Shown: positions 1 to 64,000 of the stretch, in pieces
Position numbering within the stretch: position 1 is the first letter of the stretch
Layout of the letters: the number at the start of each line of letters is the position of its first letter
Source: Methanococcoides sp. LMO-2
GTDB lineage: Archaea; Halobacteriota; Methanosarcinia; Methanosarcinales; Methanosarcinaceae
Direction of reading: 5' to 3'
Length of the DNA: 64,000 bases
Assembly: GCF_038432375.1 (NCBI RefSeq)
Contig: NZ_JBCAUS010000002.1
Span: 746,282-810,281, forward strand
The notes under the pieces: model-generated
Told to the model about the DNA's origin: nothing
The model's database searches: none
Seen by the model: only the letters and a program-made list of their open reading frames with translations
Program-made: the position numbers and the translations under genes

Positions 1-597
1 CTTTTGTAATACCGGATACAGCCATTGCCTCACAGACAACTTTCTGCTTTAGGTCAACAGGATTCTCGCAAGAACTGCTGCTCACGTGACCGTCATATCC
101 AAGCGCATTGAGCACACCCATTGCAGTAGTGGTTCCGGCAGGAGTGCTTTCTCCGATCACGAACATATCATGCTCATCACGCACCTTCTCGCCCACCTGA
201 CGTGCACGTTCAATGATACCTTCAACATCATGAACTGCAGTCTCCTGACGAATATCCTCACCAGGCTTTGCCTTAAGGTCTTCAAATGAGACCTTAGGAG
301 CGATCTTCAGACCTGAGTTCACGAAAAGATGAGGCACTTTTGACAACTGCAGGGATGCGCGGGTGATAAGGCCGGGAGTAGGGGTGTTGTACGGAGGGGT
401 CATCGGAAGGACCGGAGTGCTGATTATGCCACCGGTCTCCACAAGTTCTGCATCACCTGTGGGCGTATAGTCCGTCAGTTTGGCAGTCTTCCCTGCTGCA
501 GATATCTTTTCAATATAAGCAGTCTCCGTATTTGCCAGCACACAAATGAAAAGTGGCTTTTCAGGTTTCTTATCATTAGCTATCTGAGATCCCATTA
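1..597 (-). CDS. cobT: CobT-like nicotinate mononucleotide-dependent phosphoribosyltransferase (partial)
   Basis: Only the first 199 codons are in the window; the frame runs open off the left edge. The protein starts [13 protein letters not shown] and continues with a stretch typical of the archaeal CobT / TIGR00303 family ([20 protein letters not shown], then DGHVSSSS). The family activates the lower-ligand base of cobamides by transferring ribose phosphate from nicotinate mononucleotide. Methanogens need large amounts of cobamide for methyl transfer. The start lies 27 bases after the proS stop on the same strand, so it is probably the last gene seen of a sepF-ZPR1-proS-cobT operon. The family call rests on residues I recognise; no alignment was possible. 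Confidence 0.8.
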
Positions 598-623
598 TCA
601 ATCACCCTCCTATTACCCATATA

Positions 624-2060
624 TCAGTATGTCCTTGCCACGTAAACCCTTATGCTGGTATCCTTTCCACACACAGGGCACTTGTAATTACCATTCTCAT
701 CCTGATCGGTCGGAATTCCAAGAATACCTGCACCTACCTGCTCATCCATCTCAAGTCCGCATTTCTCTTCGCCACACCATGGAACATGTGCAATGCCTTT
801 TGAAACATTCTCACGTACGTCATCCAGTGTTTCACATTCGAAGATACGTTCTCCAAGCTCCTCTTTTGCCTTTTCCAGAAGAGAGAACTGGATAACAGCA
901 AACCTTTCAATGACCTCATTAACGATAGATGCAAGAGGCACCTGTTCCTTCTCACCGGTATCACGCCTTGCAAGCATAGCTGCTTCCTTCTCGAGGTCCC
1001 TTGGACCGATCTCGATCCTCAGAGGAACACCTTTCATTTCCCATTTGTAGTACTTGGAACCAGGACGCTTGTCACTATCATCGATCGTTACACGGACACC
1101 TGCAGCTTCAAGTTTTTCCTTTACATCATTACATGCAGCAAGGACAGCTTCGGACTTCTTGAAGAGGATCGGGATGATCACTGCCTGGACAGGTGCGACC
1201 TCAGGTGGCATAATAAGACCCTTATCATCACCATGGATGGAGATCAGGGCTGCGATAGAGCGCTCAGAAACACCATAACATGTCTGGTGAGCATAGACCT
1301 GCTCGCCTTCAGGATCCTCATATTTGATATCAAAGGTCTTTGCGAAATTGTCACCCAGATGATGGGCAGTACCGACCTGAAGGGTCTTTCCATCAGGCAT
1401 CAATGCATCAACAGCGATCGTATAGTCAGCCCCAGGGAACTTGTCCCAGTTCGGCCTCTTTGACGGAAGCACAGGAACTGCAAGCCTCCTGTAGAACTCG
1501 GAATATAATCGTATGGCCTCATCCACCTGTGCGGCAGCATCATCCCATGTGGCATGTACCGTATGAGCCTCTTTGAAAGATGTGATCTCACGCAGACGTA
1601 TCAGAGGACGGGTGTGCTTTGTTTCATACCTGAACGTATTGACTATCTGGTATAATTTCAATGGAAGGTCCGCATGTGAGCGTACCCAGAGGCGATACAT
1701 AGGATAGATCGCAGTCTCGCTGGTAGGGCGAAGTGCCAGCTTCACATCAAGTGGAGTTGTACCTCCGTTCAGTACCCAGTAGACCTCATCCTCAAAGCCT
1801 TTGATGTGCTCGGCCTCTTTCATGAACTCATTTTCAGGTATCAAAAGAGGGAACATTGTTTCCTGATGGTCCTTATCAAGGAGTTCACGGATGATTCCGT
1901 ACACGTTCCTTCGAATGGAAAAACCAAAAGGATACCATACATAGGATCCCTTCACAGGATAGCGTACATCCATGATCTCTGCTACCTGTAGCAGATCGTT
2001 ATACCATTCGCTGAAGCTCTCTTTTGGAGGAAGCATTGCTTCTTTTTCTTGTTCGGCCAT
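624..2060 (-). CDS. proS: prolyl-tRNA synthetase, archaeal type
   Basis: Cytosolic class II aminoacyl-tRNA synthetase charging tRNA-Pro. The 478 residues match the short archaeal/eukaryotic form, which lacks the bacterial editing insertion. Visible landmarks are the class II motif 2 region ([17 protein letters not shown]), the loop [14 protein letters not shown], the anticodon-binding domain ([20 protein letters not shown]) and a C-terminal zinc-binding region with Cys pairs (WCGEEKCG and CPVCG) ending in the family's conserved Tyr. It lies between ZPR1 and cobT on the same strand, with a 70-base gap upstream. Ends in TGA. Confidence 0.97.
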
Positions 2061-2130
2061 AATGTCACCAATAAGATCAAAATGATTTAATTAGAATATT
2101 CAATTAGAATTGTGTCAGCAAATACATGCA

Positions 2131-2796
2131 TCATTTATAGTCATTTCCGATCGGCTCGACCTTCTCGGAAGAATCCATTTCCAGCTCGGAAGAATCAACG
2201 TCAAAAACTATCATACCGCTATGCAGGTTAGCTGCCTCTTCAGCGGAAAGAGTACGTGATATCACTTTTTCAGAAATGATGGCACTGTTGCCCAAGGGAT
2301 CCTCTATGATCACTTTCAAAGGGAGGTCGCCCTGAATTGCTTTTTCAAGCAGCCCCTGTAGCTCAAGTCCCCGCTCGTGTGCCTCTGGCTCATCCTTTAC
2401 CCATTCGGTAGCTGTCACTACAACAGACCTCACCCTTTCAAGGATGCCTTCGATATTTGTGATATAGGACTCAGATACAGACCCCGGTTCAACGTCAATG
2501 CCCAGATCAGGTATACGAATTGTACCCGAGGTGGAACGAATAACTCTTGCATTAAGATCTTCCAGCCCCTCGACCATCAGTTCAAAACGTACCGGGTCCT
2601 TTTGCGTCATGATCATGGTGTCAGCGAACCTGAAACCACAGTTAGAACAGGAAGTGGTAATATACATTACTTCCCCGAAATAGGGAATCTCATCACCCTG
2701 CCATTTAACGACAAGTTCCTCATGACATAGAGGGCAGGATGTCCTTGTCTCAAAAGAGTCCCGGGACTCATTCCCGGAATCATTTTCTGTGCTCAA
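2131..2796 (-). CDS. ZPR1-related zinc-finger protein
   Basis: A 221-residue archaeal ZPR1-domain protein. Near the N-terminus it has a four-Cys zinc finger (CPLCHEEL, then SCSNCGFR about 30 residues later), followed by the ZPR1 body (RVIRSTSGTIRIPDLGIDVE, then GILERVR). Eukaryotic ZPR1 binds translation elongation factor eEF1A and acts in its folding; the archaeal protein's role is not established. Its ATG overlaps the sepF stop by four bases, so the two are translationally coupled. proS follows after 70 bases. The link to a tRNA synthetase fits a translation role, but that is inference. Confidence 0.88.
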   Translation of the reverse strand: MSTENDSGNESRDSFETRTSCPLCHEELVVKWQGDEIPYFGEVMYITTSCSNCGFRFADTMIMTQKDPVRFELMVEGLEDLNARVIRSTSGTIRIPDLGIDVEPGSVSESYITNIEGILERVRSVVVTATEWVKDEPEAHERGLELQGLLEKAIQGDLPLKVIIEDPLGNSAIISEKVISRTLSAEEAANLHSGMIVFDVDSSELEMDSSEKVEPIGNDYK

Positions 2797-3173
2797 TACC
2801 TTCCACCAACTATCTTGGACCTGTCTATCTTTACGCCTGTTGGTGTGACAAGTACCTGATCATCCTTGATACCTGCAATATCACCATGGACATCAATGAC
2901 AACGTCCTTGAGATCCTTGAGTGCCCTGTCAAGCATAAGCTTGTCAGCCTTGATGGTAGAGATATCGATCATGAGAATATTACCATCATAAACCTCTTTC
3001 TTAAGACCTGGAAGCTCGTTCAGGTTCGTAAGTTCTGCCACTCTGACATAGGTTTCTGCAGGTTCATCTGCCATTTCCTGCTCGAACTTGCCGAGATCAA
3101 GCTCGGTATATTCGTCAGCATCGGTTACACCCTTTGATCCGCTTCCAAATAATTTGTCCATGAAATTTGCCAT
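2793..3173 (-). CDS. sepF: SepF-like cell division protein (DUF552)
   Basis: Archaeal SepF, the membrane anchor of FtsZ rings in archaea that use FtsZ. The start is placed at the ATG of MANFMDKLFGSG, because an AAGGTG ribosome-binding site lies just upstream and this gives the short amphipathic N-terminal helix expected of SepF; an in-frame ATG nine codons earlier is less likely. After an acidic linker comes the SepF core (YVRVAELTNLNELPGLKKEV, then LMIDISTIKADKLMLDRALK). The length of 126 residues fits. It is the first gene of the sepF-ZPR1-proS-cobT run. ftsZ is not in the window. Confidence 0.88.
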   Translation of the reverse strand: MANFMDKLFGSGSKGVTDADEYTELDLGKFEQEMADEPAETYVRVAELTNLNELPGLKKEVYDGNILMIDISTIKADKLMLDRALKDLKDVVIDVHGDIAGIKDDQVLVTPTGVKIDRSKIVGGRY

Positions 3174-3368
3174 AGTCCACACCTTTGTGTTAAAATTCAA
3201 TGAATATTAGGATACTATCATTATTAAGTCTTTTAATATTTAAGCCATTAGCCATTAAAGGATTCCGGCTTTGCATCGATAATACTACTCATCAACATTA
3301 CTTCTGTTATTATTCAGTCTCATCATATTTTAATGATGGCTTTTGTCGATGCATCTACCACCAACAGA

Positions 3369-3857
3369 TCATACCTCAAGGTTCCAAAGTTCATCCCCTA
3401 CATAATGTATGGATTTTACTGCTTTGCCTGACTTGCCCACCATATCACTTGCCGAAACCAGTGCACGCCCGATAGCAAGTGGTTTGTTATGAGTTTCCTC
3501 TGCTATGATCACAAGATCGCCCTCGTTGATATTAGGATCTGCAGACACGATACCAGGACCCATAATGTCCGCACCGTTAACAACGAATTTCACTGCACCC
3601 GCATCAACTGTCACTTTAGGGGAATCAATGCCAAGATCCAGCACACCTTTGACGGTCGGGAACATTTTATCGGCGCCCTCATCCTGGAAGAAGAGGACAG
3701 CGCCATCGACTATTATGATCTTGAACCAGTTTGCCATAGCGCTTTCCAGTTTTTTATCAGCAATCCTGTCAATGACATCGCCAAAGGATGAACTAAGGGA
3801 AGTCAACAGTTTGTTCTTTACAGATTTTCGCAGTTGAACTCTGGATTTTATTTTCAA
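3369..3857 (-). CDS. PUA-domain RNA-binding protein (MCT-1/Tma20-like)
   Basis: A 162-residue protein with an N-terminal pre-PUA region (MKIKSRVQLRKSVKNKL) and a C-terminal PUA fold (VVNGADIMGPGIVSADPNIN, then GDLVIIAEE and PLAIGRALVSASDM). This arrangement is shared with MCT-1/Tma20, which bind the ribosome in eukaryotes. A role in translation is therefore likely but inferred from the family. It is transcribed in the same direction as sepF, about 195 bases upstream of it, and seems to have its own promoter in the A+T-rich region beyond 3857. Ends in TGA. Confidence 0.82.
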   Translation of the reverse strand: MKIKSRVQLRKSVKNKLLTSLSSSFGDVIDRIADKKLESAMANWFKIIIVDGAVLFFQDEGADKMFPTVKGVLDLGIDSPKVTVDAGAVKFVVNGADIMGPGIVSADPNINEGDLVIIAEETHNKPLAIGRALVSASDMVGKSGKAVKSIHYVGDELWNLEV

Positions 3858-4254
3858 CTTACCACCTTTGATAGGAAAATATTAGCTTGCACCATATTAA
3901 GCACCATATGTGTTTAAACGTTTCGCGCAATCGATAGCGAAAAGGAGACAAAGCAAAATAAACCAATCATATCAAAAAACATATTTTGTTTTTTTAAGAT
4001 TTTACTAAAACGAACTATTGCTTATATTATATGATAGCGTATACCAGATGAAAGAAATACCTGAATAATCGTTATTATTAAAAGGATTGATTCATAATAA
4101 CGACCTGAAAAAGTGATTGAACAATTAACTATTGCATTACAACCATTACTGATTAGCATAAGATACTAACTCAAGACAGATGCACCATACTGATTGCATC
4201 ACAACCGATCACATCGATCGGTTCTTCTAAAAAACGAATTATGGAGGTTCTAAC
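3858..4254 (+). promoter_or_regulatory. long A+T-rich intergenic region with two stem-loops before the KamA gene
   Basis: About 400 bases without a credible gene. A TATA-like stretch lies at 4022-4033. If transcription begins about 25 bases downstream, the leader of the KamA gene is near 200 nt. Two perfect inverted repeats lie inside it: 10-bp arms at 4069-4078 and 4094-4103 (15-base loop), and 8-bp arms at 4203-4210 and 4216-4223 (5-base loop). A GGAGGT ribosome-binding site sits at 4243-4248. A five-codon mini-ORF (4241-4258) overlaps that site. The promoter for the divergent PUA gene should lie near 3860-3900. Confidence 0.45.
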
Positions 4255-5550
4255 ATAATTGATGCTGAGAGAAAGAAGTATTCTGCATATACTCTTTCGA
4301 ATTACAAAAATATCCCCCAGATACAGGATCTGAGCCCGGAACATCTGGAAGAGATAGAGATCTCTGCCCGGATACTTCCGTTCCGTGTTAACAATTATGT
4401 GGTCGAGGAACTCATCAACTGGGACGATGTTCCGAATGACCCGATATTTACTCTGACCTTCCCTAACAGGCACATGTTGCTTCCACATCATTACCAGAAG
4501 ATGGAAACCCTCTTGAGAAATGATGCTCCGGAAGAAGAGGTCGAAGGTGAGATACAGAACATTAGAATGAGCATGAACCCTCACCCTGCAGGCCAGCTTG
4601 AGAAAAATGTACCTGAACATGAAGGGCAGATCCTTCGCGGAATGCAGCACAAATATGACGAAACTATCCTTTTCTTCCCTGCCCAAGGACAGACCTGCCA
4701 TGCATTCTGTACATTCTGCTTCAGATGGGCACAGTTCATAGGCATGGATGACCTGAAGTTCTCCAGCCGGGATGTAGAGCTCCTTATATCGTACCTTCAG
4801 GAACACCCGGAGGTCAAGGATGTGCTTTTCACAGGCGGCGACCCCATGACCATGAGCGCAGGTCTCCTCAAAAGATATATCGAACCGATCCTTGAAGCGG
4901 ACATCCGCAGTATTGAGAACATAAGGATAGGTACCAAATCTTTAAGTTACTGGCCTTATCGCTTTGTTTCTGACAAAGATAGTGAGGAGATCCTTGCCCT
5001 TTTCAGCAATGTTACGGAACACAATAAGCACATGGCACTCATGGCACATTTCAACCACCCCAGGGAACTTACCACTGATGTCGTGAAGAAGGCTATACAG
5101 AACATCCGTTCAACAGGCACACAGATAAGAACGCAGTCACCCCTGATAGCGCACATAAATGACGAAGCTCCCCTCTGGGAACAGATGTGGAGAGAACAGG
5201 TGCGTCTGGGATGCATCCCGTATTATATGTTCATGGTAAGGAACACAGGTGCAAAACACTACTTCGACGTACCTATGGCAAAAGCATGGGAGATCTTCCA
5301 GAATGCATACCAGAACGTCAGCGGGCTTGCAAGAACTGTGCGCGGTCCAAGTATGTCTACTGACCCCGGAAAGATCAATATACTCGGAGTTCAGGAGATA
5401 AACAATGAAAAGGTCTTTGTGCTTGAGTTCCTGCAGGGACGGGAAAGCAACTGGGTGCGCAAGCCTTTCTTTGCAAAATATTCCCAGACAGCTTCATGGC
5501 TCACAGACCTGAAACCCGCTTTTGGTAATGACAGGTTCTTCTTCGACTAA
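4255..5550 (+). CDS. KamA-family radical SAM protein (lysine 2,3-aminomutase-like), non-canonical start
   Basis: Radical SAM enzyme with Cys148-x3-Cys152-x2-Cys155 (TCHAFCTFCFRW) for a 4Fe-4S cluster, followed by the glycine-rich FTGGDPM motif. It resembles lysine/glutamate 2,3-aminomutases in length (431 residues) and layout, but lacks the YCRHC-type motif of true lysine 2,3-aminomutase, so the substrate is unknown. No ablB acetyltransferase follows; ileS does. The frame is open upstream to codon 4231 without ATG, GTG or TTG. The first canonical start would be GTG 4399, well inside a family-like N-terminus (DAERKKYSAYTL, then LSPEHLEEIEISA). A GGAGGT site at 4243-4248 points to ATA 4255 (6-base spacing) or ATT 4258 (9-base). 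Confidence 0.8.
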   Translation: MIDAERKKYSAYTLSNYKNIPQIQDLSPEHLEEIEISARILPFRVNNYVVEELINWDDVPNDPIFTLTFPNRHMLLPHHYQKMETLLRNDAPEEEVEGEIQNIRMSMNPHPAGQLEKNVPEHEGQILRGMQHKYDETILFFPAQGQTCHAFCTFCFRWAQFIGMDDLKFSSRDVELLISYLQEHPEVKDVLFTGGDPMTMSAGLLKRYIEPILEADIRSIENIRIGTKSLSYWPYRFVSDKDSEEILALFSNVTEHNKHMALMAHFNHPRELTTDVVKKAIQNIRSTGTQIRTQSPLIAHINDEAPLWEQMWREQVRLGCIPYYMFMVRNTGAKHYFDVPMAKAWEIFQNAYQNVSGLARTVRGPSMSTDPGKINILGVQEINNEKVFVLEFLQGRESNWVRKPFFAKYSQTASWLTDLKPAFGNDRFFFD

Positions 5551-5594
5551 AAATCAGCAAAAGCCACCAATTAGCCGGAAGAACGATAGTAAAA

Positions 5595-5612
5595 TGCGCA
5601 CATTTGTGCGCA
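5595..5612. terminator. hairpin between the KamA gene and ileS
   Basis: A perfect 7-bp inverted repeat (TGCGCAC / GTGCGCA) with a 4-base loop, 45 bases after the KamA stop. It is followed by CACACACATTTTATTTT, so it looks like a hairpin plus T-rich tract terminator on the plus strand. A TATA-like AATATTTAAATT near 5658 would then start ileS separately. Confidence 0.45.
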
Positions 5613-5737
5613 CACACATTTTATTTTAATTAAGATTGTGGCGAGATCATACAATAATATTTAAATTGGTTACTGCATTAGGATGGTATCTATAATAACG
5701 TAGCCAAGAAACTGGACCCATCCGGGAGGTCACCAGC

Positions 5738-8700
5738 GTGATAAAAGAAGTTACTGATCAGTATAATGCTAAAGAGATCGAAGAGAAGGTTCACGAGTTC
5801 TGGGAAGCGAACAATGCTTACAGGGCAGTGCGTGAACACAGGAAAGGCGCCAAGAAGTTCTTTTTTGTGGACGGACCACCATACACCACAGGTCATATTC
5901 ACCTCGGTACCGCCTGGAACAAGATCATAAAGGACTCCATCCTGCGATACATGTCCATGAACGACCATGACATCCTTGACAGGGCAGGATGGGACATGCA
6001 CGGACTCCCTATCGAAGTAAAGGTAGAAGGTGCACTTGGCTTTGAATCAAAGAAGGACATTGAGGCTTATGGCGTCGGCAATTTCATTGAGAAATGTAAG
6101 GAGTTCGCACTTCGCCAGAAAGATGACATGACCGGCCAGTTCCGTACACTTGGTGCATGGCTCGACTGGGAAGACCCGTACATGACACTCAAGGATGAGT
6201 ACATCGAGGCAGCATGGTGGACACTTAAGCAGGCACATGAGAAAGACCTCCTTGATACCGGAAAGAGAGTCGTCAACTGGTGCCCCAGATGTGAAACCGC
6301 TATCGCTGATGCAGAGGTCGAGTACGAGGACCGTGATGACCCTTCAATCTACATCAAGTTCAAATTAAAGGATGAGGAGAATGCCTTCATCGTAATCTGG
6401 ACCACAACTCCGTGGACCATCCCATCAAATATTGCTGTGGCAGTCCACCCTGAGTTCGAATACGCAAGAGTGAAGGCATACAACGCAGAGGGTGACAGTG
6501 AAACACTGATCATGGCTACCGAGCTTGTGGAAAATGTACTGAGAATAGGAAGGTACGCAGACTACGAGATCCTTGAGACCATGAGCGGAGAAGACCTCCA
6601 GGGTCTTGCTTATGAGCATCCGCTTGCCGACCTCGTGCCAGTGCAGGCAGAGATCGAACACAAGGTATACAATGCAGATTATGTTACAGCAGAGAACACC
6701 GGTTGTGTCCACATCGCTCCCGGACACGGTGTTGACGACTTCGAGGTCGGTGTAAAGAACAGCCTGCCAATATTCTGTCCTGTAGGCTCCAATGGTAGCT
6801 ACACAGATGAAGCAGGAAAGTACACCGGCATGAACATCCGTGACGCAAACCGCGTTGTCATGGACGATCTCCTCGAAAAAGGACTGCTTATCTCCGAGAA
6901 GACCATCAGCCACAGGTACGGTCACTGCTGGAGATGCAAGACACCTATAATCTACCTCGCAACCGAACAGTGGTTCCTGAAGATCGGCGAGCTCAAGGAA
7001 TCTATGCTCGAAGAGATCAAGAAGGTCAACTGGACCCCTGAATGGGCAGGTTCTGCAAGGTTCAAGGACTGGATAGAGGGCGCACGTGACTGGTGTATCT
7101 CCAGGCAGCGCTACTGGGGTATCCCGATACCAGTATGGAAATGTTCAAAGTGTGCAAAGATCGATGTGATCGGTACAAGGGAAGAGCTCGTGGAGCGCTC
7201 CGGCGCAGATGCGGACATCGAACTTCACAGGCCGTATGTTGATGATGTCACAATACCCTGTGAATGTGGCGGAACTATGAAGCGTGCAGAAGATGTCTTC
7301 GACGTATGGTTCGACTCTGCAGTGGCATCCTGGGCTACACTCAGATTCCCACATACCAAAGAGCAGTTCGATGAGTGGTGGCCTGCTGACTTTATCACAG
7401 AAGGACATGACCAGACCAGAGGATGGTTCTATTCACAGCTTGGAGCAAGTATGGTGGCATTTGGAAAAGCACCATACAAGAGCGTGCTCATGCACGGATT
7501 TACCCTTGACGGCAGCGGAAAGAAGATGTCAAAGAGCCTTGGAAATGTTGTACAGCCTGCAGAGGTCATCGACAAGTTCGGTGCTGACACCCTCAGGGCA
7601 TACGTACTCTCTTCCAGCGCACCATGGGAAGACCTGAAGTTCAACTGGGATGAGATCGCAACAATGCACAGGACAAACAACATCCTGTGGAACGTGTACC
7701 GCTTCCCATTGCCATACATGGCACTTGACAGGTTCAACCCACAGGAAGTCACACTCGAATCCGTGAAACCACACCTCAGGGAAGAGGACAAATGGATACT
7801 CTCACGCATGCAGTCCGTCATCACCGACGTGAACAAGGCCATGGAGGAAAGAGTGCTCCACAAGGCAATGCGTGCCATCAATGAGTTCGTACTTGAGGAC
7901 CTTTCAAGATGGTACATCCAGCTTATCAGGCCAAGGACATGGGTCGAAGCAAATGATCCTGACAAACTGGCAGTTTACAGGGTGCTCTACGATGTATTCG
8001 TTACAACTGCAAAGGTGATCGCACCATTCATGCCACACCTTGCCGAGGAGATGTACCAGAACCTTGTCAGAAGTGTCGATGTGAATGCACCTGCTACCAT
8101 CCACCTTTGTGACTGGCCAACGATCGACGAGTCACTTGTGGACACCGACCTTGAAGCAGAAATGAAGGCTGTCCGCTCCATTGTGGAAGCATCATCCAAC
8201 GCTCGCCAGAAGGTAGGACGCAAGCTCAGGTGGCCGGTATCACGCATCATTGTCAATCCGCAGGACGAGAACACAGTTGCTGCTGTGGACAGGCTGCGCT
8301 ACGTGCTCATGGACCAGACAAATTCCAAGGATGTTGAAGTTACAGCCATCGGAGAAAGCTGGGCCGAGCTCGGAGTGGAATCCTCACCTAACCCCGGAGC
8401 TATAGGACCTGTCTTTAAGGGCGATGCCGGCAAAGTGAATGCAGCTATTGGTTCAATGGATACCATGGAATTGAAGAAAGGACTCGCAGACGGTGAAATG
8501 GAGATCGCTCTTGCAGACGGCACTAATGTGACAATCACTGAGAAGATGGTTAACTTCAGCGAAACACTTCCTGAAGCTGTGGCAAGTGCTGACTTTGCAG
8601 GCGGTGTGGTCTTCGTGGACGCAAACCTTACCCGTGAGATCGAATCCGAAGGATACTCAAGGGAAGTTATCCGCAGGATACAGGACATGCGTAAGGAACT

Positions 8701-8914
8701 TGACCTTGACGTTGATGAGAACATCAGGGCACACATCCAGATCGACGATGAAAGGGTCCTAGACCTTGTACTGGACTTTGAGAACTACATCGCAAAAGAG
8801 GTCCGTGCAAATATTCTCGTGATCGGCCTCGATGTTGATGTCACCGGAGATCTTGTAAAGGACTGGAATGTGGAAGGCATTTCAATGCACATCGCGATCT
8901 CAAGGGCAGAGTAA
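5738..8914 (+). CDS. ileS: isoleucyl-tRNA synthetase
   Basis: Class I aminoacyl-tRNA synthetase of 1058 residues, the usual size of the archaeal/eukaryotic-type IleRS. It carries the HIGH-type motif (HIHLG, about residue 54), the editing-domain region ([10 protein letters not shown], then [11 protein letters not shown]), the WFDSAVASW block and KMSKS (about residue 596). A long anticodon-binding and C-terminal extension follows. The start is GTG with a strong GGGAGGT site seven bases upstream. mptE follows after 11 bases, which suggests co-transcription. Ends in TAA. Confidence 0.98.
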
Positions 8915-8925
8915 GAACAGGTGAG

Positions 8926-9552
8926 ATGATGGATTTTAAAAAGTGGGAACCGGTCTACGAGAAGATCCTGGAGGACTTCGAATTCTCTAGGGAGGATGAC
9001 GAGAATTCCGCCACCCTCCTTTCCCATCTTTTGGTCGGACCTACCACCGTTGATACATCCACACTTGAGGAACTGATAAGCGGAAAGGACGCCCTTGTAT
9101 GTGGTAATGCCCCGAAGCTTGAGATCGACCTGAAGGAAGTCAATATAGAGGACTACGTTATCATCGCAGCCGATGGCGCCACAGCACACCTTATGGATAA
9201 TGGCATTGTACCTCACATAATTGTCACAGACCTTGACGGCGATGTGGAAAAAGAGATCGAGGCAAACCAGCAGGGTTCCATAATGGTAGTCCATGCACAT
9301 GGCGATAATACTGAAAAACTGCTAAGATACGTGCCGCAGTTCAAGAACGTGATCGGCACTACCCAGGCAGAACCTTTCGCGAATATCCATAACTTCGGCG
9401 GTTTCACGGACGGAGACAGATGTGTGTTCCTTGCACACGAGTTCAATGCTAAAAGCATAACCCTTGTGGGTTTTGATTTCTATGACAAGAACGTAACTGA
9501 GATGAAGGAAAAGAAGCTCAAATGGGCACAGAGGCTCTTAGGAGCTTTCTGA
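8926..9552 (+). CDS. mptE: 6-hydroxymethyl-7,8-dihydropterin pyrophosphokinase MptE
   Basis: Archaeal MptE (DUF115 / COG1634 type). It transfers pyrophosphate to 6-hydroxymethyl-7,8-dihydropterin in the synthesis of tetrahydromethanopterin/sarcinapterin, the C1 carrier of methanogens. Recognisable segments include IIAADGATAHLMDNGIVPHI followed by VTDLDGD, and later VHAHGDN and FGGFTDGDRC. The length of 208 residues is typical. Two tandem ATGs (8926 and 8929) follow an AGGTGA site; the second has better spacing. The gene sits 11 bases after ileS and is followed by a T-rich tract (about 9570-9585) likely to terminate transcription. Confidence 0.9.
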   Translation: MMDFKKWEPVYEKILEDFEFSREDDENSATLLSHLLVGPTTVDTSTLEELISGKDALVCGNAPKLEIDLKEVNIEDYVIIAADGATAHLMDNGIVPHIIVTDLDGDVEKEIEANQQGSIMVVHAHGDNTEKLLRYVPQFKNVIGTTQAEPFANIHNFGGFTDGDRCVFLAHEFNAKSITLVGFDFYDKNVTEMKEKKLKWAQRLLGAF

Positions 9553-9806
9553 AATTTATTCATTCCTTCTTTTTTATTTCTTACGAATATCATAGTTCCT
9601 GGCAAGAAACTTCCTGCTGTTGTCTGGAATACAGATATAAAAGATCAGAACACACCTGATCAAAAAACAGTGTTACAGTATCTTTTATATTCTTTCAAGT
9701 GTAATACATCTATACTTGTATCACTTCAGCATGCTGGAAAGATATGTACAATTATTATATTATGCAGATGTACCGATACGGACGAATTGCAATTATATGA
9801 GGTTTT

Positions 9807-10934
9807 ATGCAAACTTTAATCATATGCATCGACAGGGACGATGACCTTGGTGAAAAAGCAAATGTTACCACCCCACTTATAGGACGTGAAGATAACATCA
9901 ATGCAGCAGTGAAACTTGCAACTGCAGACCCGGAGGATTCCGACAGCAACACGATCTTTGGTGGAGTCAACGTCCTTGATGAACTGCTGGCAAAGGGAGT
10001 TGATGCTGAGATAATCACATTTGCAGGTGACAAGAATGTGGGCATCATATCAGACCAGAAGATCTCTGCCCAGCTTGATGCATTCATTAACGAGAATGAG
10101 GCCACAAATGCGATTTTCATTTCCGACGGGGCAGAAGATGAGACACTCCTGCCGATCGTCCAGTCCCGTATCAAGATCGATTCTGTAAAGCGTATAGTCG
10201 TAAAGCAAAGTGCGAACCTTGAGAGTACATATTATATCCTCAAACATGCACTGAACGACCCGAAGATCTCGCAGACATTCTTTGTACCTCTTGGACTTGC
10301 AGCAATGATCTATGCCATCTTCCTGCTGGCAAGATATCCTGAAGGTGCCATCATCGGAATTTCAGCTGCGATCGGACTTTACATGCTTTACAGGGGATTC
10401 AACCTTGACCAGCCATTCGCTCTTTTGAGAGAAAGGATGAAGAATTCTTTCTATGAAGGCCAGATGACCTTTGTGACCTACACAATTGCCGCCATCATGG
10501 GAATTATCGCTACCATGATAGGAGCAGTAACGTTGTGGCAATACTATATCACAGGCGGCAGCTGGTACTATGGCATAATCACACTCATCACCGTTTACAT
10601 TAACGTGACGATCTGGTGGTACGTTGTAGCCATCCTTTTTGCAGACCTTGGCAAGATGGTCGACCAGAAGCTGAGCAAGAGCTTTACAATAAAGGAGATT
10701 TCACCTGCCCTGTTCATAATAGCTATCGGACTACTTTTCTGGGGTGCAAGCAGCTACATACTTTCTGTCAGTGCCCTTGCAGGTGAAACATTGAATTCTG
10801 AGCTGAGCCTGCAGTACTTCGTTTACTCGGTAGTGGGTGCTATAATGATCGCCCTTCTGGGAATCAAGATCTCAATGACCGGAACATCATCCGAAAAATT
10901 GCCAAAAAAAGGCAAGGATAAAGCTAAAAAGTAA
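9807..10934 (+). CDS. DUF373 family membrane protein
   Basis: An archaeal DUF373 protein of 375 residues. The soluble N-terminal half begins MQTLIICIDRDDDLGEKANV and contains an acidic nucleotide/sugar-binding-like region (FISDGAEDETLLP). The C-terminal half has about five to six hydrophobic segments (for example FFVPLGLAAMIYAIFLLA and MTFVTYTIAAIMGIIATMIG) and ends in a Lys-rich tail. The function of the family is unknown. It stands 254 bases after mptE with A+T-rich promoter-like sequence between. The phosphorylase gene starts 18 bases after its stop, so the two probably form an operon. Confidence 0.85.
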   Translation: MQTLIICIDRDDDLGEKANVTTPLIGREDNINAAVKLATADPEDSDSNTIFGGVNVLDELLAKGVDAEIITFAGDKNVGIISDQKISAQLDAFINENEATNAIFISDGAEDETLLPIVQSRIKIDSVKRIVVKQSANLESTYYILKHALNDPKISQTFFVPLGLAAMIYAIFLLARYPEGAIIGISAAIGLYMLYRGFNLDQPFALLRERMKNSFYEGQMTFVTYTIAAIMGIIATMIGAVTLWQYYITGGSWYYGIITLITVYINVTIWWYVVAILFADLGKMVDQKLSKSFTIKEISPALFIIAIGLLFWGASSYILSVSALAGETLNSELSLQYFVYSVVGAIMIALLGIKISMTGTSSEKLPKKGKDKAKK

Positions 10935-10952
10935 ACTGTCCTATTACCACCC

Positions 10953-11717
10953 ATGAAAATAGATGCAGCAATACTTGGTGGTGTAGGTTTTGCTTCTTAT
11001 TTAGAAGGATCAGCAAAGATCATCAATACACCTTTCGGAGATGTTGGAGTATATGTTGTCGAACTAAGCGGTAAGACCATAGCCATCGTTCCCAGGCACT
11101 CCGGAGCTGCTGAACATGTTCCCCCTCATATGATCAATTACCGTGCTAACTTATGGGCCATAAAGGAACTTGGAGTAAAAAAGATAATAGCAACCAATTC
11201 TGTCGGAACCATGAAAGGACACGGTATTGGCAGTTTTGTAGTTCCTGATGATTTTGTCGATCTCACAAAGACCCGCGTATCCACATTCTATGACAGGAGC
11301 ACAGTCCATGTCGATATGACAGAACCTTATTGTCCACAGATAAGCAAATGCATTATGGACACACTTGAAAAGAAAGGGCTCCAGTATACCCGGGGAACTT
11401 ATGTCTGTACCGAAGGCCCACGCTTTGAGACACGTGCGGAAATAAAGATGATGAGCATGATCGGGGATATTGTGGGCATGACAGGACTGCCGGAAGTTGT
11501 GCTTGCAAGGGAGCTGGAGCTGTGTTACGCATCCATCTGCACAATAACGAACCAGGCCTGCGGACTGACGGATAATAAGATCACAGCCGATGAGGTCGTG
11601 GATGAGCTTGGTACGAAAAAAGATCTGCTTATGGATGTACTTATGGATATTATCGATTCTCTTCCTGAAACACGTGAGTGTGAATGCATGAACGCTACCC
11701 AGGGAGCACGACTTTAA
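10953..11717 (+). CDS. MTAP/PNP-family phosphorylase (methylthioadenosine or methylthioinosine phosphorylase)
   Basis: Cytosolic nucleoside phosphorylase of the MTAP branch, 254 residues. It shows the phosphate-binding region (IVPRHSGAAEHVPPHMINYR), the NSVGTMKGHGIGSFVVPDDF segment, the GTYVCTEGPRFETRAEI signature and MTGLPEVVLARELE. In methanogens, relatives act on 5'-methylthioadenosine or, after deamination, methylthioinosine, salvaging the by-product of SAM-radical and polyamine chemistry. Which of the two is used cannot be told here. No clear ribosome-binding site precedes the ATG, so coupling to the DUF373 gene is possible. A shared terminator follows. Confidence 0.85.
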   Translation: MKIDAAILGGVGFASYLEGSAKIINTPFGDVGVYVVELSGKTIAIVPRHSGAAEHVPPHMINYRANLWAIKELGVKKIIATNSVGTMKGHGIGSFVVPDDFVDLTKTRVSTFYDRSTVHVDMTEPYCPQISKCIMDTLEKKGLQYTRGTYVCTEGPRFETRAEIKMMSMIGDIVGMTGLPEVVLARELELCYASICTITNQACGLTDNKITADEVVDELGTKKDLLMDVLMDIIDSLPETRECECMNATQGARL

Positions 11718-11740
11718 GATAGAGGGAGCTTTCGGAGCGA

Positions 11741-11776
11741 TTTTTAGATAGGAATATCTGAGAGAGATCTCTAAAA
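11741..11776. terminator. bidirectional terminator between convergent genes
   Basis: Perfect 8-base inverted arms TTTTTAGA (11741-11748) and TCTAAAAA (11769-11776) flank a 20-base loop. They lie between the phosphorylase gene (plus) and the RecA-like gene (minus). Each strand therefore ends in a T-run after a weak stem, suiting termination in both directions. Confidence 0.5.
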
Positions 11777-11838
11777 ACATAAAGAAAAAGGAAGATAGCA
11801 AAGGAGATGTTATGAAGCTGTGCCTGCAGCACACCTGA

Positions 11839-12873
11839 TCATGCAATATCCTTTGAAGTATCGATGTTGATGCCTTCTGAAACGTTGAACTTTATGACAT
11901 CTGTCTTTGGGGACATTCCCCTTATCTTGGGTATTGAAAGCTTGTTCATGAGCTTGTCAGGATGCCTTTCAACATCCACATCGAAGATAACATCCGATGA
12001 ATTGAGGATGTCATTCTCAGCCTGCTCATCATGACTGCCTTTCAAAGCATAAAGATAGGTAATGCTGTTGGTCTCTTTGGTAGTTTCATAAAGCAGATTG
12101 GTCAGGCGCTTGAGAAGTCCGCGGTTCACATTGAGGTTCATGAAGAAAGAGAAGTTATCAAAAATTATATTGATCTCTTCACCCTGTGATTCGCTCAATA
12201 TGGTCCTCAGGTTGTATTCGGTAAATTCTATGATCTTGGAATCAACATGTCCGTTACCCAGATTATCTACCATATCACCCATGGAAGTGAAGTAATATTC
12301 ACTGTATATGTCCACAAATATGACGTTTGAAGGGTCCAGGTTCATGTTCATGATGTCCTGGCGCAGGTATTTTGGCCTGCGGGATGTGGTAAAATAATAT
12401 GTTTTACGGGACTGGGTGAACTCATAGAAGAATATCTCAGACATAGACCTTGGGTCTGCAGAGAAATATACCATGGAACTTAAGGGCAGGCCTCCTCCGA
12501 GGGTCCTGTCCAAAACATAGATACCAGTAGGTACAACAACCAGTCCACCGGAGAGATTTTGAGGAGCTTCACATAATCCGGTTGAACCTGTGTTTATGAT
12601 CTCATTTCTGGTCTCAATTACATCAGCGGATCCTGTGACCTCAACAGACGCTACCGACCCTGCGAAATCGGCAGTCTCAGTGAATGCTTCATTCTCGTTA
12701 AAACCAGTTACATCGGTGAATGTTTCATCATCATTAGGAATAGCACGAAGCTCAAGCTTTCTCTCAACGGGAGTCTCTTCTGCGAGAGACTGATCCTGTT
12801 CTGCCGCCTTTCTACGCTGCGACATTCTTGGGGTAACGATTACCTCCGTACCTACAGAAAGCTGACTTGCCAT
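11839..12873 (-). CDS. RecA/KaiC-superfamily protein with degenerate P-loop
   Basis: The last ~230 of 344 residues look like a RecA/KaiC-type ATPase domain: VVPTGIYVLDRTLGGGLPLS, a Walker B-like strand (EINIIFDNFSFFM) and a C-terminal sensor-like region. The Walker A lysine motif is replaced by FSADPRSMSEIFF, so ATP binding is doubtful. The first ~110 residues are low-complexity and rich in Thr, Glu and Val, probably disordered. The start is placed at ATG 12873 because a GGTGGAGG site lies eight bases upstream; an ATG eight codons earlier lacks one. It stands alone, divergent from the helicase gene, and no function can be assigned. FlaH/ArlH relatives share the fold, but no archaellum motor genes are nearby. 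Confidence 0.7.
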   Translation of the reverse strand: MASQLSVGTEVIVTPRMSQRRKAAEQDQSLAEETPVERKLELRAIPNDDETFTDVTGFNENEAFTETADFAGSVASVEVTGSADVIETRNEIINTGSTGLCEAPQNLSGGLVVVPTGIYVLDRTLGGGLPLSSMVYFSADPRSMSEIFFYEFTQSRKTYYFTTSRRPKYLRQDIMNMNLDPSNVIFVDIYSEYYFTSMGDMVDNLGNGHVDSKIIEFTEYNLRTILSESQGEEINIIFDNFSFFMNLNVNRGLLKRLTNLLYETTKETNSITYLYALKGSHDEQAENDILNSSDVIFDVDVERHPDKLMNKLSIPKIRGMSPKTDVIKFNVSEGINIDTSKDIA

Positions 12874-13043
12874 ATTTTTTGCCTCCACCGAGAGCATACT
12901 ATTAGCTATTTCTACTCAAGTAACTGTAGGCATGGACATGCATATAAAGGATATGAACACATGTGAACACACAAACCATCCTCATTCTGATAATTCCGAA
13001 TAAACATGATTTATATACAAGTACATCACTTTGAAACGCGAAA

Positions 13044-15521
13044 ATGACTCTGTGGACATTTCTCAAAGCCGAGAAGGCAAAGGTCATTGTAATGGTCATC
13101 AAGGACAGGAAACGCCTTCCCCAGTTTACAGGAGAGCTCATATTGCGTAAAACAGATGCAGGAGCCCGCCCACACAAGTTTCGTATATTCAGGGACGAGA
13201 AGGATGAGCTCAGGCCACCTGAGGAGTTCATAGACCTGTTACGGATGTCAGAACGCATCCTCATCGACATTGAAAGCGATAAAAAAAGAGAAGACGATGT
13301 GAAGGAACTTCTGGCAGGCTTCCACCTCGATTGGGAGCATGTACACGTGTGCAGGTTCTGCGTCCTTAAGAGCAGATTCAATTTTATCAATAAGAAATCG
13401 ATCAAGTATCACCATGAGCTGATCTGCGAGGAATGTGCAAAAGAAGAACTGGACCGTGCACTTCGAAATGCACACAGCTATTTCGGGGATGAAGCAGCAG
13501 AACGTATCCAGCAGATAATGCTCACCACTCGTGACCTTGACCGCACGATAGGAATGTTAAGCCCTGAGGACCTTGACCTTGAATACACCCGTTTTGATAC
13601 CATCGAGGCCCAGCCCCAGATCAGGCAGATAAAGATCAAGGACATCCCCCTCTCAAAGAAGCTCAAGGAGATCCTGCTTAAGAAATCCGATACTCTCCTG
13701 CCAGTGCAATCACTTTCAGTGGAAAAGGGTTTGTTAAAACGCAGGAACCAGCTCGTAACGTCTGTGACGGCTACCGGAAAAACATTGATCGGAGAGATCG
13801 CAGGTATTGAGAACATCCTCCGTGGACAGGGGAAGATGCTGTACCTTGTACCGCTTGTGGCGCTGGCGAACCAGAAATATGACCAGTTCAACAAACGCTA
13901 TTCCGAACTCGGCATCAAGACCTCCATAAGAGTGGGAAGTTCAAGGATACGGACCTCAAAGACGAAATCTATGCGAAGAACACTTGATTCGGACATAATT
14001 GTGGCCACATATGAGGGTCTTGACTACATACTTAGGTCACAGGATTCAGATCTTTTAGGACAGATAGGCTCTGTTGTTATCGATGAGGTACACATGATCG
14101 AAGATTCCGAGCGTGGCCACAGGGTTGACGGACTTATCGGAAGGCTGAAATATGTGGCATCCGGAGCACAGTTCATCTATCTCTCAGCCACCGTGGCCAA
14201 ACCACAGCTTCTTGCGAAGAAGCTGGGTGCAGACCTCGTGGAATACGAGTACAGGCCGGTACCTATTGAACGTCACCTGCTGTTCTGCCCGGAGAGCAAC
14301 AAGATAAGACTTATGTCAAAGCTTGTGCGGGACGAGTATAACAAAACTTCATCCAAAGGCCACAAGGGCCAGACCATTATTTTCACAAATTCAAGAAGGA
14401 ACTGCCACCGCATAGCCCAGGCACTTCCCATATCCTCTGCCCCTTACCATGCAGGCCTGTCCATGCAGGAAAGGAAGAAGGTGGAGAGACGTTTTGAGAA
14501 AGGAGACCTGCCGGTGGTTGTCACCACAGCAGCACTTGCAGCAGGTGTTGATTTCCCTGCATCACAGGTAATATTCGAATCCCTTTCCATGGGCATAGAG
14601 TGGCTCACAATGCAGGAGTTCCTGCAGATGCTGGGACGTGCGGGAAGGCCGGATTTCCATGACAGGGGTATTGTAGTGGTGCTTGCCACACCGCAGAAGA
14701 GCTACACAAGCGAGCAGACCGGTACCGAGGAAGAGATCGCCATAAAGCTTCTCAACGGTGAGATGGAACATACCGAAGTGGAATACGGTGAAGAGGAGCA
14801 GATGGAGGAGATACTGGCAACTGCGGCAGTAACAGCATCCAGAAGCGACCTTGAAGCTATACACAGGAACATGCTCGGGACCTATTCATTGAAAGAGCTC
14901 GTTGCAAGGCTCCAGAAGAAAAAGTTCCTGAACATCAAAGGGGATAATATTGGACTTACGAAGTTCGGAGGCATTGCTGCGGGCCATTTCCTTTCAGTCT
15001 CAAAGGCATTCCTGATACGGGATGCAGTGCTTTCCGAGCGCAGGCCTGTGGAGATAATAACTAACCTCGAGTTCTTTGAAGCGGTCTATTTCAAGTATGC
15101 AGCGCAGATATCAACTGCACTGAAGATCAATATGCCTTCAAGGGTGTTCCAGGGAGCTTCCATGGACATTGTGCTTGAGGGCGAGAACCTCTCAAAGCTG
15201 GAGATGAAGATGCAGGACCAGATCCTGAACTTTGCTACGGATTTCCTGACATGCGGCTGCAAGGAAAGCCCTTACTGCGGTTGTCCTGAGAGACTGTTCT
15301 CGGAGAAGATCATCAGCCTGCGTGTTGATGGCTATGATCCGATACAGATCGTAAGATATCTTGAGGACAAATACGGAATCACAGCGTACCCGGGAGATCT
15401 GCTGGGATACCTGGATGATGCAATACGCAACCTTGATGCTGTTGAAAAGATAGCCAGGGCATATTCAAAGAAGGACCTGGCACATTCGGCAAAGCACCTC
15501 AAGAAGCTTATCGTGGGTTGA
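13044..15521 (+). CDS. Ski2-like DEAD/DEAH-box helicase with zinc ribbon (DUF5814-type)
   Basis: A superfamily 2 helicase of 825 residues. After an archaeal-specific N-terminal domain comes a four-Cys zinc-binding segment (CRFCVLKS, then CEECAKEE; residues about 105-135). The helicase core has Walker A (TATGKT, about 242-247), DEVH box (about 347-350), SAT (YLSATVAK) and motif VI (QMLGRAGRP). A C-terminal Cys cluster (CGCKESPYCGC) may bind a second metal. Role inferred: RNA or DNA remodelling; the substrate is unknown. A TATA-like TTTATATA at 13009-13016 lies about 28 bases from the ATG, and there is no ribosome-binding site, so the message is probably leaderless. Confidence 0.88.
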   Translation: MTLWTFLKAEKAKVIVMVIKDRKRLPQFTGELILRKTDAGARPHKFRIFRDEKDELRPPEEFIDLLRMSERILIDIESDKKREDDVKELLAGFHLDWEHVHVCRFCVLKSRFNFINKKSIKYHHELICEECAKEELDRALRNAHSYFGDEAAERIQQIMLTTRDLDRTIGMLSPEDLDLEYTRFDTIEAQPQIRQIKIKDIPLSKKLKEILLKKSDTLLPVQSLSVEKGLLKRRNQLVTSVTATGKTLIGEIAGIENILRGQGKMLYLVPLVALANQKYDQFNKRYSELGIKTSIRVGSSRIRTSKTKSMRRTLDSDIIVATYEGLDYILRSQDSDLLGQIGSVVIDEVHMIEDSERGHRVDGLIGRLKYVASGAQFIYLSATVAKPQLLAKKLGADLVEYEYRPVPIERHLLFCPESNKIRLMSKLVRDEYNKTSSKGHKGQTIIFTNSRRNCHRIAQALPISSAPYHAGLSMQERKKVERRFEKGDLPVVVTTAALAAGVDFPASQVIFESLSMGIEWLTMQEFLQMLGRAGRPDFHDRGIVVVLATPQKSYTSEQTGTEEEIAIKLLNGEMEHTEVEYGEEEQMEEILATAAVTASRSDLEAIHRNMLGTYSLKELVARLQKKKFLNIKGDNIGLTKFGGIAAGHFLSVSKAFLIRDAVLSERRPVEIITNLEFFEAVYFKYAAQISTALKINMPSRVFQGASMDIVLEGENLSKLEMKMQDQILNFATDFLTCGCKESPYCGCPERLFSEKIISLRVDGYDPIQIVRYLEDKYGITAYPGDLLGYLDDAIRNLDAVEKIARAYSKKDLAHSAKHLKKLIVG

Positions 15522-15609
15522 TGAATCGCGAATTTACAATAACAAAACCTTTAAGTTATGCTAACAATTACTTTCAAAATCAGATATGGCTTTTTAAGGA
15601 TATATTACC

Positions 15610-15981
15610 ATGACAGAAGAGAATAACAATCCTGAAGGTAAGATGGCAAAGAAGTTGAAGATAGAGATCCGAAAACCAGAGGATTTCAAACAGGTCTACG
15701 CCATCGGGGCCCTTGGTGGGCATAGCCCTTATGATTTCAGGATCGGATTCTACAACGATAGCCCCAAGGGATTTGACAAGTCTTCTAATTCACAGGTGGT
15801 ACAGAGGAGCATTGAGACAGAAATAATACTCTCCCCTCTTGCGGCACTGGAGCTTTCCCACTGGCTCGAGCAGCACATCAGGGACTACCAGGCGATGTTC
15901 GGACCTATCACAAAGGTGCAGAAGCAGCCGCAGAAGGTAAAGCAGCCTGAAGACACATCCGAGATACAGGGCTACATTTGA
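15610..15981 (+). CDS. DUF3467 domain protein
   Basis: A 123-residue protein with the DUF3467 pattern: YAIGALGGHSPYDFRIGFYN, then TEIILSPLAALELSHWLEQH. The tail is Gln/Lys-rich and ends EIQGYI. The family occurs in bacteria and archaea and has no assigned function. A short ribosome-binding site (AAGGA) precedes the ATG, and a TATA-like tract lies in the 88-base gap after the helicase gene. The charged N-terminal 20 residues look disordered. Confidence 0.78.
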   Translation: MTEENNNPEGKMAKKLKIEIRKPEDFKQVYAIGALGGHSPYDFRIGFYNDSPKGFDKSSNSQVVQRSIETEIILSPLAALELSHWLEQHIRDYQAMFGPITKVQKQPQKVKQPEDTSEIQGYI

Positions 15982-16199
15982 AAAAGCAAAAAGGAAGCTA
16001 AAAATTAGTAAATTACCGATCTGCTTTATTAAAAAGCTCGATTTCAGGCTGAAGGACAGACTCATAGTAGTTTATTCAGGCTTCTAATCGGCAGTCATAA
16101 ATAGTAGGTTGGACAGTTTACTTTTCCCGATACGTAGTAATAGATATTACTGATCATATTGATTATTATCTTTGAATTAATGAGTGTGAGGATACGAAC

Positions 16200-16424
16200 T
16201 TGTTCCCAAATAAGAAAGTTCAGAAACTGGTAGGATCTAAGGTCCAGGTAGAGATGAAAGGCAACCAGCATATTCTTGAAGGTAAACTGGAAAGTGCTGA
16301 CGATTATCTTAACCTTCACCTTGTGGACACTGTTGAGATAGCTGACGGACAGCGCCTGCGCTCTCTCGGTTCCGTTGTATTGAGAGGAAACAACATTATC
16401 CTGATCGTGCCTGTAGAGAACTAA
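16200..16424 (+). CDS. LSm / Sm-like archaeal protein
   Basis: Small Sm-fold protein of 74 residues starting at TTG with a GTGAGG site eight bases upstream. It has both Sm motifs: Sm1 (VQVEMKGNQHILEGKLESAD, then DYLNLHL) and Sm2 (LGSVVLRGNNIILI). Such proteins form heptameric rings that bind U-rich RNA and often associate with tRNA-processing factors. It is followed after 25 bases by the winged-helix gene. A tRNA-Glu gene lies some 450 bases downstream. Confident family call; RNA partners unknown. Confidence 0.88.
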   Translation: MFPNKKVQKLVGSKVQVEMKGNQHILEGKLESADDYLNLHLVDTVEIADGQRLRSLGSVVLRGNNIILIVPVEN

Positions 16425-16449
16425 ACCTTTTATTTTCCGGACATAGACC

Positions 16450-16803
16450 ATGGAAATAGAAGATAAGACTCTCAAACTGATAAGCGATAGCAAAGAAGGT
16501 GTCTTCCAGAACGAGCTCTGGAAGCTGTTGGAGATTGACAGCCGCAAGTGCTCAAGGGTCGTCACCAAGCTGATGAACGCTAACCTGATCACCCGTGAGT
16601 CCGCCGTCAACAACGGCGCAAGGACCTACCTGATCAAAGTAGTTGCACCTGAAGAGGAATCTTTCGATCTCCTCCTCTCAGGAGAAATTTTCTCCCCCTG
16701 TGCAGGCTGCAGGTTAGCCTGCCAGCCCGAACACTGCGAACTGCTATCCCAGTGGATCCAACAGCTAACCCTGGAAGACGAACAAAAAGAAGCCGAAGAG
16801 TGA
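16450..16803 (+). CDS. winged-helix transcriptional regulator with C-terminal Cys cluster
   Basis: A 117-residue DNA-binding protein. Residues 1-65 form a winged helix-turn-helix (GVFQNELWKLLEIDSRKCSR, then LMNANLITRESAVN and a wing RTYLIKV). A four-Cys motif follows at about residues 78-90 (CAGCRLACQPEHC, spacing C-x2-C-x3-C-x4-C), which could bind zinc or an iron-sulfur cluster. The end is acidic. A metal- or redox-sensing role is inference. It lies 25 bases behind the LSm gene and probably shares its transcript. Targets are unknown. Ends in TGA just before the tRNA-Glu promoter region. Confidence 0.75.
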   Translation: MEIEDKTLKLISDSKEGVFQNELWKLLEIDSRKCSRVVTKLMNANLITRESAVNNGARTYLIKVVAPEEESFDLLLSGEIFSPCAGCRLACQPEHCELLSQWIQQLTLEDEQKEAEE

Positions 16804-16874
16804 GCCCTCTCCGAAAGGTATATATAGCTAAAATGCTTTATAGGGGCTGCTTCAAGGTAAGCAAAAAACAGCGT

Positions 16875-16952
16875 GCTCCGGTAGTGTAGTCCGGCCAATC
16901 ATTCCGGCCTTTCGAGCCGAAGACTCGGGTTCGAATCCCGGCCGGAGCACCA
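16875..16952 (+). tRNA. tRNA-Glu (anticodon TTC)
   Basis: Cloverleaf read by hand. The acceptor arms 16875-16881 (GCTCCGG) and 16942-16948 (CCGGAGC) pair perfectly. The anticodon loop CTTTCGA spans 16909-16915 with anticodon TTC at 16911-16913. The T-arm has loop TTCGAAT (16930-16936). The discriminator is A16949 and CCA is encoded (16950-16952). The D-arm and 4-base variable loop have the odd shape usual for tRNA-Glu. The outermost anticodon-stem pair is C16904 against A16920, a mismatch. A TATA-like tract (TATATAGC, about 16821-16828) lies upstream. No intron. Confidence 0.95.
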
Positions 16953-17169
16953 AATATCTTTTAACTTATTTTTGTTCAGATATATCATGTTTGAAGTGAG
17001 GTTTAGCTGTGATGCACAGCCTGCACAATGTAACCAACGCATCTTTCAACGGATTCAACAATAAGTTTCTTTCGCAAAGTACACAGGGAACTTCTTATTA
17101 TAAAAATAGTAGCAACATAAGTGCTTTAGAGAAAAGGAATTCTACATAACAAAAATCCACATCCCTTTC

Positions 17170-18294
17170 TTATAATACACCTCTATCGGGATCAATGGAT
17201 GAGGGAATGAATACATCCCCATGCCCTTCCTGACACATATTATCATCTTCTTTGACAAAATTGTACATATATATCTTTTTGTGCTTTCTCTTGATCCTGA
17301 ATCGTTTATTCAGGACATCATCCATTTTTTGATCTATAGACCAGAATAATAATCCAGCAACATCATGTTTTTTAGCCAGATCCAATGAGAACTCAATCAA
17401 TGATAGAATTATGCCTTTATCGAACTGTGGTACGTATGCATCCTTCAACTGCATGGTCTTGATATCTTTTTCAGAGAATACAATATCAAATACGAAATAT
17501 CCGACCAGTTCACCATTTCGCGTATCCACACACTTGACCAAATATCGCTTGTCAGCGACTGCTTCTGAGAAATATAACCACCTTAATGTCTCTACATCCC
17601 TACATATTGTCGTCACATTTTCCTTTCTGTTGTTTTCCCACAATTCAGTGAAAGAATCATCACAATCTGCAGCTATAGAACATTTGTAATAATCTGGAGG
17701 CAACTTAGAATTCATCTTATCAGTAAACCATCGAAAAAAGGGCGAGATTAACTTTATGGGAACCAACGATGCTTCTATCAAAGGCAGTAACCTGTGGGAC
17801 ATAAGGTTTGTTTGCACATATAGATCAGAGATTTTCCCATAATCCCGAATATGCCAATATTCCATATTCTTAAACGGGACATCCGTCTCAGAAGATCCAA
17901 ATTTAGAGTATATTTTTGCAGCGACCTTATTAGGCGTTGTATGGAGCAAAAGTCTGACATTTTCCTGCCTATCAAACGCAAGTGTCAGCCGTATACTGGT
18001 AACCCCTCGTACCGAAGGTCGTACGTATAATGAAGTAGCAGCCACAGCAATATCATCTTTCCCTTTTATCTGATATTTTACAGGGATGTTTCCCAGAAAA
18101 CCAACAATTTCCGATTCATCTTCTTCAATGACCCACCCATAAGAGATTGCCGGATCCATAACGGGATTGTTGATCCACCACATATCGAAACGGCGTCTCC
18201 AGACCTCAGTAGAAAATCCCAGCCCTTCCTTCAAGAGAACTGCAAGTTCAGAAAAGTCCCTTTCCTTCACCTGACGTATTTTTGTTGATGGCAT
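17170..18294 (-). CDS. GNAT-like acetyltransferase-fold protein
   Basis: A 374-residue protein. The N-terminal ~150 residues resemble a GNAT domain (IRQVKERDFSELAVLLKEGL, then IVGFLGNIPVKY and ATSLYVRPSVRG, the acetyl-CoA loop region). A second, weaker half follows (LVGYFVFDIVF, then SLDLAKKHDVAGLLFWSID), suggesting a tandem-GNAT or FemAB-like layout. Comparable proteins occur in exopolysaccharide loci, but no sugar genes are adjacent here. The coding region is richer in A+T than its neighbours and stands alone between tRNA-Glu and cdc48. Substrate unknown. Confidence 0.6.
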   Translation of the reverse strand: MPSTKIRQVKERDFSELAVLLKEGLGFSTEVWRRRFDMWWINNPVMDPAISYGWVIEEDESEIVGFLGNIPVKYQIKGKDDIAVAATSLYVRPSVRGVTSIRLTLAFDRQENVRLLLHTTPNKVAAKIYSKFGSSETDVPFKNMEYWHIRDYGKISDLYVQTNLMSHRLLPLIEASLVPIKLISPFFRWFTDKMNSKLPPDYYKCSIAADCDDSFTELWENNRKENVTTICRDVETLRWLYFSEAVADKRYLVKCVDTRNGELVGYFVFDIVFSEKDIKTMQLKDAYVPQFDKGIILSLIEFSLDLAKKHDVAGLLFWSIDQKMDDVLNKRFRIKRKHKKIYMYNFVKEDDNMCQEGHGDVFIPSSIDPDRGVL

Positions 18295-18499
18295 GATACT
18301 CTAATTAAATATGAGTGTGATGATTACATATATAAGCGTATCATTTAATCGTTACAAAATAATATTAATTTTTCGATGACTAGTAATCCAATTTTTTATT
18401 CGTAATGTGCAAATCTTTGGTATTTGAATTATTTTCAATTTTAATAATCAGATCTTAATCAAACAATATTCATGTCAAATGTATAAAGCTAACTCCCAA

Positions 18500-18536
18500 A
18501 CAATAATAAATACTTGAAGCTGATATATTATATAGT
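18500..18536 (+). promoter_or_regulatory. probable cdc48 promoter (TATA element)
   Basis: The A+T-rich run ends in ATATATTATATAG (about 18523-18535) just upstream of a GTGGGAGATGG ribosome-binding region and the ATG at 18562. The placement leaves only a very short 5' leader. Predicted from sequence alone. Confidence 0.4.
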
Positions 18537-18561
18537 AGAATCATCTGTGGGAGATGGCTAG

Positions 18562-20859
18562 ATGCCGATGAGTGTGGAGAAAGGCAATTCTAACGGGGAC
18601 AGTGTCAAACTAAAGGTTGCTGAAGCAACCCAGGAAGATGTGGGAAAAGGCATCGTACGCCTTGATCCGGCATACAGGGACAAGCTTGAAGTCGGTGAAT
18701 ATGGGGTTCTGGAGATCGAAGGAGACCGTGTCACTTCGGCACTTGCGATCAATACTGATCCTGCCGATGCCGGGCTTGATATTATACGAATGGACGGTCT
18801 GATACGTGCCAATGCGAAGATCAGTATCGGAGATTATGTAGATGTCAGGAAAGCAGAGTGGAAGGAAGCGATCAATGTTACTCTTGCACCTGTGAGCAAG
18901 GGAATGCACATCTCGGCCTCAAGCAACATCCTTGCATCCGTATTCAGGAACAGGACCGTTTCAAAGGGAGATTTCATATCCACCACACATTTCAGGAAAT
19001 CGAAAGAAAAGCAGCCTGCCAGAGGAATGATGCTCGAGGATATGTTCAGCGACCTTTTTGATTATTCCTTCGGTCTTGGTGAGATCAAGATGCAGGTGAT
19101 CTCAACGACCCCAAAGGGCATTGTAAAGATAACAGAAATGACAGAGCTCCAGCTGCTACCCGAAGCTGTGGAACTCCCACCTGAACAGTCCATTCCCACA
19201 GTAATGTATGAGGACCTTGGAGGTATCAAGCCGGCAATCTCCAAAGTAAGGGAAATGATTGAGCTACCGTTGAAGCATCCGGAACTGTTCGACAGGCTTG
19301 GTATCGAACCTCCAAGGGGTGTATTGCTGCACGGGCCACCGGGAACCGGTAAGACAATGCTGGCAAGAGCAGTTGCCAATGAGTCTGATGCTTATTTTAT
19401 CTCGGTCAACGGGCCGGAGATCATGTCAAAATACTACGGCGAGTCCGAGCACCAGATACGTGAAATATTCGATGAAGCAGAGCAAAATGCACCTGCAATC
19501 ATATTCCTTGATGAGATAGATTCCATCGCACCAAAGAGGGCAGAGGTCACCGGAGAGGTGGAAAGGAGGGTGGTCTCACAGCTACTCTCATTGATGGACG
19601 GCCTGAAGGAGCGCAAGAACGTCATCGTTATCGGTGCGACCAACCGCCCGGAGGCACTGGACATGGCACTACGCCGTCCCGGAAGGTTCGACCGCGAGAT
19701 AGTACTGCATGTGCCGGACCAGGACGGCAGGCTGGAAATATTCCAGATACACACCCGCGGAATGCCGCTGGCAGATGACGTGGACCTCAATACACTGGCT
19801 GGGACAACATACGGTTTCGTGGGAGCAGATATTGCAGCCCTTTGCCGTGAAGCGGCCATGGGAAGCCTCCGCAGAATCCTGCCACAGATCAATCTCGAAG
19901 AAGAACATATTCCTGAAGACATTCTTGAAAAGCTGAGCGTCACAGCAGAAGATTTCAAACTGGCACAGAAGGATGTAGAGCCCTCAGCCATGCGTGAGAT
20001 CATGATCGAGACCCCGAATGTTGGCTGGAACGATGTCGGCGGACTGGAAGATGTCAAGGAACTGCTCAAGGAAGCTGTTGAGTGGCCACTTAAGAATCCT
20101 GAATCCTTCCAGCGTATCGGAGTGGAAGCCCCTAAAGGAGTATTGCTCTACGGGCCACCGGGAACCGGTAAGACAATGCTGGCAAAGGCTATAGCCCATG
20201 AATCTAATGCAAATTTCATCGCTGCAAAGGGAAGTGACCTGCTTTCAAAATGGTACGGTGAATCGGAAAAGCATATCTCCGAAATGTTCTCCCGTGCAAG
20301 ACAGGTCTCACCATCCATTATATTCCTTGATGAACTTGATGCGCTTGCACCCATACGTGGAGGAGCAATGGGAGAACCACAGGTCACCGAGCGTATCGTC
20401 AACCAGCTGCTCTCTGAACTTGACGGTCTTGAAGAGCTCCATGGTGTTGTTATCATAGGTGCTACCAACAGACCTGATATTATCGACCCTGCGCTGATCC
20501 GCCCGGGAAGATTCGATGAACTGATACTTGTTCCGGTACCGGATCTGCCCACCCGGCGTAAGATCTTTGAGGTGCACACCAGGAAGATGTCACTTGCAGA
20601 TGATGTGAATATTGAGGAGCTCCTGGATACAACAGACAAATACACCGGAGCTGACATTGCATCCGTCTGTAAAAAAGCAGGACGCTTTGCCCTTCGCGAG
20701 GACCTGCTGGCAAAAGAGGTGACACAAAAGCATTTCCTAAAAGCCATCGATGAGACCGGAGCATCCGTTACCTCTGACACCATGAAATATTACGAGGACC
20801 TGAAAGGAGATCTGAAGACAAAGAGGTCCAGGGAAATAGAGAGTCCGGTATATGCCTGA
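18562..20859 (+). CDS. Cdc48/VAT-type AAA ATPase
   Basis: A 765-residue hexameric AAA unfoldase. Residues about 1-190 are the Cdc48 N-domain ([20 protein letters not shown]). Two AAA modules follow, each with GPPGTGKT (about residues 259 and 531), Walker B ([28 protein letters not shown]) and the arginine-finger/sensor region ([20 protein letters not shown]). It unfolds proteins for the archaeal proteasome and other remodelling. It has a clear ribosome-binding site (GGGAGATGG). Monocistronic by position: the next gene begins 199 bases away behind its own promoter-like sequence. Confidence 0.96.
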
Positions 20860-21058
20860 TCGATGATAATTGATGCTGGTATTGGTGTTCAGAACACAGT
20901 AATTCAGCATAGAAAGAGAGATCATTGGCCAGACAGACCAATTAAAAATACCTTAAGATCATCTGCCAGCTTTACATGGCCCTGGCAGAGGATATTTTGT
21001 TTTGGAAAAATGTATTTTTATCGAATAGCATCATAAAGGAAGAACAGGAAGTGCGATT

Positions 21059-22333
21059 TTGATACCAAATAATATCGAAAGAATACATTCGGACAGTGCA
21101 ATTACCTGTAAACTTTGCATGCAGGAGATGGAAACCCTCTATGAGCACCTTGCTATGTCAAGAGAAGAAATCGACCTCCTCGACGTGCCAAAGCGATCAT
21201 TTACTGTGCATTTCCCTGTTCGCATGGATTCCGGCAAGGTGAAGATGTTCATCGGCCACAGGGTTCAGTATAATGATGCACGAGGCCCTACCAAAGGTGG
21301 AATTCGATATCATCCGGAACTTACCGTTGAATATCTCCAGGACCTTGCATTCCTTATGTCCATTAAGTGTGCTCTTGTAGACATCCCCTTCGGAGGCGCC
21401 AAGGGTGGCATTGTTGCCAATACCAAAGAGCTCAGCAGGGGAGAACTTGAAAGGGTCACAAGAGCATACATAAGAGAGATCGCAGACTATATCGGACCGT
21501 TCAAGGACATTCCTGCTCCTGATGTATACACCGACGGCCAGATAATGATCTGGATCCTCGATGAGTTCGAAAAGATAAGAAGAGAGCACACGCCATCCAT
21601 TGTCACAGGAAAGCCCGTGGAACTGGGAGGAAGCCACGTCAGGAAATATTCCACATCCCTTGGAGGGGTCTTCATACTTGAAGAAGCCCTGAAAAAGCTT
21701 GAGATCGACAGGTCTGAGCTTTGCGTTGCGGTGCAGGGATTCGGAAAAGTGGGATCTAACGCTGCACGCATCCTCTATGAAAAGGGATTTACAATATGTG
21801 CAGTAAGCGACTCTGCGGGAGGGATATTCAATGAAGATGGCCTGGACATCACAGAAGTCATCGACCACAAGACCAGAACCGGAAGCGTTATAGATTTCCC
21901 GGAGAGCCGGAACATAACAAATGAGCAAATTCTGGCACTCGATTGCGGGATACTCATACCCGCAGCACTTTCAAACCAGATCAAGCGTGAGAATGTCAAC
22001 GATGTTAAAGCAAAGATAATCCTTGAACTTGCTAATGCACCCATCACAATGGAAGCAAGCCGAATGTTGGTAGACAGGAAAGTACTGCTGATTCCCGACA
22101 TACTCGCGAATGCCGGTGGTGTTGTGGTCAGTTATTTTGAATGGATACAGAACCTCAGCCAGGATTACTGGGAAGAGGAAAAGGTCCTTGAAAGGCTCAG
22201 GGAGAAAATGAAAACAGCATTTGAAAAGGTATACACGATATGCCTTGAGCAAAATTGCAGTATGAGGCGTGCAGCACTGCAGTTCTCAGTTGAGAGGATA
22301 CTGTACGCTGAAAGGTTGCGCGGAAACCTCTGA
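21059..22333 (+). CDS. gdhA: Glu/Leu/Phe/Val dehydrogenase (glutamate dehydrogenase)
   Basis: A 424-residue NAD(P)-dependent amino-acid dehydrogenase, most likely glutamate dehydrogenase, interconverting glutamate with 2-oxoglutarate plus ammonium. It has the substrate-binding/catalytic block (GPTKGGIRYHPELTVEYLQD, then CALVDIPFGGAKGGI with the catalytic Lys), PAPDVYTDGQIM, and the Rossmann motif VAVQGFGKVGSNAA. The start is TTG with a GGAAGTG site. Substrate preference cannot be proven from sequence. With the rubredoxin-glutamate synthase at 29.6 kb, the organism has two possible routes to glutamate. A T-rich tract follows. Confidence 0.9.
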   Translation: MIPNNIERIHSDSAITCKLCMQEMETLYEHLAMSREEIDLLDVPKRSFTVHFPVRMDSGKVKMFIGHRVQYNDARGPTKGGIRYHPELTVEYLQDLAFLMSIKCALVDIPFGGAKGGIVANTKELSRGELERVTRAYIREIADYIGPFKDIPAPDVYTDGQIMIWILDEFEKIRREHTPSIVTGKPVELGGSHVRKYSTSLGGVFILEEALKKLEIDRSELCVAVQGFGKVGSNAARILYEKGFTICAVSDSAGGIFNEDGLDITEVIDHKTRTGSVIDFPESRNITNEQILALDCGILIPAALSNQIKRENVNDVKAKIILELANAPITMEASRMLVDRKVLLIPDILANAGGVVVSYFEWIQNLSQDYWEEEKVLERLREKMKTAFEKVYTICLEQNCSMRRAALQFSVERILYAERLRGNL

Positions 22334-22339
22334 TACTTC

Positions 22340-22390
22340 CTTTTTTCTTTTCTTCTGCTTTGTTTTGTTGCTTCTTTTTTCTTTATTCCC
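22340..22390 (+). terminator. oligo-T terminator tract after gdhA
   Basis: Directly after the gdhA stop, runs of T (TTTTTTCTTTTCTTC and CTTCTTTTTTCTTTATT) span about 50 bases with no strong hairpin. Archaeal RNA polymerase can terminate on such oligo-T tracts. Confidence 0.55.
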
Positions 22391-22564
22391 CATTCTCACA
22401 TTAATTTCATACATTGGAATTAAATACAAATAAAGCCCAATTAGAGTAGAAGATCAGTAACCAATTTTGTCAGCATCCAAAATGTGCAGATCGAATGCTT
22501 AAAGAAACCTTTCCAGATAACAAACAAACTTCGAACTAACTATCGGATTCACGGATGATCAATT

Positions 22565-22783
22565 ATGGGAATAATAGACAAAAGACAGAGCATTATTAGT
22601 GAGGTAGCAGGATTCCTATTCGTCATTGCCAGCATAAGCAATTTCCTTGGTATCAACATACCAATCCTGTCCAACAGTGGAATTGGTCTCTTCCAGAACA
22701 TAATATTATTGATCCTCGGATTATACCTGATGACCTACAAACTGGTTGCAGGCGGACTTGCTGCCCGTTCCAAAAAAAAGTAA
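22565..22783 (+). CDS. small two-TM membrane protein, unknown
   Basis: Not recognised. It has 72 residues with two hydrophobic spans (about residues 13-31, EVAGFLFVIASISNFLGI, and about 40-60, GLFQNIILLILGLYLMTYKL) and a short basic tail (ARSKKK). The ORF is preceded by A+T-rich sequence without a strong ribosome-binding site. It stands between gdhA and the convergent small PLDc_N protein, and no functional partner is evident. It is more credible than a random ORF because of its regular membrane topology. Confidence 0.55.
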   Translation: MGIIDKRQSIISEVAGFLFVIASISNFLGINIPILSNSGIGLFQNIILLILGLYLMTYKLVAGGLAARSKKK

Positions 22784-22918
22784 ATCGTTGATCACAGAAT
22801 CCAGGCTAACGGCTTCTTAAAAACATACCTTATGCCAACCGAGGTATCATTTCAAAAGAAGTCGTAAAAACATATTTTTTGTTGGTAATTAGAATAGAAT
22901 AAATAAAAGTTGGCAGAA

Positions 22919-23095
22919 TTATTTTTTCCTGCCTATGAAATAGTATACAGCGGCACCGAGGATACCGAATAGAAGTGCAGCGAGTATCCAAACCACTTTC
23001 ATTCCGCCACTTAATCTCTGATTCTGTGTCACTACGTCATAAATAACCCAGATAACTGAAGCTAATACTATAAGACCCCAAATTGTTTCTAACAT
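22919..23095 (-). CDS. PLDc_N-type small membrane protein
   Basis: A 58-residue protein. The first TM span (TIWGLIVLASVIWVIYDV) is followed by a polar linker with SGGMK and a second span (VVWILAALLFGILGAAVYYF) ending in IGRKK. This WxxxxxxxxxxGxxxYxxxGR arrangement matches the small stand-alone PLDc_N proteins found widely in bacteria and archaea, related to the membrane part of cardiolipin synthases. It has no catalytic domain. A GGAGG-like site (rev. complement of CCTCC at 23104-23108) precedes the ATG. Function unknown. Confidence 0.75.
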   Translation of the reverse strand: MLETIWGLIVLASVIWVIYDVVTQNQRLSGGMKVVWILAALLFGILGAAVYYFIGRKK

Positions 23096-23221
23096 TGATT
23101 AAACCTCCAATGTTATATTCACAGAGTTAATATTTAAATTTATCTTTAAAAAAGTCTTAAAAACAGCAACAGGCCACAACCCTACCTCCTTTTATACCAT
23201 ACATCATAAATAAATGAATAT

Positions 23222-24430
23222 ATGGCGTCTTTAGACCATCCCATTGATCGCCAGCTCTACATTCTTTCTATATCCAAGCTCTTCAAGGATCTTGCTACAG
23301 GAATGCTGGTCTTCATCATACCATTGTACGTTGCGAACATGGATTCCCTGATACTGCAGGACATGCCGGCCGTCCTTAAGGCAGGACTTGCAACAACTGT
23401 CTTCGGGCTGGCAAATTCCCTTTCCCAGCCATATATGGGAAGGCTTAGTGAGCGGCTTGACAGAAGGAAGGTCTTCCTGACAACCGGCTACATTGCATTC
23501 GCGATCATCTGCTACATCTATGCAATCTCAGGTAACTTTGAATCAATACTTTTCTTCAGAATAGTTCAGGGAGTTGCCATAGGAGCCACAATTCCAGCTA
23601 TCGTAACAATGGTCACGCACCTGTCAGCTTCAACGGCCCGGGGTCAGGCAATAGGCATCTACTCCAGCCTCAGGGGAGCAGCCTTTGGAATAGGCTCAGT
23701 GGTTGGTGGTGCTGTTATCACCTACCATGGGTTCGTTGCCGGATTCTACATCAGTGCAGGTCTGGTCCTCCTGAGTACCATACTCATAACCCTCTTTGTG
23801 AAAGAAACAGAAGCTCCCGTGATCAAGACAACGGATGATAATTCTACTGACGGACCTTTCATCATCAGGATACTTTCAATTGCAATGTTCATGATGATCG
23901 TAGGAATAATGCTCATACTTTCCCTCCTGCCTGCCTACCAGACAAGACTTGAAGCAAGCGAGTTCCTCCTGGGGATAGCAATTTCTGCATACGTGATATC
24001 AAGGATCGTCTTCCAGGTACCTATCGGCATCCTCTCTGACAAATTCGGAAGGAAATTGCCCATACTTGCAGGCATCTTCTTCAACGCGATCATTGTCTAT
24101 GCCCTCGGTCAGGTGGACAATGTGAGCTCCCTCATCCTGCTGAGGTTACTGCAGGGAATAGCCATGGCAGCAGTTGAGACACCCCTCCTTGCTCTTGCAG
24201 TGGAACTTTCAGGAGAGAGAAAGGTGAGCAGCAGGGTAAGCACAATAACCAGCGCACAGGCAGCAGGGGTGGCCGTCGGACCTCTGATCGGAGGGATCTT
24301 TGGAGGATATATCAGCTTTGAGACACCCTTCAACATTAGCAGCCTACTGATCGTCCTATCCGGTATCCCGGTGTGGGTCGCATTAAGGAAAAGCCATGGA
24401 AATGCAGCTCATGGCAGCAGTGTTAGCTGA
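23222..24430 (+). CDS. major facilitator superfamily transporter
   Basis: A 402-residue polytopic protein with about 12 hydrophobic spans. It has MFS signatures after TM2 (PYMGRLSERLDRRKV, the G-x-x-x-D/E-R-x-x-R/K-type loop) and the second-half counterpart (PIGILSDKFGRKLP). The layout fits a drug:proton antiporter-like (DHA1) exporter, but the substrate cannot be predicted. The ATG follows a TATA-like CTTTTATACC by about 28 bases and has no ribosome-binding site, so a leaderless message is likely. It is convergent with the metallo-hydrolase gene, 34 bases apart. Confidence 0.88.
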   Translation: MASLDHPIDRQLYILSISKLFKDLATGMLVFIIPLYVANMDSLILQDMPAVLKAGLATTVFGLANSLSQPYMGRLSERLDRRKVFLTTGYIAFAIICYIYAISGNFESILFFRIVQGVAIGATIPAIVTMVTHLSASTARGQAIGIYSSLRGAAFGIGSVVGGAVITYHGFVAGFYISAGLVLLSTILITLFVKETEAPVIKTTDDNSTDGPFIIRILSIAMFMMIVGIMLILSLLPAYQTRLEASEFLLGIAISAYVISRIVFQVPIGILSDKFGRKLPILAGIFFNAIIVYALGQVDNVSSLILLRLLQGIAMAAVETPLLALAVELSGERKVSSRVSTITSAQAAGVAVGPLIGGIFGGYISFETPFNISSLLIVLSGIPVWVALRKSHGNAAHGSSVS

Positions 24431-24464
24431 TGAACGAAATTTACTGAGAAGACCATTGAAAAGA

Positions 24465-25301
24465 TCAGGAAATATCTTTCTTCGTCCTCAAATGAGCCTC
24501 GAAAGTTCTCATTACAAGCGGATTGAGAGGCACATCTTTCAGTCCGATCTCTTCAAGAATCCTCTCCCATGAAACCGGAGAGAATTCCAGAACCGCCTCA
24601 TGGACCTTTTTTACATAATCGATAGCATTATCTATCTCCTTGTAGACATCATCACCTCCTACCGGATCATCCCATGATGACAACAGCAACTTTACATCTT
24701 CGATCTCCCTGAGCTTCCTGAGAGATGAAATGACCTCTTCAACATCATCATAGATTGGGATATCACCAACAAGAGGGATTGCATCACCTGAAAAAAGCAC
24801 ATCATCAGGGGATAAAAGCAGAGATATCGAGCCTTCCGAGTGGCCTGGCGTGTGGATTACCCGCAGGGACAGGGCTTCATCAAGCTCGATCAAATCCCCA
24901 TCCTCAAGTACACGGTCTACTTTCACCGGACCTCCTGTCAGATTGCTGAAGTTAGAAATCGGACGTTCACGGAATTGCAGATCAGGATCCTCCATCCACC
25001 CAACCGCATTCCTGTGGGCAGCGACCTCACATCCTGTCAGATCCTTTATTGCAGGAGTAGAACCTATGTGATCTGCATGGGAATGCGTCTGCACTATCAG
25101 CGAGATCTCTTCAGGATCCCTTCCTGTCCTTTTCATGTAGTCGAAGATAATATGCTCCGAAGATGCAACACCGCAATCCACAAGGTAGACGTTCTTTCCA
25201 TAGATGAGATAGGAATATACGAAGCGCTCTACAACGATACCCGAGTCGGTGGTGAGACTGAAAGGTATCTTTAAAGCGTGTACGTGTTCTGTTACCTGCA
25301 T
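24465..25301 (-). CDS. MBL-fold metallo-hydrolase
   Basis: A 278-residue metallo-beta-lactamase-fold hydrolase with the HxHxDH zinc motif (QTHSHADHIGS, about residues 71-81), a second His in HTPGHSEGSISLLL and the bridging Asp in LFSGDAIPL. The C-terminal third is helical. The family includes glyoxalase II-like and many unassigned thioesterase/hydrolase enzymes; the substrate is unknown. A GGTGATT ribosome-binding site precedes the ATG. The upstream methyltransferase gene on the same strand ends 73 bases away, so co-transcription is plausible. Confidence 0.85.
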   Translation of the reverse strand: MQVTEHVHALKIPFSLTTDSGIVVERFVYSYLIYGKNVYLVDCGVASSEHIIFDYMKRTGRDPEEISLIVQTHSHADHIGSTPAIKDLTGCEVAAHRNAVGWMEDPDLQFRERPISNFSNLTGGPVKVDRVLEDGDLIELDEALSLRVIHTPGHSEGSISLLLSPDDVLFSGDAIPLVGDIPIYDDVEEVISSLRKLREIEDVKLLLSSWDDPVGGDDVYKEIDNAIDYVKKVHEAVLEFSPVSWERILEEIGLKDVPLNPLVMRTFEAHLRTKKDIS

Positions 25302-25374
25302 CTTTAATCACCGTCCGGGATTCTGGTCAGTTTTGATTACTGTTGATTTCCTCTGGTTATTCCTGATCACTTTT

Positions 25375-26001
25375 TCATTTTACTGCGACAACGGTGATCC
25401 AGTTGTTCTCCGGTGCCTCATCGATATCCACAGAAGAGAAGCCTGCACTTTCAAGCATATCCATGTAGTCCTGAGGTGAGAAGATATTCATCCCATCCAC
25501 TTTTGCGTAAGGCGTGTTCCTATCCTCAAAACTTGTATGCTCGTACATCTCATTGACTATCAGCAGCCTGCCACCATCCTTGAGCACGCGCCTGACCTCT
25601 TTGAGATCCTCTACGATATCCGGCCAGAAGTAACATGTCTCAAAAGCAGTGACCATATCGAACATCCCATCAGGAAATGGAAGCTCTGAGACCGAAGAAT
25701 GGATTATTGTCACATGCTCACTTTCAACTGCAGCCCTGTTCAGCTCGGTCGCAAGACCTACCATTTCAGGGGAATGGTCGATACCATAGACCTTACCGGC
25801 TTCCACGAGATCTGCCAGGATGCTAACAGCCCGGCCACCGCCACAACCTACATCAAGTATCCATGAATCCGGTTCAAAGGAAATATGCCCTACACCCCAT
25901 TTCCACAGATCAAAGTGGTGCTCGTTCATCTCAAGACCGACTTTCTTGCCTTCCTCACCTGAAGGTTTTGCATGAATTCTCACAACTTCCTCGATATCCA
26001 A
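25375..26001 (-). CDS. class I SAM-dependent methyltransferase
   Basis: A 208-residue protein with the SAM-binding motif I LDVGCGGGRAV (about residues 49-59), an acidic motif II-like GIDHSPEMVGLA, and the post-motif strand FDMVTAFETCYFWPD. This is the UbiE/COQ5-like Methyltransf_11 layout; the acceptor is unknown. The start codon is TTG, and ribosome-binding complementarity is weak (GGAG about 12 bases upstream), so the exact start is uncertain. SfsA lies 33 bases upstream on the same strand, suggesting an sfsA-methyltransferase-hydrolase run. Confidence 0.85.
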   Translation of the reverse strand: MDIEEVVRIHAKPSGEEGKKVGLEMNEHHFDLWKWGVGHISFEPDSWILDVGCGGGRAVSILADLVEAGKVYGIDHSPEMVGLATELNRAAVESEHVTIIHSSVSELPFPDGMFDMVTAFETCYFWPDIVEDLKEVRRVLKDGGRLLIVNEMYEHTSFEDRNTPYAKVDGMNIFSPQDYMDMLESAGFSSVDIDEAPENNWITVVAVK

Positions 26002-26034
26002 TCACATCAGCTCCATATTATCAATAAACAACTC

Positions 26035-26775
26035 TCAGCCCCATCCGTCACACAAAGGGATAAGGCCCCTGTAAATAATTTCCTGCCCTTCGTAACTGAA
26101 CACCATGGGGCAGACATTAACACCCTCTTTGACCGCTTCCCTGAAAACCTCTGCAAGATCAGGATCAATGATCTCGTTCGGTGCAAAACATTTTGCATCA
26201 GGCCTGAACACAAGAACAATCAGAAGGGATTCATCGCCACCCTTCACCGCTTTGATCAGCTCTTCAATATGCCTCTTTCCCCTGACGGTCGGTGCATCGG
26301 GAAATATTGCTTTGTTACCATTGGTCAGGGTACACCCCTTCACTTCCACCCATATCTTAGTTTCACCTTTTAAGAGAAGGAAATCCAGTCTGCTATCCCC
26401 GAACTTCTGCTCGGCCGCAACCGAATCCAGCCCTTTGAGGAAAGGTGAGACCTCGTTCCCTATAGCCCATTCCGCGATCTTTCGATGAAATGCTGAATTG
26501 ATCAGTATCCAGCCATCATCAGCTTTAGCAGCAATGACATCCCAGCCGGTCTTCCTGTCAGGATTGGAAGCTTTTTTCAGCAACAGTTCGTTTCCCGGAT
26601 AAAGCAGGTCCTCAAGCCTGCCGGGGTCATGTATGTGGACCTTTTCTTCCCGTATTTCTGAAGGGGACCCTGAATAGGATACAATATCCACCACACCTAA
26701 GAAACGGTTGGGCCTGGAAAGTAATCTGGCCTCCGCATCCCAGGGTATCTCCATAACCACTTCTTTTTCAGACAT
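26035..26775 (-). CDS. sfsA: SfsA family protein
   Basis: A 246-residue homologue of SfsA with its typical blocks: VHIHDPGRLEDLLYPGNELL, the nuclease-like core DSRLDFLL and WVEVKGCTL, then IFPDAPTVRGKRHIEEL. The E-x-K core resembles PD-(D/E)xK nucleases. In E. coli the protein was linked to sugar fermentation and DNA binding; its archaeal role is unknown. A GAGG site lies seven bases before the ATG. It heads the minus-strand run with the methyltransferase and metallo-hydrolase genes. Confidence 0.9.
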   Translation of the reverse strand: MSEKEVVMEIPWDAEARLLSRPNRFLGVVDIVSYSGSPSEIREEKVHIHDPGRLEDLLYPGNELLLKKASNPDRKTGWDVIAAKADDGWILINSAFHRKIAEWAIGNEVSPFLKGLDSVAAEQKFGDSRLDFLLLKGETKIWVEVKGCTLTNGNKAIFPDAPTVRGKRHIEELIKAVKGGDESLLIVLVFRPDAKCFAPNEIIDPDLAEVFREAVKEGVNVCPMVFSYEGQEIIYRGLIPLCDGWG

Positions 26776-26845
26776 ATTGCTGCCTCATGATTTCGATACC
26801 AAAAATAGAATGAAAAGGGCGAATGAAAAAAGAATAGAACCCAAT

Positions 26846-27193
26846 TCACCTGTTATCAGCTACAGCCCCACCAACAACGGCTCCGATGATCCCGAATATC
26901 GCAGTGTAGATGACGATCACCAGAGTGATGAGAATACCTGAGCCTGCAAGGATAGCACCCAGGATAGGGATATCCGCAAGCATGACTGCAAGAATACCTG
27001 AAAGCAGGAATCCGGGAATTGCTGCCAGTACAGACATCAATATTCCAACTTTGAAGCCGCCGAAAGCACCTTCTTCGGCAACATACCCTCCGATGAAGCC
27101 TCCAAAGAAAGGAGAAAGTGCGTTTATCAATGGTATCATATACAGAATCACTGTGCAAACCAGTCCGACAATTGCTCCTTTTATAATATTCAT
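26846..27193 (-). CDS. DUF5518-type membrane protein
   Basis: A 115-residue glycine-rich hydrophobic protein with about four TM segments (KGAIVGLVCTVILYMIP, then FFGGFIGGYVAE, then IPGFLLSGILAVML, then ITLVIVIYTAIFGIIGAVVG). The pattern GGxxGGYVA-GxxGGxKVG is typical of DUF5518 proteins, common in methanogens and haloarchaea, function unknown. The start is taken at ATG 27193 because AGGAAA lies upstream; an in-frame ATG at 27238 would add a polar N-terminus before the first TM span. Confidence 0.7.
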   Translation of the reverse strand: MNIIKGAIVGLVCTVILYMIPLINALSPFFGGFIGGYVAEEGAFGGFKVGILMSVLAAIPGFLLSGILAVMLADIPILGAILAGSGILITLVIVIYTAIFGIIGAVVGGAVADNR

Positions 27194-27321
27194 AAGAACA
27201 TTTCCTGTAATTATATAGTGCATATAACGGCTGAACATATTATTTAGTTATCTGTCGGAAAGTAAGATCGAAGAAGTACAAAAATCAGAGAAATGGTTGA
27301 ATATCACGATGTTATTTTATA

Positions 27322-27350
27322 ATGTTTACGCCGTTAACATTTATATATTA
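27322..27350 (+). promoter_or_regulatory. palindrome plus TATA element upstream of tsr3
   Basis: A 19-base near-perfect palindrome (27322-27340; arms ATGTTTACG and CGTTAACAT, one mismatch) directly abuts a TATA-like TTTATATA (27340-27347). A repressor or activator site overlapping the BRE/TATA region would look like this. Transcription would begin near 27372, giving a leader of about 210 bases before the Tsr3 gene. Confidence 0.45.
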
Positions 27351-27440
27351 GTATATCCTATCAGCATATACTGAAAGACATAACTGTAAACAACCTGAGA
27401 ATGTCTTTGAGGAAAAACGAATACTACCACCGCTTTGAAT

Positions 27441-27466
27441 CTGATACTGGGATTTCTCAGTATCAG
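27441..27466 (+). other. stem-loop in the tsr3 leader
   Basis: Perfect 9-bp arms CTGATACTG (27441-27449) and CAGTATCAG (27458-27466) around an 8-base loop, extendable by four pairs with one bulge. It sits inside the ~210-base untranslated stretch before tsr3. It has no T-run, so it is not a simple terminator. The remainder of 27194-27582 shows no credible gene. Confidence 0.45.
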
Positions 27467-27582
27467 AATTCATGCCTATTCTGTACATACAGGTTGTTGA
27501 CTGATATTCTTAAAATAATAATTACATTTTGCAATATCAGGATTCCAAAAAGTATAACCTCAAATACAACTATTAATGCATC

Positions 27583-28104
27583 ATGGATAACCAGAAAGTG
27601 AAAAAATATCATCTTCACATCTATCACGCCCGACAGTGTGATCCGAAGAAGTGTACCGGGAAAAAGATGGCAAGGTTTGATCTTGCACGGCTTTTCGACA
27701 AAGTACAAAAGATACCTCGTGGCTCAATTCTTCTCGACCCAATGGCAGAACAGGCACTGTCCCCGGCAGACAGGAACGAGCAAAATATCACTGTTCTTGA
27801 TTGCTCCTGGGAAACCGTTGAGGAAGTTTTCCCGCAGCTCTTGAGACTGCAACTTAAGCACCGGGCCCTACCCTATCTCGTGGCTGCCAATCCCGTGAAC
27901 TTTGGCCGCCCATTCAAACTCAACTCTGTAGAAGCATTTGCAGCAGCCCTATATATACTTGGCAATAAGGAACATGCGGAGGAGATCCTGTCAAAGTTCA
28001 ACTGGGGACATACGTTCCTCGAGGTCAATAAAGAGCCCCTTGAAGATTATTCAAAAGCAAAGGACAGCAAGGATATTGTCAGGATACAGGCTGAATATTT
28101 CTGA
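27583..28104 (+). CDS. Tsr3 rRNA aminocarboxypropyltransferase (DUF367)
   Basis: A 173-residue homologue of Tsr3, which adds the aminocarboxypropyl group from SAM to a hypermodified small-subunit rRNA uridine. Matching segments are [19 protein letters not shown] at the N-terminus, the [13 protein letters not shown] loop, [13 protein letters not shown] and [17 protein letters not shown]. The length fits archaeal members. There is no ribosome-binding site close to the ATG. The next gene starts 65 bases downstream. Confident by motif content. Confidence 0.9.
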
Positions 28105-28168
28105 CAAACTGAATTTGGAAAAATACATCGGGTGAAGTAGATCTGATAAGCACAAAGGAGACGGTATA

Positions 28169-28624
28169 TTGATACAAATAGGCGTTATCGGTGCAGGTTC
28201 ATGTGATGAAAAGGTATCAAAAATGGCTGAAGCCGTTGGTACCGGGATCGCAAAGAAAAATGCTACCCTTATTTGCGGAGGCCTTGGTGGTGTGATGGAA
28301 GCTGCGTCAAAGGGTTGCAAAGCAGCAGGTGGACAGACGATCGGCATCCTTCCCGGCAAGCAAAAAGAGGATGCTAACCAGTATATCGATCATATTATCG
28401 TCACCGCAATGGGACATGCCAGGAATGCCATCATTGCACAGTCCTGTGATGCACTGATCGCAGTGGACGGGGAATATGGTACACTCTCTGAGATCGCCCT
28501 TTCACTCAAGATGGGAAAGCCTGTGGTAACACTTGGATCAAAGTGGGATATCGAGGGCACATGGGTTGCAGCAAGCCCCGAGGATGCGGTCGAGATCGCA
28601 ATGCGGCTGATTTTGACAAGGTAA
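28169..28624 (+). CDS. TIGR00725/LOG-like protein
   Basis: A 151-residue Rossmann-like protein of the LOG/TIGR00725 family: N-terminal QIGVIGAGSCDEK, nucleotide loop LICGGLGGVMEAASKG, then GILPG and the family site DGEYGTLSEIALSLKMGKPV. Some relatives are cytokinin-activating phosphoribohydrolases acting on nucleoside 5'-monophosphates; archaeal function is untested. The start is TTG with an AAAGGAG site eight bases upstream. The TusA gene follows after 100 bases that contain an A+T-rich promoter-like tract. Confidence 0.82.
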   Translation: MIQIGVIGAGSCDEKVSKMAEAVGTGIAKKNATLICGGLGGVMEAASKGCKAAGGQTIGILPGKQKEDANQYIDHIIVTAMGHARNAIIAQSCDALIAVDGEYGTLSEIALSLKMGKPVVTLGSKWDIEGTWVAASPEDAVEIAMRLILTR

Positions 28625-28724
28625 CAATACTTTAATAGTATTATAATGATATTTTATTTGGGACCTATTTGTGGTGCTACATCACATTTATGACCTGAAC
28701 AGACTTACAGGGGAGGTAAAAAGT

Positions 28725-28946
28725 ATGGCAGAAATTGAAATAGACACCAGAGGAGAGACATGTCCTGTTCCTCTCGTAGAGTGCCGAAAAGCTTTGAGGA
28801 AGGCAGCTCCGGGAGATGAAGTAACTGTTCTTGGAACACATCCAGCGTCCAAAAAAGAAATACCAATGGCCTGTAAAGCACTTGGACTTGAGGTTATTGA
28901 TGTTGAAGGAAAGGACGATGAATGGAAAATAAAGATACGCAGATAA
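28725..28946 (+). CDS. TusA/SirA-family sulfur-carrier protein
   Basis: A 73-residue TusA-like protein with the conserved CPxP motif at Cys13 (DTRGETCPVPLVECRKAL). The start is ATG 28725, behind a very strong GGGGAGGT site; an in-frame ATG 18 codons earlier has none and would add an unconserved tail. TusA proteins carry persulfide sulfur for thiolation or cofactor synthesis. A DsrE-like gene follows after 14 bases, a pairing common in prokaryotes. No TusBCD or DsrABC genes are present. Role in methanogens unproven. Confidence 0.88.
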   Translation: MAEIEIDTRGETCPVPLVECRKALRKAAPGDEVTVLGTHPASKKEIPMACKALGLEVIDVEGKDDEWKIKIRR

Positions 28947-28960
28947 CTTGAGAGGTTAAT

Positions 28961-29398
28961 ATGACCGACATGGCAGAGACTGCCGATAAAGCCGTCATTA
29001 TTGTCCATAGTGGGGATATGGATAAACTTTACAGTGCTCTTATTGTTGGGAACGGGGCACTTGCAATGGGAATGGATGTTTCCATGTATTTTACTTTCTG
29101 GGGACTTCAGCGTCTTAAGAAAGGCGGACTTGAAAAAGGCCCTCTTTCAAAGATGCATATGCTGGGACTTGGAAAGTGGATGATAAAGAAACGCATGAAA
29201 GCAGCAAATGTCGCTTCTCTTGAAAAGCTCATGAACGACTACAAGGAACTGGGTGGAAAGATACTCGCCTGTGAGATGACCATGGAGATCATGGGAGTTA
29301 AGGCCGACGAGCTACGTACCGAATGGATCGATGAGTACGGCGCAGTGGGCACCTATGTCAATGAGGCAAGAGATGCGAAGATAACACTTTTCATTTAA
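28961..29398 (+). CDS. DsrE/DsrF-like protein
   Basis: A 145-residue DsrE-fold protein of the peroxiredoxin-family/COG2210 type: AVIIVHSGDMDKLYSALIVG, AMGMDVSMYFTFWGLQRLKK, and a mid-region MHMLGLGKWMIKKRM as in relatives paired with TusA. A Cys at about residue 108 (KILACEMTMEIMG) lies where family members carry a sulfur-accepting Cys. An AGAGGTT site precedes the ATG. It is probably co-transcribed with the TusA gene (14-base gap) and rubredoxin (31-base gap). Confidence 0.8.
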   Translation: MTDMAETADKAVIIVHSGDMDKLYSALIVGNGALAMGMDVSMYFTFWGLQRLKKGGLEKGPLSKMHMLGLGKWMIKKRMKAANVASLEKLMNDYKELGGKILACEMTMEIMGVKADELRTEWIDEYGAVGTYVNEARDAKITLFI

Positions 29399-29429
29399 AT
29401 AAAAGTTAACAAAAGGAGTGGGAACTAAA

Positions 29430-29591
29430 ATGACAGGATACAAATGTAACGTATGCAACGTCTTTGAGTACGACGACGAGGAAGGAAACGCTGAAATGGG
29501 CATCGCACCGGGAACAAAACCGGAAGATTTCCCGGATGACTGGAAATGTCCTATCTGCGGTGCAGATAAAAGCCACCTGATGCCAGTCTGA
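29430..29591 (+). CDS. rubredoxin
   Basis: A 53-residue rubredoxin with two Cys pairs that hold one iron: YKCNVCNVFEYD near the start and WKCPICGADKSH near the end, plus PEDFPDDW. It transfers single electrons in the cytosol, often to oxygen- or peroxide-scavenging enzymes or, here perhaps, to the adjacent oxidoreductases. An AAAAGGAG site precedes the ATG. It is closely similar to the rubredoxin domain at the start of the next gene (50 bases downstream), which suggests a local duplication. Confidence 0.92.
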   Translation: MTGYKCNVCNVFEYDDEEGNAEMGIAPGTKPEDFPDDWKCPICGADKSHLMPV

Positions 29592-29640
29592 TCACTTTTT
29601 TCTTTTAATTTTCTAATTATAGCAGGGGGCGTTTTTCGGG

Positions 29641-31131
29641 ATGACCGAATACCGATGTGACGTATGTGGTGCTTTTGAATATGATGATTCCAGAGGAGAC
29701 TCGAACACCGGAGTTAAACCCGGTGCAAAGCCGGACGACTTTCCTGATGACTGGCGATGCCCGATATGTGGTGCAGACAAAAGCCATCAGAAGCCTGTTG
29801 AAAAAGAAGAGGTAGAGGAAATTTCCAGGGAAGAGGTCGTGACCTGCCCGAAATGTGGAACAAAGAGCAAGATCACCGTTTCAGAGTATGGGAAAGTAGA
29901 TATCAGCGGTTACCTGGGAGAGTGGAAAAGGACTTCAGACACTATCGAATCCTATATGGACGACATCCATAGGATCTCAATTACCGGCGAATCCGTCCTC
30001 GAGCCGATGAGAACTACCCGGGATGTACTTTCCTGGGACGATATCCTCATCAAAGGAGCACAGCTTGCAAAGATCCCCCTCAACGAAGATGAACCTGTCA
30101 ATACTACAACTACCATCGGACCAAAAGCAAAAGTGCCTCTTGTCATTGAAACTCCTGTTTTCATTACCCATATGTCCTACGGGGCTTTGTCAAAGGAAGT
30201 GAAACAATCCCTTGCAATGGGAAGTGCTGCCGTTAAGACCGCAATGTGCTCAGGTGAAGGCGGAATACTTAAAGAGAGCATGGAGAAAGCTCACAAATAC
30301 ATTTTTGAGTACGTGCCGAACAGGTACAGCGTTACCGAAGATAACCTGAAGAAAGTGGATGCCATCGAGATCAAGATCGGCCAGTCAGCCAAACCCGGCA
30401 TGGGAGGACACCTGCCTGCAGAGAAGGTCACAAACGAGCTGGCAGAGATCAGAGGCTTCCCCGAAGGCACTGACATCGTGAGTCCGGCTCATTTTGATGA
30501 TATCAGGGACAAGGATGATCTGAAGGCAAAGGTCAAATGGCTTAGGGAAACCTCAGGAGGAAAGCCCATCGGCATCAAGATGGCAGCAGGCAATATCGAA
30601 GCTGACATGGAGGTTGCTGTCTATGCAAAGCCCGATTTCATAACAATCGATGGCAGACCCGGAGCAACTGCTGCTGCACTGAAGTTCGTCAAGAACTCAA
30701 CATCCATCCCGACCATATTTGCACTCTACCGTGCGAGGAAATTCCTTGATGAGAAAGGCATTAAAGATATTTCTCTTATCATCACCGGTGGCCTGAGGGT
30801 TTCTTCCGATTTTGCAAAAGCACTGGCACTTGGCGCAGATGCTATTGCCATAGGTACAGCGGCACTCATGGCATGTGCATGCCAGCAATACAGGCAATGT
30901 GATACTGGAAAATGTCCGGTAGGAGTCACAACACAGGACCCTGAGCTTCGTGCCAGACTGAAGATCGATATTTCTGCAAAGAAGCTGGAGAACTTCCTGA
31001 GAGTGTCCACGCAGGAGCTGGAGAACTTCGCAAGGCTAACAGGAAATGATGATGTCCACAAATTAAGCATCAACGATCTTTGCACTACGAATTCTGAAAT
31101 TTCAGATCATACGCAGATAGAACATGTCTGA
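29641..31131 (+). CDS. rubredoxin-glutamate synthase fusion (FMN-binding GltB2-type)
   Basis: A 496-residue fusion. Residues 1-50 are a complete rubredoxin (YRCDVCGAFEYD, then WRCPICGADKSH). A single CPKCGTKSK ribbon and a linker follow. From about residue 110 comes the FMN-binding glutamate synthase domain (VFITHMSYGALSKEVKQSLA, GQSAKPGMGGHLPAEKV, ITIDGRPGATAA, ITGGLRVSSDFAKALALGAD) with the 3Fe-4S Cys loop (CQQYRQCDTGKCPVG). It would make glutamate from 2-oxoglutarate and glutamine or ammonia. No glutaminase domain is present. The usual ferredoxin-like electron entry seems replaced by rubredoxin, which is an inference from the fusion. Confidence 0.9.
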   Translation: MTEYRCDVCGAFEYDDSRGDSNTGVKPGAKPDDFPDDWRCPICGADKSHQKPVEKEEVEEISREEVVTCPKCGTKSKITVSEYGKVDISGYLGEWKRTSDTIESYMDDIHRISITGESVLEPMRTTRDVLSWDDILIKGAQLAKIPLNEDEPVNTTTTIGPKAKVPLVIETPVFITHMSYGALSKEVKQSLAMGSAAVKTAMCSGEGGILKESMEKAHKYIFEYVPNRYSVTEDNLKKVDAIEIKIGQSAKPGMGGHLPAEKVTNELAEIRGFPEGTDIVSPAHFDDIRDKDDLKAKVKWLRETSGGKPIGIKMAAGNIEADMEVAVYAKPDFITIDGRPGATAAALKFVKNSTSIPTIFALYRARKFLDEKGIKDISLIITGGLRVSSDFAKALALGADAIAIGTAALMACACQQYRQCDTGKCPVGVTTQDPELRARLKIDISAKKLENFLRVSTQELENFARLTGNDDVHKLSINDLCTTNSEISDHTQIEHV

Positions 31132-31181
31132 TACATAATGTAAACAGCAAATAATAGAAAGCAAGCAAACGGGGGGGTTAT

Positions 31182-32567
31182 ATCCGTTTAGAGAAAGATA
31201 CACTTGGGGAAGTGGAAGTACCTGAGGATGCATATTATGGTCCTCAGACAGCAAGAGCAGTTGAAAATTTCAAGGTCAGCAACCAGAGGCTTCCACCTTC
31301 ATTCATAAAAGCACAGGCTGCAATAAAGATGGCATCCGCACATGCCAATATGGAAGCTGGAAAGCTTGACAGCACAAAAGGGAATGCCATCATCCGGGCC
31401 GCATCCGAAGTGAGGGAAGGTAAGTTCGATGACCAGTTCGTGCTGGACGCATTCCAGTCAGGCGCAGGGACCTCGCAGAACATGAACGCGAATGAGGTCA
31501 TTGCCAACAGGGCACTTGTGATCCTTGGTTTTGAAAAGGGACATTACGACATCGTTCACCCGAACGACCATGTGAACATGTCACAGTCCTCGAATGATAC
31601 CACACACACTGCTATCCACATTGCAGCTGTGGAAACCATCAATGCAGAGCTCATGCCCGCACTTGCGGAAATGCTGATCGTTCTTGCCGAGAAATCATCT
31701 GAGTTCATGGACATTGTCAAGCCCGGAAGAACACATCTGCAGGATGCAGTACCCGTAACGCTCGGCCAGGAATTCTCCGGATATGCACAAATGTTAGAGC
31801 TTGGAATAAAAAGGCTCGAGGTTTCTCTTGATGGCCTATAGGAACTGAACATGGGTGGTACTGCCGTCGGTACCGGACTTAACACGCCGGAAGATTTCAG
31901 TCAGATCGCAATAAAAGAGATGGAAGTGATCACCGGGCAGGATTTCAGGCTTGCCCATAATCCTTTTGAGGCCACCCAGTCCGCAGAAGCGATCCTCGGA
32001 GCATCGGCTGCAATGCGAGGTATTGCAGTTAGCCTCATCAAGATAGCAAATGACCTGCGTCTTCTTTCAAGCGGTCCGCGAACAGGTATCGGGGAGATAA
32101 ACCTCCCGGCAGTACAACCCGGTTCGTCCATCATGCCCGGAAAAGTGAACCCGGTAATGGCCGAGATGCTTAACATGGCATGCTTCCAGATCATCGGGAA
32201 CGATACGGCAATAACCATGGCGGCACAGGGTGGACAGTTCGAGCTTAACGTATTCACCCCTGTTCTTGCATATGATCTTCTCAGCTCAATAGAAATACTC
32301 ACTGGTGCATCCATATCGTTTACGGAAAAGTGCCTTAGGGGAATCACCGCTAACAGGGAAAAATGTGAGGAACTATCAAAGCAGAGTCTTGCTCTTGTCA
32401 CTATACTTGCAACAAGCATAGGTTATGAGAAAGCAGCAGAGATCGCATACACTGCACACCGGAAGAACAGGAGCATAATCGAGATCGTAAAGGAGATGGA
32501 CATAATGGATGAAAAGGAAGCAGAAGAGCTTCTTGATCCTCTCAGTATGACGGGAGTGAAAAAATGA
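31182..32567 (+). CDS. class II fumarate lyase (aspartase/fumarase) with in-frame amber codon, possible pyrrolysine protein
   Basis: One continuous frame of 462 codons encodes a class II fumarase/aspartase: RLEKDTLGEVEVPEDAYYG, HPNDHVNMSQSSNDT (about residues 126-140), GGTAVGTGLN, and the signature GSSIMPGKVNP (314-324). Codon 220 is TAG (31839-31841), between EVSLDGL and ELNMGGTAVG. Homology continues across it without shift, so it is either decoded (pyrrolysine in this family of archaea) or a single nonsense mutation. KVNPVMAEM and ITMAAQGGQFELNVF lean towards aspartase. No ATG/GTG/TTG exists before GTG 31212; the homology suggests ATC 31182 behind a run of seven G. The stop overlaps the next gene's ATG. 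Confidence 0.75.
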
Positions 32568-34240
32568 TAACACACGATGTAGTAGTGATAGGAGGCGGGC
32601 TTTCAGGTCTGCGATGTGCTATCGAACTTTACGAAAAGGGAGTTGATGTTGCTATCATCTCCAAGGTACCTCCCATACGCAGCCATTCCGGAGCCGCACA
32701 GGGAGGGATCAACGCATCCCTGGGATCAGACGACAGCTGGGAATCCCATGCATTCGATACCGTAAAGGGAAGCGACTACCTTGCAGACCAGGATACGGTG
32801 GAGATTCTTTGCAGGGAAGCCCCAGACAGGGTCCTTGAAATGGAACATTGGGGTACCAATTTCTCAAGGAAGGATGACGGTACTATCGCACAGCGCCCCT
32901 TTGGAGGTGCGGGTTTTCCGAGGACCTGCTATGCAGGGGACAGGACCGGACACAACCTTCTCCATACTCTTCATGAAAGAGTACTGCGTGCAGGTATCAA
33001 GGTATACAGAGAATGGCTTGTGACAAGACTTGTAATCGAGGACAAAAGGTGTCTGGGCTTTGTGGCCATGAACCTGCTGGACTCCGAACTGGAAGTCTTC
33101 AAAACAAAGGCAACGGTCCTTGCCACAGGTGGCTACGGACGTATCTACGAGAAGTCTACCAATGCTATCATCAACAAGGGATTTGGAATAAGCCTTGCCT
33201 ACCGCGCAGGAGTGCCATTGCAGGACATGGAGTTCGTGCAGTTTCATCCCACAACGCTCTGGGGAACCAATATATTAATCACCGAGGGTGCAAGGGGTGA
33301 AGGCGGTTACCTCTACAACGAGGACCATGAAAGGTTCATGAAAGATTATGCAGCCTCTTCGATGGAACTTGCTCCAAGAGATATCGTTGCAAGGTCCATA
33401 CAACAGGAGATCGATGAGGGAAGAGGTTTTCCCGGAGGATATGTCCATCTGGACATCACACACCTCGGGAAAGATCTTATTGAAGAAAGGCTGGGAGGCA
33501 TAAGACAGATCTCCATCGATTTTGCAGGCATCGATCCCGTTGAGGAACCTATTCCAGTACAGCCAGGACAGCATTACTCCATGGGGGGAATCAGTTCTAA
33601 CAAGGACGGTGCAACCCCTGCAAACGGTCTCTATGCAGTTGGCGAATGTGCCTGTATAAGTGTTCATGGTGCAAACCGACTGGGAGGAAATTCCCTTCTT
33701 GACACCGTGGTCTTTGGAAGAAGGGCAGGAGTTCATGCAGCAGGCTATGTTGCATCACTGGAAGAAGCAGATGATGATCCTCTGGAGAAGGCCCTTAACA
33801 ATGAAAGAACTGCCATTTCGGATATGATGGGAAGCGATGGTGAAAGCTACTCCGGCATCAGTGAGGAATTAAAGAAGACCATGCAGGAGAATGTTGGTGT
33901 TTTCAGGGAAAAGAAGAAGCTTCAGAAGGCAATCGAAGACATCAAAAAACTGGAAGAAAAAGCAAAGTCCCTGAAGGTAAAGACAACTGCAAAGGAATTC
34001 AACCTTGAACTGCTCAATGCTATCGAACTTAAGGGCATGCTGGACCTGGCACATTCGATCGCATTAGGGGCACTTGTACGTGAGGAGAGCAGGGGTGCCC
34101 ATTACAGGACGGATTTCCTTGAAAGAGACGACGGGAACTGGCTGAAGCATACACTCGCCTATCTTACACCGGAAGGACCCAGACTGGAATACAAAGATGT
34201 AAACATAACGACATTCCAGCCACAGAGGAGGACGTACTGA
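32564..34240 (+). CDS. fumarate reductase/succinate dehydrogenase flavoprotein subunit
   Basis: A 558-residue FAD protein of the SdhA/FrdA family. It starts with the dinucleotide-binding motif VVIGGGLSGLRCAIELYEKG, then HSGAAQGGINASLG (the His-containing FAD attachment region), the substrate loop MEFVQFHPTTLWG, YLYNEDHERFM, and the C-terminal active-site region NRLGGNSLLDTVVFGRRAG. It interconverts fumarate and succinate. Its ATG overlaps the fumarate lyase stop (ATGA) and its own stop overlaps the Fe-S gene start, so lyase-flavoprotein-Fe-S are translationally coupled. No membrane-anchor subunit follows. Confidence 0.93.
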   Translation: MITHDVVVIGGGLSGLRCAIELYEKGVDVAIISKVPPIRSHSGAAQGGINASLGSDDSWESHAFDTVKGSDYLADQDTVEILCREAPDRVLEMEHWGTNFSRKDDGTIAQRPFGGAGFPRTCYAGDRTGHNLLHTLHERVLRAGIKVYREWLVTRLVIEDKRCLGFVAMNLLDSELEVFKTKATVLATGGYGRIYEKSTNAIINKGFGISLAYRAGVPLQDMEFVQFHPTTLWGTNILITEGARGEGGYLYNEDHERFMKDYAASSMELAPRDIVARSIQQEIDEGRGFPGGYVHLDITHLGKDLIEERLGGIRQISIDFAGIDPVEEPIPVQPGQHYSMGGISSNKDGATPANGLYAVGECACISVHGANRLGGNSLLDTVVFGRRAGVHAAGYVASLEEADDDPLEKALNNERTAISDMMGSDGESYSGISEELKKTMQENVGVFREKKKLQKAIEDIKKLEEKAKSLKVKTTAKEFNLELLNAIELKGMLDLAHSIALGALVREESRGAHYRTDFLERDDGNWLKHTLAYLTPEGPRLEYKDVNITTFQPQRRTY

Positions 34241-35028
34241 TGATGAAACTGAAGATCAGGAGACAGGATGGGGAAAAGGTCTGGTACGAGGTGTTTGAGG
34301 TCGAAGACAGACCCGGTATGACCGTGCTGGAAGCATTGTTCTATGTCCAGGAAAAGCTGGACGGAAGCCTGACCTTCCGATACTCCTGCAGGGGTGCTGT
34401 CTGTGGGAGCTGCGGAATGCTTATCAACAGGGTCCCAAGACTTGCCTGCAGGACGCAGATATCTGATCTGAGAAAAGAACCGACCAACGAAGGTAACCCG
34501 GAAGTACTGATCGCGAACAAGATGAACGAAGAGGGCAATGATGAGATACTGATCGAACCTCTTCCAAACCTGGAAGTCATACGAGACCTTGTTGTGGATA
34601 TGGAAGCGTTCTATTCCCTTCTTGACAGTGTAAGACCCTGGCTTGAGCTAAGAGAGGATGTTCCTGAAAAGGAGAACATTGTAGACCAGGAGATGCAGGT
34701 AAGGCTTGAGCAATATACGAACTGCATCCTCTGTGCGATATGTCACGGATCATGTCCTGTTGCAGCAAGGGATAAAAAATACTACGGACCGGCAGCCCTT
34801 GCAAAAGCATGGCGTTTTGACCTTGACCCCAGGGAAGATGACGGACACAGAGAACAGCGTCTAGACATAGTTAATTCGAATTCCGGGGTATGGGGTTGTG
34901 ATACTGTATACAAATGTGTTGCAGTGTGCCCGAAAAAAGTGGCACCAACCCTGAGTATCAATGAACTTCGAAACAGGATAGAGTTAAGCGGTAAAAAGGA
35001 AGACAAAAAGAATGATATGAAATTATAA
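34240..35028 (+). CDS. fumarate reductase/succinate dehydrogenase iron-sulfur subunit
   Basis: A 262-residue SdhB/FrdB-type protein. The N-terminal plant-type ferredoxin domain has the 2Fe-2S Cys motif (YSCRGAVCGSCGMLINRVPR, then a final Cys). The C-terminal domain has Cys motifs for the other clusters (CILCAICHGSCPV and CVAVCPKKVAPT). It ends shortly after, so the CCG domains of methanogen thiol:fumarate reductase TfrB are absent. The electron donor is therefore unclear; CoM/CoB thiols are not supported by the domain content. Two tandem ATGs follow a GGAGG site. Ends the coupled operon. Confidence 0.9.
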   Translation: MMKLKIRRQDGEKVWYEVFEVEDRPGMTVLEALFYVQEKLDGSLTFRYSCRGAVCGSCGMLINRVPRLACRTQISDLRKEPTNEGNPEVLIANKMNEEGNDEILIEPLPNLEVIRDLVVDMEAFYSLLDSVRPWLELREDVPEKENIVDQEMQVRLEQYTNCILCAICHGSCPVAARDKKYYGPAALAKAWRFDLDPREDDGHREQRLDIVNSNSGVWGCDTVYKCVAVCPKKVAPTLSINELRNRIELSGKKEDKKNDMKL

Positions 35029-35173
35029 CACTGGTATAGCATAGTAATATATTAGTGTGATACAAAACTTTTTATTATATAAAGATTTTTCAACATCTGC
35101 ATACCTATTATAAATTCACCGGCAACGTCATGACGTTCCATATATTTACAAATTGATCATATCGGAGTTTTCG

Positions 35174-37396
35174 ATGCATCTTATCATAGCAGAAAAGCAC
35201 ATTGCAGCCAAAAGGATAGCAGCCATCCTTGCACCTAAGAAACCAAAGCAGGTCCGTGTCAGCGGAATGGACACCTATGAGTTCAAGGACGAGGACAGGA
35301 CAGTTGTTATGGGTCTTAGCGGACACATTGTACAGCTGGACTTCCCTAAAGCATACAACAACTGGCAGAAAGTAGAGTCAAAGGAGCTCATCGATGCAGA
35401 TGTCATTACCACACCTACCCACGTAAAGATCGTGAATGCCCTTAAAAAACTGGGAAAGGAAGCAACTCACGTAACCATTGCTACTGACTACGACAGGGAA
35501 GGAGAGCTTATTGGTGTCGAAGCACTGGAGATCATCAAGAAAGTGAATCCGGAAGTTGACTTTGACCGTGTGTTCTACAGTGCGATCACAAAGAAGGAGA
35601 TCGATGATGCATTTGCAAATCCTGCAGCCATTGACTTCAATCTTGCTGATGCAGGTCATTCCAGACAGGTCATTGACCTGGTGTGGGGTGCATCGCTCAC
35701 AAGATACCTTTCAATTTCAGCAGGCAGGCTGGGCAAGCTTTTCCTCTCCGTAGGAAGGGTTCAGTCACCAACACTTGCACTGATCGTTGACAAGGAAAAG
35801 GAAAGGCAGGCCTTTGTCCCGAAACCATACTGGGAGATCTATGCAACCCTCAGGGACAAGAGTGGAGAGCTCTTCAATATCCAGCACAAGACCCAGAAGT
35901 TCTGGGACAGGGGAGAGGCTGAAAAGGTAATGGACATCATAGGTGACAATGCAACTGTTTCCTCAGTTGTCAGGTCGAAGAAGAAGGACAAGCCACCTAC
36001 GCCGTTCAACACCACCGAATTCATCGGAGCTGCAAGTTCTATCGGTTATAGTGCCGCTAATGCCATGAGGATCGCAGAATCGCTCTATACAAGCGGTTTC
36101 ATTTCATATCCGAGAACTGACAACACAGTTTATCCGGAATCCATTGACCTGCGAGCACAGATCGAGGTATTCAAGAAAGGCACTTTCAAGGAATATGCTG
36201 AAAAACTGCTCGCAAAGGACAAGCTCGTACCGACCCGTGGTAAGAAAGAGACCACCGACCACCCTCCTATCTATCCTGCATCCCTTGCAAAGAAGAGCGA
36301 GCTCAACGACCAGGAATGGAAGCTCTACGAACTGGTGGTCAGAAGGTTCTTTGCTACCTTTGCTGAAGAAGCAGAGTGGGAGACCCTGAAGGTCAGGTTC
36401 GACATCGAAGGTGAGGAGTTCAAGGCTAACGGTGCAAGACTGCTTCATGCCGGATGGAGATGGTACTACCCATACAATGCTCCACAGGACAGGCTTCTAC
36501 CTGCACTTGAAGAAGGTGATGTGCTCAGCATAAAGGGCAAGGAAATGCTGGACAAGGAGACACAGCCACCTGGAAGATACGGACAGGGAAGACTTATCAA
36601 GCTCATGGAAGAGCTGGGACTTGGAACAAAGGCAACACGTCACGATATCATCAGCAAGCTCTATTCAAGGGCATACGTCCACGGTAACCCGCTCCAGCCT
36701 ACAAAAACGGCTTTTGCAGTGGTAGAGGCGCTCGAGAAATATGCCCCTACCATTACAAAACATGACATGACGAGCAAGCTGGAAGAGGACATGGACAGTA
36801 TTGCTGAAGGCGAGATACAGGAAGAGAATGTCCTTACCGAATCAAGGAAGATGCTACATGATGTATTTGCCGAATTCGAGGAGAATACGGAAAAAATATC
36901 AGAATCTTTGCGTGCAGGCCTTCGCGAGGACAAGGTCATCGGTATCTGCAAGGAGTGTGGCTCAAAGCTTATGGTCAGGCGTTCAAAACGAGGTTCGAGG
37001 TTCATCGGTTGTGACGGTTACCCTGACTGTAATTTCTCATTGCCACTTCCAAAGAGCGGACAGGTCATTGTGACCGATAAAGTCTGTGAGGAGCATGGTA
37101 TCAACCACATCAAGATCATAAATCCAGGTAAGCGACCATGGGATCTTGGTTGCCCTCAATGTAATTTCATCGAATGGAAGAAGACACAGGAAGAAGAGAA
37201 GCGCAAGCAGCCTGAAAGCCCGAAACCCGAGAAGATCACGGATGTTCCCGGCATCGGGAAAGTTACAGCTAAAAAGCTGGAGGATGCAGGCGTTTCAACT
37301 GTGGATGAACTTGAAGAGGTCAATGCCAGGGAACTTTCAAAGAGCACGGGAATATCCGTGGGAAAGATCATGAAATGGCAGGAAGCAATTGCATAA
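35174..37396 (+). CDS. topA: DNA topoisomerase I (type IA)
   Basis: A 740-residue archaeal type IA topoisomerase, relaxing negative supercoils. It has the Toprim domain (IIAEKHIAAKRIAAIL, then TDYDREGELIG), the active-site Tyr region GFISYPRTDN (about residue 310), and PGRYGQGRLIKLMEELGLGT. A C-terminal zinc finger (CKECGSKL, then CDGYPDCNF) precedes a Cys pair (CPQC) and a helix-hairpin-helix end (VPGIGKVTAKKLEDAGV). The start is ATG 35174 behind GGAG, not the in-frame TTG seven codons earlier. The beta-CASP gene follows after 21 bases. Confidence 0.95.
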   Translation: MHLIIAEKHIAAKRIAAILAPKKPKQVRVSGMDTYEFKDEDRTVVMGLSGHIVQLDFPKAYNNWQKVESKELIDADVITTPTHVKIVNALKKLGKEATHVTIATDYDREGELIGVEALEIIKKVNPEVDFDRVFYSAITKKEIDDAFANPAAIDFNLADAGHSRQVIDLVWGASLTRYLSISAGRLGKLFLSVGRVQSPTLALIVDKEKERQAFVPKPYWEIYATLRDKSGELFNIQHKTQKFWDRGEAEKVMDIIGDNATVSSVVRSKKKDKPPTPFNTTEFIGAASSIGYSAANAMRIAESLYTSGFISYPRTDNTVYPESIDLRAQIEVFKKGTFKEYAEKLLAKDKLVPTRGKKETTDHPPIYPASLAKKSELNDQEWKLYELVVRRFFATFAEEAEWETLKVRFDIEGEEFKANGARLLHAGWRWYYPYNAPQDRLLPALEEGDVLSIKGKEMLDKETQPPGRYGQGRLIKLMEELGLGTKATRHDIISKLYSRAYVHGNPLQPTKTAFAVVEALEKYAPTITKHDMTSKLEEDMDSIAEGEIQEENVLTESRKMLHDVFAEFEENTEKISESLRAGLREDKVIGICKECGSKLMVRRSKRGSRFIGCDGYPDCNFSLPLPKSGQVIVTDKVCEEHGINHIKIINPGKRPWDLGCPQCNFIEWKKTQEEEKRKQPESPKPEKITDVPGIGKVTAKKLEDAGVSTVDELEEVNARELSKSTGISVGKIMKWQEAIA

Positions 37397-37417
37397 ACAA
37401 ACAAAAGAAGTGATAAG

Positions 37418-38653
37418 ATGAAACTGGGATTCAAAGGCGGTTGTAAGGAAGTCGGACGTTCTGCAGTTACTGTGAATGACGAGATACTGGTCGATTACGG
37501 GATCAAGCCGGGGGAAAATACACTCTACCCAATAAACGATGTCCGTCCTAAAGCTGTTTTTGTTTCACACGGCCATCTGGACCACTGTGGTGCTGTTGCA
37601 AACCTCATGGACATGAAACCAGATATTTTTATGACACCACCAACTGCGGATCTTGCACATGTACTGGCAAAGGACACCCTTTCAATAGCAGAAAGGGAAG
37701 GTAGGTCCGCACCATACACCGGCTGGGAACTCCAGCAGATGACACTGTGCACTAAAATGATAGATTATGGTGTGGAATTCCATACCCACGGGTACACCGC
37801 CCAGTTCTATAATGCAGGTCACATTCCCGGCTCTTCAGCAGTATATCTTGAAAAGGAAGGGAAGAGCATAGTCTATACAGGTGATATCAATACCCTCGAT
37901 ACAAGGCTTGTTCCCACAGCAGAAGAACTTCCAAAGGCAACTGCCCTCATAACAGAAAGCACATACTTCAATGAAGACCATCCTTCCAGGAAGGAGACCG
38001 AGAGAGAATTCATCGACTCCCTGAAGGATACGCTGGACATGGGAGGAAATGTCCTTATCCCTGCTTTTGGCATCGGAAGAACACAGGAAATACTCATGCT
38101 CCTGAGTGACTATGGAATTCCCTGCTATGTGGACGGAATGGGAGTAGGAATCTACAAGCTCCTGATGAAACATCCCGATTACCTGAAGAACCCCACACAC
38201 CTGAAACATGCATTCGATAAGGCAATATTCGTCAGGGGCAGGAAAAGGCAAAGTGTTTCACTCCACGGTTCAGTGATAGTAACAACTGCCGGAATGCTCA
38301 ATGGCGGACCCGTACTTTACTACCTCAACCAGCTATACAAGGATCCGAATTCCAAGATCATGCTTACAGGATACCAGGTAGAGGACACCAACGGAAGGAT
38401 GCTTCTGGACACCGGCATCATTGACAACGATGGAGTTATCCAGCAAGTCCGCATGAAGGTCGAACAGTATGATTTTTCAGGCCACTGCGGTGACCGCGAG
38501 CTCAAGCAGCTTGTAAAGGATTTCTGTGACAAAGGTGGAGAAAGGGTCTTCACAATGCACGGAGAGAACGCTGAGGAATTTGCTGAGTGGGTCACTGAAG
38601 AGATCGGTGTGGAAGGATATGCGCCGGCCAACGGTGAAGAAATTACGATCTAA
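37418..38653 (+). CDS. beta-CASP metallo-beta-lactamase ribonuclease (aCPSF2-like)
   Basis: A 411-residue metallo-beta-lactamase/beta-CASP protein. Visible motifs are the zinc site HGHLDHCG (about residues 51-58), GHIPGSSAVYL, YTGDINT, and the beta-CASP block (LIPAFGIGRTQEILMLL, then VTTAGMLNGGPVL and SGHCGDREL). It lacks N-terminal KH domains, so it matches the aCPSF2 group of archaeal RNA-processing nucleases rather than aCPSF1. Targets unknown. A ribosome-binding site (AAAGAAGTGA) precedes the ATG. It is probably co-transcribed with topA and convergent with the VWA gene. Confidence 0.88.
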   Translation: MKLGFKGGCKEVGRSAVTVNDEILVDYGIKPGENTLYPINDVRPKAVFVSHGHLDHCGAVANLMDMKPDIFMTPPTADLAHVLAKDTLSIAEREGRSAPYTGWELQQMTLCTKMIDYGVEFHTHGYTAQFYNAGHIPGSSAVYLEKEGKSIVYTGDINTLDTRLVPTAEELPKATALITESTYFNEDHPSRKETEREFIDSLKDTLDMGGNVLIPAFGIGRTQEILMLLSDYGIPCYVDGMGVGIYKLLMKHPDYLKNPTHLKHAFDKAIFVRGRKRQSVSLHGSVIVTTAGMLNGGPVLYYLNQLYKDPNSKIMLTGYQVEDTNGRMLLDTGIIDNDGVIQQVRMKVEQYDFSGHCGDRELKQLVKDFCDKGGERVFTMHGENAEEFAEWVTEEIGVEGYAPANGEEITI

Positions 38654-38744
38654 CTTTCCACAGGTTCTCACCAATGAATTGTAGCTTAAAATGCTGCAAT
38701 TTCACTTTCTTTTTAGAAAATAACTATCAATTATTTTTATCACA

Positions 38745-41700
38745 TCAACTTGTAATTCTGTTGTAAAGCATAGGAAGCCTTTCCGGAAGTGTGGCTGCAT
38801 TATCAATTATTGTATAACCCACATCTGAGAAGATGGAATCCAGATATTCACCAGCCTCACTGTCAACCGTTATGCAAAAGAAGTGCATTCCAAGAGCATT
38901 GCCTTCCTGTATTGCAACCCTTGTGTCCTCGAAAGCATGCTGACCTTCGTATTTGCCATCGGCAAAACCAAGGTCATAAGGATCGCCATCTGAAAGCAGT
39001 ACAAGCAATTTTACCTTTGCATCAATGCCTTTGAGCTTGTAGATAGAATGTCTTATAGCAGCACCAAGTCTCGTGTTCAGTGCAGGTTCAAGAGCACTTA
39101 TCTTGCATTCCGCTTCTTCTGAGAAGGTCTCATTGAACTCCTTTATTGTGTAGAACTCGACATCTGACCTTGTATTACCGGAAAAAGCTGCTATTGCGTA
39201 CTTATCGCCTATGCTCTCAAGTGCCTGTGTCATAATAATAAGGGAGTCCTTTTCCACATCAAGTATCCGACGGCCATTATCCAGCTTCTTTTTCGTTGAT
39301 GCACTCATATCCAGAAGGAAAAGGGTTGCAACATCCCTCTCACGCTTGTCCCTTCTTATGTATAGCCTGTCCGTAGGATTGATACCGCACTTCCTGTCAG
39401 CAAAAGCCTCGATCAAAGCGTCGAGGTCATAATCATCCCCATCCAGCTGCCTTCTTAATTTGCGGAAGGACTCAGGTTTCATCATTTTGAAGATGCGATT
39501 TATCTGGGTGATCTCACGTGCATAATGTTCCCTGGAGTCGAGGTAGAACTCATTGTCAGTACCTGAAGGAGATACTTCATAGACAGTACACCAATCGTTC
39601 TTGTAATCCTGCATCCGGGAATCCCATTCATCGTAACTATAGCTGCCAAGTACTTCCCAGTTCTTCGAATTTGCATACTCCGGACCTTTGCCCTGCCTGT
39701 CCTCCATGAGCTCCTCGTCATCCGGCAGGACGGCCAGAGGGATAAATGATTCCAGAACCTGTTCTGTGAACTCCTCATCAGCAGTCCGGGTGACATTAAC
39801 ATAACCAACACCCATCCCACGATATTCAAAATTCCTGATCGGTTCATATTCCAGCAATTCCATAGGACCTAAATGATCGACAAGCATGTCATAGATATCA
39901 AAAGCTGCCTCAAGTGAATCAAGTGTGGATGACCCCGGCCTGAAAACTTCATTCTGAAGATCTTCTTGAGCCTGTTCAACGAGACCCTTCAGATCATTTC
40001 CTATGTCGAAAGAAAGCTCAATACCTGCAGAAGAAAACAGAAGAGCTTCCATGAAACTGCCAATATCAGAGGCAGGTGCAGGTCTTTTTTGTGACATCTG
40101 CAATCTCACCTTCTCAAATTCCCGGCGCAATCCCCTGTAGAATGATGTTGTCATGTATTCTACTCTTGCATCTTCTATAATTCCCATTATGTCAGCCGCA
40201 ATGAACGGTGCAGGAAGTTTTCCGATAATGGAGGCAATTCCCGGAACTTCAAAAGTGGGATCTTCTGGGGAGGACGACACCTCTGCGCCCTCAGACATAT
40301 TGGAAATTTCAGGAAGTCGGATGTTTCTTTTTTCCAGTATTGGCAGGATGGAATCCGGCTCAAAAGCCGAAGTTCCGAACTGGATGTGGCCCACTTCATG
40401 CATCACACTCAATTTGTAGATCGTGAAGTTCTCCTCGAAATCACCATATCCCTTTACAGTGGGTTCCAGATAGATCGTCCTGCCTGACACTATAGGATTG
40501 GGATACCTGCTGAAATCACCGGGAAGGAAGCTCTTTGAGCGTATAGTGAAATTAACTCCCGCTATACCTACTGAGTAATACTTAAGAACCTTTGACACAC
40601 GCTTGAGAGCAACACCACTCATCAGTTTTTCAACAAACTCCGTCGCACTCTTTGACCTCAGGGAGAAGTAAGACCTACCCCCACTTTTGTCTGATCCGAG
40701 AATTGAGAGGCCGTTTTCTGCCCATTCATCAAGTTCTGTTACATCGAGATCTTTTAAAAGGGAAGGGGAATTCCTGAAAAAATTGAATGCGCTTTCGCTG
40801 TCATTTCTGAAAACCTCAATGCCTATACGTACCCATTTCCCGATCTCCTTTGGGTGTATGTTAAGCAGTACATCCGACAGGATAGAGAAATAGATTCCTG
40901 CAAGCATACTATTCTTTTCCGTCAGGAGATTGGCATTTGCAAATATTAGAGGATAGTATTTCCGGCCCATGTTCTTCAATACAGAAAGAGAACTGTGGAA
41001 ATAGTTCGAACCGTAGAATGTAGAGCTTCTTGAAATGCTCATCCCAACAGAGATCCACTCTTCGAACTCCTCATCTTCCAGATGAGTAAGCGCCTCAGGA
41101 GCATTCTCAAAGAAGCTCTCAACACATCTCCAGCAGATTTGAGTAAGCTGCACGCCAATATCGATCAGATGTACTGTCTCTTCCCGGTCATACCTTCGGA
41201 GATCCTTTTCAAGGCCCCTGAGAACAGAATCATAGAAAGTGATTGTAGACTCATGTTCCTCGTGTGAAAAGAGGTCTTTGCCCTTTTCCATGTACTCTTC
41301 AAGTTCTGAAATATCGATCCTGCCAATGAACTTTGGCGTTCGTTTCAGGAACAAATTCCCCACTTCAACATCCTCATCGGCAAGCTCCTTTCCAATGTTC
41401 ACCCACCCGTCAAACTCGCTTTTGTTGATTGCGGCCACCACAAGAGGTGCGCTTGAGAAGAACGTGAGAAAGAGATGAAGATCTATATCTGAAAATATCT
41501 TTGATCTTAACAAAATGATCTTTCGCTGGTGTTCCGGCAGAACAGAAAATACATCTGCTGTCTGTTCGATAAACTCAACAGCAATCCTCCATTTTCTCCC
41601 GGCCACATCTTTTACCATCGGATACCAGATATCCAGCAAATCTTTATCCAGCAAAGGATAGAGAGCTCCGATACTTCCAAGAAATGTCTTCCCGGCACTA

Positions 41701-41924
41701 AGGTTCAGGTACCTGATTTCGCCTGTCATTTCCATCCATTCTTCAATCAAGGATGGGTCTTTAATGAAAGATGAAAGGATTTCCACAGGAAGTTTTTCAA
41801 ATCCATCAGAAATATCTGAAACCTCTGCAGAGGAAAGACCATCCAGCAGGGCTGCTGAGTCCAGGCTCTCAATTATAGCCTTAAGATGAGAGGATTTCTC
41901 TTCATCCTGCGACAATTTCTTCAC
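38745..41924 (-). CDS. NorD/CbbO-like VWA-domain protein with helical repeats and HExxH motif
   Basis: A 1059-residue protein partnered with a MoxR-type ATPase. Residues ~120-420 hold at least five degenerate units of about 40-45 residues built on W/Y-x3-G...FF-x2-(S/A)P ([65 protein letters not shown]). An HExxH motif ([10 protein letters not shown]) lies at about 508-517. The C-terminal VWA domain has the metal site DMSAS (about 872-876) and LLSDGDPYD. The GTG start overlaps the ATPase stop (GTGA). Relatives activate metalloenzymes (NorD, CbbO); the client here is unknown. Confidence 0.85.
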
Positions 41925-42745
41925 TCCATGATAGCTGATATGATCTCATCGATGCTTTTCTGTAGATCATTGTCATCAGTGATCGGTTTTATCATGGCAA
42001 CCCTGCATGCTTCACGAGGTTCTATGCCTGAATTGATCAGCATGCCTGCATATATGAGCAAACGTGTGCTTACCCCTTCCTCAAGGCCATGCTGCTTGAA
42101 ATTGCGTATGCGATGTCCGATATCCACAAGGGTCCGGGCAGTATCCTCATCCACACCGCTCTCATGGGCAACGATGGTGGCCTCAAGTTCTGCCGGCGGG
42201 TAGTCAAAATCAATGGAAACGAATCTCTGCCTTGTACTCTGCTTCAGGTCCTTCAGCACGCTCTGGTAGCCCGGATTGTAGGAGATCGCCAGCATGAACT
42301 CGGGTGGCGCCTGAAGTACGATACCAAGCTTCTCAATGGGCATGATCCGCCTGTCATCCGTCAGTGGGTGGATCACTACCCTTGTATCCATCCTTGCCTC
42401 AACGAACTCGTCAAGGTAGCAGATGGCACCGCTTTTCAGGGCAGCGGTAAGGGGACCGTCGTTCCATTCGGTGCTTTCGCCTTTTATGAGGAACCTTCCA
42501 ATGAGATCGTTAGCTGTGAGATCCTCGTGGCACGAGATGGTAATAAGGGGCCTTCCCAGATGGTAGGCCATGTATTCGATAAAACGTGTTTTCCCGCAAC
42601 CTGTTGGTCCTTTAAGGCTCACAGGCAGCTTGTTCTCATAAGCAACCCTGAACACCTCTACCTCATTTCCCACAGGAACGTAATATGGCTCTTCTTTGAT
42701 AACGCATTCTTCAACACGCTGCTGGGAACAGATAATATCGGTCAT
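41921..42745 (-). CDS. MoxR/CbbQ/NorQ-type AAA ATPase
   Basis: A 274-residue AAA protein of the CbbQ/NirQ/NorQ group. It has Walker A GPTGCGKT (about 46-53), Walker [13 protein letters not shown], the sensor-1 Asn in [13 protein letters not shown], and arginine fingers near [13 protein letters not shown]. The start is ATG 42745 ([10 protein letters not shown]) after a GTGA site; the longer open frame upstream is not protein-like. Such ATPases work with a VWA partner to remodel metalloenzymes, and the VWA gene follows with a 4-base overlap. The 290 bases upstream are A+T-rich without a credible gene. Confidence 0.92.
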
Positions 42746-43038
42746 AGGGATCACTTTTAAATTTTTAATATATTTTTGGTGCTCAAAGTTGATAACATTT
42801 TGCAGATGAAAGAGATGAGTCGAAAACAAATGACCAGATAGAATTAAGTTGGAACAATATAATTGAAACCTGAAATGAAATGATAGTGAGCTGATCAAAA
42901 TAAAATAGTGAAAAGCAAAAAGAAGATTTTAAAAAAGAAAATTCCTTTTGCTGAACAAACTGCTTACTACAGATTACCAAATTGATCGATCTATTGACCA
43001 ATTAACCGACCATATATGGTGAAATATTGGAAGTCCAA
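42746..43038. other. A+T-rich intergenic region
   Basis: About 290 bases between the MoxR ATPase start and a small minus-strand ORF. It must hold the promoter for the MoxR-VWA operon. I see A-rich tracts and several ATTGATCGATC/GACCAATTAACC-like short repeats near 42980-43010, but no gene or strong hairpin. Confidence 0.4.
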
Positions 43039-43158
43039 TTATTTCATCGGTATCCTGATAAACGCCTGCCCTGAACTTGAATAGAAGCCGTCATATTCTT
43101 CTTCGTACATCATCTGCCCGGACTCTTCTTCCTGTCGTGCTGATTCTGAATCTCTCAA
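43039..43158 (-). CDS. possible small protein, unknown
   Basis: A candidate 39-residue protein starting at TTG 43158 behind an AGAGGGG ribosome-binding site with six-base spacing. It is polar and acidic at first (LRDSESARQEEESGQMMYEE) and ends with GQAFIRIPMK. The same frame is open to 43296, but that stretch is A+T-rich and not protein-like, whereas the ribosome-binding site marks the short form. Not recognised. It lies between mobA and the MoxR operon on the same strand. Confidence 0.3.
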   Translation of the reverse strand: MRDSESARQEEESGQMMYEEEYDGFYSSSGQAFIRIPMK

Positions 43159-43363
43159 ATTGTTCCCCTCTTGTATCAAGCTTAATTGCCTGCATTTATG
43201 GGATGTATTAACATCCCCATAATAATGATGAGGAGTGATTATATAAATAGATATTGCATCGAGATTGAAAAAATCAGCATCAAAAAGAAACATCAAAAAT
43301 AACTTATTTCTGCCAGGTTTAGAGATAATAAAGAGAAATGCAGAATGTCAGCACATTTTGGCT

Positions 43364-43978
43364 TCAACCGTCCTGGCAGATGTCCAGTTCATCCATATCA
43401 TCAAACGTGTTGATATTAATAAAAGTTTTTAACTCAGGATCGATCTCACGGATATTCTCCATTTCAACGCCCACAACATCGTCCAGTTCAAACACAGGAG
43501 CAAGTATGAACCTCTTGCCTGAAGCTATCGACATCTCTATCAAAGGCAGCATCGGTTCAACACGATAGACACCGCACAATGGCTCCATTGATCCGTCCGA
43601 ACGAAGCGGCACTGCCGCATCATGGTCTTCTGCACAGCGGAACATGAACTCTACAACCTTAGGATCAATGAAAGGCATGTCACAGGCAGTCACAAAGATA
43701 TACTCTCCTTTTGCTGCCCTGAAACCCTCGAGAATTCCTGCGAGGGGACCGATGTCAGAATAGCTGTCCCGGACCATTTGCTTGCCACAGGCATACGCTT
43801 CAAACTCTTTTTCCTGCTCTTCATCCCTGACAGAGACCAGAACCTCATCAACGATATCATCAAGTATGTTGATGGTACGCTCCAGTAAAGATCTTCCATC
43901 ACAGTTCATCAGGGCCTTTTCCATATTCCCGAGACGCCTGCCGCGTCCGCCTGCAAGGATAAGTGCAGATAATGTCAT
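43364..43978 (-). CDS. mobA: molybdenum cofactor guanylyltransferase MobA-like
   Basis: A 204-residue nucleotidyltransferase of the MobA family, attaching GMP to molybdopterin for the molybdenum/tungsten enzymes of methanogenesis such as formylmethanofuran dehydrogenase. The start shows the GTP-binding signature LILAGGRGRRLGNMEKALM, followed by DIGPLAGILEGFRAAKGEYI, FVTACDMPFIDP and the C-terminal INTFDDMDEL. Some methanogen paralogues instead guanylate coenzyme F420 precursors or other sugars, but the motif set favours MobA. It diverges from the DUF2148 gene, 82 bases apart. Confidence 0.85.
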   Translation of the reverse strand: MTLSALILAGGRGRRLGNMEKALMNCDGRSLLERTINILDDIVDEVLVSVRDEEQEKEFEAYACGKQMVRDSYSDIGPLAGILEGFRAAKGEYIFVTACDMPFIDPKVVEFMFRCAEDHDAAVPLRSDGSMEPLCGVYRVEPMLPLIEMSIASGKRFILAPVFELDDVVGVEMENIREIDPELKTFININTFDDMDELDICQDG

Positions 43979-44060
43979 CCTGAACTTTAATTAGGACGAT
44001 AATACAAATAGATGCTTGTTCCTGTTATGCAGAAATATTAAGTCTGAAAATAACATAAAG

Positions 44061-44612
44061 ATGTTCATGAAACTGAATCCTGAATCCGAAACTATTGATA
44101 TGCTTGCAAAGTCGATACTTGTTGCAGCAAGGACAGCTCCTAAAGCCAAAGGGAAAGATGATATCGTGACAGCATTGCTGGAAGCGAACGATATTGAGGT
44201 ACTTGCCTCTTCCATGGAAGAGATGGCAGAAAAGAAAGGCGAAGGTTTTGCTTTCTTCAAACGTGACGCACAGAACGTCCGCAATGCAGATGCAGTCATA
44301 CTTATTGGCTTCAAGACCGAAGGTGTCGTAGGGCTCAACTGCGGAGCCTGTGGCTTTGAAAGCTGCAAGAACATGCTCGAGCAATCAAAAGTAAATGTTG
44401 ATTTTACCGGACCTAACTGTTCTTTCAAATATATCGACATGGGCATTGCACTGGGAAGCGCTGCTGCAAAAGCAAAGGACCTCTGTGTGGACAACCGAGT
44501 GATGTACTCAGTGGGCGCAGGCGCACTGGCAGCCGGACTTCTGGACGCTGACGTCGTATGCGGGATGCCCCTCAGTATCAAGGGCAAGAACCTGTTCTTT
44601 GACAGGAAATAA
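44061..44612 (+). CDS. DUF2148 ferredoxin-like domain protein
   Basis: A 183-residue protein of the DUF2148 family. The N-terminal half is helical (LAKSILVAARTAPKAKGKDD), followed by a cluster-binding motif NCGACGFESCKNM (C-x2-C-x4-C), another Cys in GPNCSFKYIDMGIALG, and a C-terminal glycine-rich region (SVGAGALAAGLLDADVVCG). It may carry a 4Fe-4S cluster; the reaction is unknown. The start is ATG 44061, with a second ATG two codons later. The family is common in methanogens and anaerobic bacteria. Confidence 0.82.
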   Translation: MFMKLNPESETIDMLAKSILVAARTAPKAKGKDDIVTALLEANDIEVLASSMEEMAEKKGEGFAFFKRDAQNVRNADAVILIGFKTEGVVGLNCGACGFESCKNMLEQSKVNVDFTGPNCSFKYIDMGIALGSAAAKAKDLCVDNRVMYSVGAGALAAGLLDADVVCGMPLSIKGKNLFFDRK

Positions 44613-44651
44613 TAATTTATTGAGAAGTGTTAGAGATAAGGATTACGCTAC

Positions 44652-46628
44652 TCAGGCAAGACCCCTGCGCCTCTCACTTCTGTATTCATCTACAAGGTGC
44701 TTCAGTTTCTTCTCTTTTTCTTCCTGACGCTTTATCTCAGCCTGCTTCTCCCACTCATCCAGAGCTTTCTGAAGAAGTTCCGGATCGACCACTGCAAGAT
44801 CGTCAACTCTCTGTATCCTGACATTTTTCAGCAGAGGCAGATTTGCCCTGAAGAACACATCTTCTGCAGCATAGGTCACACTTGAGGAAGTTATCACTGC
44901 ACGTACTCCCAATTCAACCACCATCGAAGCTGTCACCGTACTGCCACCGCTTGCATCCTCCAGGAAGATGACATCCCCTTTCTTGATACCAAGACGATCC
45001 TTTGTTTCCAGGATGGCCTCACGAGTAAAAGTAGGAAGGATCTTTACAGGGATTCCCTCACCCTTGATCTCCATCTTCCTTATCTGCTTCAATTTCCTGA
45101 TGTCATTATGAGCCCTCTTTAATGACTTCTTAGACCTTCGCAAGTCCTTTTTCAGGGCTGAGATCTTATGGTCCCGTATCTCGATCTCCTTGTCCCTGCG
45201 GATCTCTAAATGGTTGGCTTCCCTCATCTTCTCCAATTTGAGTTCAAGTTTTGAGATACGCTTATCCTTTGATTTCAGGTCCTTCTTGAGCTCACGCACA
45301 TAATCTTTGAGATTGCTGATCTGGCTATCCTTTAGCTTAAGCTTCTCTGAAACCTTCCTCTCCCTTTCTTCAGCATCTTCATCAATGACCTTTGGTGGTC
45401 CAACAGGTTTCTTCGCTGGAACCGGTACTCCAGAGACCTTTTCTATGGCTTCGCCAATGGATGCGCCCTGTATAACATACAGCTTTATCTGGTCCAGATC
45501 CAGGTGAGGAGGTGCTTTCTTCTCAACACGCGAAAACATGTTCTTGTAATTGCGGTAAGCATAAAGGGCCGCTGCGAGGGAATCACGCTCATGGTCATTG
45601 GAATAACCATAGGGCCTTCCAAGAGCGATCTTCTCCTCAGAGGATATTTCCGTAGAAGGCGTATTTATCACAGCATTGAAACTGCGCCTGATCTTCTCCA
45701 CAGCACCCGGTGTCGGGGTGACATCCGTAGCTACGACCGCAGGCTTACCATATTCAGCTATAAGCTTGACAACTTCATCGTGGGAGATCCCACGAATACT
45801 TTTCAAAAGCTGAAGTTCACCATCGAAAGATAGTATAGCAATCCCCACCGTGGTACCGGGATCAATGCCCACTATGGTAGGACGACGCTTAAGCTTCTTC
45901 AAAGGAGTATACTGGATCTTGTCACGAACCACACTGCTCACACGGATCTGGGCATCCGCTGTGGAACCGGAACCAACCGGTACCTGATCCCTCCTGGCAA
46001 ATACTGTGAACTCCGCACGCACATAGCCCCCGAATCCCTTTGAGATCCTGGTATCATACGTGTATCCACGCTCTTTTGAGGCTTTTTTAAGTATCGCTTC
46101 GACCTCCCGGCTTCTTTCTCTCACAGCACCGTGGACCTTTCGACGATACCTGTTCTGGCTCCAGCCTCCACGCCCTAGGGAACGTGCACGACTCACCTTG
46201 ATCTTCGTGATATCCTCAAAAAGGGAGACTTCAGAACCAATTCCCATACTTGCTAAACGTGCACAGGTCTCCGCCTCTTCATTGGGATCGAACTGGTTGA
46301 AGGACAATCCATTCTCCTTTGCAAGATGCAACAGGGATTTCTTGTGCAGACCGCCTGTGACCTGTACAAGCCGGACCCCTTGAGGAAGCTTCTCCAGGAA
46401 TCGCACAAGCTCCTTCTTTCCCGGTGCGAGCTCGAAAATGTTATCCACTGCAATGTATTCAGGATGCTCTTCACGGACCATCTTCAGGATGCGTGGAAGA
46501 CGCACCATTTTATGATGGGTTATTTCCCCCTCTTTCAGCACAGCGACCGCGTACCTTGGCAGCTCCTTTGCCCGGGAGGAGCCTTTTGCTATGTCGATGC
46601 CGAATATTACCCCGCTATCAATAACCAT
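44652..46628 (-). CDS. DUF460 protein with RNase H-like domain and coiled coil
   Basis: A 658-residue archaeal DUF460 protein. Residues 1-130 and 230-370 look like RNase H-fold segments (IFGIDIAKGSS; TIVGIDPGTTVGIAILSFDG, as in Holliday-junction resolvase-like folds). From about 410 to 530 it is an extremely charged coiled coil (KLKDSQISNLKDYVRELKKD onwards), and a C-terminal GTP-cyclohydrolase-unrelated globular part ends in a second short coiled coil. Function unknown; a nucleic-acid role is inference. The ATG directly follows A+T-rich promoter-like sequence without a ribosome-binding site. Confidence 0.85.
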   Translation of the reverse strand: MVIDSGVIFGIDIAKGSSRAKELPRYAVAVLKEGEITHHKMVRLPRILKMVREEHPEYIAVDNIFELAPGKKELVRFLEKLPQGVRLVQVTGGLHKKSLLHLAKENGLSFNQFDPNEEAETCARLASMGIGSEVSLFEDITKIKVSRARSLGRGGWSQNRYRRKVHGAVRERSREVEAILKKASKERGYTYDTRISKGFGGYVRAEFTVFARRDQVPVGSGSTADAQIRVSSVVRDKIQYTPLKKLKRRPTIVGIDPGTTVGIAILSFDGELQLLKSIRGISHDEVVKLIAEYGKPAVVATDVTPTPGAVEKIRRSFNAVINTPSTEISSEEKIALGRPYGYSNDHERDSLAAALYAYRNYKNMFSRVEKKAPPHLDLDQIKLYVIQGASIGEAIEKVSGVPVPAKKPVGPPKVIDEDAEERERKVSEKLKLKDSQISNLKDYVRELKKDLKSKDKRISKLELKLEKMREANHLEIRRDKEIEIRDHKISALKKDLRRSKKSLKRAHNDIRKLKQIRKMEIKGEGIPVKILPTFTREAILETKDRLGIKKGDVIFLEDASGGSTVTASMVVELGVRAVITSSSVTYAAEDVFFRANLPLLKNVRIQRVDDLAVVDPELLQKALDEWEKQAEIKRQEEKEKKLKHLVDEYRSERRRGLA

Positions 46629-46673
46629 ATAATTAAAATTTGGTAGCTATAGCATATAACTATAGCATACTGT

Positions 46674-47561
46674 TCAGTCTTCTTTTATAAAGCTGAGAAC
46701 CTCGCCCATGTCCTTTTCCAGATTATATTTCCGCCTGAAATGTGTCAGCACATTGAACACATCCCTCTCAAGCAGCTCATCTGCATGTGGATGGTCCACT
46801 GTAACATATTGTGGCCAGTCTATGAACTCCACACCTTCATCACTGACGAAGATGTTGTATTCACTGAGGTCTGAGTGTATGATCCCAAGAGAGTAAACGA
46901 CCTTGATCTGTGAAAGGATCTCATCGAGGACCCATACCGGTTCCAGAAGTTTGGTCTTTACAAGGATACTCCCCTTCGCAGGAGCCATGACGATGGCATG
47001 CCTGTTGTAATCAAGGGGTTTGGGTATGGAAACCTTGCCGTATAATTCCTGAAGGATATCATATTCCCTTTTGGCAGCCAGACGTGCTGCATATATCCAG
47101 GAAAAATGCTCCCTGTCAACAAGGTGGTCACGGACCCTCTTTACACGCTTGAAGCTTGTCCTGCCTTCCCTGTGGAACTTGATAATAACAGGAATAGGAT
47201 CTGCAATAGCAAGCTCGGGTTCCCTGATGGCTTCATGGACAACTGATTCCTTGCCCACACCGATCTCTTCACCTATGGCACTGACACTTTCCCTTTTGAC
47301 GAATGTGTTAAGTGCAAGTGCATCGTAGCCGTCAAAATAGATCTGATAGCCTTCATAAGGAGTTTTTGTCCCCACTACCATATTGGACTTAAAAAGCCTG
47401 AGAAGCCTGTACTCAAGTTGATCGAAATTCATTTTGGTATATTTGCGGATCTCTTCCAGAGGAACCCATTCAAAATTTTTCATCCCGATCTCGATACCGG
47501 TCAGAATTCGAAGGTCCTTACTATCCAGTTTCCTGAAAACCTTGAGTACGTCATCTATCAT
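46674..47561 (-). CDS. rio2: RIO2-type serine/threonine protein kinase
   Basis: A 295-residue RIO2 atypical kinase involved in small-ribosomal-subunit maturation. The N-terminal winged helix (DDVLKVFRKLDSKDLRIL) is diagnostic for RIO2. The kinase core has the ATP-binding Lys region (PVIIKFHREGRTSFKRVK), the catalytic loop HSDLSEYNIFV and the metal-binding EFIDWPQYVTVDHPHADELL. The length fits archaeal RIO2. It precedes the DUF460 gene on the same strand by 45 bases. Confidence 0.95.
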   Translation of the reverse strand: MIDDVLKVFRKLDSKDLRILTGIEIGMKNFEWVPLEEIRKYTKMNFDQLEYRLLRLFKSNMVVGTKTPYEGYQIYFDGYDALALNTFVKRESVSAIGEEIGVGKESVVHEAIREPELAIADPIPVIIKFHREGRTSFKRVKRVRDHLVDREHFSWIYAARLAAKREYDILQELYGKVSIPKPLDYNRHAIVMAPAKGSILVKTKLLEPVWVLDEILSQIKVVYSLGIIHSDLSEYNIFVSDEGVEFIDWPQYVTVDHPHADELLERDVFNVLTHFRRKYNLEKDMGEVLSFIKED

Positions 47562-47728
47562 CGCCAGTAATTGTCCTGAATATTAAAGAGTCTTTTGTTG
47601 TCGTGTCTAAAATAAAACGAAATATAAAGAATAAAATGAAACGAAAATAGGTGAAAAGAACGTTAATGAAATAAAAAGAAAAGGAAGATAAGAAAGGAAT
47701 AAAAACAAATGAAAAGGACCGTATGCCA

Positions 47729-48121
47729 TCATGACATACGCTTTTTAGCGTCCTCAACTTCACCCACTATGTCAGGATATTCACGGAAAACAGAGAGAAT
47801 ATCAAGAGCTGCTACTAGATCCACTAGGCCAAGAGCACCCAACAGTTCACCATCGTTAGACCTTATAGGAACCACCACCACGGCCTTGCCTCTATAAACA
47901 CCGTCCATAGGAACTTTCCTGATTACTTCATTCTTTTCCAGAACCTCTTCCAGAACAGGACCGGTATAATCATCATCAATGATCTGGCCCTTCTCCATCC
48001 TGATCCCATGGAAGTTCTTGCTTCTTATAGTAGTAGGGATACCAAGAAGTGAATGTACTGCTTCTGCAATTGGCTTGAGATCCTCTGAAGTAGAATCCTG
48101 ACAAATCTTCAAACATATCAT
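47729..48121 (-). CDS. DUF2111 family protein
   Basis: A 130-residue methanogen DUF2111 protein. The central part (RSKNFHGIRMEKGQIIDDDY, then GPVLEEVLEKNEVIRKVPMD) and the C-terminal strand pattern (AVVVVPIRSNDGELLGALGL) suggest a small sensory or ligand-binding alpha/beta fold, GAF/PAS-like. The role is unknown. A GGTGGGA site lies eight bases before the ATG. It lies downstream of the thioredoxin reductase gene on the same strand, 134 bases away. Confidence 0.82.
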   Translation of the reverse strand: MICLKICQDSTSEDLKPIAEAVHSLLGIPTTIRSKNFHGIRMEKGQIIDDDYTGPVLEEVLEKNEVIRKVPMDGVYRGKAVVVVPIRSNDGELLGALGLVDLVAALDILSVFREYPDIVGEVEDAKKRMS

Positions 48122-48255
48122 AGTTAAATCCCACCTGAAATTGAAATCTTAGGTCATTATTTGTTATTTAGCACATGTTATTTGTTAGCTACTAACTATT
48201 AGCTATTGTTTATATATCTCACGATGCCCGACAAATATAAAAAGTCAGGATAAAG

Positions 48256-49176
48256 TTATTCGCCTTTGCTTTTCATAGCAGATACGTATTCATAAGCCTC
48301 ATATGCTGCTATGGCACCATCACTGGCAGCAGTGATCACCTGACGCAGGACAGTTTTCCTGCAGTCACCAACTGCAAATATTCCATCTTCTGAGGTAGCC
48401 ATTCTCTCGTCGGTCACAATGAAACCATATCCGTCTTTTTCAACATCAACAAATTCGGTGTTAGGCTCATTACCAACATAGATGAAGACCCCATCAATGA
48501 GACTTCTCCATTCCTCATTAGTAGAGGTATTTCTAAGAGCGACCTCTCTGACAACGGAATCACCGATGATCTCTTCAAGAATCGTGTTCCATGAGAATTC
48601 GATGTTAGGCTTTCCAAATGCCCTCTCCTGCAATACCTGTGAAGCCCGAAGCTCATTCCTGCGATGTACTACACAGACAGAAGCTGCACGATCGGCAAGG
48701 ATCAATGAATCTGTAATTGCAGATTCTCCTCCACCTACAACTATTACATTGCGATCCTTAAAGAAAGGACCATCACAGGTAGCACAATAGGAAACGCCTT
48801 TTCCACGGAACTCCTCTTCTCCCGGAACCCCAAGATGCCGTGGTTTTGCCCCCGTAGCTATTATTACACTAATTGCTTTCAGATCCCCGGAATCCGTTGT
48901 AACGATCTTATGATCACCATCGGACTTTACTCCAATAACCTCCCTATTCTCCACTACCACACCGGCTGCTTTCGCATGTTCGGAGAACTTTTCCATCAGG
49001 TCCATGCCTTTTATTGAGATGAAACCCGGATAGTTTTCAACATCACCGGTGGTTGATATCTGTCCACTTACGAATCCTTTCTCAAGTACCAGCGTGTCCA
49101 ATCCGTAGCGTACTGCATAGATGCCGGCAGAAAGAGCACCGGGACCACCGCCTACAATAATAAGATCATAGACCAC
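48256..49176 (-). CDS. trxB: thioredoxin reductase
   Basis: A 306-residue FAD/NAD(P)-dependent thioredoxin reductase with both dinucleotide-binding motifs (IIVGGGPGALSAGIYAV; VIVVGGGESAITDSLILA), the redox pair Cys131/Cys134 in YCATCDGPFF, and the C-terminal FAD motif GIFAVGDCRKTVLRQVITAA. The NADPH-site VHRRNELRAS is also present. In methanogens such enzymes may accept NADPH or F420H2; the sequence alone does not decide. The GTG start follows GAGGGGGA. The thioredoxin gene ends 12 bases upstream, so the pair is an operon. Confidence 0.94.
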   Translation of the reverse strand: MVYDLIIVGGGPGALSAGIYAVRYGLDTLVLEKGFVSGQISTTGDVENYPGFISIKGMDLMEKFSEHAKAAGVVVENREVIGVKSDGDHKIVTTDSGDLKAISVIIATGAKPRHLGVPGEEEFRGKGVSYCATCDGPFFKDRNVIVVGGGESAITDSLILADRAASVCVVHRRNELRASQVLQERAFGKPNIEFSWNTILEEIIGDSVVREVALRNTSTNEEWRSLIDGVFIYVGNEPNTEFVDVEKDGYGFIVTDERMATSEDGIFAVGDCRKTVLRQVITAASDGAIAAYEAYEYVSAMKSKGE

Positions 49177-49188
49177 TTGAATTCCCCC

Positions 49189-49431
49189 TCAGGATATTTT
49201 TGAAAGCGCTTCACCTTTATCAGGAACACCAATAAAAGCGATCTCACCATCGATAATAGTCGTCGGAACTGACATTATTGAATACTTTTCAGAGAGCTCA
49301 TCACCCTCCGGAGTGTCAATGTCTACTTCTTCATAATCAAAGTCATGTTCAGATTTAAGGTCATTCCATAACTTTTTAGCAGCAGGACATACGTGACACC
49401 ATGAAGCATGAACAAGAATTACTTTTACCAT
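49189..49431 (-). CDS. thioredoxin/glutaredoxin-like protein
   Basis: An 80-residue small thioredoxin-fold protein with active site WCHVCP near residue 11 (HASWCHVCPAAKKLW), the cis-Pro segment MSVPTTIID, and a C-terminal helix. This is the short MTH807/Mj0307-like archaeal thioredoxin type. It starts with ATG behind GGGGAGATC. Directly upstream of trxB on the same strand, it is the likely substrate of that reductase. Confidence 0.92.
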   Translation of the reverse strand: MVKVILVHASWCHVCPAAKKLWNDLKSEHDFDYEEVDIDTPEGDELSEKYSIMSVPTTIIDGEIAFIGVPDKGEALSKIS

Positions 49432-49535
49432 AAACGATCTCCCCTGATTTGTTAAATAACAGAATAGAATATGTAACTCATCTATTAAAAATACACACTA
49501 AAAAATAAAGAAGAAAGGTAAAAGATACCTTCATT

Positions 49536-50489
49536 TCACTGCACATTAAGCCATACAGGATCAAGCTGACCGGAATATCTTGTACCTGCATAATCGAAAA
49601 CGACCATTGGATCTTCTATGGCCACCCAACCTGGAACAGACGGAGTGACATCCCAGGTCTTTTTCACAGTCTCACCCGGACCAATTTTACCAAATGATAA
49701 TGCAGGCTTCTTTACTTTAACCGTTCCCGGGAAGTTACCAATGATCGTCACGTTGTCATACGGTTGCTGTGAGAAGTTCTTGATCCATACATCCACCGGA
49801 GCTTTCGAGCCTGGAGAATACATTTGAGCTGGCATAGCCCTGATGAATTGCGCCAGAGCCTCTTTCTCAACAGGAACAGCAGTGGATATATCCACCACTG
49901 GAGCACCGGAACCTCCGCCGGATTTCTCCTTCTTGTTAAGATAGACCCCAAGGACCAGTATAGCAACCGTTACACCCGAGATAATCGGAATATTGTTTAT
50001 AATAGGATCAAGCGGTGTGGGATCGGCCTCTACATTTTCAAGTGCTTCAGCAGTTGAGATCGGACCATCGAGACTTACTTTCGTGATCATCCAGATACCA
50101 CCGACCTTCTGGAGCCTGAAATATATCAGTTTCTCATCTGTACCTGCAGCCTTGTTCCTTTCAAAGCGTGTGACCGTACATACTGCAGTTGTGTAAGCGA
50201 CATCATCCTGAACAACTGTGTCTTTCAGTTCGAACTGCTCTATGGAACCGACTAAAATATCCTTGTTCTTGAATTTGATCTCCAGCGTTGCAGGCACAAG
50301 GAAGTCCTTTCCTTCATAGTAAGAGAAAGCAATGTCAACATCCCCTTCATTAAAAGAGGAAAGGAATGATGTGACAGTTTCATTTACCGCTTCATCACCG
50401 CCAGAACCAAGGCATCCGCTACCTGCTACAAGCAGCATGACCGCACACATCATCGTACAGAATAACGTTTTTTCCAATACTACCACCAT
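49536..50489 (-). CDS. predicted lipoprotein with internal TM segment, next to archaellins
   Basis: Not assigned to a known function. It has 317 residues: a signal peptide with lipobox (LLVAGSGCLG, Cys26), an NTF2/SnoaL-like or DUF4878-like region (about 30-150; VNETVTSFLSSFNEGDVDIA), one TM span (about 165-183, ISGVTVAILVLGVYL) with a basic flank, and a C-terminal beta-rich domain resembling CARDB/COG1361 (PVDVWIKNFSQQPYDNVTI). The topology suggests an envelope protein. It follows the two archaellin genes on the same strand, but a terminator-like hairpin separates them. Confidence 0.65.
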   Translation of the reverse strand: MVVVLEKTLFCTMMCAVMLLVAGSGCLGSGGDEAVNETVTSFLSSFNEGDVDIAFSYYEGKDFLVPATLEIKFKNKDILVGSIEQFELKDTVVQDDVAYTTAVCTVTRFERNKAAGTDEKLIYFRLQKVGGIWMITKVSLDGPISTAEALENVEADPTPLDPIINNIPIISGVTVAILVLGVYLNKKEKSGGGSGAPVVDISTAVPVEKEALAQFIRAMPAQMYSPGSKAPVDVWIKNFSQQPYDNVTIIGNFPGTVKVKKPALSFGKIGPGETVKKTWDVTPSVPGWVAIEDPMVVFDYAGTRYSGQLDPVWLNVQ

Positions 50490-50640
50490 ATGAAAATAAC
50501 CCCTTGCATAAGGCTATGCAATTTCTAATATGTAAAAACCATGTATGATTTAATAGATTCTAGCTTACTAACTTGAACCTAGTATAAAGAAACAAGTATA
50601 AATTGATAACTACAAAAAAGCAATTTTTAGAATTTAGGGA

Positions 50641-50680
50641 TCTAAAAAGAAAAAAGAATAAGGTGAATTAGTTCACCTTA
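50641..50680 (-). terminator. terminator at the end of the second archaellin gene
   Basis: Read on the minus strand, the TAA stop opens a perfect 9-bp stem (arms 50672-50680 and 50659-50667, 4-base loop) followed by ATTCTTTTTTCTTTTT. The hairpin overlaps the stop codon and is followed at once by the T-run. Confidence 0.65.
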
Positions 50681-51454
50681 TGGGTAAAGTCCGATGTTTG
50701 TGTCTACACCGAAGGATGGTGCAGTGAATGAAGCAGTGGTTGATGAACCTGCTTCAGGTGTCAGCAGTATGCTGAGTTCTGATCTTGGCTCAATCGTAAT
50801 ACCAGTGTCTTTAAGTTCTGTTACAGATACGTCACCAACAACAGTGTTACTGGTTGCATCAGTTGCTGCAGTTGATATGTAGATTGTAACAAGATCCCCT
50901 TGGTTCATAATAGGGCTTTCCTGTGAGAATGACTCATCCTCATCTCTTATCTTTTCAACAGTGAAGAAGTATTTGCCGTTGTCACCAATATCAGTTGTGT
51001 TGCCTTCAAGCAGTGCAACCATACTTGCTGTAGCGTTTGCTGTGTCAAGACTATCCATATCAGTAACATATGTTTTTTCGTTACCAGCATAGACAAGATC
51101 GTTTGTAGTAACACCGTCTGTTACAGTGATAACAACCTGGTTAAGGTCTATGTCAGAGCTACCAATATTGAGTGCGACTTTGACTTTAAGAAGATCTACG
51201 GAATCAGAGAGGTTGCCACCAGCATCAGCTGATCTTACACCCTCAATACTCTTGATCATCATGTTGGATGATACTTCCTGAGCAGCCTGCTGGCCGGTTG
51301 ATGATGCTCTTTCCTGGAGAACTCCAGATGTCTGGATCAATACTGCGGCAGCGACTGCGGCTACCAATACCATTGCGATGAAGATAATAAGTGTGCCGAT
51401 ACCTACCTGTGCACGCTCATCTTTTTTCATCAGATGTTTGTTGTTTGCTTTCAT
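50678..51454 (-). CDS. archaellin (archaeal flagellin)
   Basis: A 258-residue preflagellin. The N-terminus MKANNKHLMKKDERA is a class III signal peptide cleaved by FlaK/PibD before QVGIGTLIIFIAMVLVAAVA, the conserved hydrophobic helix that forms the filament core. The rest is a beta-rich Thr/Ser/Asp outer domain (SSDIDLNQVVITVTDGVTTN). It ends in GVDTNIGLYP. It is the second of two tandem archaellins, 41 bases after the first, with an AGGAGATG ribosome-binding site. The fla/arl motor genes are not in the window. Confidence 0.95.
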   Translation of the reverse strand: MKANNKHLMKKDERAQVGIGTLIIFIAMVLVAAVAAAVLIQTSGVLQERASSTGQQAAQEVSSNMMIKSIEGVRSADAGGNLSDSVDLLKVKVALNIGSSDIDLNQVVITVTDGVTTNDLVYAGNEKTYVTDMDSLDTANATASMVALLEGNTTDIGDNGKYFFTVEKIRDEDESFSQESPIMNQGDLVTIYISTAATDATSNTVVGDVSVTELKDTGITIEPRSELSILLTPEAGSSTTASFTAPSFGVDTNIGLYP

Positions 51455-51494
51455 TTATTCATCTCCTCATAGAGTTAATTTGATAATCGAAATT

Positions 51495-52280
51495 TTACCT
51501 TATCATGTATTTTTCATCTATATTCAAAGTAGGGATCACAAAAGTTGAGATCGTCTGTGCTCCTTTTTCCGGAGTGATCTGGATATCCACTTCTGTCCTT
51601 GAATTAAGGACAAGGCCGGAATCCTTCAGGCTTACACCGGACTCTGTCGCGTTGAAGTCACCAAGATAAGTGTAACTTACTGCATCAGAACTTGCAGTTC
51701 CGATGTAGATGATAGCAATATCTCCTGAGTTAAGTACAGGTGTGGAAGCAGCCAGGGAATTATCCTCATCCCTCATCCTTTCAACTGTGAAAAAGGATGC
51801 GATGTTAGGTCCTGCAACTGCATGCGTATTGTTCAACAGTGCTGAAAGATCTCCGGTGGTAACATCACCGGTAAAACCATCCATTTGACTTCCATAGAGG
51901 ATAGTATTACTACCATAGACCAGATCATTGGTCACCTGACCATCTGAAATGGTAATTATAAGTGTGCTAAGATCGACTTCACTGGTGCCAACACTCAAAC
52001 CCGTTTTTATCTTTAGAAGGTCAATTGAGTCGGACATATTGGATCCGCCATCATTTGCCCTGATACCTTCAATACCTATTATCTTCAGGTTTGAAGTGAT
52101 CTCCTCGGTTGCCTGGGTGCCGGTTGCCTGTGCCTTTTGCTGTAGTACACCGGAAGTCTGGATAAGCACACCAGCTGCCACAGAAGCCACCAGGATCATG
52201 GCGAGGAAGATAATAAGGGTTCCAATACCAACCTGTCCACAGGAATCTTTGCGAATGAAATTTAATTTTTCAGATTTCAC
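51495..52280 (-). CDS. archaellin (archaeal flagellin)
   Basis: A 261-residue preflagellin and the first of the tandem pair. The signal peptide MKSEKLNFIRKDSCG is cut before QVGIGTLIIFLAMILVASVA; the Cys at -2 is unusual. The outer domain aligns in order with the other archaellin (EGIRANDGGSNMSDSIDLLK matches the neighbour's SVDLLK region), so the two arose by duplication and diverged. Ends EKYMIR. The promoter should lie in the A+T-rich divergent region near 52340-52400. Confidence 0.95.
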   Translation of the reverse strand: MKSEKLNFIRKDSCGQVGIGTLIIFLAMILVASVAAGVLIQTSGVLQQKAQATGTQATEEITSNLKIIGIEGIRANDGGSNMSDSIDLLKIKTGLSVGTSEVDLSTLIITISDGQVTNDLVYGSNTILYGSQMDGFTGDVTTGDLSALLNNTHAVAGPNIASFFTVERMRDEDNSLAASTPVLNSGDIAIIYIGTASSDAVSYTYLGDFNATESGVSLKDSGLVLNSRTEVDIQITPEKGAQTISTFVIPTLNIDEKYMIR

Positions 52281-52518
52281 TTTGGGCCTCCAAATTAAGA
52301 GTATGGGTTGGTATCAAGTACTCAACACACGTTCGTTCAAGTTCAACCGGAACAAACAATGCTATATAGTACTTAAAGATATAATTATCATAATGAGTAT
52401 GAGATAATTAGTATATATACTCTCCGGTTGGAAATTTCAAACAAATAACACATACATACCAAACAGAATAAATAATTTGATGTTAAAAAGTCATTACTTG
52501 CTTAAAAAGGGTAATAAA
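52281..52518. promoter_or_regulatory. divergent promoter region between archaellin and 7-TM genes
   Basis: About 240 A+T-rich bases. On the plus strand GTATATATAC (52411-52420) is a TATA-like element for the 7-TM gene. On the minus strand ACTATATAG and AATTATATC (about 52360-52385) are TATA-like for the archaellin gene. A shared regulator could act here. No coding sequence seen. Confidence 0.45.
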
Positions 52519-53307
52519 ATGAGTGCAGGACTACTTTTAAACACTACGATATGTTTTGCCATCACGATCATATCCATTACATTTGCAGCAGTGATCGTAA
52601 AGACAAAACCTTTATGGAACGATAATACAAAACCCTCACTCAGAGCACTGACGGCCCTTTGGGTACTTATCGCCATTACATATTTCTTCACTGCACTACG
52701 TATGATATCTGCTTACTCTGGCAATACAGGACTTGATATGTCTATTTATTATGCAGCAGCAGTACCCTTTACATTCACTTCTGTTCCTCTGGTATATACA
52801 TTGATATATATACTTACAGGCAATAAAAAGATAAGTACGTTCACAGGAGTTATCTTCTCTACCTTCGGATTAGCATACCTGATGTTCCTGTTCAATCAAG
52901 GAATCATGCAACCAAATACCTCATACTGGACCTCCATTATAACTGTGAATAGCGATATTGCAATCGATATCTACCTTGTGGGATTGTTCATATTACCAAC
53001 TGCAATGATATTGGGAATAATGGCATTGATCGTTCTCAGGAAAGTCCCAAAAAAACAGCTATACCATACAGCTCTACTACTCGTGGCCATATCCTTTGTC
53101 ATAGATTTCATGCTCATAGACATGATCACCAACCTCGATGTAATGCAGCTGGTTGCAAGGATATTCATACTGATCGGCACGATCCTTGCATATCTATCCT
53201 ATTTCCCACCAATGACACTCCAGGAAAAGCTTGGGATCGAAGAAAAGAACTATGAGCCATACAATGAAGCAGAAGAGAACGATCCCGAGGTAGATGTAAA
53301 TGCCTGA
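52519..53307 (+). CDS. seven-TM membrane protein, unknown (possible sensor)
   Basis: Not recognised. It has 262 residues from ATG 52519 (MSAGLLLNTTICF), taken because AAGGGT precedes it; an in-frame ATG 14 codons earlier is an alternative. Seven hydrophobic spans can be drawn (for example TICFAITIISITFAAVIV, LTALWVLIAITYFFTALRM, TALLLVAISFVIDFMLIDMI), followed by a cytoplasmic acidic tail (YNEAEENDPEVDVNA). It overlaps the following winged-helix gene by eight bases. The 7-TM-plus-regulator layout suggests signal sensing, which is inference. Confidence 0.65.
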   Translation: MSAGLLLNTTICFAITIISITFAAVIVKTKPLWNDNTKPSLRALTALWVLIAITYFFTALRMISAYSGNTGLDMSIYYAAAVPFTFTSVPLVYTLIYILTGNKKISTFTGVIFSTFGLAYLMFLFNQGIMQPNTSYWTSIITVNSDIAIDIYLVGLFILPTAMILGIMALIVLRKVPKKQLYHTALLLVAISFVIDFMLIDMITNLDVMQLVARIFILIGTILAYLSYFPPMTLQEKLGIEEKNYEPYNEAEENDPEVDVNA

Positions 53308-53662
53308 AGTGATCGATATTGCTCATGAGAAAGAAGTTGCAGAATTCTACCAGTCCCTTGGCATCAATCAGGGACCCGGAGATATCCAGTATCGCGTGAT
53401 TCTGCTTGTGCTCAAGAAGAACGAAGGAAAGATCACGGAATTCTCACAGATCAGGGAATACACAGACCAGATCGCTGATCGCGGAAGCATAGGAAGCAAG
53501 ATGAAGAATGTATTCCAGCTTGAAGGTCTTGCTGAAAAGGTACAACGTGGCGGATATATCATTACGGATAAAGGACTTATAGCTGCTAATTTCCTAAAGG
53601 ATAGTTCGGCATTCTACAAGAAGACAAAGATGATCAGAAAGATGCTTGAACGACTACCATAA
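53300..53662 (+). CDS. winged-helix-like protein paired with the 7-TM gene
   Basis: A 120-residue protein, start ATG overlapping the 7-TM stop by eight bases, so expression is coupled. The region FSQIREYTDQIADRGSIGSK followed by VFQLEGLAEKVQRGGYIITD reads as helix-helix-recognition helix plus wing, the pattern of a winged-helix repressor or of an antiparallel HTH. The C-terminal part is short and basic (YKKTKMIRKMLERLP). No catalytic motif. Probably a DNA-binding partner of the membrane protein; the target is unknown, with the divergent archaellin genes the nearest candidate. Confidence 0.6.
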   Translation: MPEVIDIAHEKEVAEFYQSLGINQGPGDIQYRVILLVLKKNEGKITEFSQIREYTDQIADRGSIGSKMKNVFQLEGLAEKVQRGGYIITDKGLIAANFLKDSSAFYKKTKMIRKMLERLP

Positions 53663-53670
53663 TCCGCAAA

Positions 53671-53717
53671 ACGTATATACTATTAACTTTATGTACATCA
53701 TTGAGCATTGTTGTACA
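53671..53717 (+). promoter_or_regulatory. trp promoter with two TGTACA (TRP-box-like) sites
   Basis: A TATA-like GTATATAC (53673-53680) is followed by two TGTACA palindromes (53692-53697 and 53712-53717), 20 bases apart centre to centre, which is two DNA helical turns. They cover the expected transcription start (about 53703). TGTACA is the established TRP box bound by the TrpY repressor in Methanothermobacter, so tryptophan-dependent repression of trpCBA is likely. Confidence 0.7.
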
Positions 53718-53729
53718 TAAGTGGTTAAT

Positions 53730-54578
53730 ATGCATTCTGCAATACATGAAATTGTCAATTCAACTGAAAAGCGAGTCAAAGAACTTCACAAAATGAAGAG
53801 CAATGAAGTTCTGCCAATTAGTTCAGCCCACGATACAGCCAGAGATACAAATACCATTATCAACTCAATATTATCAAAAAAACAGAAAGGTAAAGCCCCT
53901 ATAATCTCAGAGGTAAAGCCGGCATCCCCGTCAATGAAAATAAGGGATATAGATCCTTCAGAAGCAAAAAGAATAGCTGTGGAAATGGAAAGAGCAGGAG
54001 TAGCTGCAATATCCGTCCTGACTGAACCTGAATTTTTTGATGGGACGATAGATAACCTGAGATCGGTCAGGGAAAATGTATCAATACCTGTCCTCAGGAA
54101 GGACTTCATCATCGACAAGGCCCAGTTCGACGAAGTTAAAAGTGACCTTATATTGCTCATAGCAGGTCTTCTGAATGAAAAGCTTGAAGAGTTCATCCTG
54201 TATGCACGCTCAAAAGGGTTCGAACCTCTGGTAGAGGTACATAACGAAGAAGAATTGCTCAATGCCCTTGAGACCTCTGCGAAGATCATCGGGATCAACA
54301 ACAGAGACCTTACAACCATGATAATTGATATTTCAACGACAGAAGAACTTATACCATTGATAAAGGAACATGATCGCAAAAGCGGCACTGACCACCTCAT
54401 AATAAGTGAAAGCGGAGTTCATACTGCAGACGACGTTAGAAGGATGATCTCAGCTGGTGCCGATGCAATACTGATAGGAACATCCATTGTGAAAAATGAC
54501 GACATATACAGCAAGACAAAGGAACTTGTTGATGCTCTTGAACCAGATACAAATGACAATGAGGAGGAAATAATATGA
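53730..54578 (+). CDS. trpC: indole-3-glycerol phosphate synthase
   Basis: A 282-residue (beta/alpha)8 enzyme closing the indole ring in tryptophan synthesis. It has [67 protein letters not shown] and [15 protein letters not shown] with the phosphate-binding [15 protein letters not shown] 53730 is preferred; GTG 53721 is possible. It starts the trpCBA operon behind the double TGTACA sites, and its TGA overlaps the trpB ATG. No trpF or other trp genes are adjacent. Confidence 0.95.
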
Positions 54579-55759
54579 GTGGACCAAAGTATGGCAAGTA
54601 TGGAGGACAATTTGTCCCCGAGATACTTATGCCGGCCCTTGAGGAGCTTGAGGAAGGATATGAAAAGTACAGGAACGATCCCGAATTCCTTAAGGAACTG
54701 GATTATTACCTCAAAGACTTTGCAGGGCGTGAGACCCCATTGTATTATGCGAAGAACATGAGCAAGAAGTACGGTGTCAAGATCTACCTGAAAAGGGAGG
54801 ATCTCGTACATGGTGGTGCACACAAACTGAACAACACCATCGGCCAGGCACTACTTGCAAAATACATGGGAAAAACAAGACTGGTAGCTGAGACCGGAGC
54901 AGGCCAGCATGGAACTGCAACTGCCATGGCAGGTACGAACATGGGATTCCAAACCCACGTTTACATGGGAGCAAAGGATACCGTCAGGCAACGAATGAAC
55001 GTTTACCGCATGGAGCTTATGGGTGCCACGGTCCATCCGGTTGAATCCGGTTCAAAGACACTCAAGGATGCGATTAATGAGGCCTTAAGGGACTGGGTCT
55101 CTAACGTAGAGAACACGCATTACCTGATAGGTTCTGTAGTGGGGCCACACCCATATCCGATGATGGTAAGGGACTTCCAGAGCGTGATCGGGAACGAGGT
55201 CAAACAGCAGATAATGGAAAAAGAAGGACGATACCCCGATTCCATTGTAGCATGTACAGGAGGCGGCAGTAACGCAATGGGAATATTCCACCCGTTCGTT
55301 GAAGACAAGGAGGTAGACCTCGTTGCTGTGGAAGCCGGTGGAAGTGGTATGAAACAAACAGAAAAAGCTGCACTTCACTCAGCATCCCTTTCTGTAGGAG
55401 AGGATGGTGTACTTCAGGGCGCTCGCACCCGGATCCTTCAGGACAGGTACGGACAGATACTGGAATCAAGTTCGGTCTCTGCCGGACTGGATTATTCAGG
55501 AGTCGGGCCGGAACTGGCATACCTTGCAGATATTGGCAGGATCACGCCTCGTGTTGCAAATGATGATATGGCACTCAATGCATTCCACGAACTGAGCCTT
55601 ATGGAAGGCATCATCCCTGCACTGGAATCCTCACATGCTGTTGCCCATGTTATGGAAGCAGCAGAATCAGGTGACCTTGGTGAGCTTGTGGTGATCAACC
55701 TCTCAGGAAGAGGAGACAAGGACCTTGAAGCTGTTCGAAAGATCGACCTGGGTGAGTAA
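54575..55759 (+). CDS. trpB: tryptophan synthase beta subunit
   Basis: A 394-residue PLP enzyme joining indole and serine. It has the PLP-Lys motif ([20 protein letters not shown]), the [10 protein letters not shown] loop, the phosphate-binding [10 protein letters not shown] and the C-terminal NLSGRGDKD. The length and the N-terminus [20 protein letters not shown] are those of TrpB1, the form that complexes with TrpA. A strong GAGGAGG site within the end of trpC precedes the ATG. The trpA gene begins one base after its stop. Confidence 0.98.
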
Positions 55760-55760
55760 T

Positions 55761-56540
55761 ATGAAATTATCTACTAAATTCAATGAACTTAAAGGTAAGA
55801 ATGAAGCTGCATTATTGTCATACGTTTGTGCAGGCGATCCGGATATCGAGTCAACTCCGGGGATCGTAGATGCACTGATCAAAGGCGGTGCAGACATAAT
55901 TGAACTTGGATTACCATTTTCCGACCCGGTCGCAGACGGACCTACCATACAGGAAGCATCCGAGAGAGCGCTGAAAGCCGGAATGAACCCTGACAGGTAT
56001 TTTGAGCTTGTTGCATCTCTTGACGTGGATGTCCCCCTTGTATGCATGACCTATTACAACCTTGTATTCCAGCGAGGTCTTGACAGTTTTGTAGAAGATT
56101 GTGTCAACTCAGGGATTAGCGGACTCATAATACCAGATCTGCCTGCCGAGGAAAGTGAAGATCTTGCAAAGGCATGTGCTAATAAGGACATTGACCTGAT
56201 ATTCCTGATTTCACCCGTCACCACCGACGAAAGGATAAAGATGATACTGGAGAAATGTTCCGGATTTGTCTATATTGTATCAAGACTTGGTGTTACCGGA
56301 GCACGTTCAGATGTCACGGATGCAACAGCACAGATACTCTCCAGGGTTAAGACCGATGTACCAAAAGCTGTAGGCTTTGGAATATCCAACGGAGATCAGG
56401 CCTCAAGAGTGGTTTCTGCCGGAGCAGATGGAGTAATTGTCGGATCTGCTTTCGTGGATATCATAGCATCCGGGGAAAATGTTAACCAGAGGCTTGAGGA
56501 GCTTGCAAAGGATATTAAGGATGGATGCAGGACGAACTGA
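55761..56540 (+). CDS. trpA: tryptophan synthase alpha subunit
   Basis: A 259-residue TIM-barrel enzyme that releases indole from indole-3-glycerol phosphate. It has ALLSYVCAGDPDIESTPGIV, the catalytic Glu/Asp region IIELGLPFSDPVADGPTIQE, GLIIPDLPAEESEDL, FVYIVSRLGVTGARSD and GFGISNGDQAS. ATG 55761 with GGTGAG at the end of trpB is the natural start. It ends the operon, and a strong terminator follows 66 bases downstream. Confidence 0.97.
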   Translation: MKLSTKFNELKGKNEAALLSYVCAGDPDIESTPGIVDALIKGGADIIELGLPFSDPVADGPTIQEASERALKAGMNPDRYFELVASLDVDVPLVCMTYYNLVFQRGLDSFVEDCVNSGISGLIIPDLPAEESEDLAKACANKDIDLIFLISPVTTDERIKMILEKCSGFVYIVSRLGVTGARSDVTDATAQILSRVKTDVPKAVGFGISNGDQASRVVSAGADGVIVGSAFVDIIASGENVNQRLEELAKDIKDGCRTN

Positions 56541-56606
56541 TAATATCCTGACAATATCCTGAAATTTTCCAAATAGAACAATAAGATTAATTCAAAAATA
56601 ACTGAG

Positions 56607-56643
56607 AAGGTCTTTGAAATATTATATCTCAAAGACCTTTTTT
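56607..56643. terminator. hairpin terminator between trpA and ftsY
   Basis: Perfect 11-bp arms AAGGTCTTTGA (56607-56617) and TCAAAGACCTT (56629-56639) with an 11-base A+T loop, followed by six T. It is the classic intrinsic-terminator form for trpA on the plus strand. On the minus strand the tract is weaker. Confidence 0.7.
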
Positions 56644-56723
56644 GTTAAGATCTTGTTTTGCTTAATTTAGCCCGATCTTAGAAAGAATTAAACCTAAGAT
56701 TCAGGTCTTTTTAAGGCACTTTT

Positions 56724-57893
56724 TTATTCAAACAGCTGGTCCACAAACCATTTCGGATCGAACTTCTGCAGATCATCATATCCCTGACCCATTCCAAGGA
56801 AAAGGATAGGCTTCCCGGTGATATATGCAATTGAGATCGCAGCACCGCCTTTTGAATCTGCGTCTGTTTTGGTCAGTATGGAACCATCAATAGGTACTGC
56901 ACTGTTGAACTGTTCTGCACGTTCCACAGCATCATTACCTGCAACCGCTTCATCAACGAAGATGATCAGGTCAGGAGTGCTCACACGGCAGACCTTCTCA
57001 AGCTGAGCCATGAGGTTGACATTTGTATGCATCCTTCCTGCTGTATCAGAAAGGATAACATCCGCATTGTTGGCCTTTGCGTGCTGCACAGCATCATAGA
57101 CGACTGCGGCAGGGTCCCCGCCTTCCTGATGTTTTATCAGCTTGACACCGATCCTTTCTGCATGGATGGCGATCTGGTCGATTGCCCCGGCCCTGAAAGT
57201 ATCGCCTGCTGCAATAACAACAGAATAGTTCATGTCTTTCAGCCGTTTTGCCATCTTTGAGATAGTAGTGGTCTTTCCGGTACCGTTGATACCAATGAAA
57301 ACGATGTGAACAGGTTTGTCAGCTTTCTCGATGTATTCATCAAGGTCGAAGACATTGGCTGCCATCACATTGTATATAGCATTCCTGAGTGCCTGCTCCA
57401 CAAGCTCGCCGGTATTGCTACCGATCTTCTTACGGCTGCCTACAAGTTCGTCCTTGACGGCCTCAACGATCGCTTCAGCCACAGTGATAGCAATATCACT
57501 TTCAAGCAAGGCCATCTCAAGCTCCCAGAGAGCATCACTTATGTCATCCTCATCAAGTATGACCTCACGCTCAAAAACAAGCGCTTTTGCCTTTTGAGCA
57601 AATCCTATCTTCTGCTTGAATGAAGCCTTTTTTTCAGGCTGGCTTTCAGGAACATCTGATTGTCCCTGTGTGGAAGGTTCTGCGGCTACCTTGACCGGTT
57701 CAGCAGGAACTTCCTTAACAACCTCTGTGACCTCTTCAACCATCGTGTCTTCAATAGGTGCTTCTGTAGTTTCTCCTATAGACTCTTCTACAGACTCCAC
57801 TATTGGTTCTTCGAGATCAACTGCCTTCTCATCGATGGTCTTACCGATGGATTGCTTGAAATTATTGAGTTTATCCTTGAGTTTATTGAACAC
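56724..57893 (-). CDS. ftsY: signal recognition particle receptor FtsY
   Basis: A 389-residue SRP receptor GTPase for co-translational targeting to the membrane. The first ~90 residues are acidic and Val/Glu/Pro-rich (EEPIVESVEESIGETTEAP), the membrane-interacting A-domain. The four-helix N-domain (about 95-190) precedes the G-domain with GINGTGKTTT (about residue 200), DTFRAGAIDQI, DTAGRMHTN and TKTDADSKGG. The GTG start has a GGGATGA site. It belongs to the aif6-rpl18a-pfdA-ftsY order common in archaea. Confidence 0.96.
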   Translation of the reverse strand: MFNKLKDKLNNFKQSIGKTIDEKAVDLEEPIVESVEESIGETTEAPIEDTMVEEVTEVVKEVPAEPVKVAAEPSTQGQSDVPESQPEKKASFKQKIGFAQKAKALVFEREVILDEDDISDALWELEMALLESDIAITVAEAIVEAVKDELVGSRKKIGSNTGELVEQALRNAIYNVMAANVFDLDEYIEKADKPVHIVFIGINGTGKTTTISKMAKRLKDMNYSVVIAAGDTFRAGAIDQIAIHAERIGVKLIKHQEGGDPAAVVYDAVQHAKANNADVILSDTAGRMHTNVNLMAQLEKVCRVSTPDLIIFVDEAVAGNDAVERAEQFNSAVPIDGSILTKTDADSKGGAAISIAYITGKPILFLGMGQGYDDLQKFDPKWFVDQLFE

Positions 57894-57953
57894 GCAAACT
57901 CATCCCTAAAAATAATAAAAATAAAAAGAGTATCAGAACTTCATGAACAGGGT

Positions 57954-58370
57954 TCACTGAGGACTTCTGTTACCAATCATAGACTCTATGGATTGGATAC
58001 GTTGTCCGATCTGAGAAAGTGATCCATTCAGGCGTTCAATGACCTTACCGAGCTCCTCCTTGCGTCTGTTAAGGAGTTCTTTTGCTTCAGACGGGGATTT
58101 CTCCGCACTGATACCTGCGCCAAGACCTACAACAACCTTTTCGACGTTGGAAACATCTGCATGTATAAATGTTCCACCTCCCAGAGGGATCATCGTATTG
58201 ATGGCGCCTGAAACTGCATCAAGCTCATCAAGGGTTGCTATAGCACGTGTGCAGTCTTCGATGGACATCTGAACCATTCCCATCTGCTGCTGCAGGGATT
58301 CTGCCTGTTGCTGGAGCTCACGGTGCTGAACTGCGAGATTTCTCACATCCTGCTCACTTATTTCTGACAT
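57954..58370 (-). CDS. pfdA: prefoldin alpha subunit
   Basis: A 138-residue prefoldin alpha subunit. Prefoldin is a hexameric jellyfish-shaped chaperone handing nascent chains to the thermosome. Two long coiled-coil helices (RNLAVQHRELQQQAESLQQQ and LNRRKEELGKVIERLNGSLS) flank the beta-hairpin core (MIPLGGGTFIHADVSNVEKV). Start ATG 58370 follows a GAGGCGTGA site; an alternative GTG at 58379 overlaps the rpl18a stop as GTGA. Lies between rpl18a and ftsY. Confidence 0.93.
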   Translation of the reverse strand: MSEISEQDVRNLAVQHRELQQQAESLQQQMGMVQMSIEDCTRAIATLDELDAVSGAINTMIPLGGGTFIHADVSNVEKVVVGLGAGISAEKSPSEAKELLNRRKEELGKVIERLNGSLSQIGQRIQSIESMIGNRSPQ

Positions 58371-58375
58371 GTACT

Positions 58376-58552
58376 TCACGCCTCTACGACACTATCGATC
58401 TTGATCAATGACCTGTTGAGACCATGTTTACTGCCGAAGATAGAATACGTCTTTTCACGAGCATTCTTCTCGTTCTGGCTCTCAATGGTCTTTGTGAATT
58501 TTTCCCAAGAATGACCTGCTTTGAATGTGCCTTTGACAACATAATTCTGCAT
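58376..58552 (-). CDS. rpl18a: 50S ribosomal protein L18Ae (LX)
   Basis: A 58-residue protein, typical for archaeal LX/L18a: [20 protein letters not shown], then [19 protein letters not shown]-like core (here [20 protein letters not shown]) and IKIDSVVEA. It belongs to the large ribosomal subunit. It lies between aif6 and pfdA, the usual archaeal order, with its stop next to or overlapping the pfdA start. Confidence 0.92.
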
Positions 58553-58597
58553 ACGGAATCACCTGTTTTATAATGTTTATTTTAGACAATATTATGA

Positions 58598-59251
58598 TCA
58601 ATCAAAGAACAGAGCATCCTCGATCCTGCCCAGTTCATGTCCGGTAGTACTTGAACCTGCCACATAACCCTTTGAGTTGGCCAGTAAGCCTGAACCTACT
58701 GCCTGTGAGCCGTAATTTGTAGTTCCCACATCCACAGGAAGATCAAATACTTCCTCAAGATGTGCAAGCTCTTCCTGTGTCACCATTGGGTGAACCAGAA
58801 GACCTCTGTTGGTAACTACTCCGGACATCCCGACAGTACCGAGACCTGCGATCGTACCTCTGTGAACATCAACACCAAGAACCCTTGATATAATCTCCAT
58901 TGACCTGTCACTGATATCCGGATGCACAAGTGCAGCGTTATCATTTGCCAGGATCACGTTTCCAGTGGCTGTGAGCCTGTCTGGAAGCACTTCCACAGGG
59001 ACATCAACGTCTTTTAGATCGTTGACACTGGCATCCCTGCATAGTAAAAAACCATTCGAGTTGCCCCTGGAAAGAGAACCTACAACAGTACTGCCATTGA
59101 TCAATGTAGAAACTACCTTTACATCAAGCAGTTCTGTAAGCATATCAACGACCTTCTTAGTTGTACCGATAGGAACAACTGCCACATCTTCAGTACATGT
59201 AGCAAAAACCCCTAACACGGGATTGTCATAAATGTTCACTGTTTTGATCAT
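58598..59251 (-). CDS. translation initiation factor aIF6
   Basis: A 217-residue aIF6, the anti-association factor that binds the large ribosomal subunit. It shows the pentein-fold repeats: NPVLGVFATCTEDVAVVPIG, TVVGSLSRGNSNGFLL, GTVGMSGVVTNRGLLVHPMV, then NYGSQAVGSGLLANSKGYVA. The conserved repeated Gly-Asn/Ser-x-G and VHP patterns are clear. Genes for L31e, L39e and L18a lie on both sides, the classic archaeal cluster. Confidence 0.97.
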   Translation of the reverse strand: MIKTVNIYDNPVLGVFATCTEDVAVVPIGTTKKVVDMLTELLDVKVVSTLINGSTVVGSLSRGNSNGFLLCRDASVNDLKDVDVPVEVLPDRLTATGNVILANDNAALVHPDISDRSMEIISRVLGVDVHRGTIAGLGTVGMSGVVTNRGLLVHPMVTQEELAHLEEVFDLPVDVGTTNYGSQAVGSGLLANSKGYVAGSSTTGHELGRIEDALFFD

Positions 59252-59300
59252 TATTGTCCTTACACTTTTGTTAAATAATATCCATCAATTGAAAGAGGGA

Positions 59301-59567
59301 TCAGGCAAGTTCTGCCTGAACTTCACCATCATCGAACATAGCTGCACGAATGCGTATGGAAGATGGTGGTTTCTGAGAACCCCTTTCCCAAACCTTATGG
59401 TTGACGGAAGCATCAATCTTGATCTGTGAAGGATCTGCCTTCATGTGTCTTATCAGGAATTTCCTGATAAGTGAAACTGCCCTGCTGGAACGTTTCCACC
59501 TTGGTGCAAGCTTTGCCTCACGAAGTGGAATTGTGTATATCTGTTCCTTTACCGCGTCTTCTGCCAT
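59301..59567 (-). CDS. rpl31e: 50S ribosomal protein L31e
   Basis: An 88-residue ribosomal protein: [20 protein letters not shown], then [40 protein letters not shown] and a strand ending. The start is ATG 59567, because a GGTGATG site precedes it closely; an in-frame ATG three codons upstream overlaps that site. It follows rpl39e by ten bases and precedes aif6. Confidence 0.95.
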
Positions 59568-59577
59568 TGTCATCACC

Positions 59578-59733
59578 TTACTTTACGTCTAAACTATTTC
59601 TTCTCCAGTGTCTTCTCTTAGGGTGGCTAACAACTTGTCTGTTAGTCTTTATGATAACCCAGGTTGGAACGCGCTGATTCTGGTTATGCGCCTTTGCCAA
59701 CCTCATTTTCTGTCCTTTTGTATTGTGGCTCAC
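59578..59733 (-). CDS. rpl39e: 50S ribosomal protein L39e
   Basis: A 51-residue highly basic protein starting [23 protein letters not shown], then [15 protein letters not shown] and [15 protein letters not shown]. This is the archaeal/eukaryotic L39e that lines the peptide exit tunnel. It is followed after ten bases by rpl31e. A GGTGAGATAA site precedes the GTG. It is the first gene of the rpl39e-rpl31e-aif6-rpl18a-pfdA-ftsY cluster, with 146 bases between it and the PP-loop gene upstream. Confidence 0.95.
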
Positions 59734-59879
59734 TTATCTCACCTGTGATTTGATTAATTGTAACGCCAATCTAAAAGATTTGCGTCTATAAATCGATTAT
59801 CCTATAAATTATTAATCTATGTACGATCAATTCCTGTTTTTAAGTACCATTACATAAAGAGTTGCCCGGTCGGACATCA

Positions 59880-60479
59880 TCAGACACGCCCGATAACCCT
59901 TGACTGAACATGCTCCGGAAAGATCTCAAGTACTTTATCATCACCATATTGCTGCCTTATCAGTTCACGAAGTTCGGTCTCATAGTCCGCTTTCGCAATA
60001 CTGTCACTCTGACCTTCCTCTATAACCAGATACCGACTTACCAGCTTATTAACTGCACTTCTGCCATAGCCCTGAAGAGGGCATACATAGTCTACACCGA
60101 AGCGATCCTCTATGCTCCGGACCTCTGCATCAGTGAGCTTTGGAACGCGATCATCACGCCTTACACCATCTGCGATCAAAGAGACATCCTCTTCCCTTGC
60201 AAGGGTCTCGATCACGATACGGTGTATGTAATTGATAGCATTCCTCGGATATCCATCTTCAATAATGATAGCCAGAGCCGATTCCAGTATACCTTTATCA
60301 AGTTCTAGTACTCTGTGGGAATAACCCAGCTCATCTGCGGCAACCTTTGCAATTTCCCCAACCGGAAGGACCGAGAAACTGCAGGTCACGAGTTCGACAT
60401 CAAAGAATGGGTCAAGCAGGATCGCAGATAATGAACTGTCTTTTCCTCCACTGAACAGTACCTGAGCTTTCATGTTCAC
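59880..60479 (-). CDS. PP-loop ATP pyrophosphatase (COG2117-like)
   Basis: A 199-residue N-type ATP pyrophosphatase with the PP-loop FSGGKDSSLSAIL at residues ~9-21. Further on come SLIADGVRRDDRVPKLTDAE and DYVCPLQGYGRSAVNKLV. Such enzymes adenylate a substrate, often for tRNA thiolation, but only one Cys (VCPLQG) lies in a plausible catalytic place and the substrate is unknown. It starts within the last four bases of the PDCD5 gene, so the two are coupled, and it belongs to the rps19e-PDCD5 run. Confidence 0.82.
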   Translation of the reverse strand: MNMKAQVLFSGGKDSSLSAILLDPFFDVELVTCSFSVLPVGEIAKVAADELGYSHRVLELDKGILESALAIIIEDGYPRNAINYIHRIVIETLAREEDVSLIADGVRRDDRVPKLTDAEVRSIEDRFGVDYVCPLQGYGRSAVNKLVSRYLVIEEGQSDSIAKADYETELRELIRQQYGDDKVLEIFPEHVQSRVIGRV

Positions 60480-60829
60480 ATACGTGTGATGGTAGGTTCA
60501 CGTTTTTTGGGCTGCATCTGTGAAAGAAGCAATTTTAGCCTTTCATCGTCTATTCTAGACTGCAGGCGACCACTCTGAGCTAACATCACAAGCTGGGATT
60601 CAAGCTGTTCTGCCAGTTCCTTGCGTGATAGTTTCAGGCGAGTAAGCCTTTCTCTTGCCTCAGGAGTCATTATCTGACGAAGGACCGCCTGGACCTGGGC
60701 GTCCCTTTCAGCCTGTGCCTGTTCCTGCTGATATGCAGCCTGGGCATCATTCTCCATCTGAGGAGCTGCCTGCTGTTGTTGCATCTCAGCAAGTCTTTTC
60801 CTTCGAATAGCTTCAAGATCGTCCACCAT
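60476..60829 (-). CDS. PDCD5-family DNA-binding protein
   Basis: A 117-residue archaeal PDCD5/TFAR19 homologue. The N-terminal helix is Gln-rich (RKRLAEMQQQQAAPQM, then AQAAYQQEQAQAERDAQVQA), followed by the three-helix core (LRQIMTPEARERLTRLKLSR, then LAEQLESQLVMLAQSGRLQ) and a basic tail (QPKKREPTITRM). It binds DNA in some archaea; biological role uncertain. Usual neighbour of rps19e, as here (108 bases apart). Confidence 0.94.
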   Translation of the reverse strand: MVDDLEAIRRKRLAEMQQQQAAPQMENDAQAAYQQEQAQAERDAQVQAVLRQIMTPEARERLTRLKLSRKELAEQLESQLVMLAQSGRLQSRIDDERLKLLLSQMQPKKREPTITRM

Positions 60830-60937
60830 TACTTCATCACTTCCTTTCCGATTTAATCATAAATGATCCGACAAAGGATCATTATAAGCAACTATCATGT
60901 AGCTTAAGCAGGGGAGATCAACTCCCATACAAGCCAT

Positions 60938-61387
60938 TCAGTACTTTGCAAGTTCCGGAATTGTCTCGACAAGATCGTTCTTGACCTCTACTGCTGTGTT
61001 GTCAAGAATGGACTGCCCTGCAGGAGCAATTACCCTTCCGCTCTTCAAAGTGCGCACAAAGCCTGCACTCTCGAGCTGCTGGAGTGCTTCCCTTGCAACT
61101 GAACCGCTTCCTTTTGCTTTCTTGGATGGGTTTGCACCTCTGTTCTTCTTGCCACCATAGACAGACCTGAGTCTCTCAACACCAATAGGACCCTTCATGT
61201 AAATTGTCCTCATGATAGCTGCACAGCGGGTGTACCACCAGCCATTATCAATAGGTGGCAGTTCCTTGTGAACACCTGTCTTAACGTGAGCTGCCCATTC
61301 GGGAGCATTGATCTGATCGTTCTCTTCTAGTTTCTCTGCCAGCTTTGCAATAATATCTGCAGCAGGAACATCATATGCTGTAGTCAT
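60938..61387 (-). CDS. rps19e: 30S ribosomal protein S19e
   Basis: A 149-residue S19e with its typical blocks: [80 protein letters not shown] and [23 protein letters not shown] 61387 follows a GGAGGAT site; the longer open frame upstream is leader. It heads the rps19e-PDCD5-PP-loop group. Confidence 0.96.
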
Positions 61388-61590
61388 TTTATCCTCCTTG
61401 GAATGAAATGTATTGATTAGGTTTTTGTTTGTATTTGGTTTATTCGATAAACTTGTCGCCAGCAAGTATAATTATCTACCATAATTTGTGCATGGAAATA
61501 GGGTTGTAATTTATCGGTTAGTATATACGTGTTTCGGCAGCCTCCATATATACAGCCCCAACCCATGCAGTGGATTATATCTTTAACAGA

Positions 61591-62862
61591 TTATTTCCTG
61601 AAAGTCTGCTCCCTGCCAGGCCCTACAGACACATACTCAATAGGCACACCCATCAATTCTTCAAGCTTTTCGACATAATTGCGGGCAAGCTCAGGAACTT
61701 CTGCATAGCTCTTGACATCCGTAAGATCATCAGACCAACCCGGCATATCTTCATAGATAGGTTTGCACCTGCCAAGATCGGAAGTGTCGATCGGCGGATA
61801 CTCGAGGCGTTCCCCATCAAGATCATAGGCAACACAAAGCCTGATGGTGTCAAGGCCTGTTAATACGTCCAGTTTTGTCAATGCGACACTTGTGTAGCCG
61901 TTGAGGAAAATTGCCTTTTTCAGAAGTGGGAGATCGAACCATCCACATCTGCGGGACCTGCCCGTAGTTGTACCAAACTCATGCCCCACATCATGTAAAT
62001 GTTTGCCGGCCTCATCATCAAGCTCTGTTGGAAGCGGACCTTCACCGACCCTTGTAATATAAGCCTTAACAATACCAAGAACCTCATCCACCTTTGTAGG
62101 CCCAACACCAAGATTTGCACATGCGGAACCTGCAATGGTGCTTGAAGAGGTTACAAACTTCTGAGTACCGTGAATTACATCAAGATGGGAACCCTGTGCA
62201 CCCTCAGCCATCACATTCTTACCATCTGCAATAGCTGTGTTGATCTCATATGATACATCAGTAACATAAGGTGCCAGCCTCTGACCAAGTTCCAGATACT
62301 TGTCTATAAGTTCCTTATCAGTAACTATTGAAGGATCGCCGCCAAGCTCCTTGATCGCTGCCTCTTTGGAAGCTGTTATCAACGAAAGTCTGTTCATAAG
62401 TTTCTCGGCATCAACCAGGTCGCCCATGCGGATCTCATCCCTCGCGATCTTGTCCATATAAGCAAAGGCAATACCTCTCTTGGTAGTGCCGATCTTTTCC
62501 TTACGGGATGATTCAAGAAGACCGTCCATCTCAATATGATATGGCATAATGATACTGGTCTTGGCATCGATACCAAGCTTATCGGAATGGACGTCTACAC
62601 CGCCTTCAGCAAGCATATCGATCTCTTCTGCCAGAACCTCAGGGTTCAGTACAGTGCCCGGACCTATCAACACCCTTGAATCAAGCAAGAACCCGGAAGG
62701 TATCAAATGAAGTTTATAGACATCTTCACCAACCGTTACCGTATGACCGGCGTTGTCGCCACCCTGAAACCTGACGACAAGATCGTAGTCTTTTGAAAGC
62801 AGGTCAACGATCTTTCCTTTTCCTTCATCACCAAACTGTGATCCTGTCAGAATAGTAAACAT
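61591..62862 (-). CDS. purA: adenylosuccinate synthetase
   Basis: A 423-residue GTP-dependent enzyme converting IMP and aspartate to adenylosuccinate in AMP synthesis. It has the N-terminal motif GSQFGDEGKGKIVDLLSKDY, GGDNAGHTV, the IMP-site GTTKRGIAFAYMDKIARDEI, VMAEGAQGSHLDVIHGT and FGTTTGRSRRCGWFDLPLLK. The length is normal. It is transcribed alone from the region shared with the divergent LbH acyltransferase gene. Confidence 0.97.
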   Translation of the reverse strand: MFTILTGSQFGDEGKGKIVDLLSKDYDLVVRFQGGDNAGHTVTVGEDVYKLHLIPSGFLLDSRVLIGPGTVLNPEVLAEEIDMLAEGGVDVHSDKLGIDAKTSIIMPYHIEMDGLLESSRKEKIGTTKRGIAFAYMDKIARDEIRMGDLVDAEKLMNRLSLITASKEAAIKELGGDPSIVTDKELIDKYLELGQRLAPYVTDVSYEINTAIADGKNVMAEGAQGSHLDVIHGTQKFVTSSSTIAGSACANLGVGPTKVDEVLGIVKAYITRVGEGPLPTELDDEAGKHLHDVGHEFGTTTGRSRRCGWFDLPLLKKAIFLNGYTSVALTKLDVLTGLDTIRLCVAYDLDGERLEYPPIDTSDLGRCKPIYEDMPGWSDDLTDVKSYAEVPELARNYVEKLEELMGVPIEYVSVGPGREQTFRK

Positions 62863-63181
62863 AGAGGGTGGAATTGCAGTTTATACATATAAAGGATTTG
62901 GCAACATCAAACGATTTGAAAAAACAGAACATTATCGATCATTAAAGATGAAAAAATTCAAAGATAAAAATAAAAACATCCGATCGATCCAAATAACAAC
63001 TTAACTCCTTGAGAATTACTGCAAAAATCCCATATTAGTACAAATCAGAAAATAAGTAAATACAATTAAAATGTTGCACCATTAATTAGAAAATTATAAT
63101 ATAATGGGAACGTAATATCTTATTAAGAGATTCAAGCTTTCGGGGAGTTAGGTATCAGGGATCTCGCAGGGAGATAATAAT
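62863..63181. promoter_or_regulatory. divergent promoter region between purA and a sugar gene cluster
   Basis: About 320 A+T-rich bases with no gene seen. Plus-strand TATA-like ATTATAATATAAT at about 63087-63100 fits the acyltransferase gene, giving a leader of 50-60 bases. The purA start lies close to TATA-like TTTATACATATAAAGG (62880-62895). No hairpin of note. Confidence 0.4.
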
Positions 63182-63835
63182 TTGAATATACATAGTTCTG
63201 CAAAGATATATGGGTCAAGTATTATCGGGGATAATTCAGTAATACTTGAGAACGTGATCATTGGATATCCAGAGCACAGTATCCTTACAGAAATACTTGA
63301 GAACGGAAGATCTATCGAAGATTCTGATTTTACCGGATGTGAGATCGGACCGGGATCCTTCATAAGACCGAACACAACGATCTTCAGTAATGTCAGGACT
63401 GGAAGCAACTTCAGGACCGGACACAACTGTATGATACGCGAGAACACCAATATCGGAGACAATGTCCTGATAGGGACCAACGTTATCATCGACGGGAATG
63501 TGACCATCGGAAACAATGTCAGCATCCAGGGCAATGTATATATCCCCACCCATGTGACCATCGAGGACAACGTCTTCATCGGCCCCTGTGCAGTCCTTGC
63601 GAATGATAAGTATCCAATACGTAAAGAGTACAATCCTGAAGGCCCCATTATTCGAAAAGGAGCATCCATTGGTGCAAATGCCACCATACTTCCAGGAGTT
63701 GAGATCGGAGAGGGTGCCTTCGTAGCCGGTGGTGCATTAGTTACAAAAGAGGTTCCACCGTGGCAACTTGCGATCGGAAGCCCTGCAAAAATCCAGGAAC
63801 TGCCGGAAGAAATGCGTTCACTTAATAATATCTGA
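63182..63835 (+). CDS. left-handed beta-helix acyltransferase (sugar N-acetyltransferase-like)
   Basis: A 217-residue hexapeptide-repeat protein. Repeats such as [20 protein letters not shown] and [19 protein letters not shown] run from about residue 45 to 190, ending in the acetyl-CoA site [20 protein letters not shown] and [16 protein letters not shown]. This resembles WbpD/WlbB-type UDP-amino-sugar acetyltransferases of surface polysaccharide pathways. The start is TTG behind GGGAGATAA. The aminotransferase gene starts 40 bases downstream, supporting a nucleotide-sugar pathway. Confidence 0.88.
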
Positions 63836-63875
63836 TAATTGCTGATGAAGAAAAGAAGAACACAGGAGCGATATA

Positions 63876-64000
63876 ATGATCCCAATAGCAAAACCGGACA
63901 TTGGAAAAGAGGAGATCGATGCAGTTTCTAAGGTAATGACATCAGGGATTATTGCAGAAGGCAAACGTGTTGCAGAATTCGAATCTGCTTTTGCTGACTA
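63876..64000 (+). CDS. DegT/DnrJ/EryC1/StrS-type aminotransferase (partial)
   Basis: Only the first 41 codons lie in the window. [20 protein letters not shown], then [20 protein letters not shown], is the standard N-terminus of PLP-dependent sugar aminotransferases of the DegT family (WbpE-like). A CAGGAG site precedes the ATG. Together with the acetyltransferase it suggests synthesis of a diacetamido-type sugar for the S-layer glycan or surface polysaccharide. Confidence 0.85.

Follow-up and report, generated by a model that had tools for sequence, protein, structure and literature searches.

A conserved in-frame UAG codon, predicted to encode pyrrolysine, in a class II fumarase/aspartase gene of Methanococcoides

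Results

A class II lyase gene is interrupted by a single in-frame UAG codon

Within a 64,000-nucleotide stretch of DNA from Methanococcoides sp. LMO-2 (the window), a gene for a class II fumarase/aspartase (fum) carries a TAG at codon 220. This UAG is very likely decoded as pyrrolysine (Pyl), which would give a full-length, 461-residue lyase with Pyl at residue 220, specified by a codon that appears ancestral within the genus and that seems mostly to be tolerated there. The single frame described by the first-pass annotation, a complete class II fumarase/aspartase broken only by this TAG, was borne out by translation and by full-length family matches: its codons occupy nucleotides 31182 to 32564 and are followed by a TGA terminator at 32565 to 32567 (Table 1).

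The read-through product matches the Lyase_1 (E 2.8e-100) and FumaraseC_C profiles, and aspartase/fumarase family matches span its whole length. The HPNDHVN and GSSIMPGKVNP blocks are both intact in the alignment, as had been claimed, and the latter loop, a THLQDAVP motif and the two profile matches place the product among the class II fumarases/aspartases. The only cut-off passed was that of NF008909, a broad NCBIfam aspartate ammonia-lyase subfamily (618.5 bits vs 510); scores fell below the equivalog cut-offs for class II fumarase proper (TIGR00979, 576.1 bits vs 664.75) and aspartase proper (TIGR00839, 552.1 bits vs 681.2). Given these scores, and because the genome also encodes a class I fumarase alpha subunit, the product may be either a fumarase or an aspartase.

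Profile matches identify the adjoining frdA and frdB genes as a fumarate reductase/succinate dehydrogenase pair. The overlap coupling to this pair proposed earlier is indeed present as an ATGA formed by the fum terminator and the frdA start, and the same overlap occurs in every Methanococcoides member that has an intact fum gene.

Table 1. Positions in the window of the fum gene, its neighbors and associated elements
Feature	Position	Strand	Remarks
G-rich Shine-Dalgarno-like tract followed by ATC (31182-31184) in start-codon position	31171..31184	+	ATC aligns with the ATG start in Methanolobus profundi (L038:5001)
Class II fumarase/aspartase gene (Lyase_1 + FumaraseC_C)	31182..32567	+	461 codons with TAG as sense; TGA end
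In-frame TAG, codon 220, predicted pyrrolysine	31839..31841	+	TAG in seven species; CAG in G003; TGG in G008
Internal ATG open reading frame, start for the termination-reinitiation alternative	31851..32567	+	ATG is the conserved Met of ELNMGGTAVGTGLN
frdA, fumarate reductase/succinate dehydrogenase flavoprotein, 558 aa	32564..34240	+	ATG overlaps the fum TGA
frdB, iron-sulfur subunit, 262 aa	34240..35028	+	

The UAG codon is shared by most Methanococcoides species

The locus has its nearest named relatives in Methanococcoides, and the comparison set comprised the LMO-2 genome (G000) together with ten other genomes of this genus. An intact fum gene is present in eight of the ten, or nine in total. 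The first-pass annotation had suggested asking whether relatives also carry TAG at this codon, and seven of the nine species do (G000, G010, G001, G004 (M. vulcani), G007, G005 and G009 (M. seepicolus)). The remaining two carry CAG (Gln; G003) or TGG (Trp; G008), each one base from TAG. No fum orthologue was found in G002, whose genome is 76% complete. Another genome, G006, which is probably M. burtonii (DSM 6242), retains only the first ~80 codons of fum, joined to the end of frdB (L028, G006:C1:80537-83782). A deletion has removed most of the fum-frd operon there, and the gene is therefore dispensable somewhere in the genus.

A gene tree built without codon 220 contains two well-supported clades, one of six TAG-bearing species (clade A) and one of G008 with the pair G009 and G003 (clade B). 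By a hand count on this tree, a TAG ancestor of the genus needs two single-base changes, whereas the sense-codon ancestors considered need about four. Because CAG and TGG are each a single step from TAG, the Methanococcoides ancestor most likely carried TAG.

The first-pass annotation had called the codon position variable and often Tyr or Gln in relatives. The variability stands, but the residues named were a loose description: among Methanosarcinales the two sister species have Q or W at the site and other genera have K, L, A, T or E there, and Tyr was found in the Bacillus aspartase 1j3u.

Both halves of the gene are under purifying selection

Pairwise dN/dS values were calculated by the Nei-Gojobori method for the portions before and after the TAG separately. 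Between TAG-bearing species the values are mostly 0.04-0.10 in both halves; in shallow clade B pairs the first-half values are higher, at about 0.16-0.22. In three independent pairs the C-terminal half has 9, 7 and 9 codons with an amino-acid change vs neutral means of 34, 33 and 45, and 2000 neutral simulations never produced fewer than 22 such codons, so that none was as low as observed. Both halves are thus under equally strong purifying selection in the TAG-bearing species, which have no indels and no further stops across the 461 codons.

These results bear on the fresh nonsense mutation that the first-pass annotation had regarded as the main rival, and on the related idea that fum is a pseudogene. 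An in-frame TAG in a gene lacking a canonical start codon, and the deleted remnant in G006, are what a decaying gene might leave. However, the TAG occupies the identical codon in seven species, dN/dS is low downstream of it and the frame is otherwise unbroken, and we consider this explanation scarcely credible. A fresh mutation or a sequencing error is ruled out by the sharing of the TAG among seven species, and relaxed selection is refuted by the low dN/dS past the TAG.

Purifying selection on both halves would likewise be produced by a split enzyme, in which the UAG ends a 219-residue chain, translation reinitiates at the ATG at 31851 and the two fragments assemble. That ATG lies 9 bases past the TAG and has an AGGA ahead of it; as a conserved Met of a family motif, however, it is there for another reason. 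Codons 221 and 222, directly after the TAG, change only synonymously in this small sample (GAA/GAG and CTG/TTG). Stopping at the TAG and restarting at the codon 224 ATG would leave them untranslated, and their pattern of change therefore favors true read-through. The gene is also uninterrupted in two sister species, and a split at this point would interrupt the conserved central helical domain. A two-fragment enzyme is accordingly very improbable.

The genome encodes pyrrolysine machinery and rarely terminates at UAG

The search for pylTSBCD that the first-pass annotation had proposed was positive. A gene for tRNA-Pyl(CUA) (L112:7685-7756) is followed by pylS, pylB, pylC and pylD in one cluster (G000:C6, L112:7685-12040), where pylS was named by an NCBIfam match and pylB, pylC and pylD by gene order and sequence reading. 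Every Methanococcoides genome searched has pylS. As a positive control, two MtmB and three MttB copies were found in the LMO-2 genome, each with one in-frame TAG.

The presence of a dedicated tRNA with a CUA anticodon and of its synthetase bears on whether a near-cognate tRNA might read this UAG as an ordinary amino acid, independently of Pyl. Such decoding would sit well with the tolerance of Q, W, K and other residues at the site, but with the dedicated pair at hand we judge it extremely unlikely, and decoding by tRNA-Pyl is the reading we retain.

Termination at UAG is uncommon. In the window, 55 of the 56 gene calls of at least 100 aa terminate with TGA or TAA; fum is the only call ending in TAG. 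Over 461 kb, 17 of 378 calls of at least 120 aa end in TAG; this sample joins the window to 397 kb of sampled stretches, some picked for methyltransferase and pyl genes, so that genome-wide usage is an estimate. From raw frequency, TAG is expected at ~18% of stop triplets. Most of the 17 either are in-frame TAGs of methyltransferases, as recognized from their extensions and their location at MtmB/MttB matches, or belong to calls that lack a Pfam match. Several TAG-ending open reading frames were discounted as genes because they lack Pfam matches and their translations are of low complexity or antisense-like.

The recognizable genuine TAG stops number about 3 in the 461 kb, at pylB, an NTP transferase gene and a PfkB gene. 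UAG is hardly used as a terminator in Methanococcoides and is close to a true sense codon, yet it is not purely sense, because pylB and the NTP transferase gene end in TAG. The pylB gene (L112:9052-10293) has an open extension of 42 codons beyond its TAG that overlaps pylC; in M. burtonii, among others, pylB has been described as terminating at this TAG (PMC2933860). The PfkB-family kinase gene (L137:18247-19146) ends in a tandem TAG-TAA, and its termination is therefore independent of UAG.

Elsewhere in the genome, a frame at L126:4684-5553 (G000:C2:104683-105552) contains a single TAG, located just upstream of a C-X6-C-X2-C-X5-C iron-sulfur motif that resembles the one in endonuclease III. 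This frame is a second candidate Pyl protein, for which there was no Pfam match and no TAG-bearing orthologue in the genus.

The fum gene appears to begin with an AUC codon

A detail absent from the first-pass annotation is that fum lacks a canonical ATG, GTG or TTG start. In all nine intact Methanococcoides genes, an ATC behind a G-rich Shine-Dalgarno-like tract occupies the start position. No in-frame ATG, GTG or TTG is present at the start in the six clade A species, and the other three have an in-frame GTG five codons upstream of the ATC. Codons 2-8 vary largely synonymously across the genus. This pattern suggests that fum starts with AUC, a candidate case of AUC initiation kept genus-wide.

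Residue 220 lies outside the conserved catalytic residues

An AlphaFold2 model of the full-length product, with Pyl entered as lysine, has a mean pLDDT of 90.7 and a TM score of about 0.95 to fumarase C (FumC) and aspartase (AspB). Residue 220 directly follows the helix formed by residues 194-219. The conserved residues expected in the active site by analogy with E. coli FumC (T97, S98, N138, H185, S315, S316, K321, N323 and E328) are all invariant across the alignment, and residue 220 is not one of them. A chain ending at residue 219 should be inactive because it would be missing the S316-E328 segment. A catalytic Pyl does not fit the range of residues at position 220, where sister species have Q or W and other genera have K, L, A, T or E. 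Since the position varies and is not among the conserved catalytic residues, the side chain of Pyl would probably be tolerated as a near-neutral passenger, and its replacement by Gln and Trp in two species points to no special need for it.

Discussion

The presence of pylT and pylSBCD, homologous coding on both sides of the TAG, and a UAG position conserved in seven of nine species with purifying selection downstream are the features by which we recognize fum as a candidate Pyl protein gene. Together with the near-absence of TAG terminators, they strongly support Pyl incorporation at residue 220 and with it the earlier proposal of a Pyl-containing metabolic enzyme. In the mechanism we propose, tRNA-Pyl(CUA) charged by PylS would decode the UAG, and the ribosome would continue to the end of the class II lyase. 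A special read-through signal would be unneeded, since the lineage rarely terminates at UAG, although UAG may terminate in part. The TAG, at a variable position at the end of a helix, would predate the divergence of the known Methanococcoides species and would have been kept mostly because it was tolerated, giving way in two species to the one-step sense codons for Gln and Trp.

The first-pass annotation had also raised the possibility that the codon renders expression dependent on pyrrolysine, and so on methylamine growth. Under such an arrangement, low pyrrolysine would stop translation at residue 219, the loss of ATGA coupling would lower frdAB expression, and fumarate metabolism would be tied to growth on methylamines. 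The retention of TAG in seven species across the genus, the ATGA overlap kept wherever fum is intact and a start codon that also looks non-canonical are consistent with this idea. Indeed, the conserved UAG and the apparent AUC start could be viewed as a selected low-expression gate, in which the amount of lyase produced, and via the overlap that of fumarate reductase, is set by the supply of Pyl; if so, a central-carbon operon would respond to methylamine growth. We regard both the regulatory role and selection for such a gate as unlikely. A Gln or Trp codon has replaced TAG in two species in which the gene is still under selection, the residue is variable in all other genera, and UAG is seldom a terminator in the genome. 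The 100 bases after the TAG also have no unusually stable RNA fold relative to shuffled sequences (z -0.11). The substitutions in two sister species, and the variation elsewhere, argue for a tolerated neutral substitution rather than gating.

Pyl outside the methyltransferases is already known and predicted. The M. acetivorans tRNA-His guanylyltransferase Thg1 has an in-frame amber codon whose Pyl is unneeded for activity, and transposases of Methanosarcina are also predicted to hold Pyl (PMC2933860). Thg1 and fum are alike in that neither enzyme belongs to methylamine metabolism and that the in-frame amber codon falls where Pyl is dispensable (Thg1) or predicted to be tolerated (fum). The Thg1 codon occurs in one species, whereas that of fum occurs in at least seven and is probably ancestral to the genus. 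In other predicted read-through frames of Methanosarcina, among them a CobN homologue, the presumed Pyl aligns with various residues (PMC1242214). As in fum, homology extends around the presumed Pyl; these are predictions, however, several of them in mobile elements, whereas fum has multi-species conservation and a selection test. The methyltransferases MtmB, MtbB and MttB, of which the genome has TAG-bearing MtmB and MttB copies, obtain their Pyl from the pylTSBCD machinery that is predicted to serve fum as well, but their Pyl is catalytic and at the active site, unlike the variable site of fum.

Two genome surveys included M. burtonii as the sole Methanococcoides (PMC1242214, PMC3639795), and fum appears to be deleted in this species. 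No report of Pyl in a fumarase or aspartase was found in the literature searched. Recent proteomic work reportedly describes "Pyl code" archaea that read TAG generally as sense and carry Pyl in many ordinary proteins, and it may list the fum product. The near-absence of TAG stops and the predicted Pyl in an ordinary protein resemble what is reported for these archaea.

The fum product would thus be a further Pyl protein with unusually good comparative support. It would offer a clean evolutionary case of an ordinary metabolic enzyme that has held pyrrolysine from a time before the genus split into its species, and would mean that pyrrolysine is not confined to methylamine methyltransferases. 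Standard annotation would label fum a pseudogene or two fragments, and methods that treat UAG as a stop will miss such proteins.
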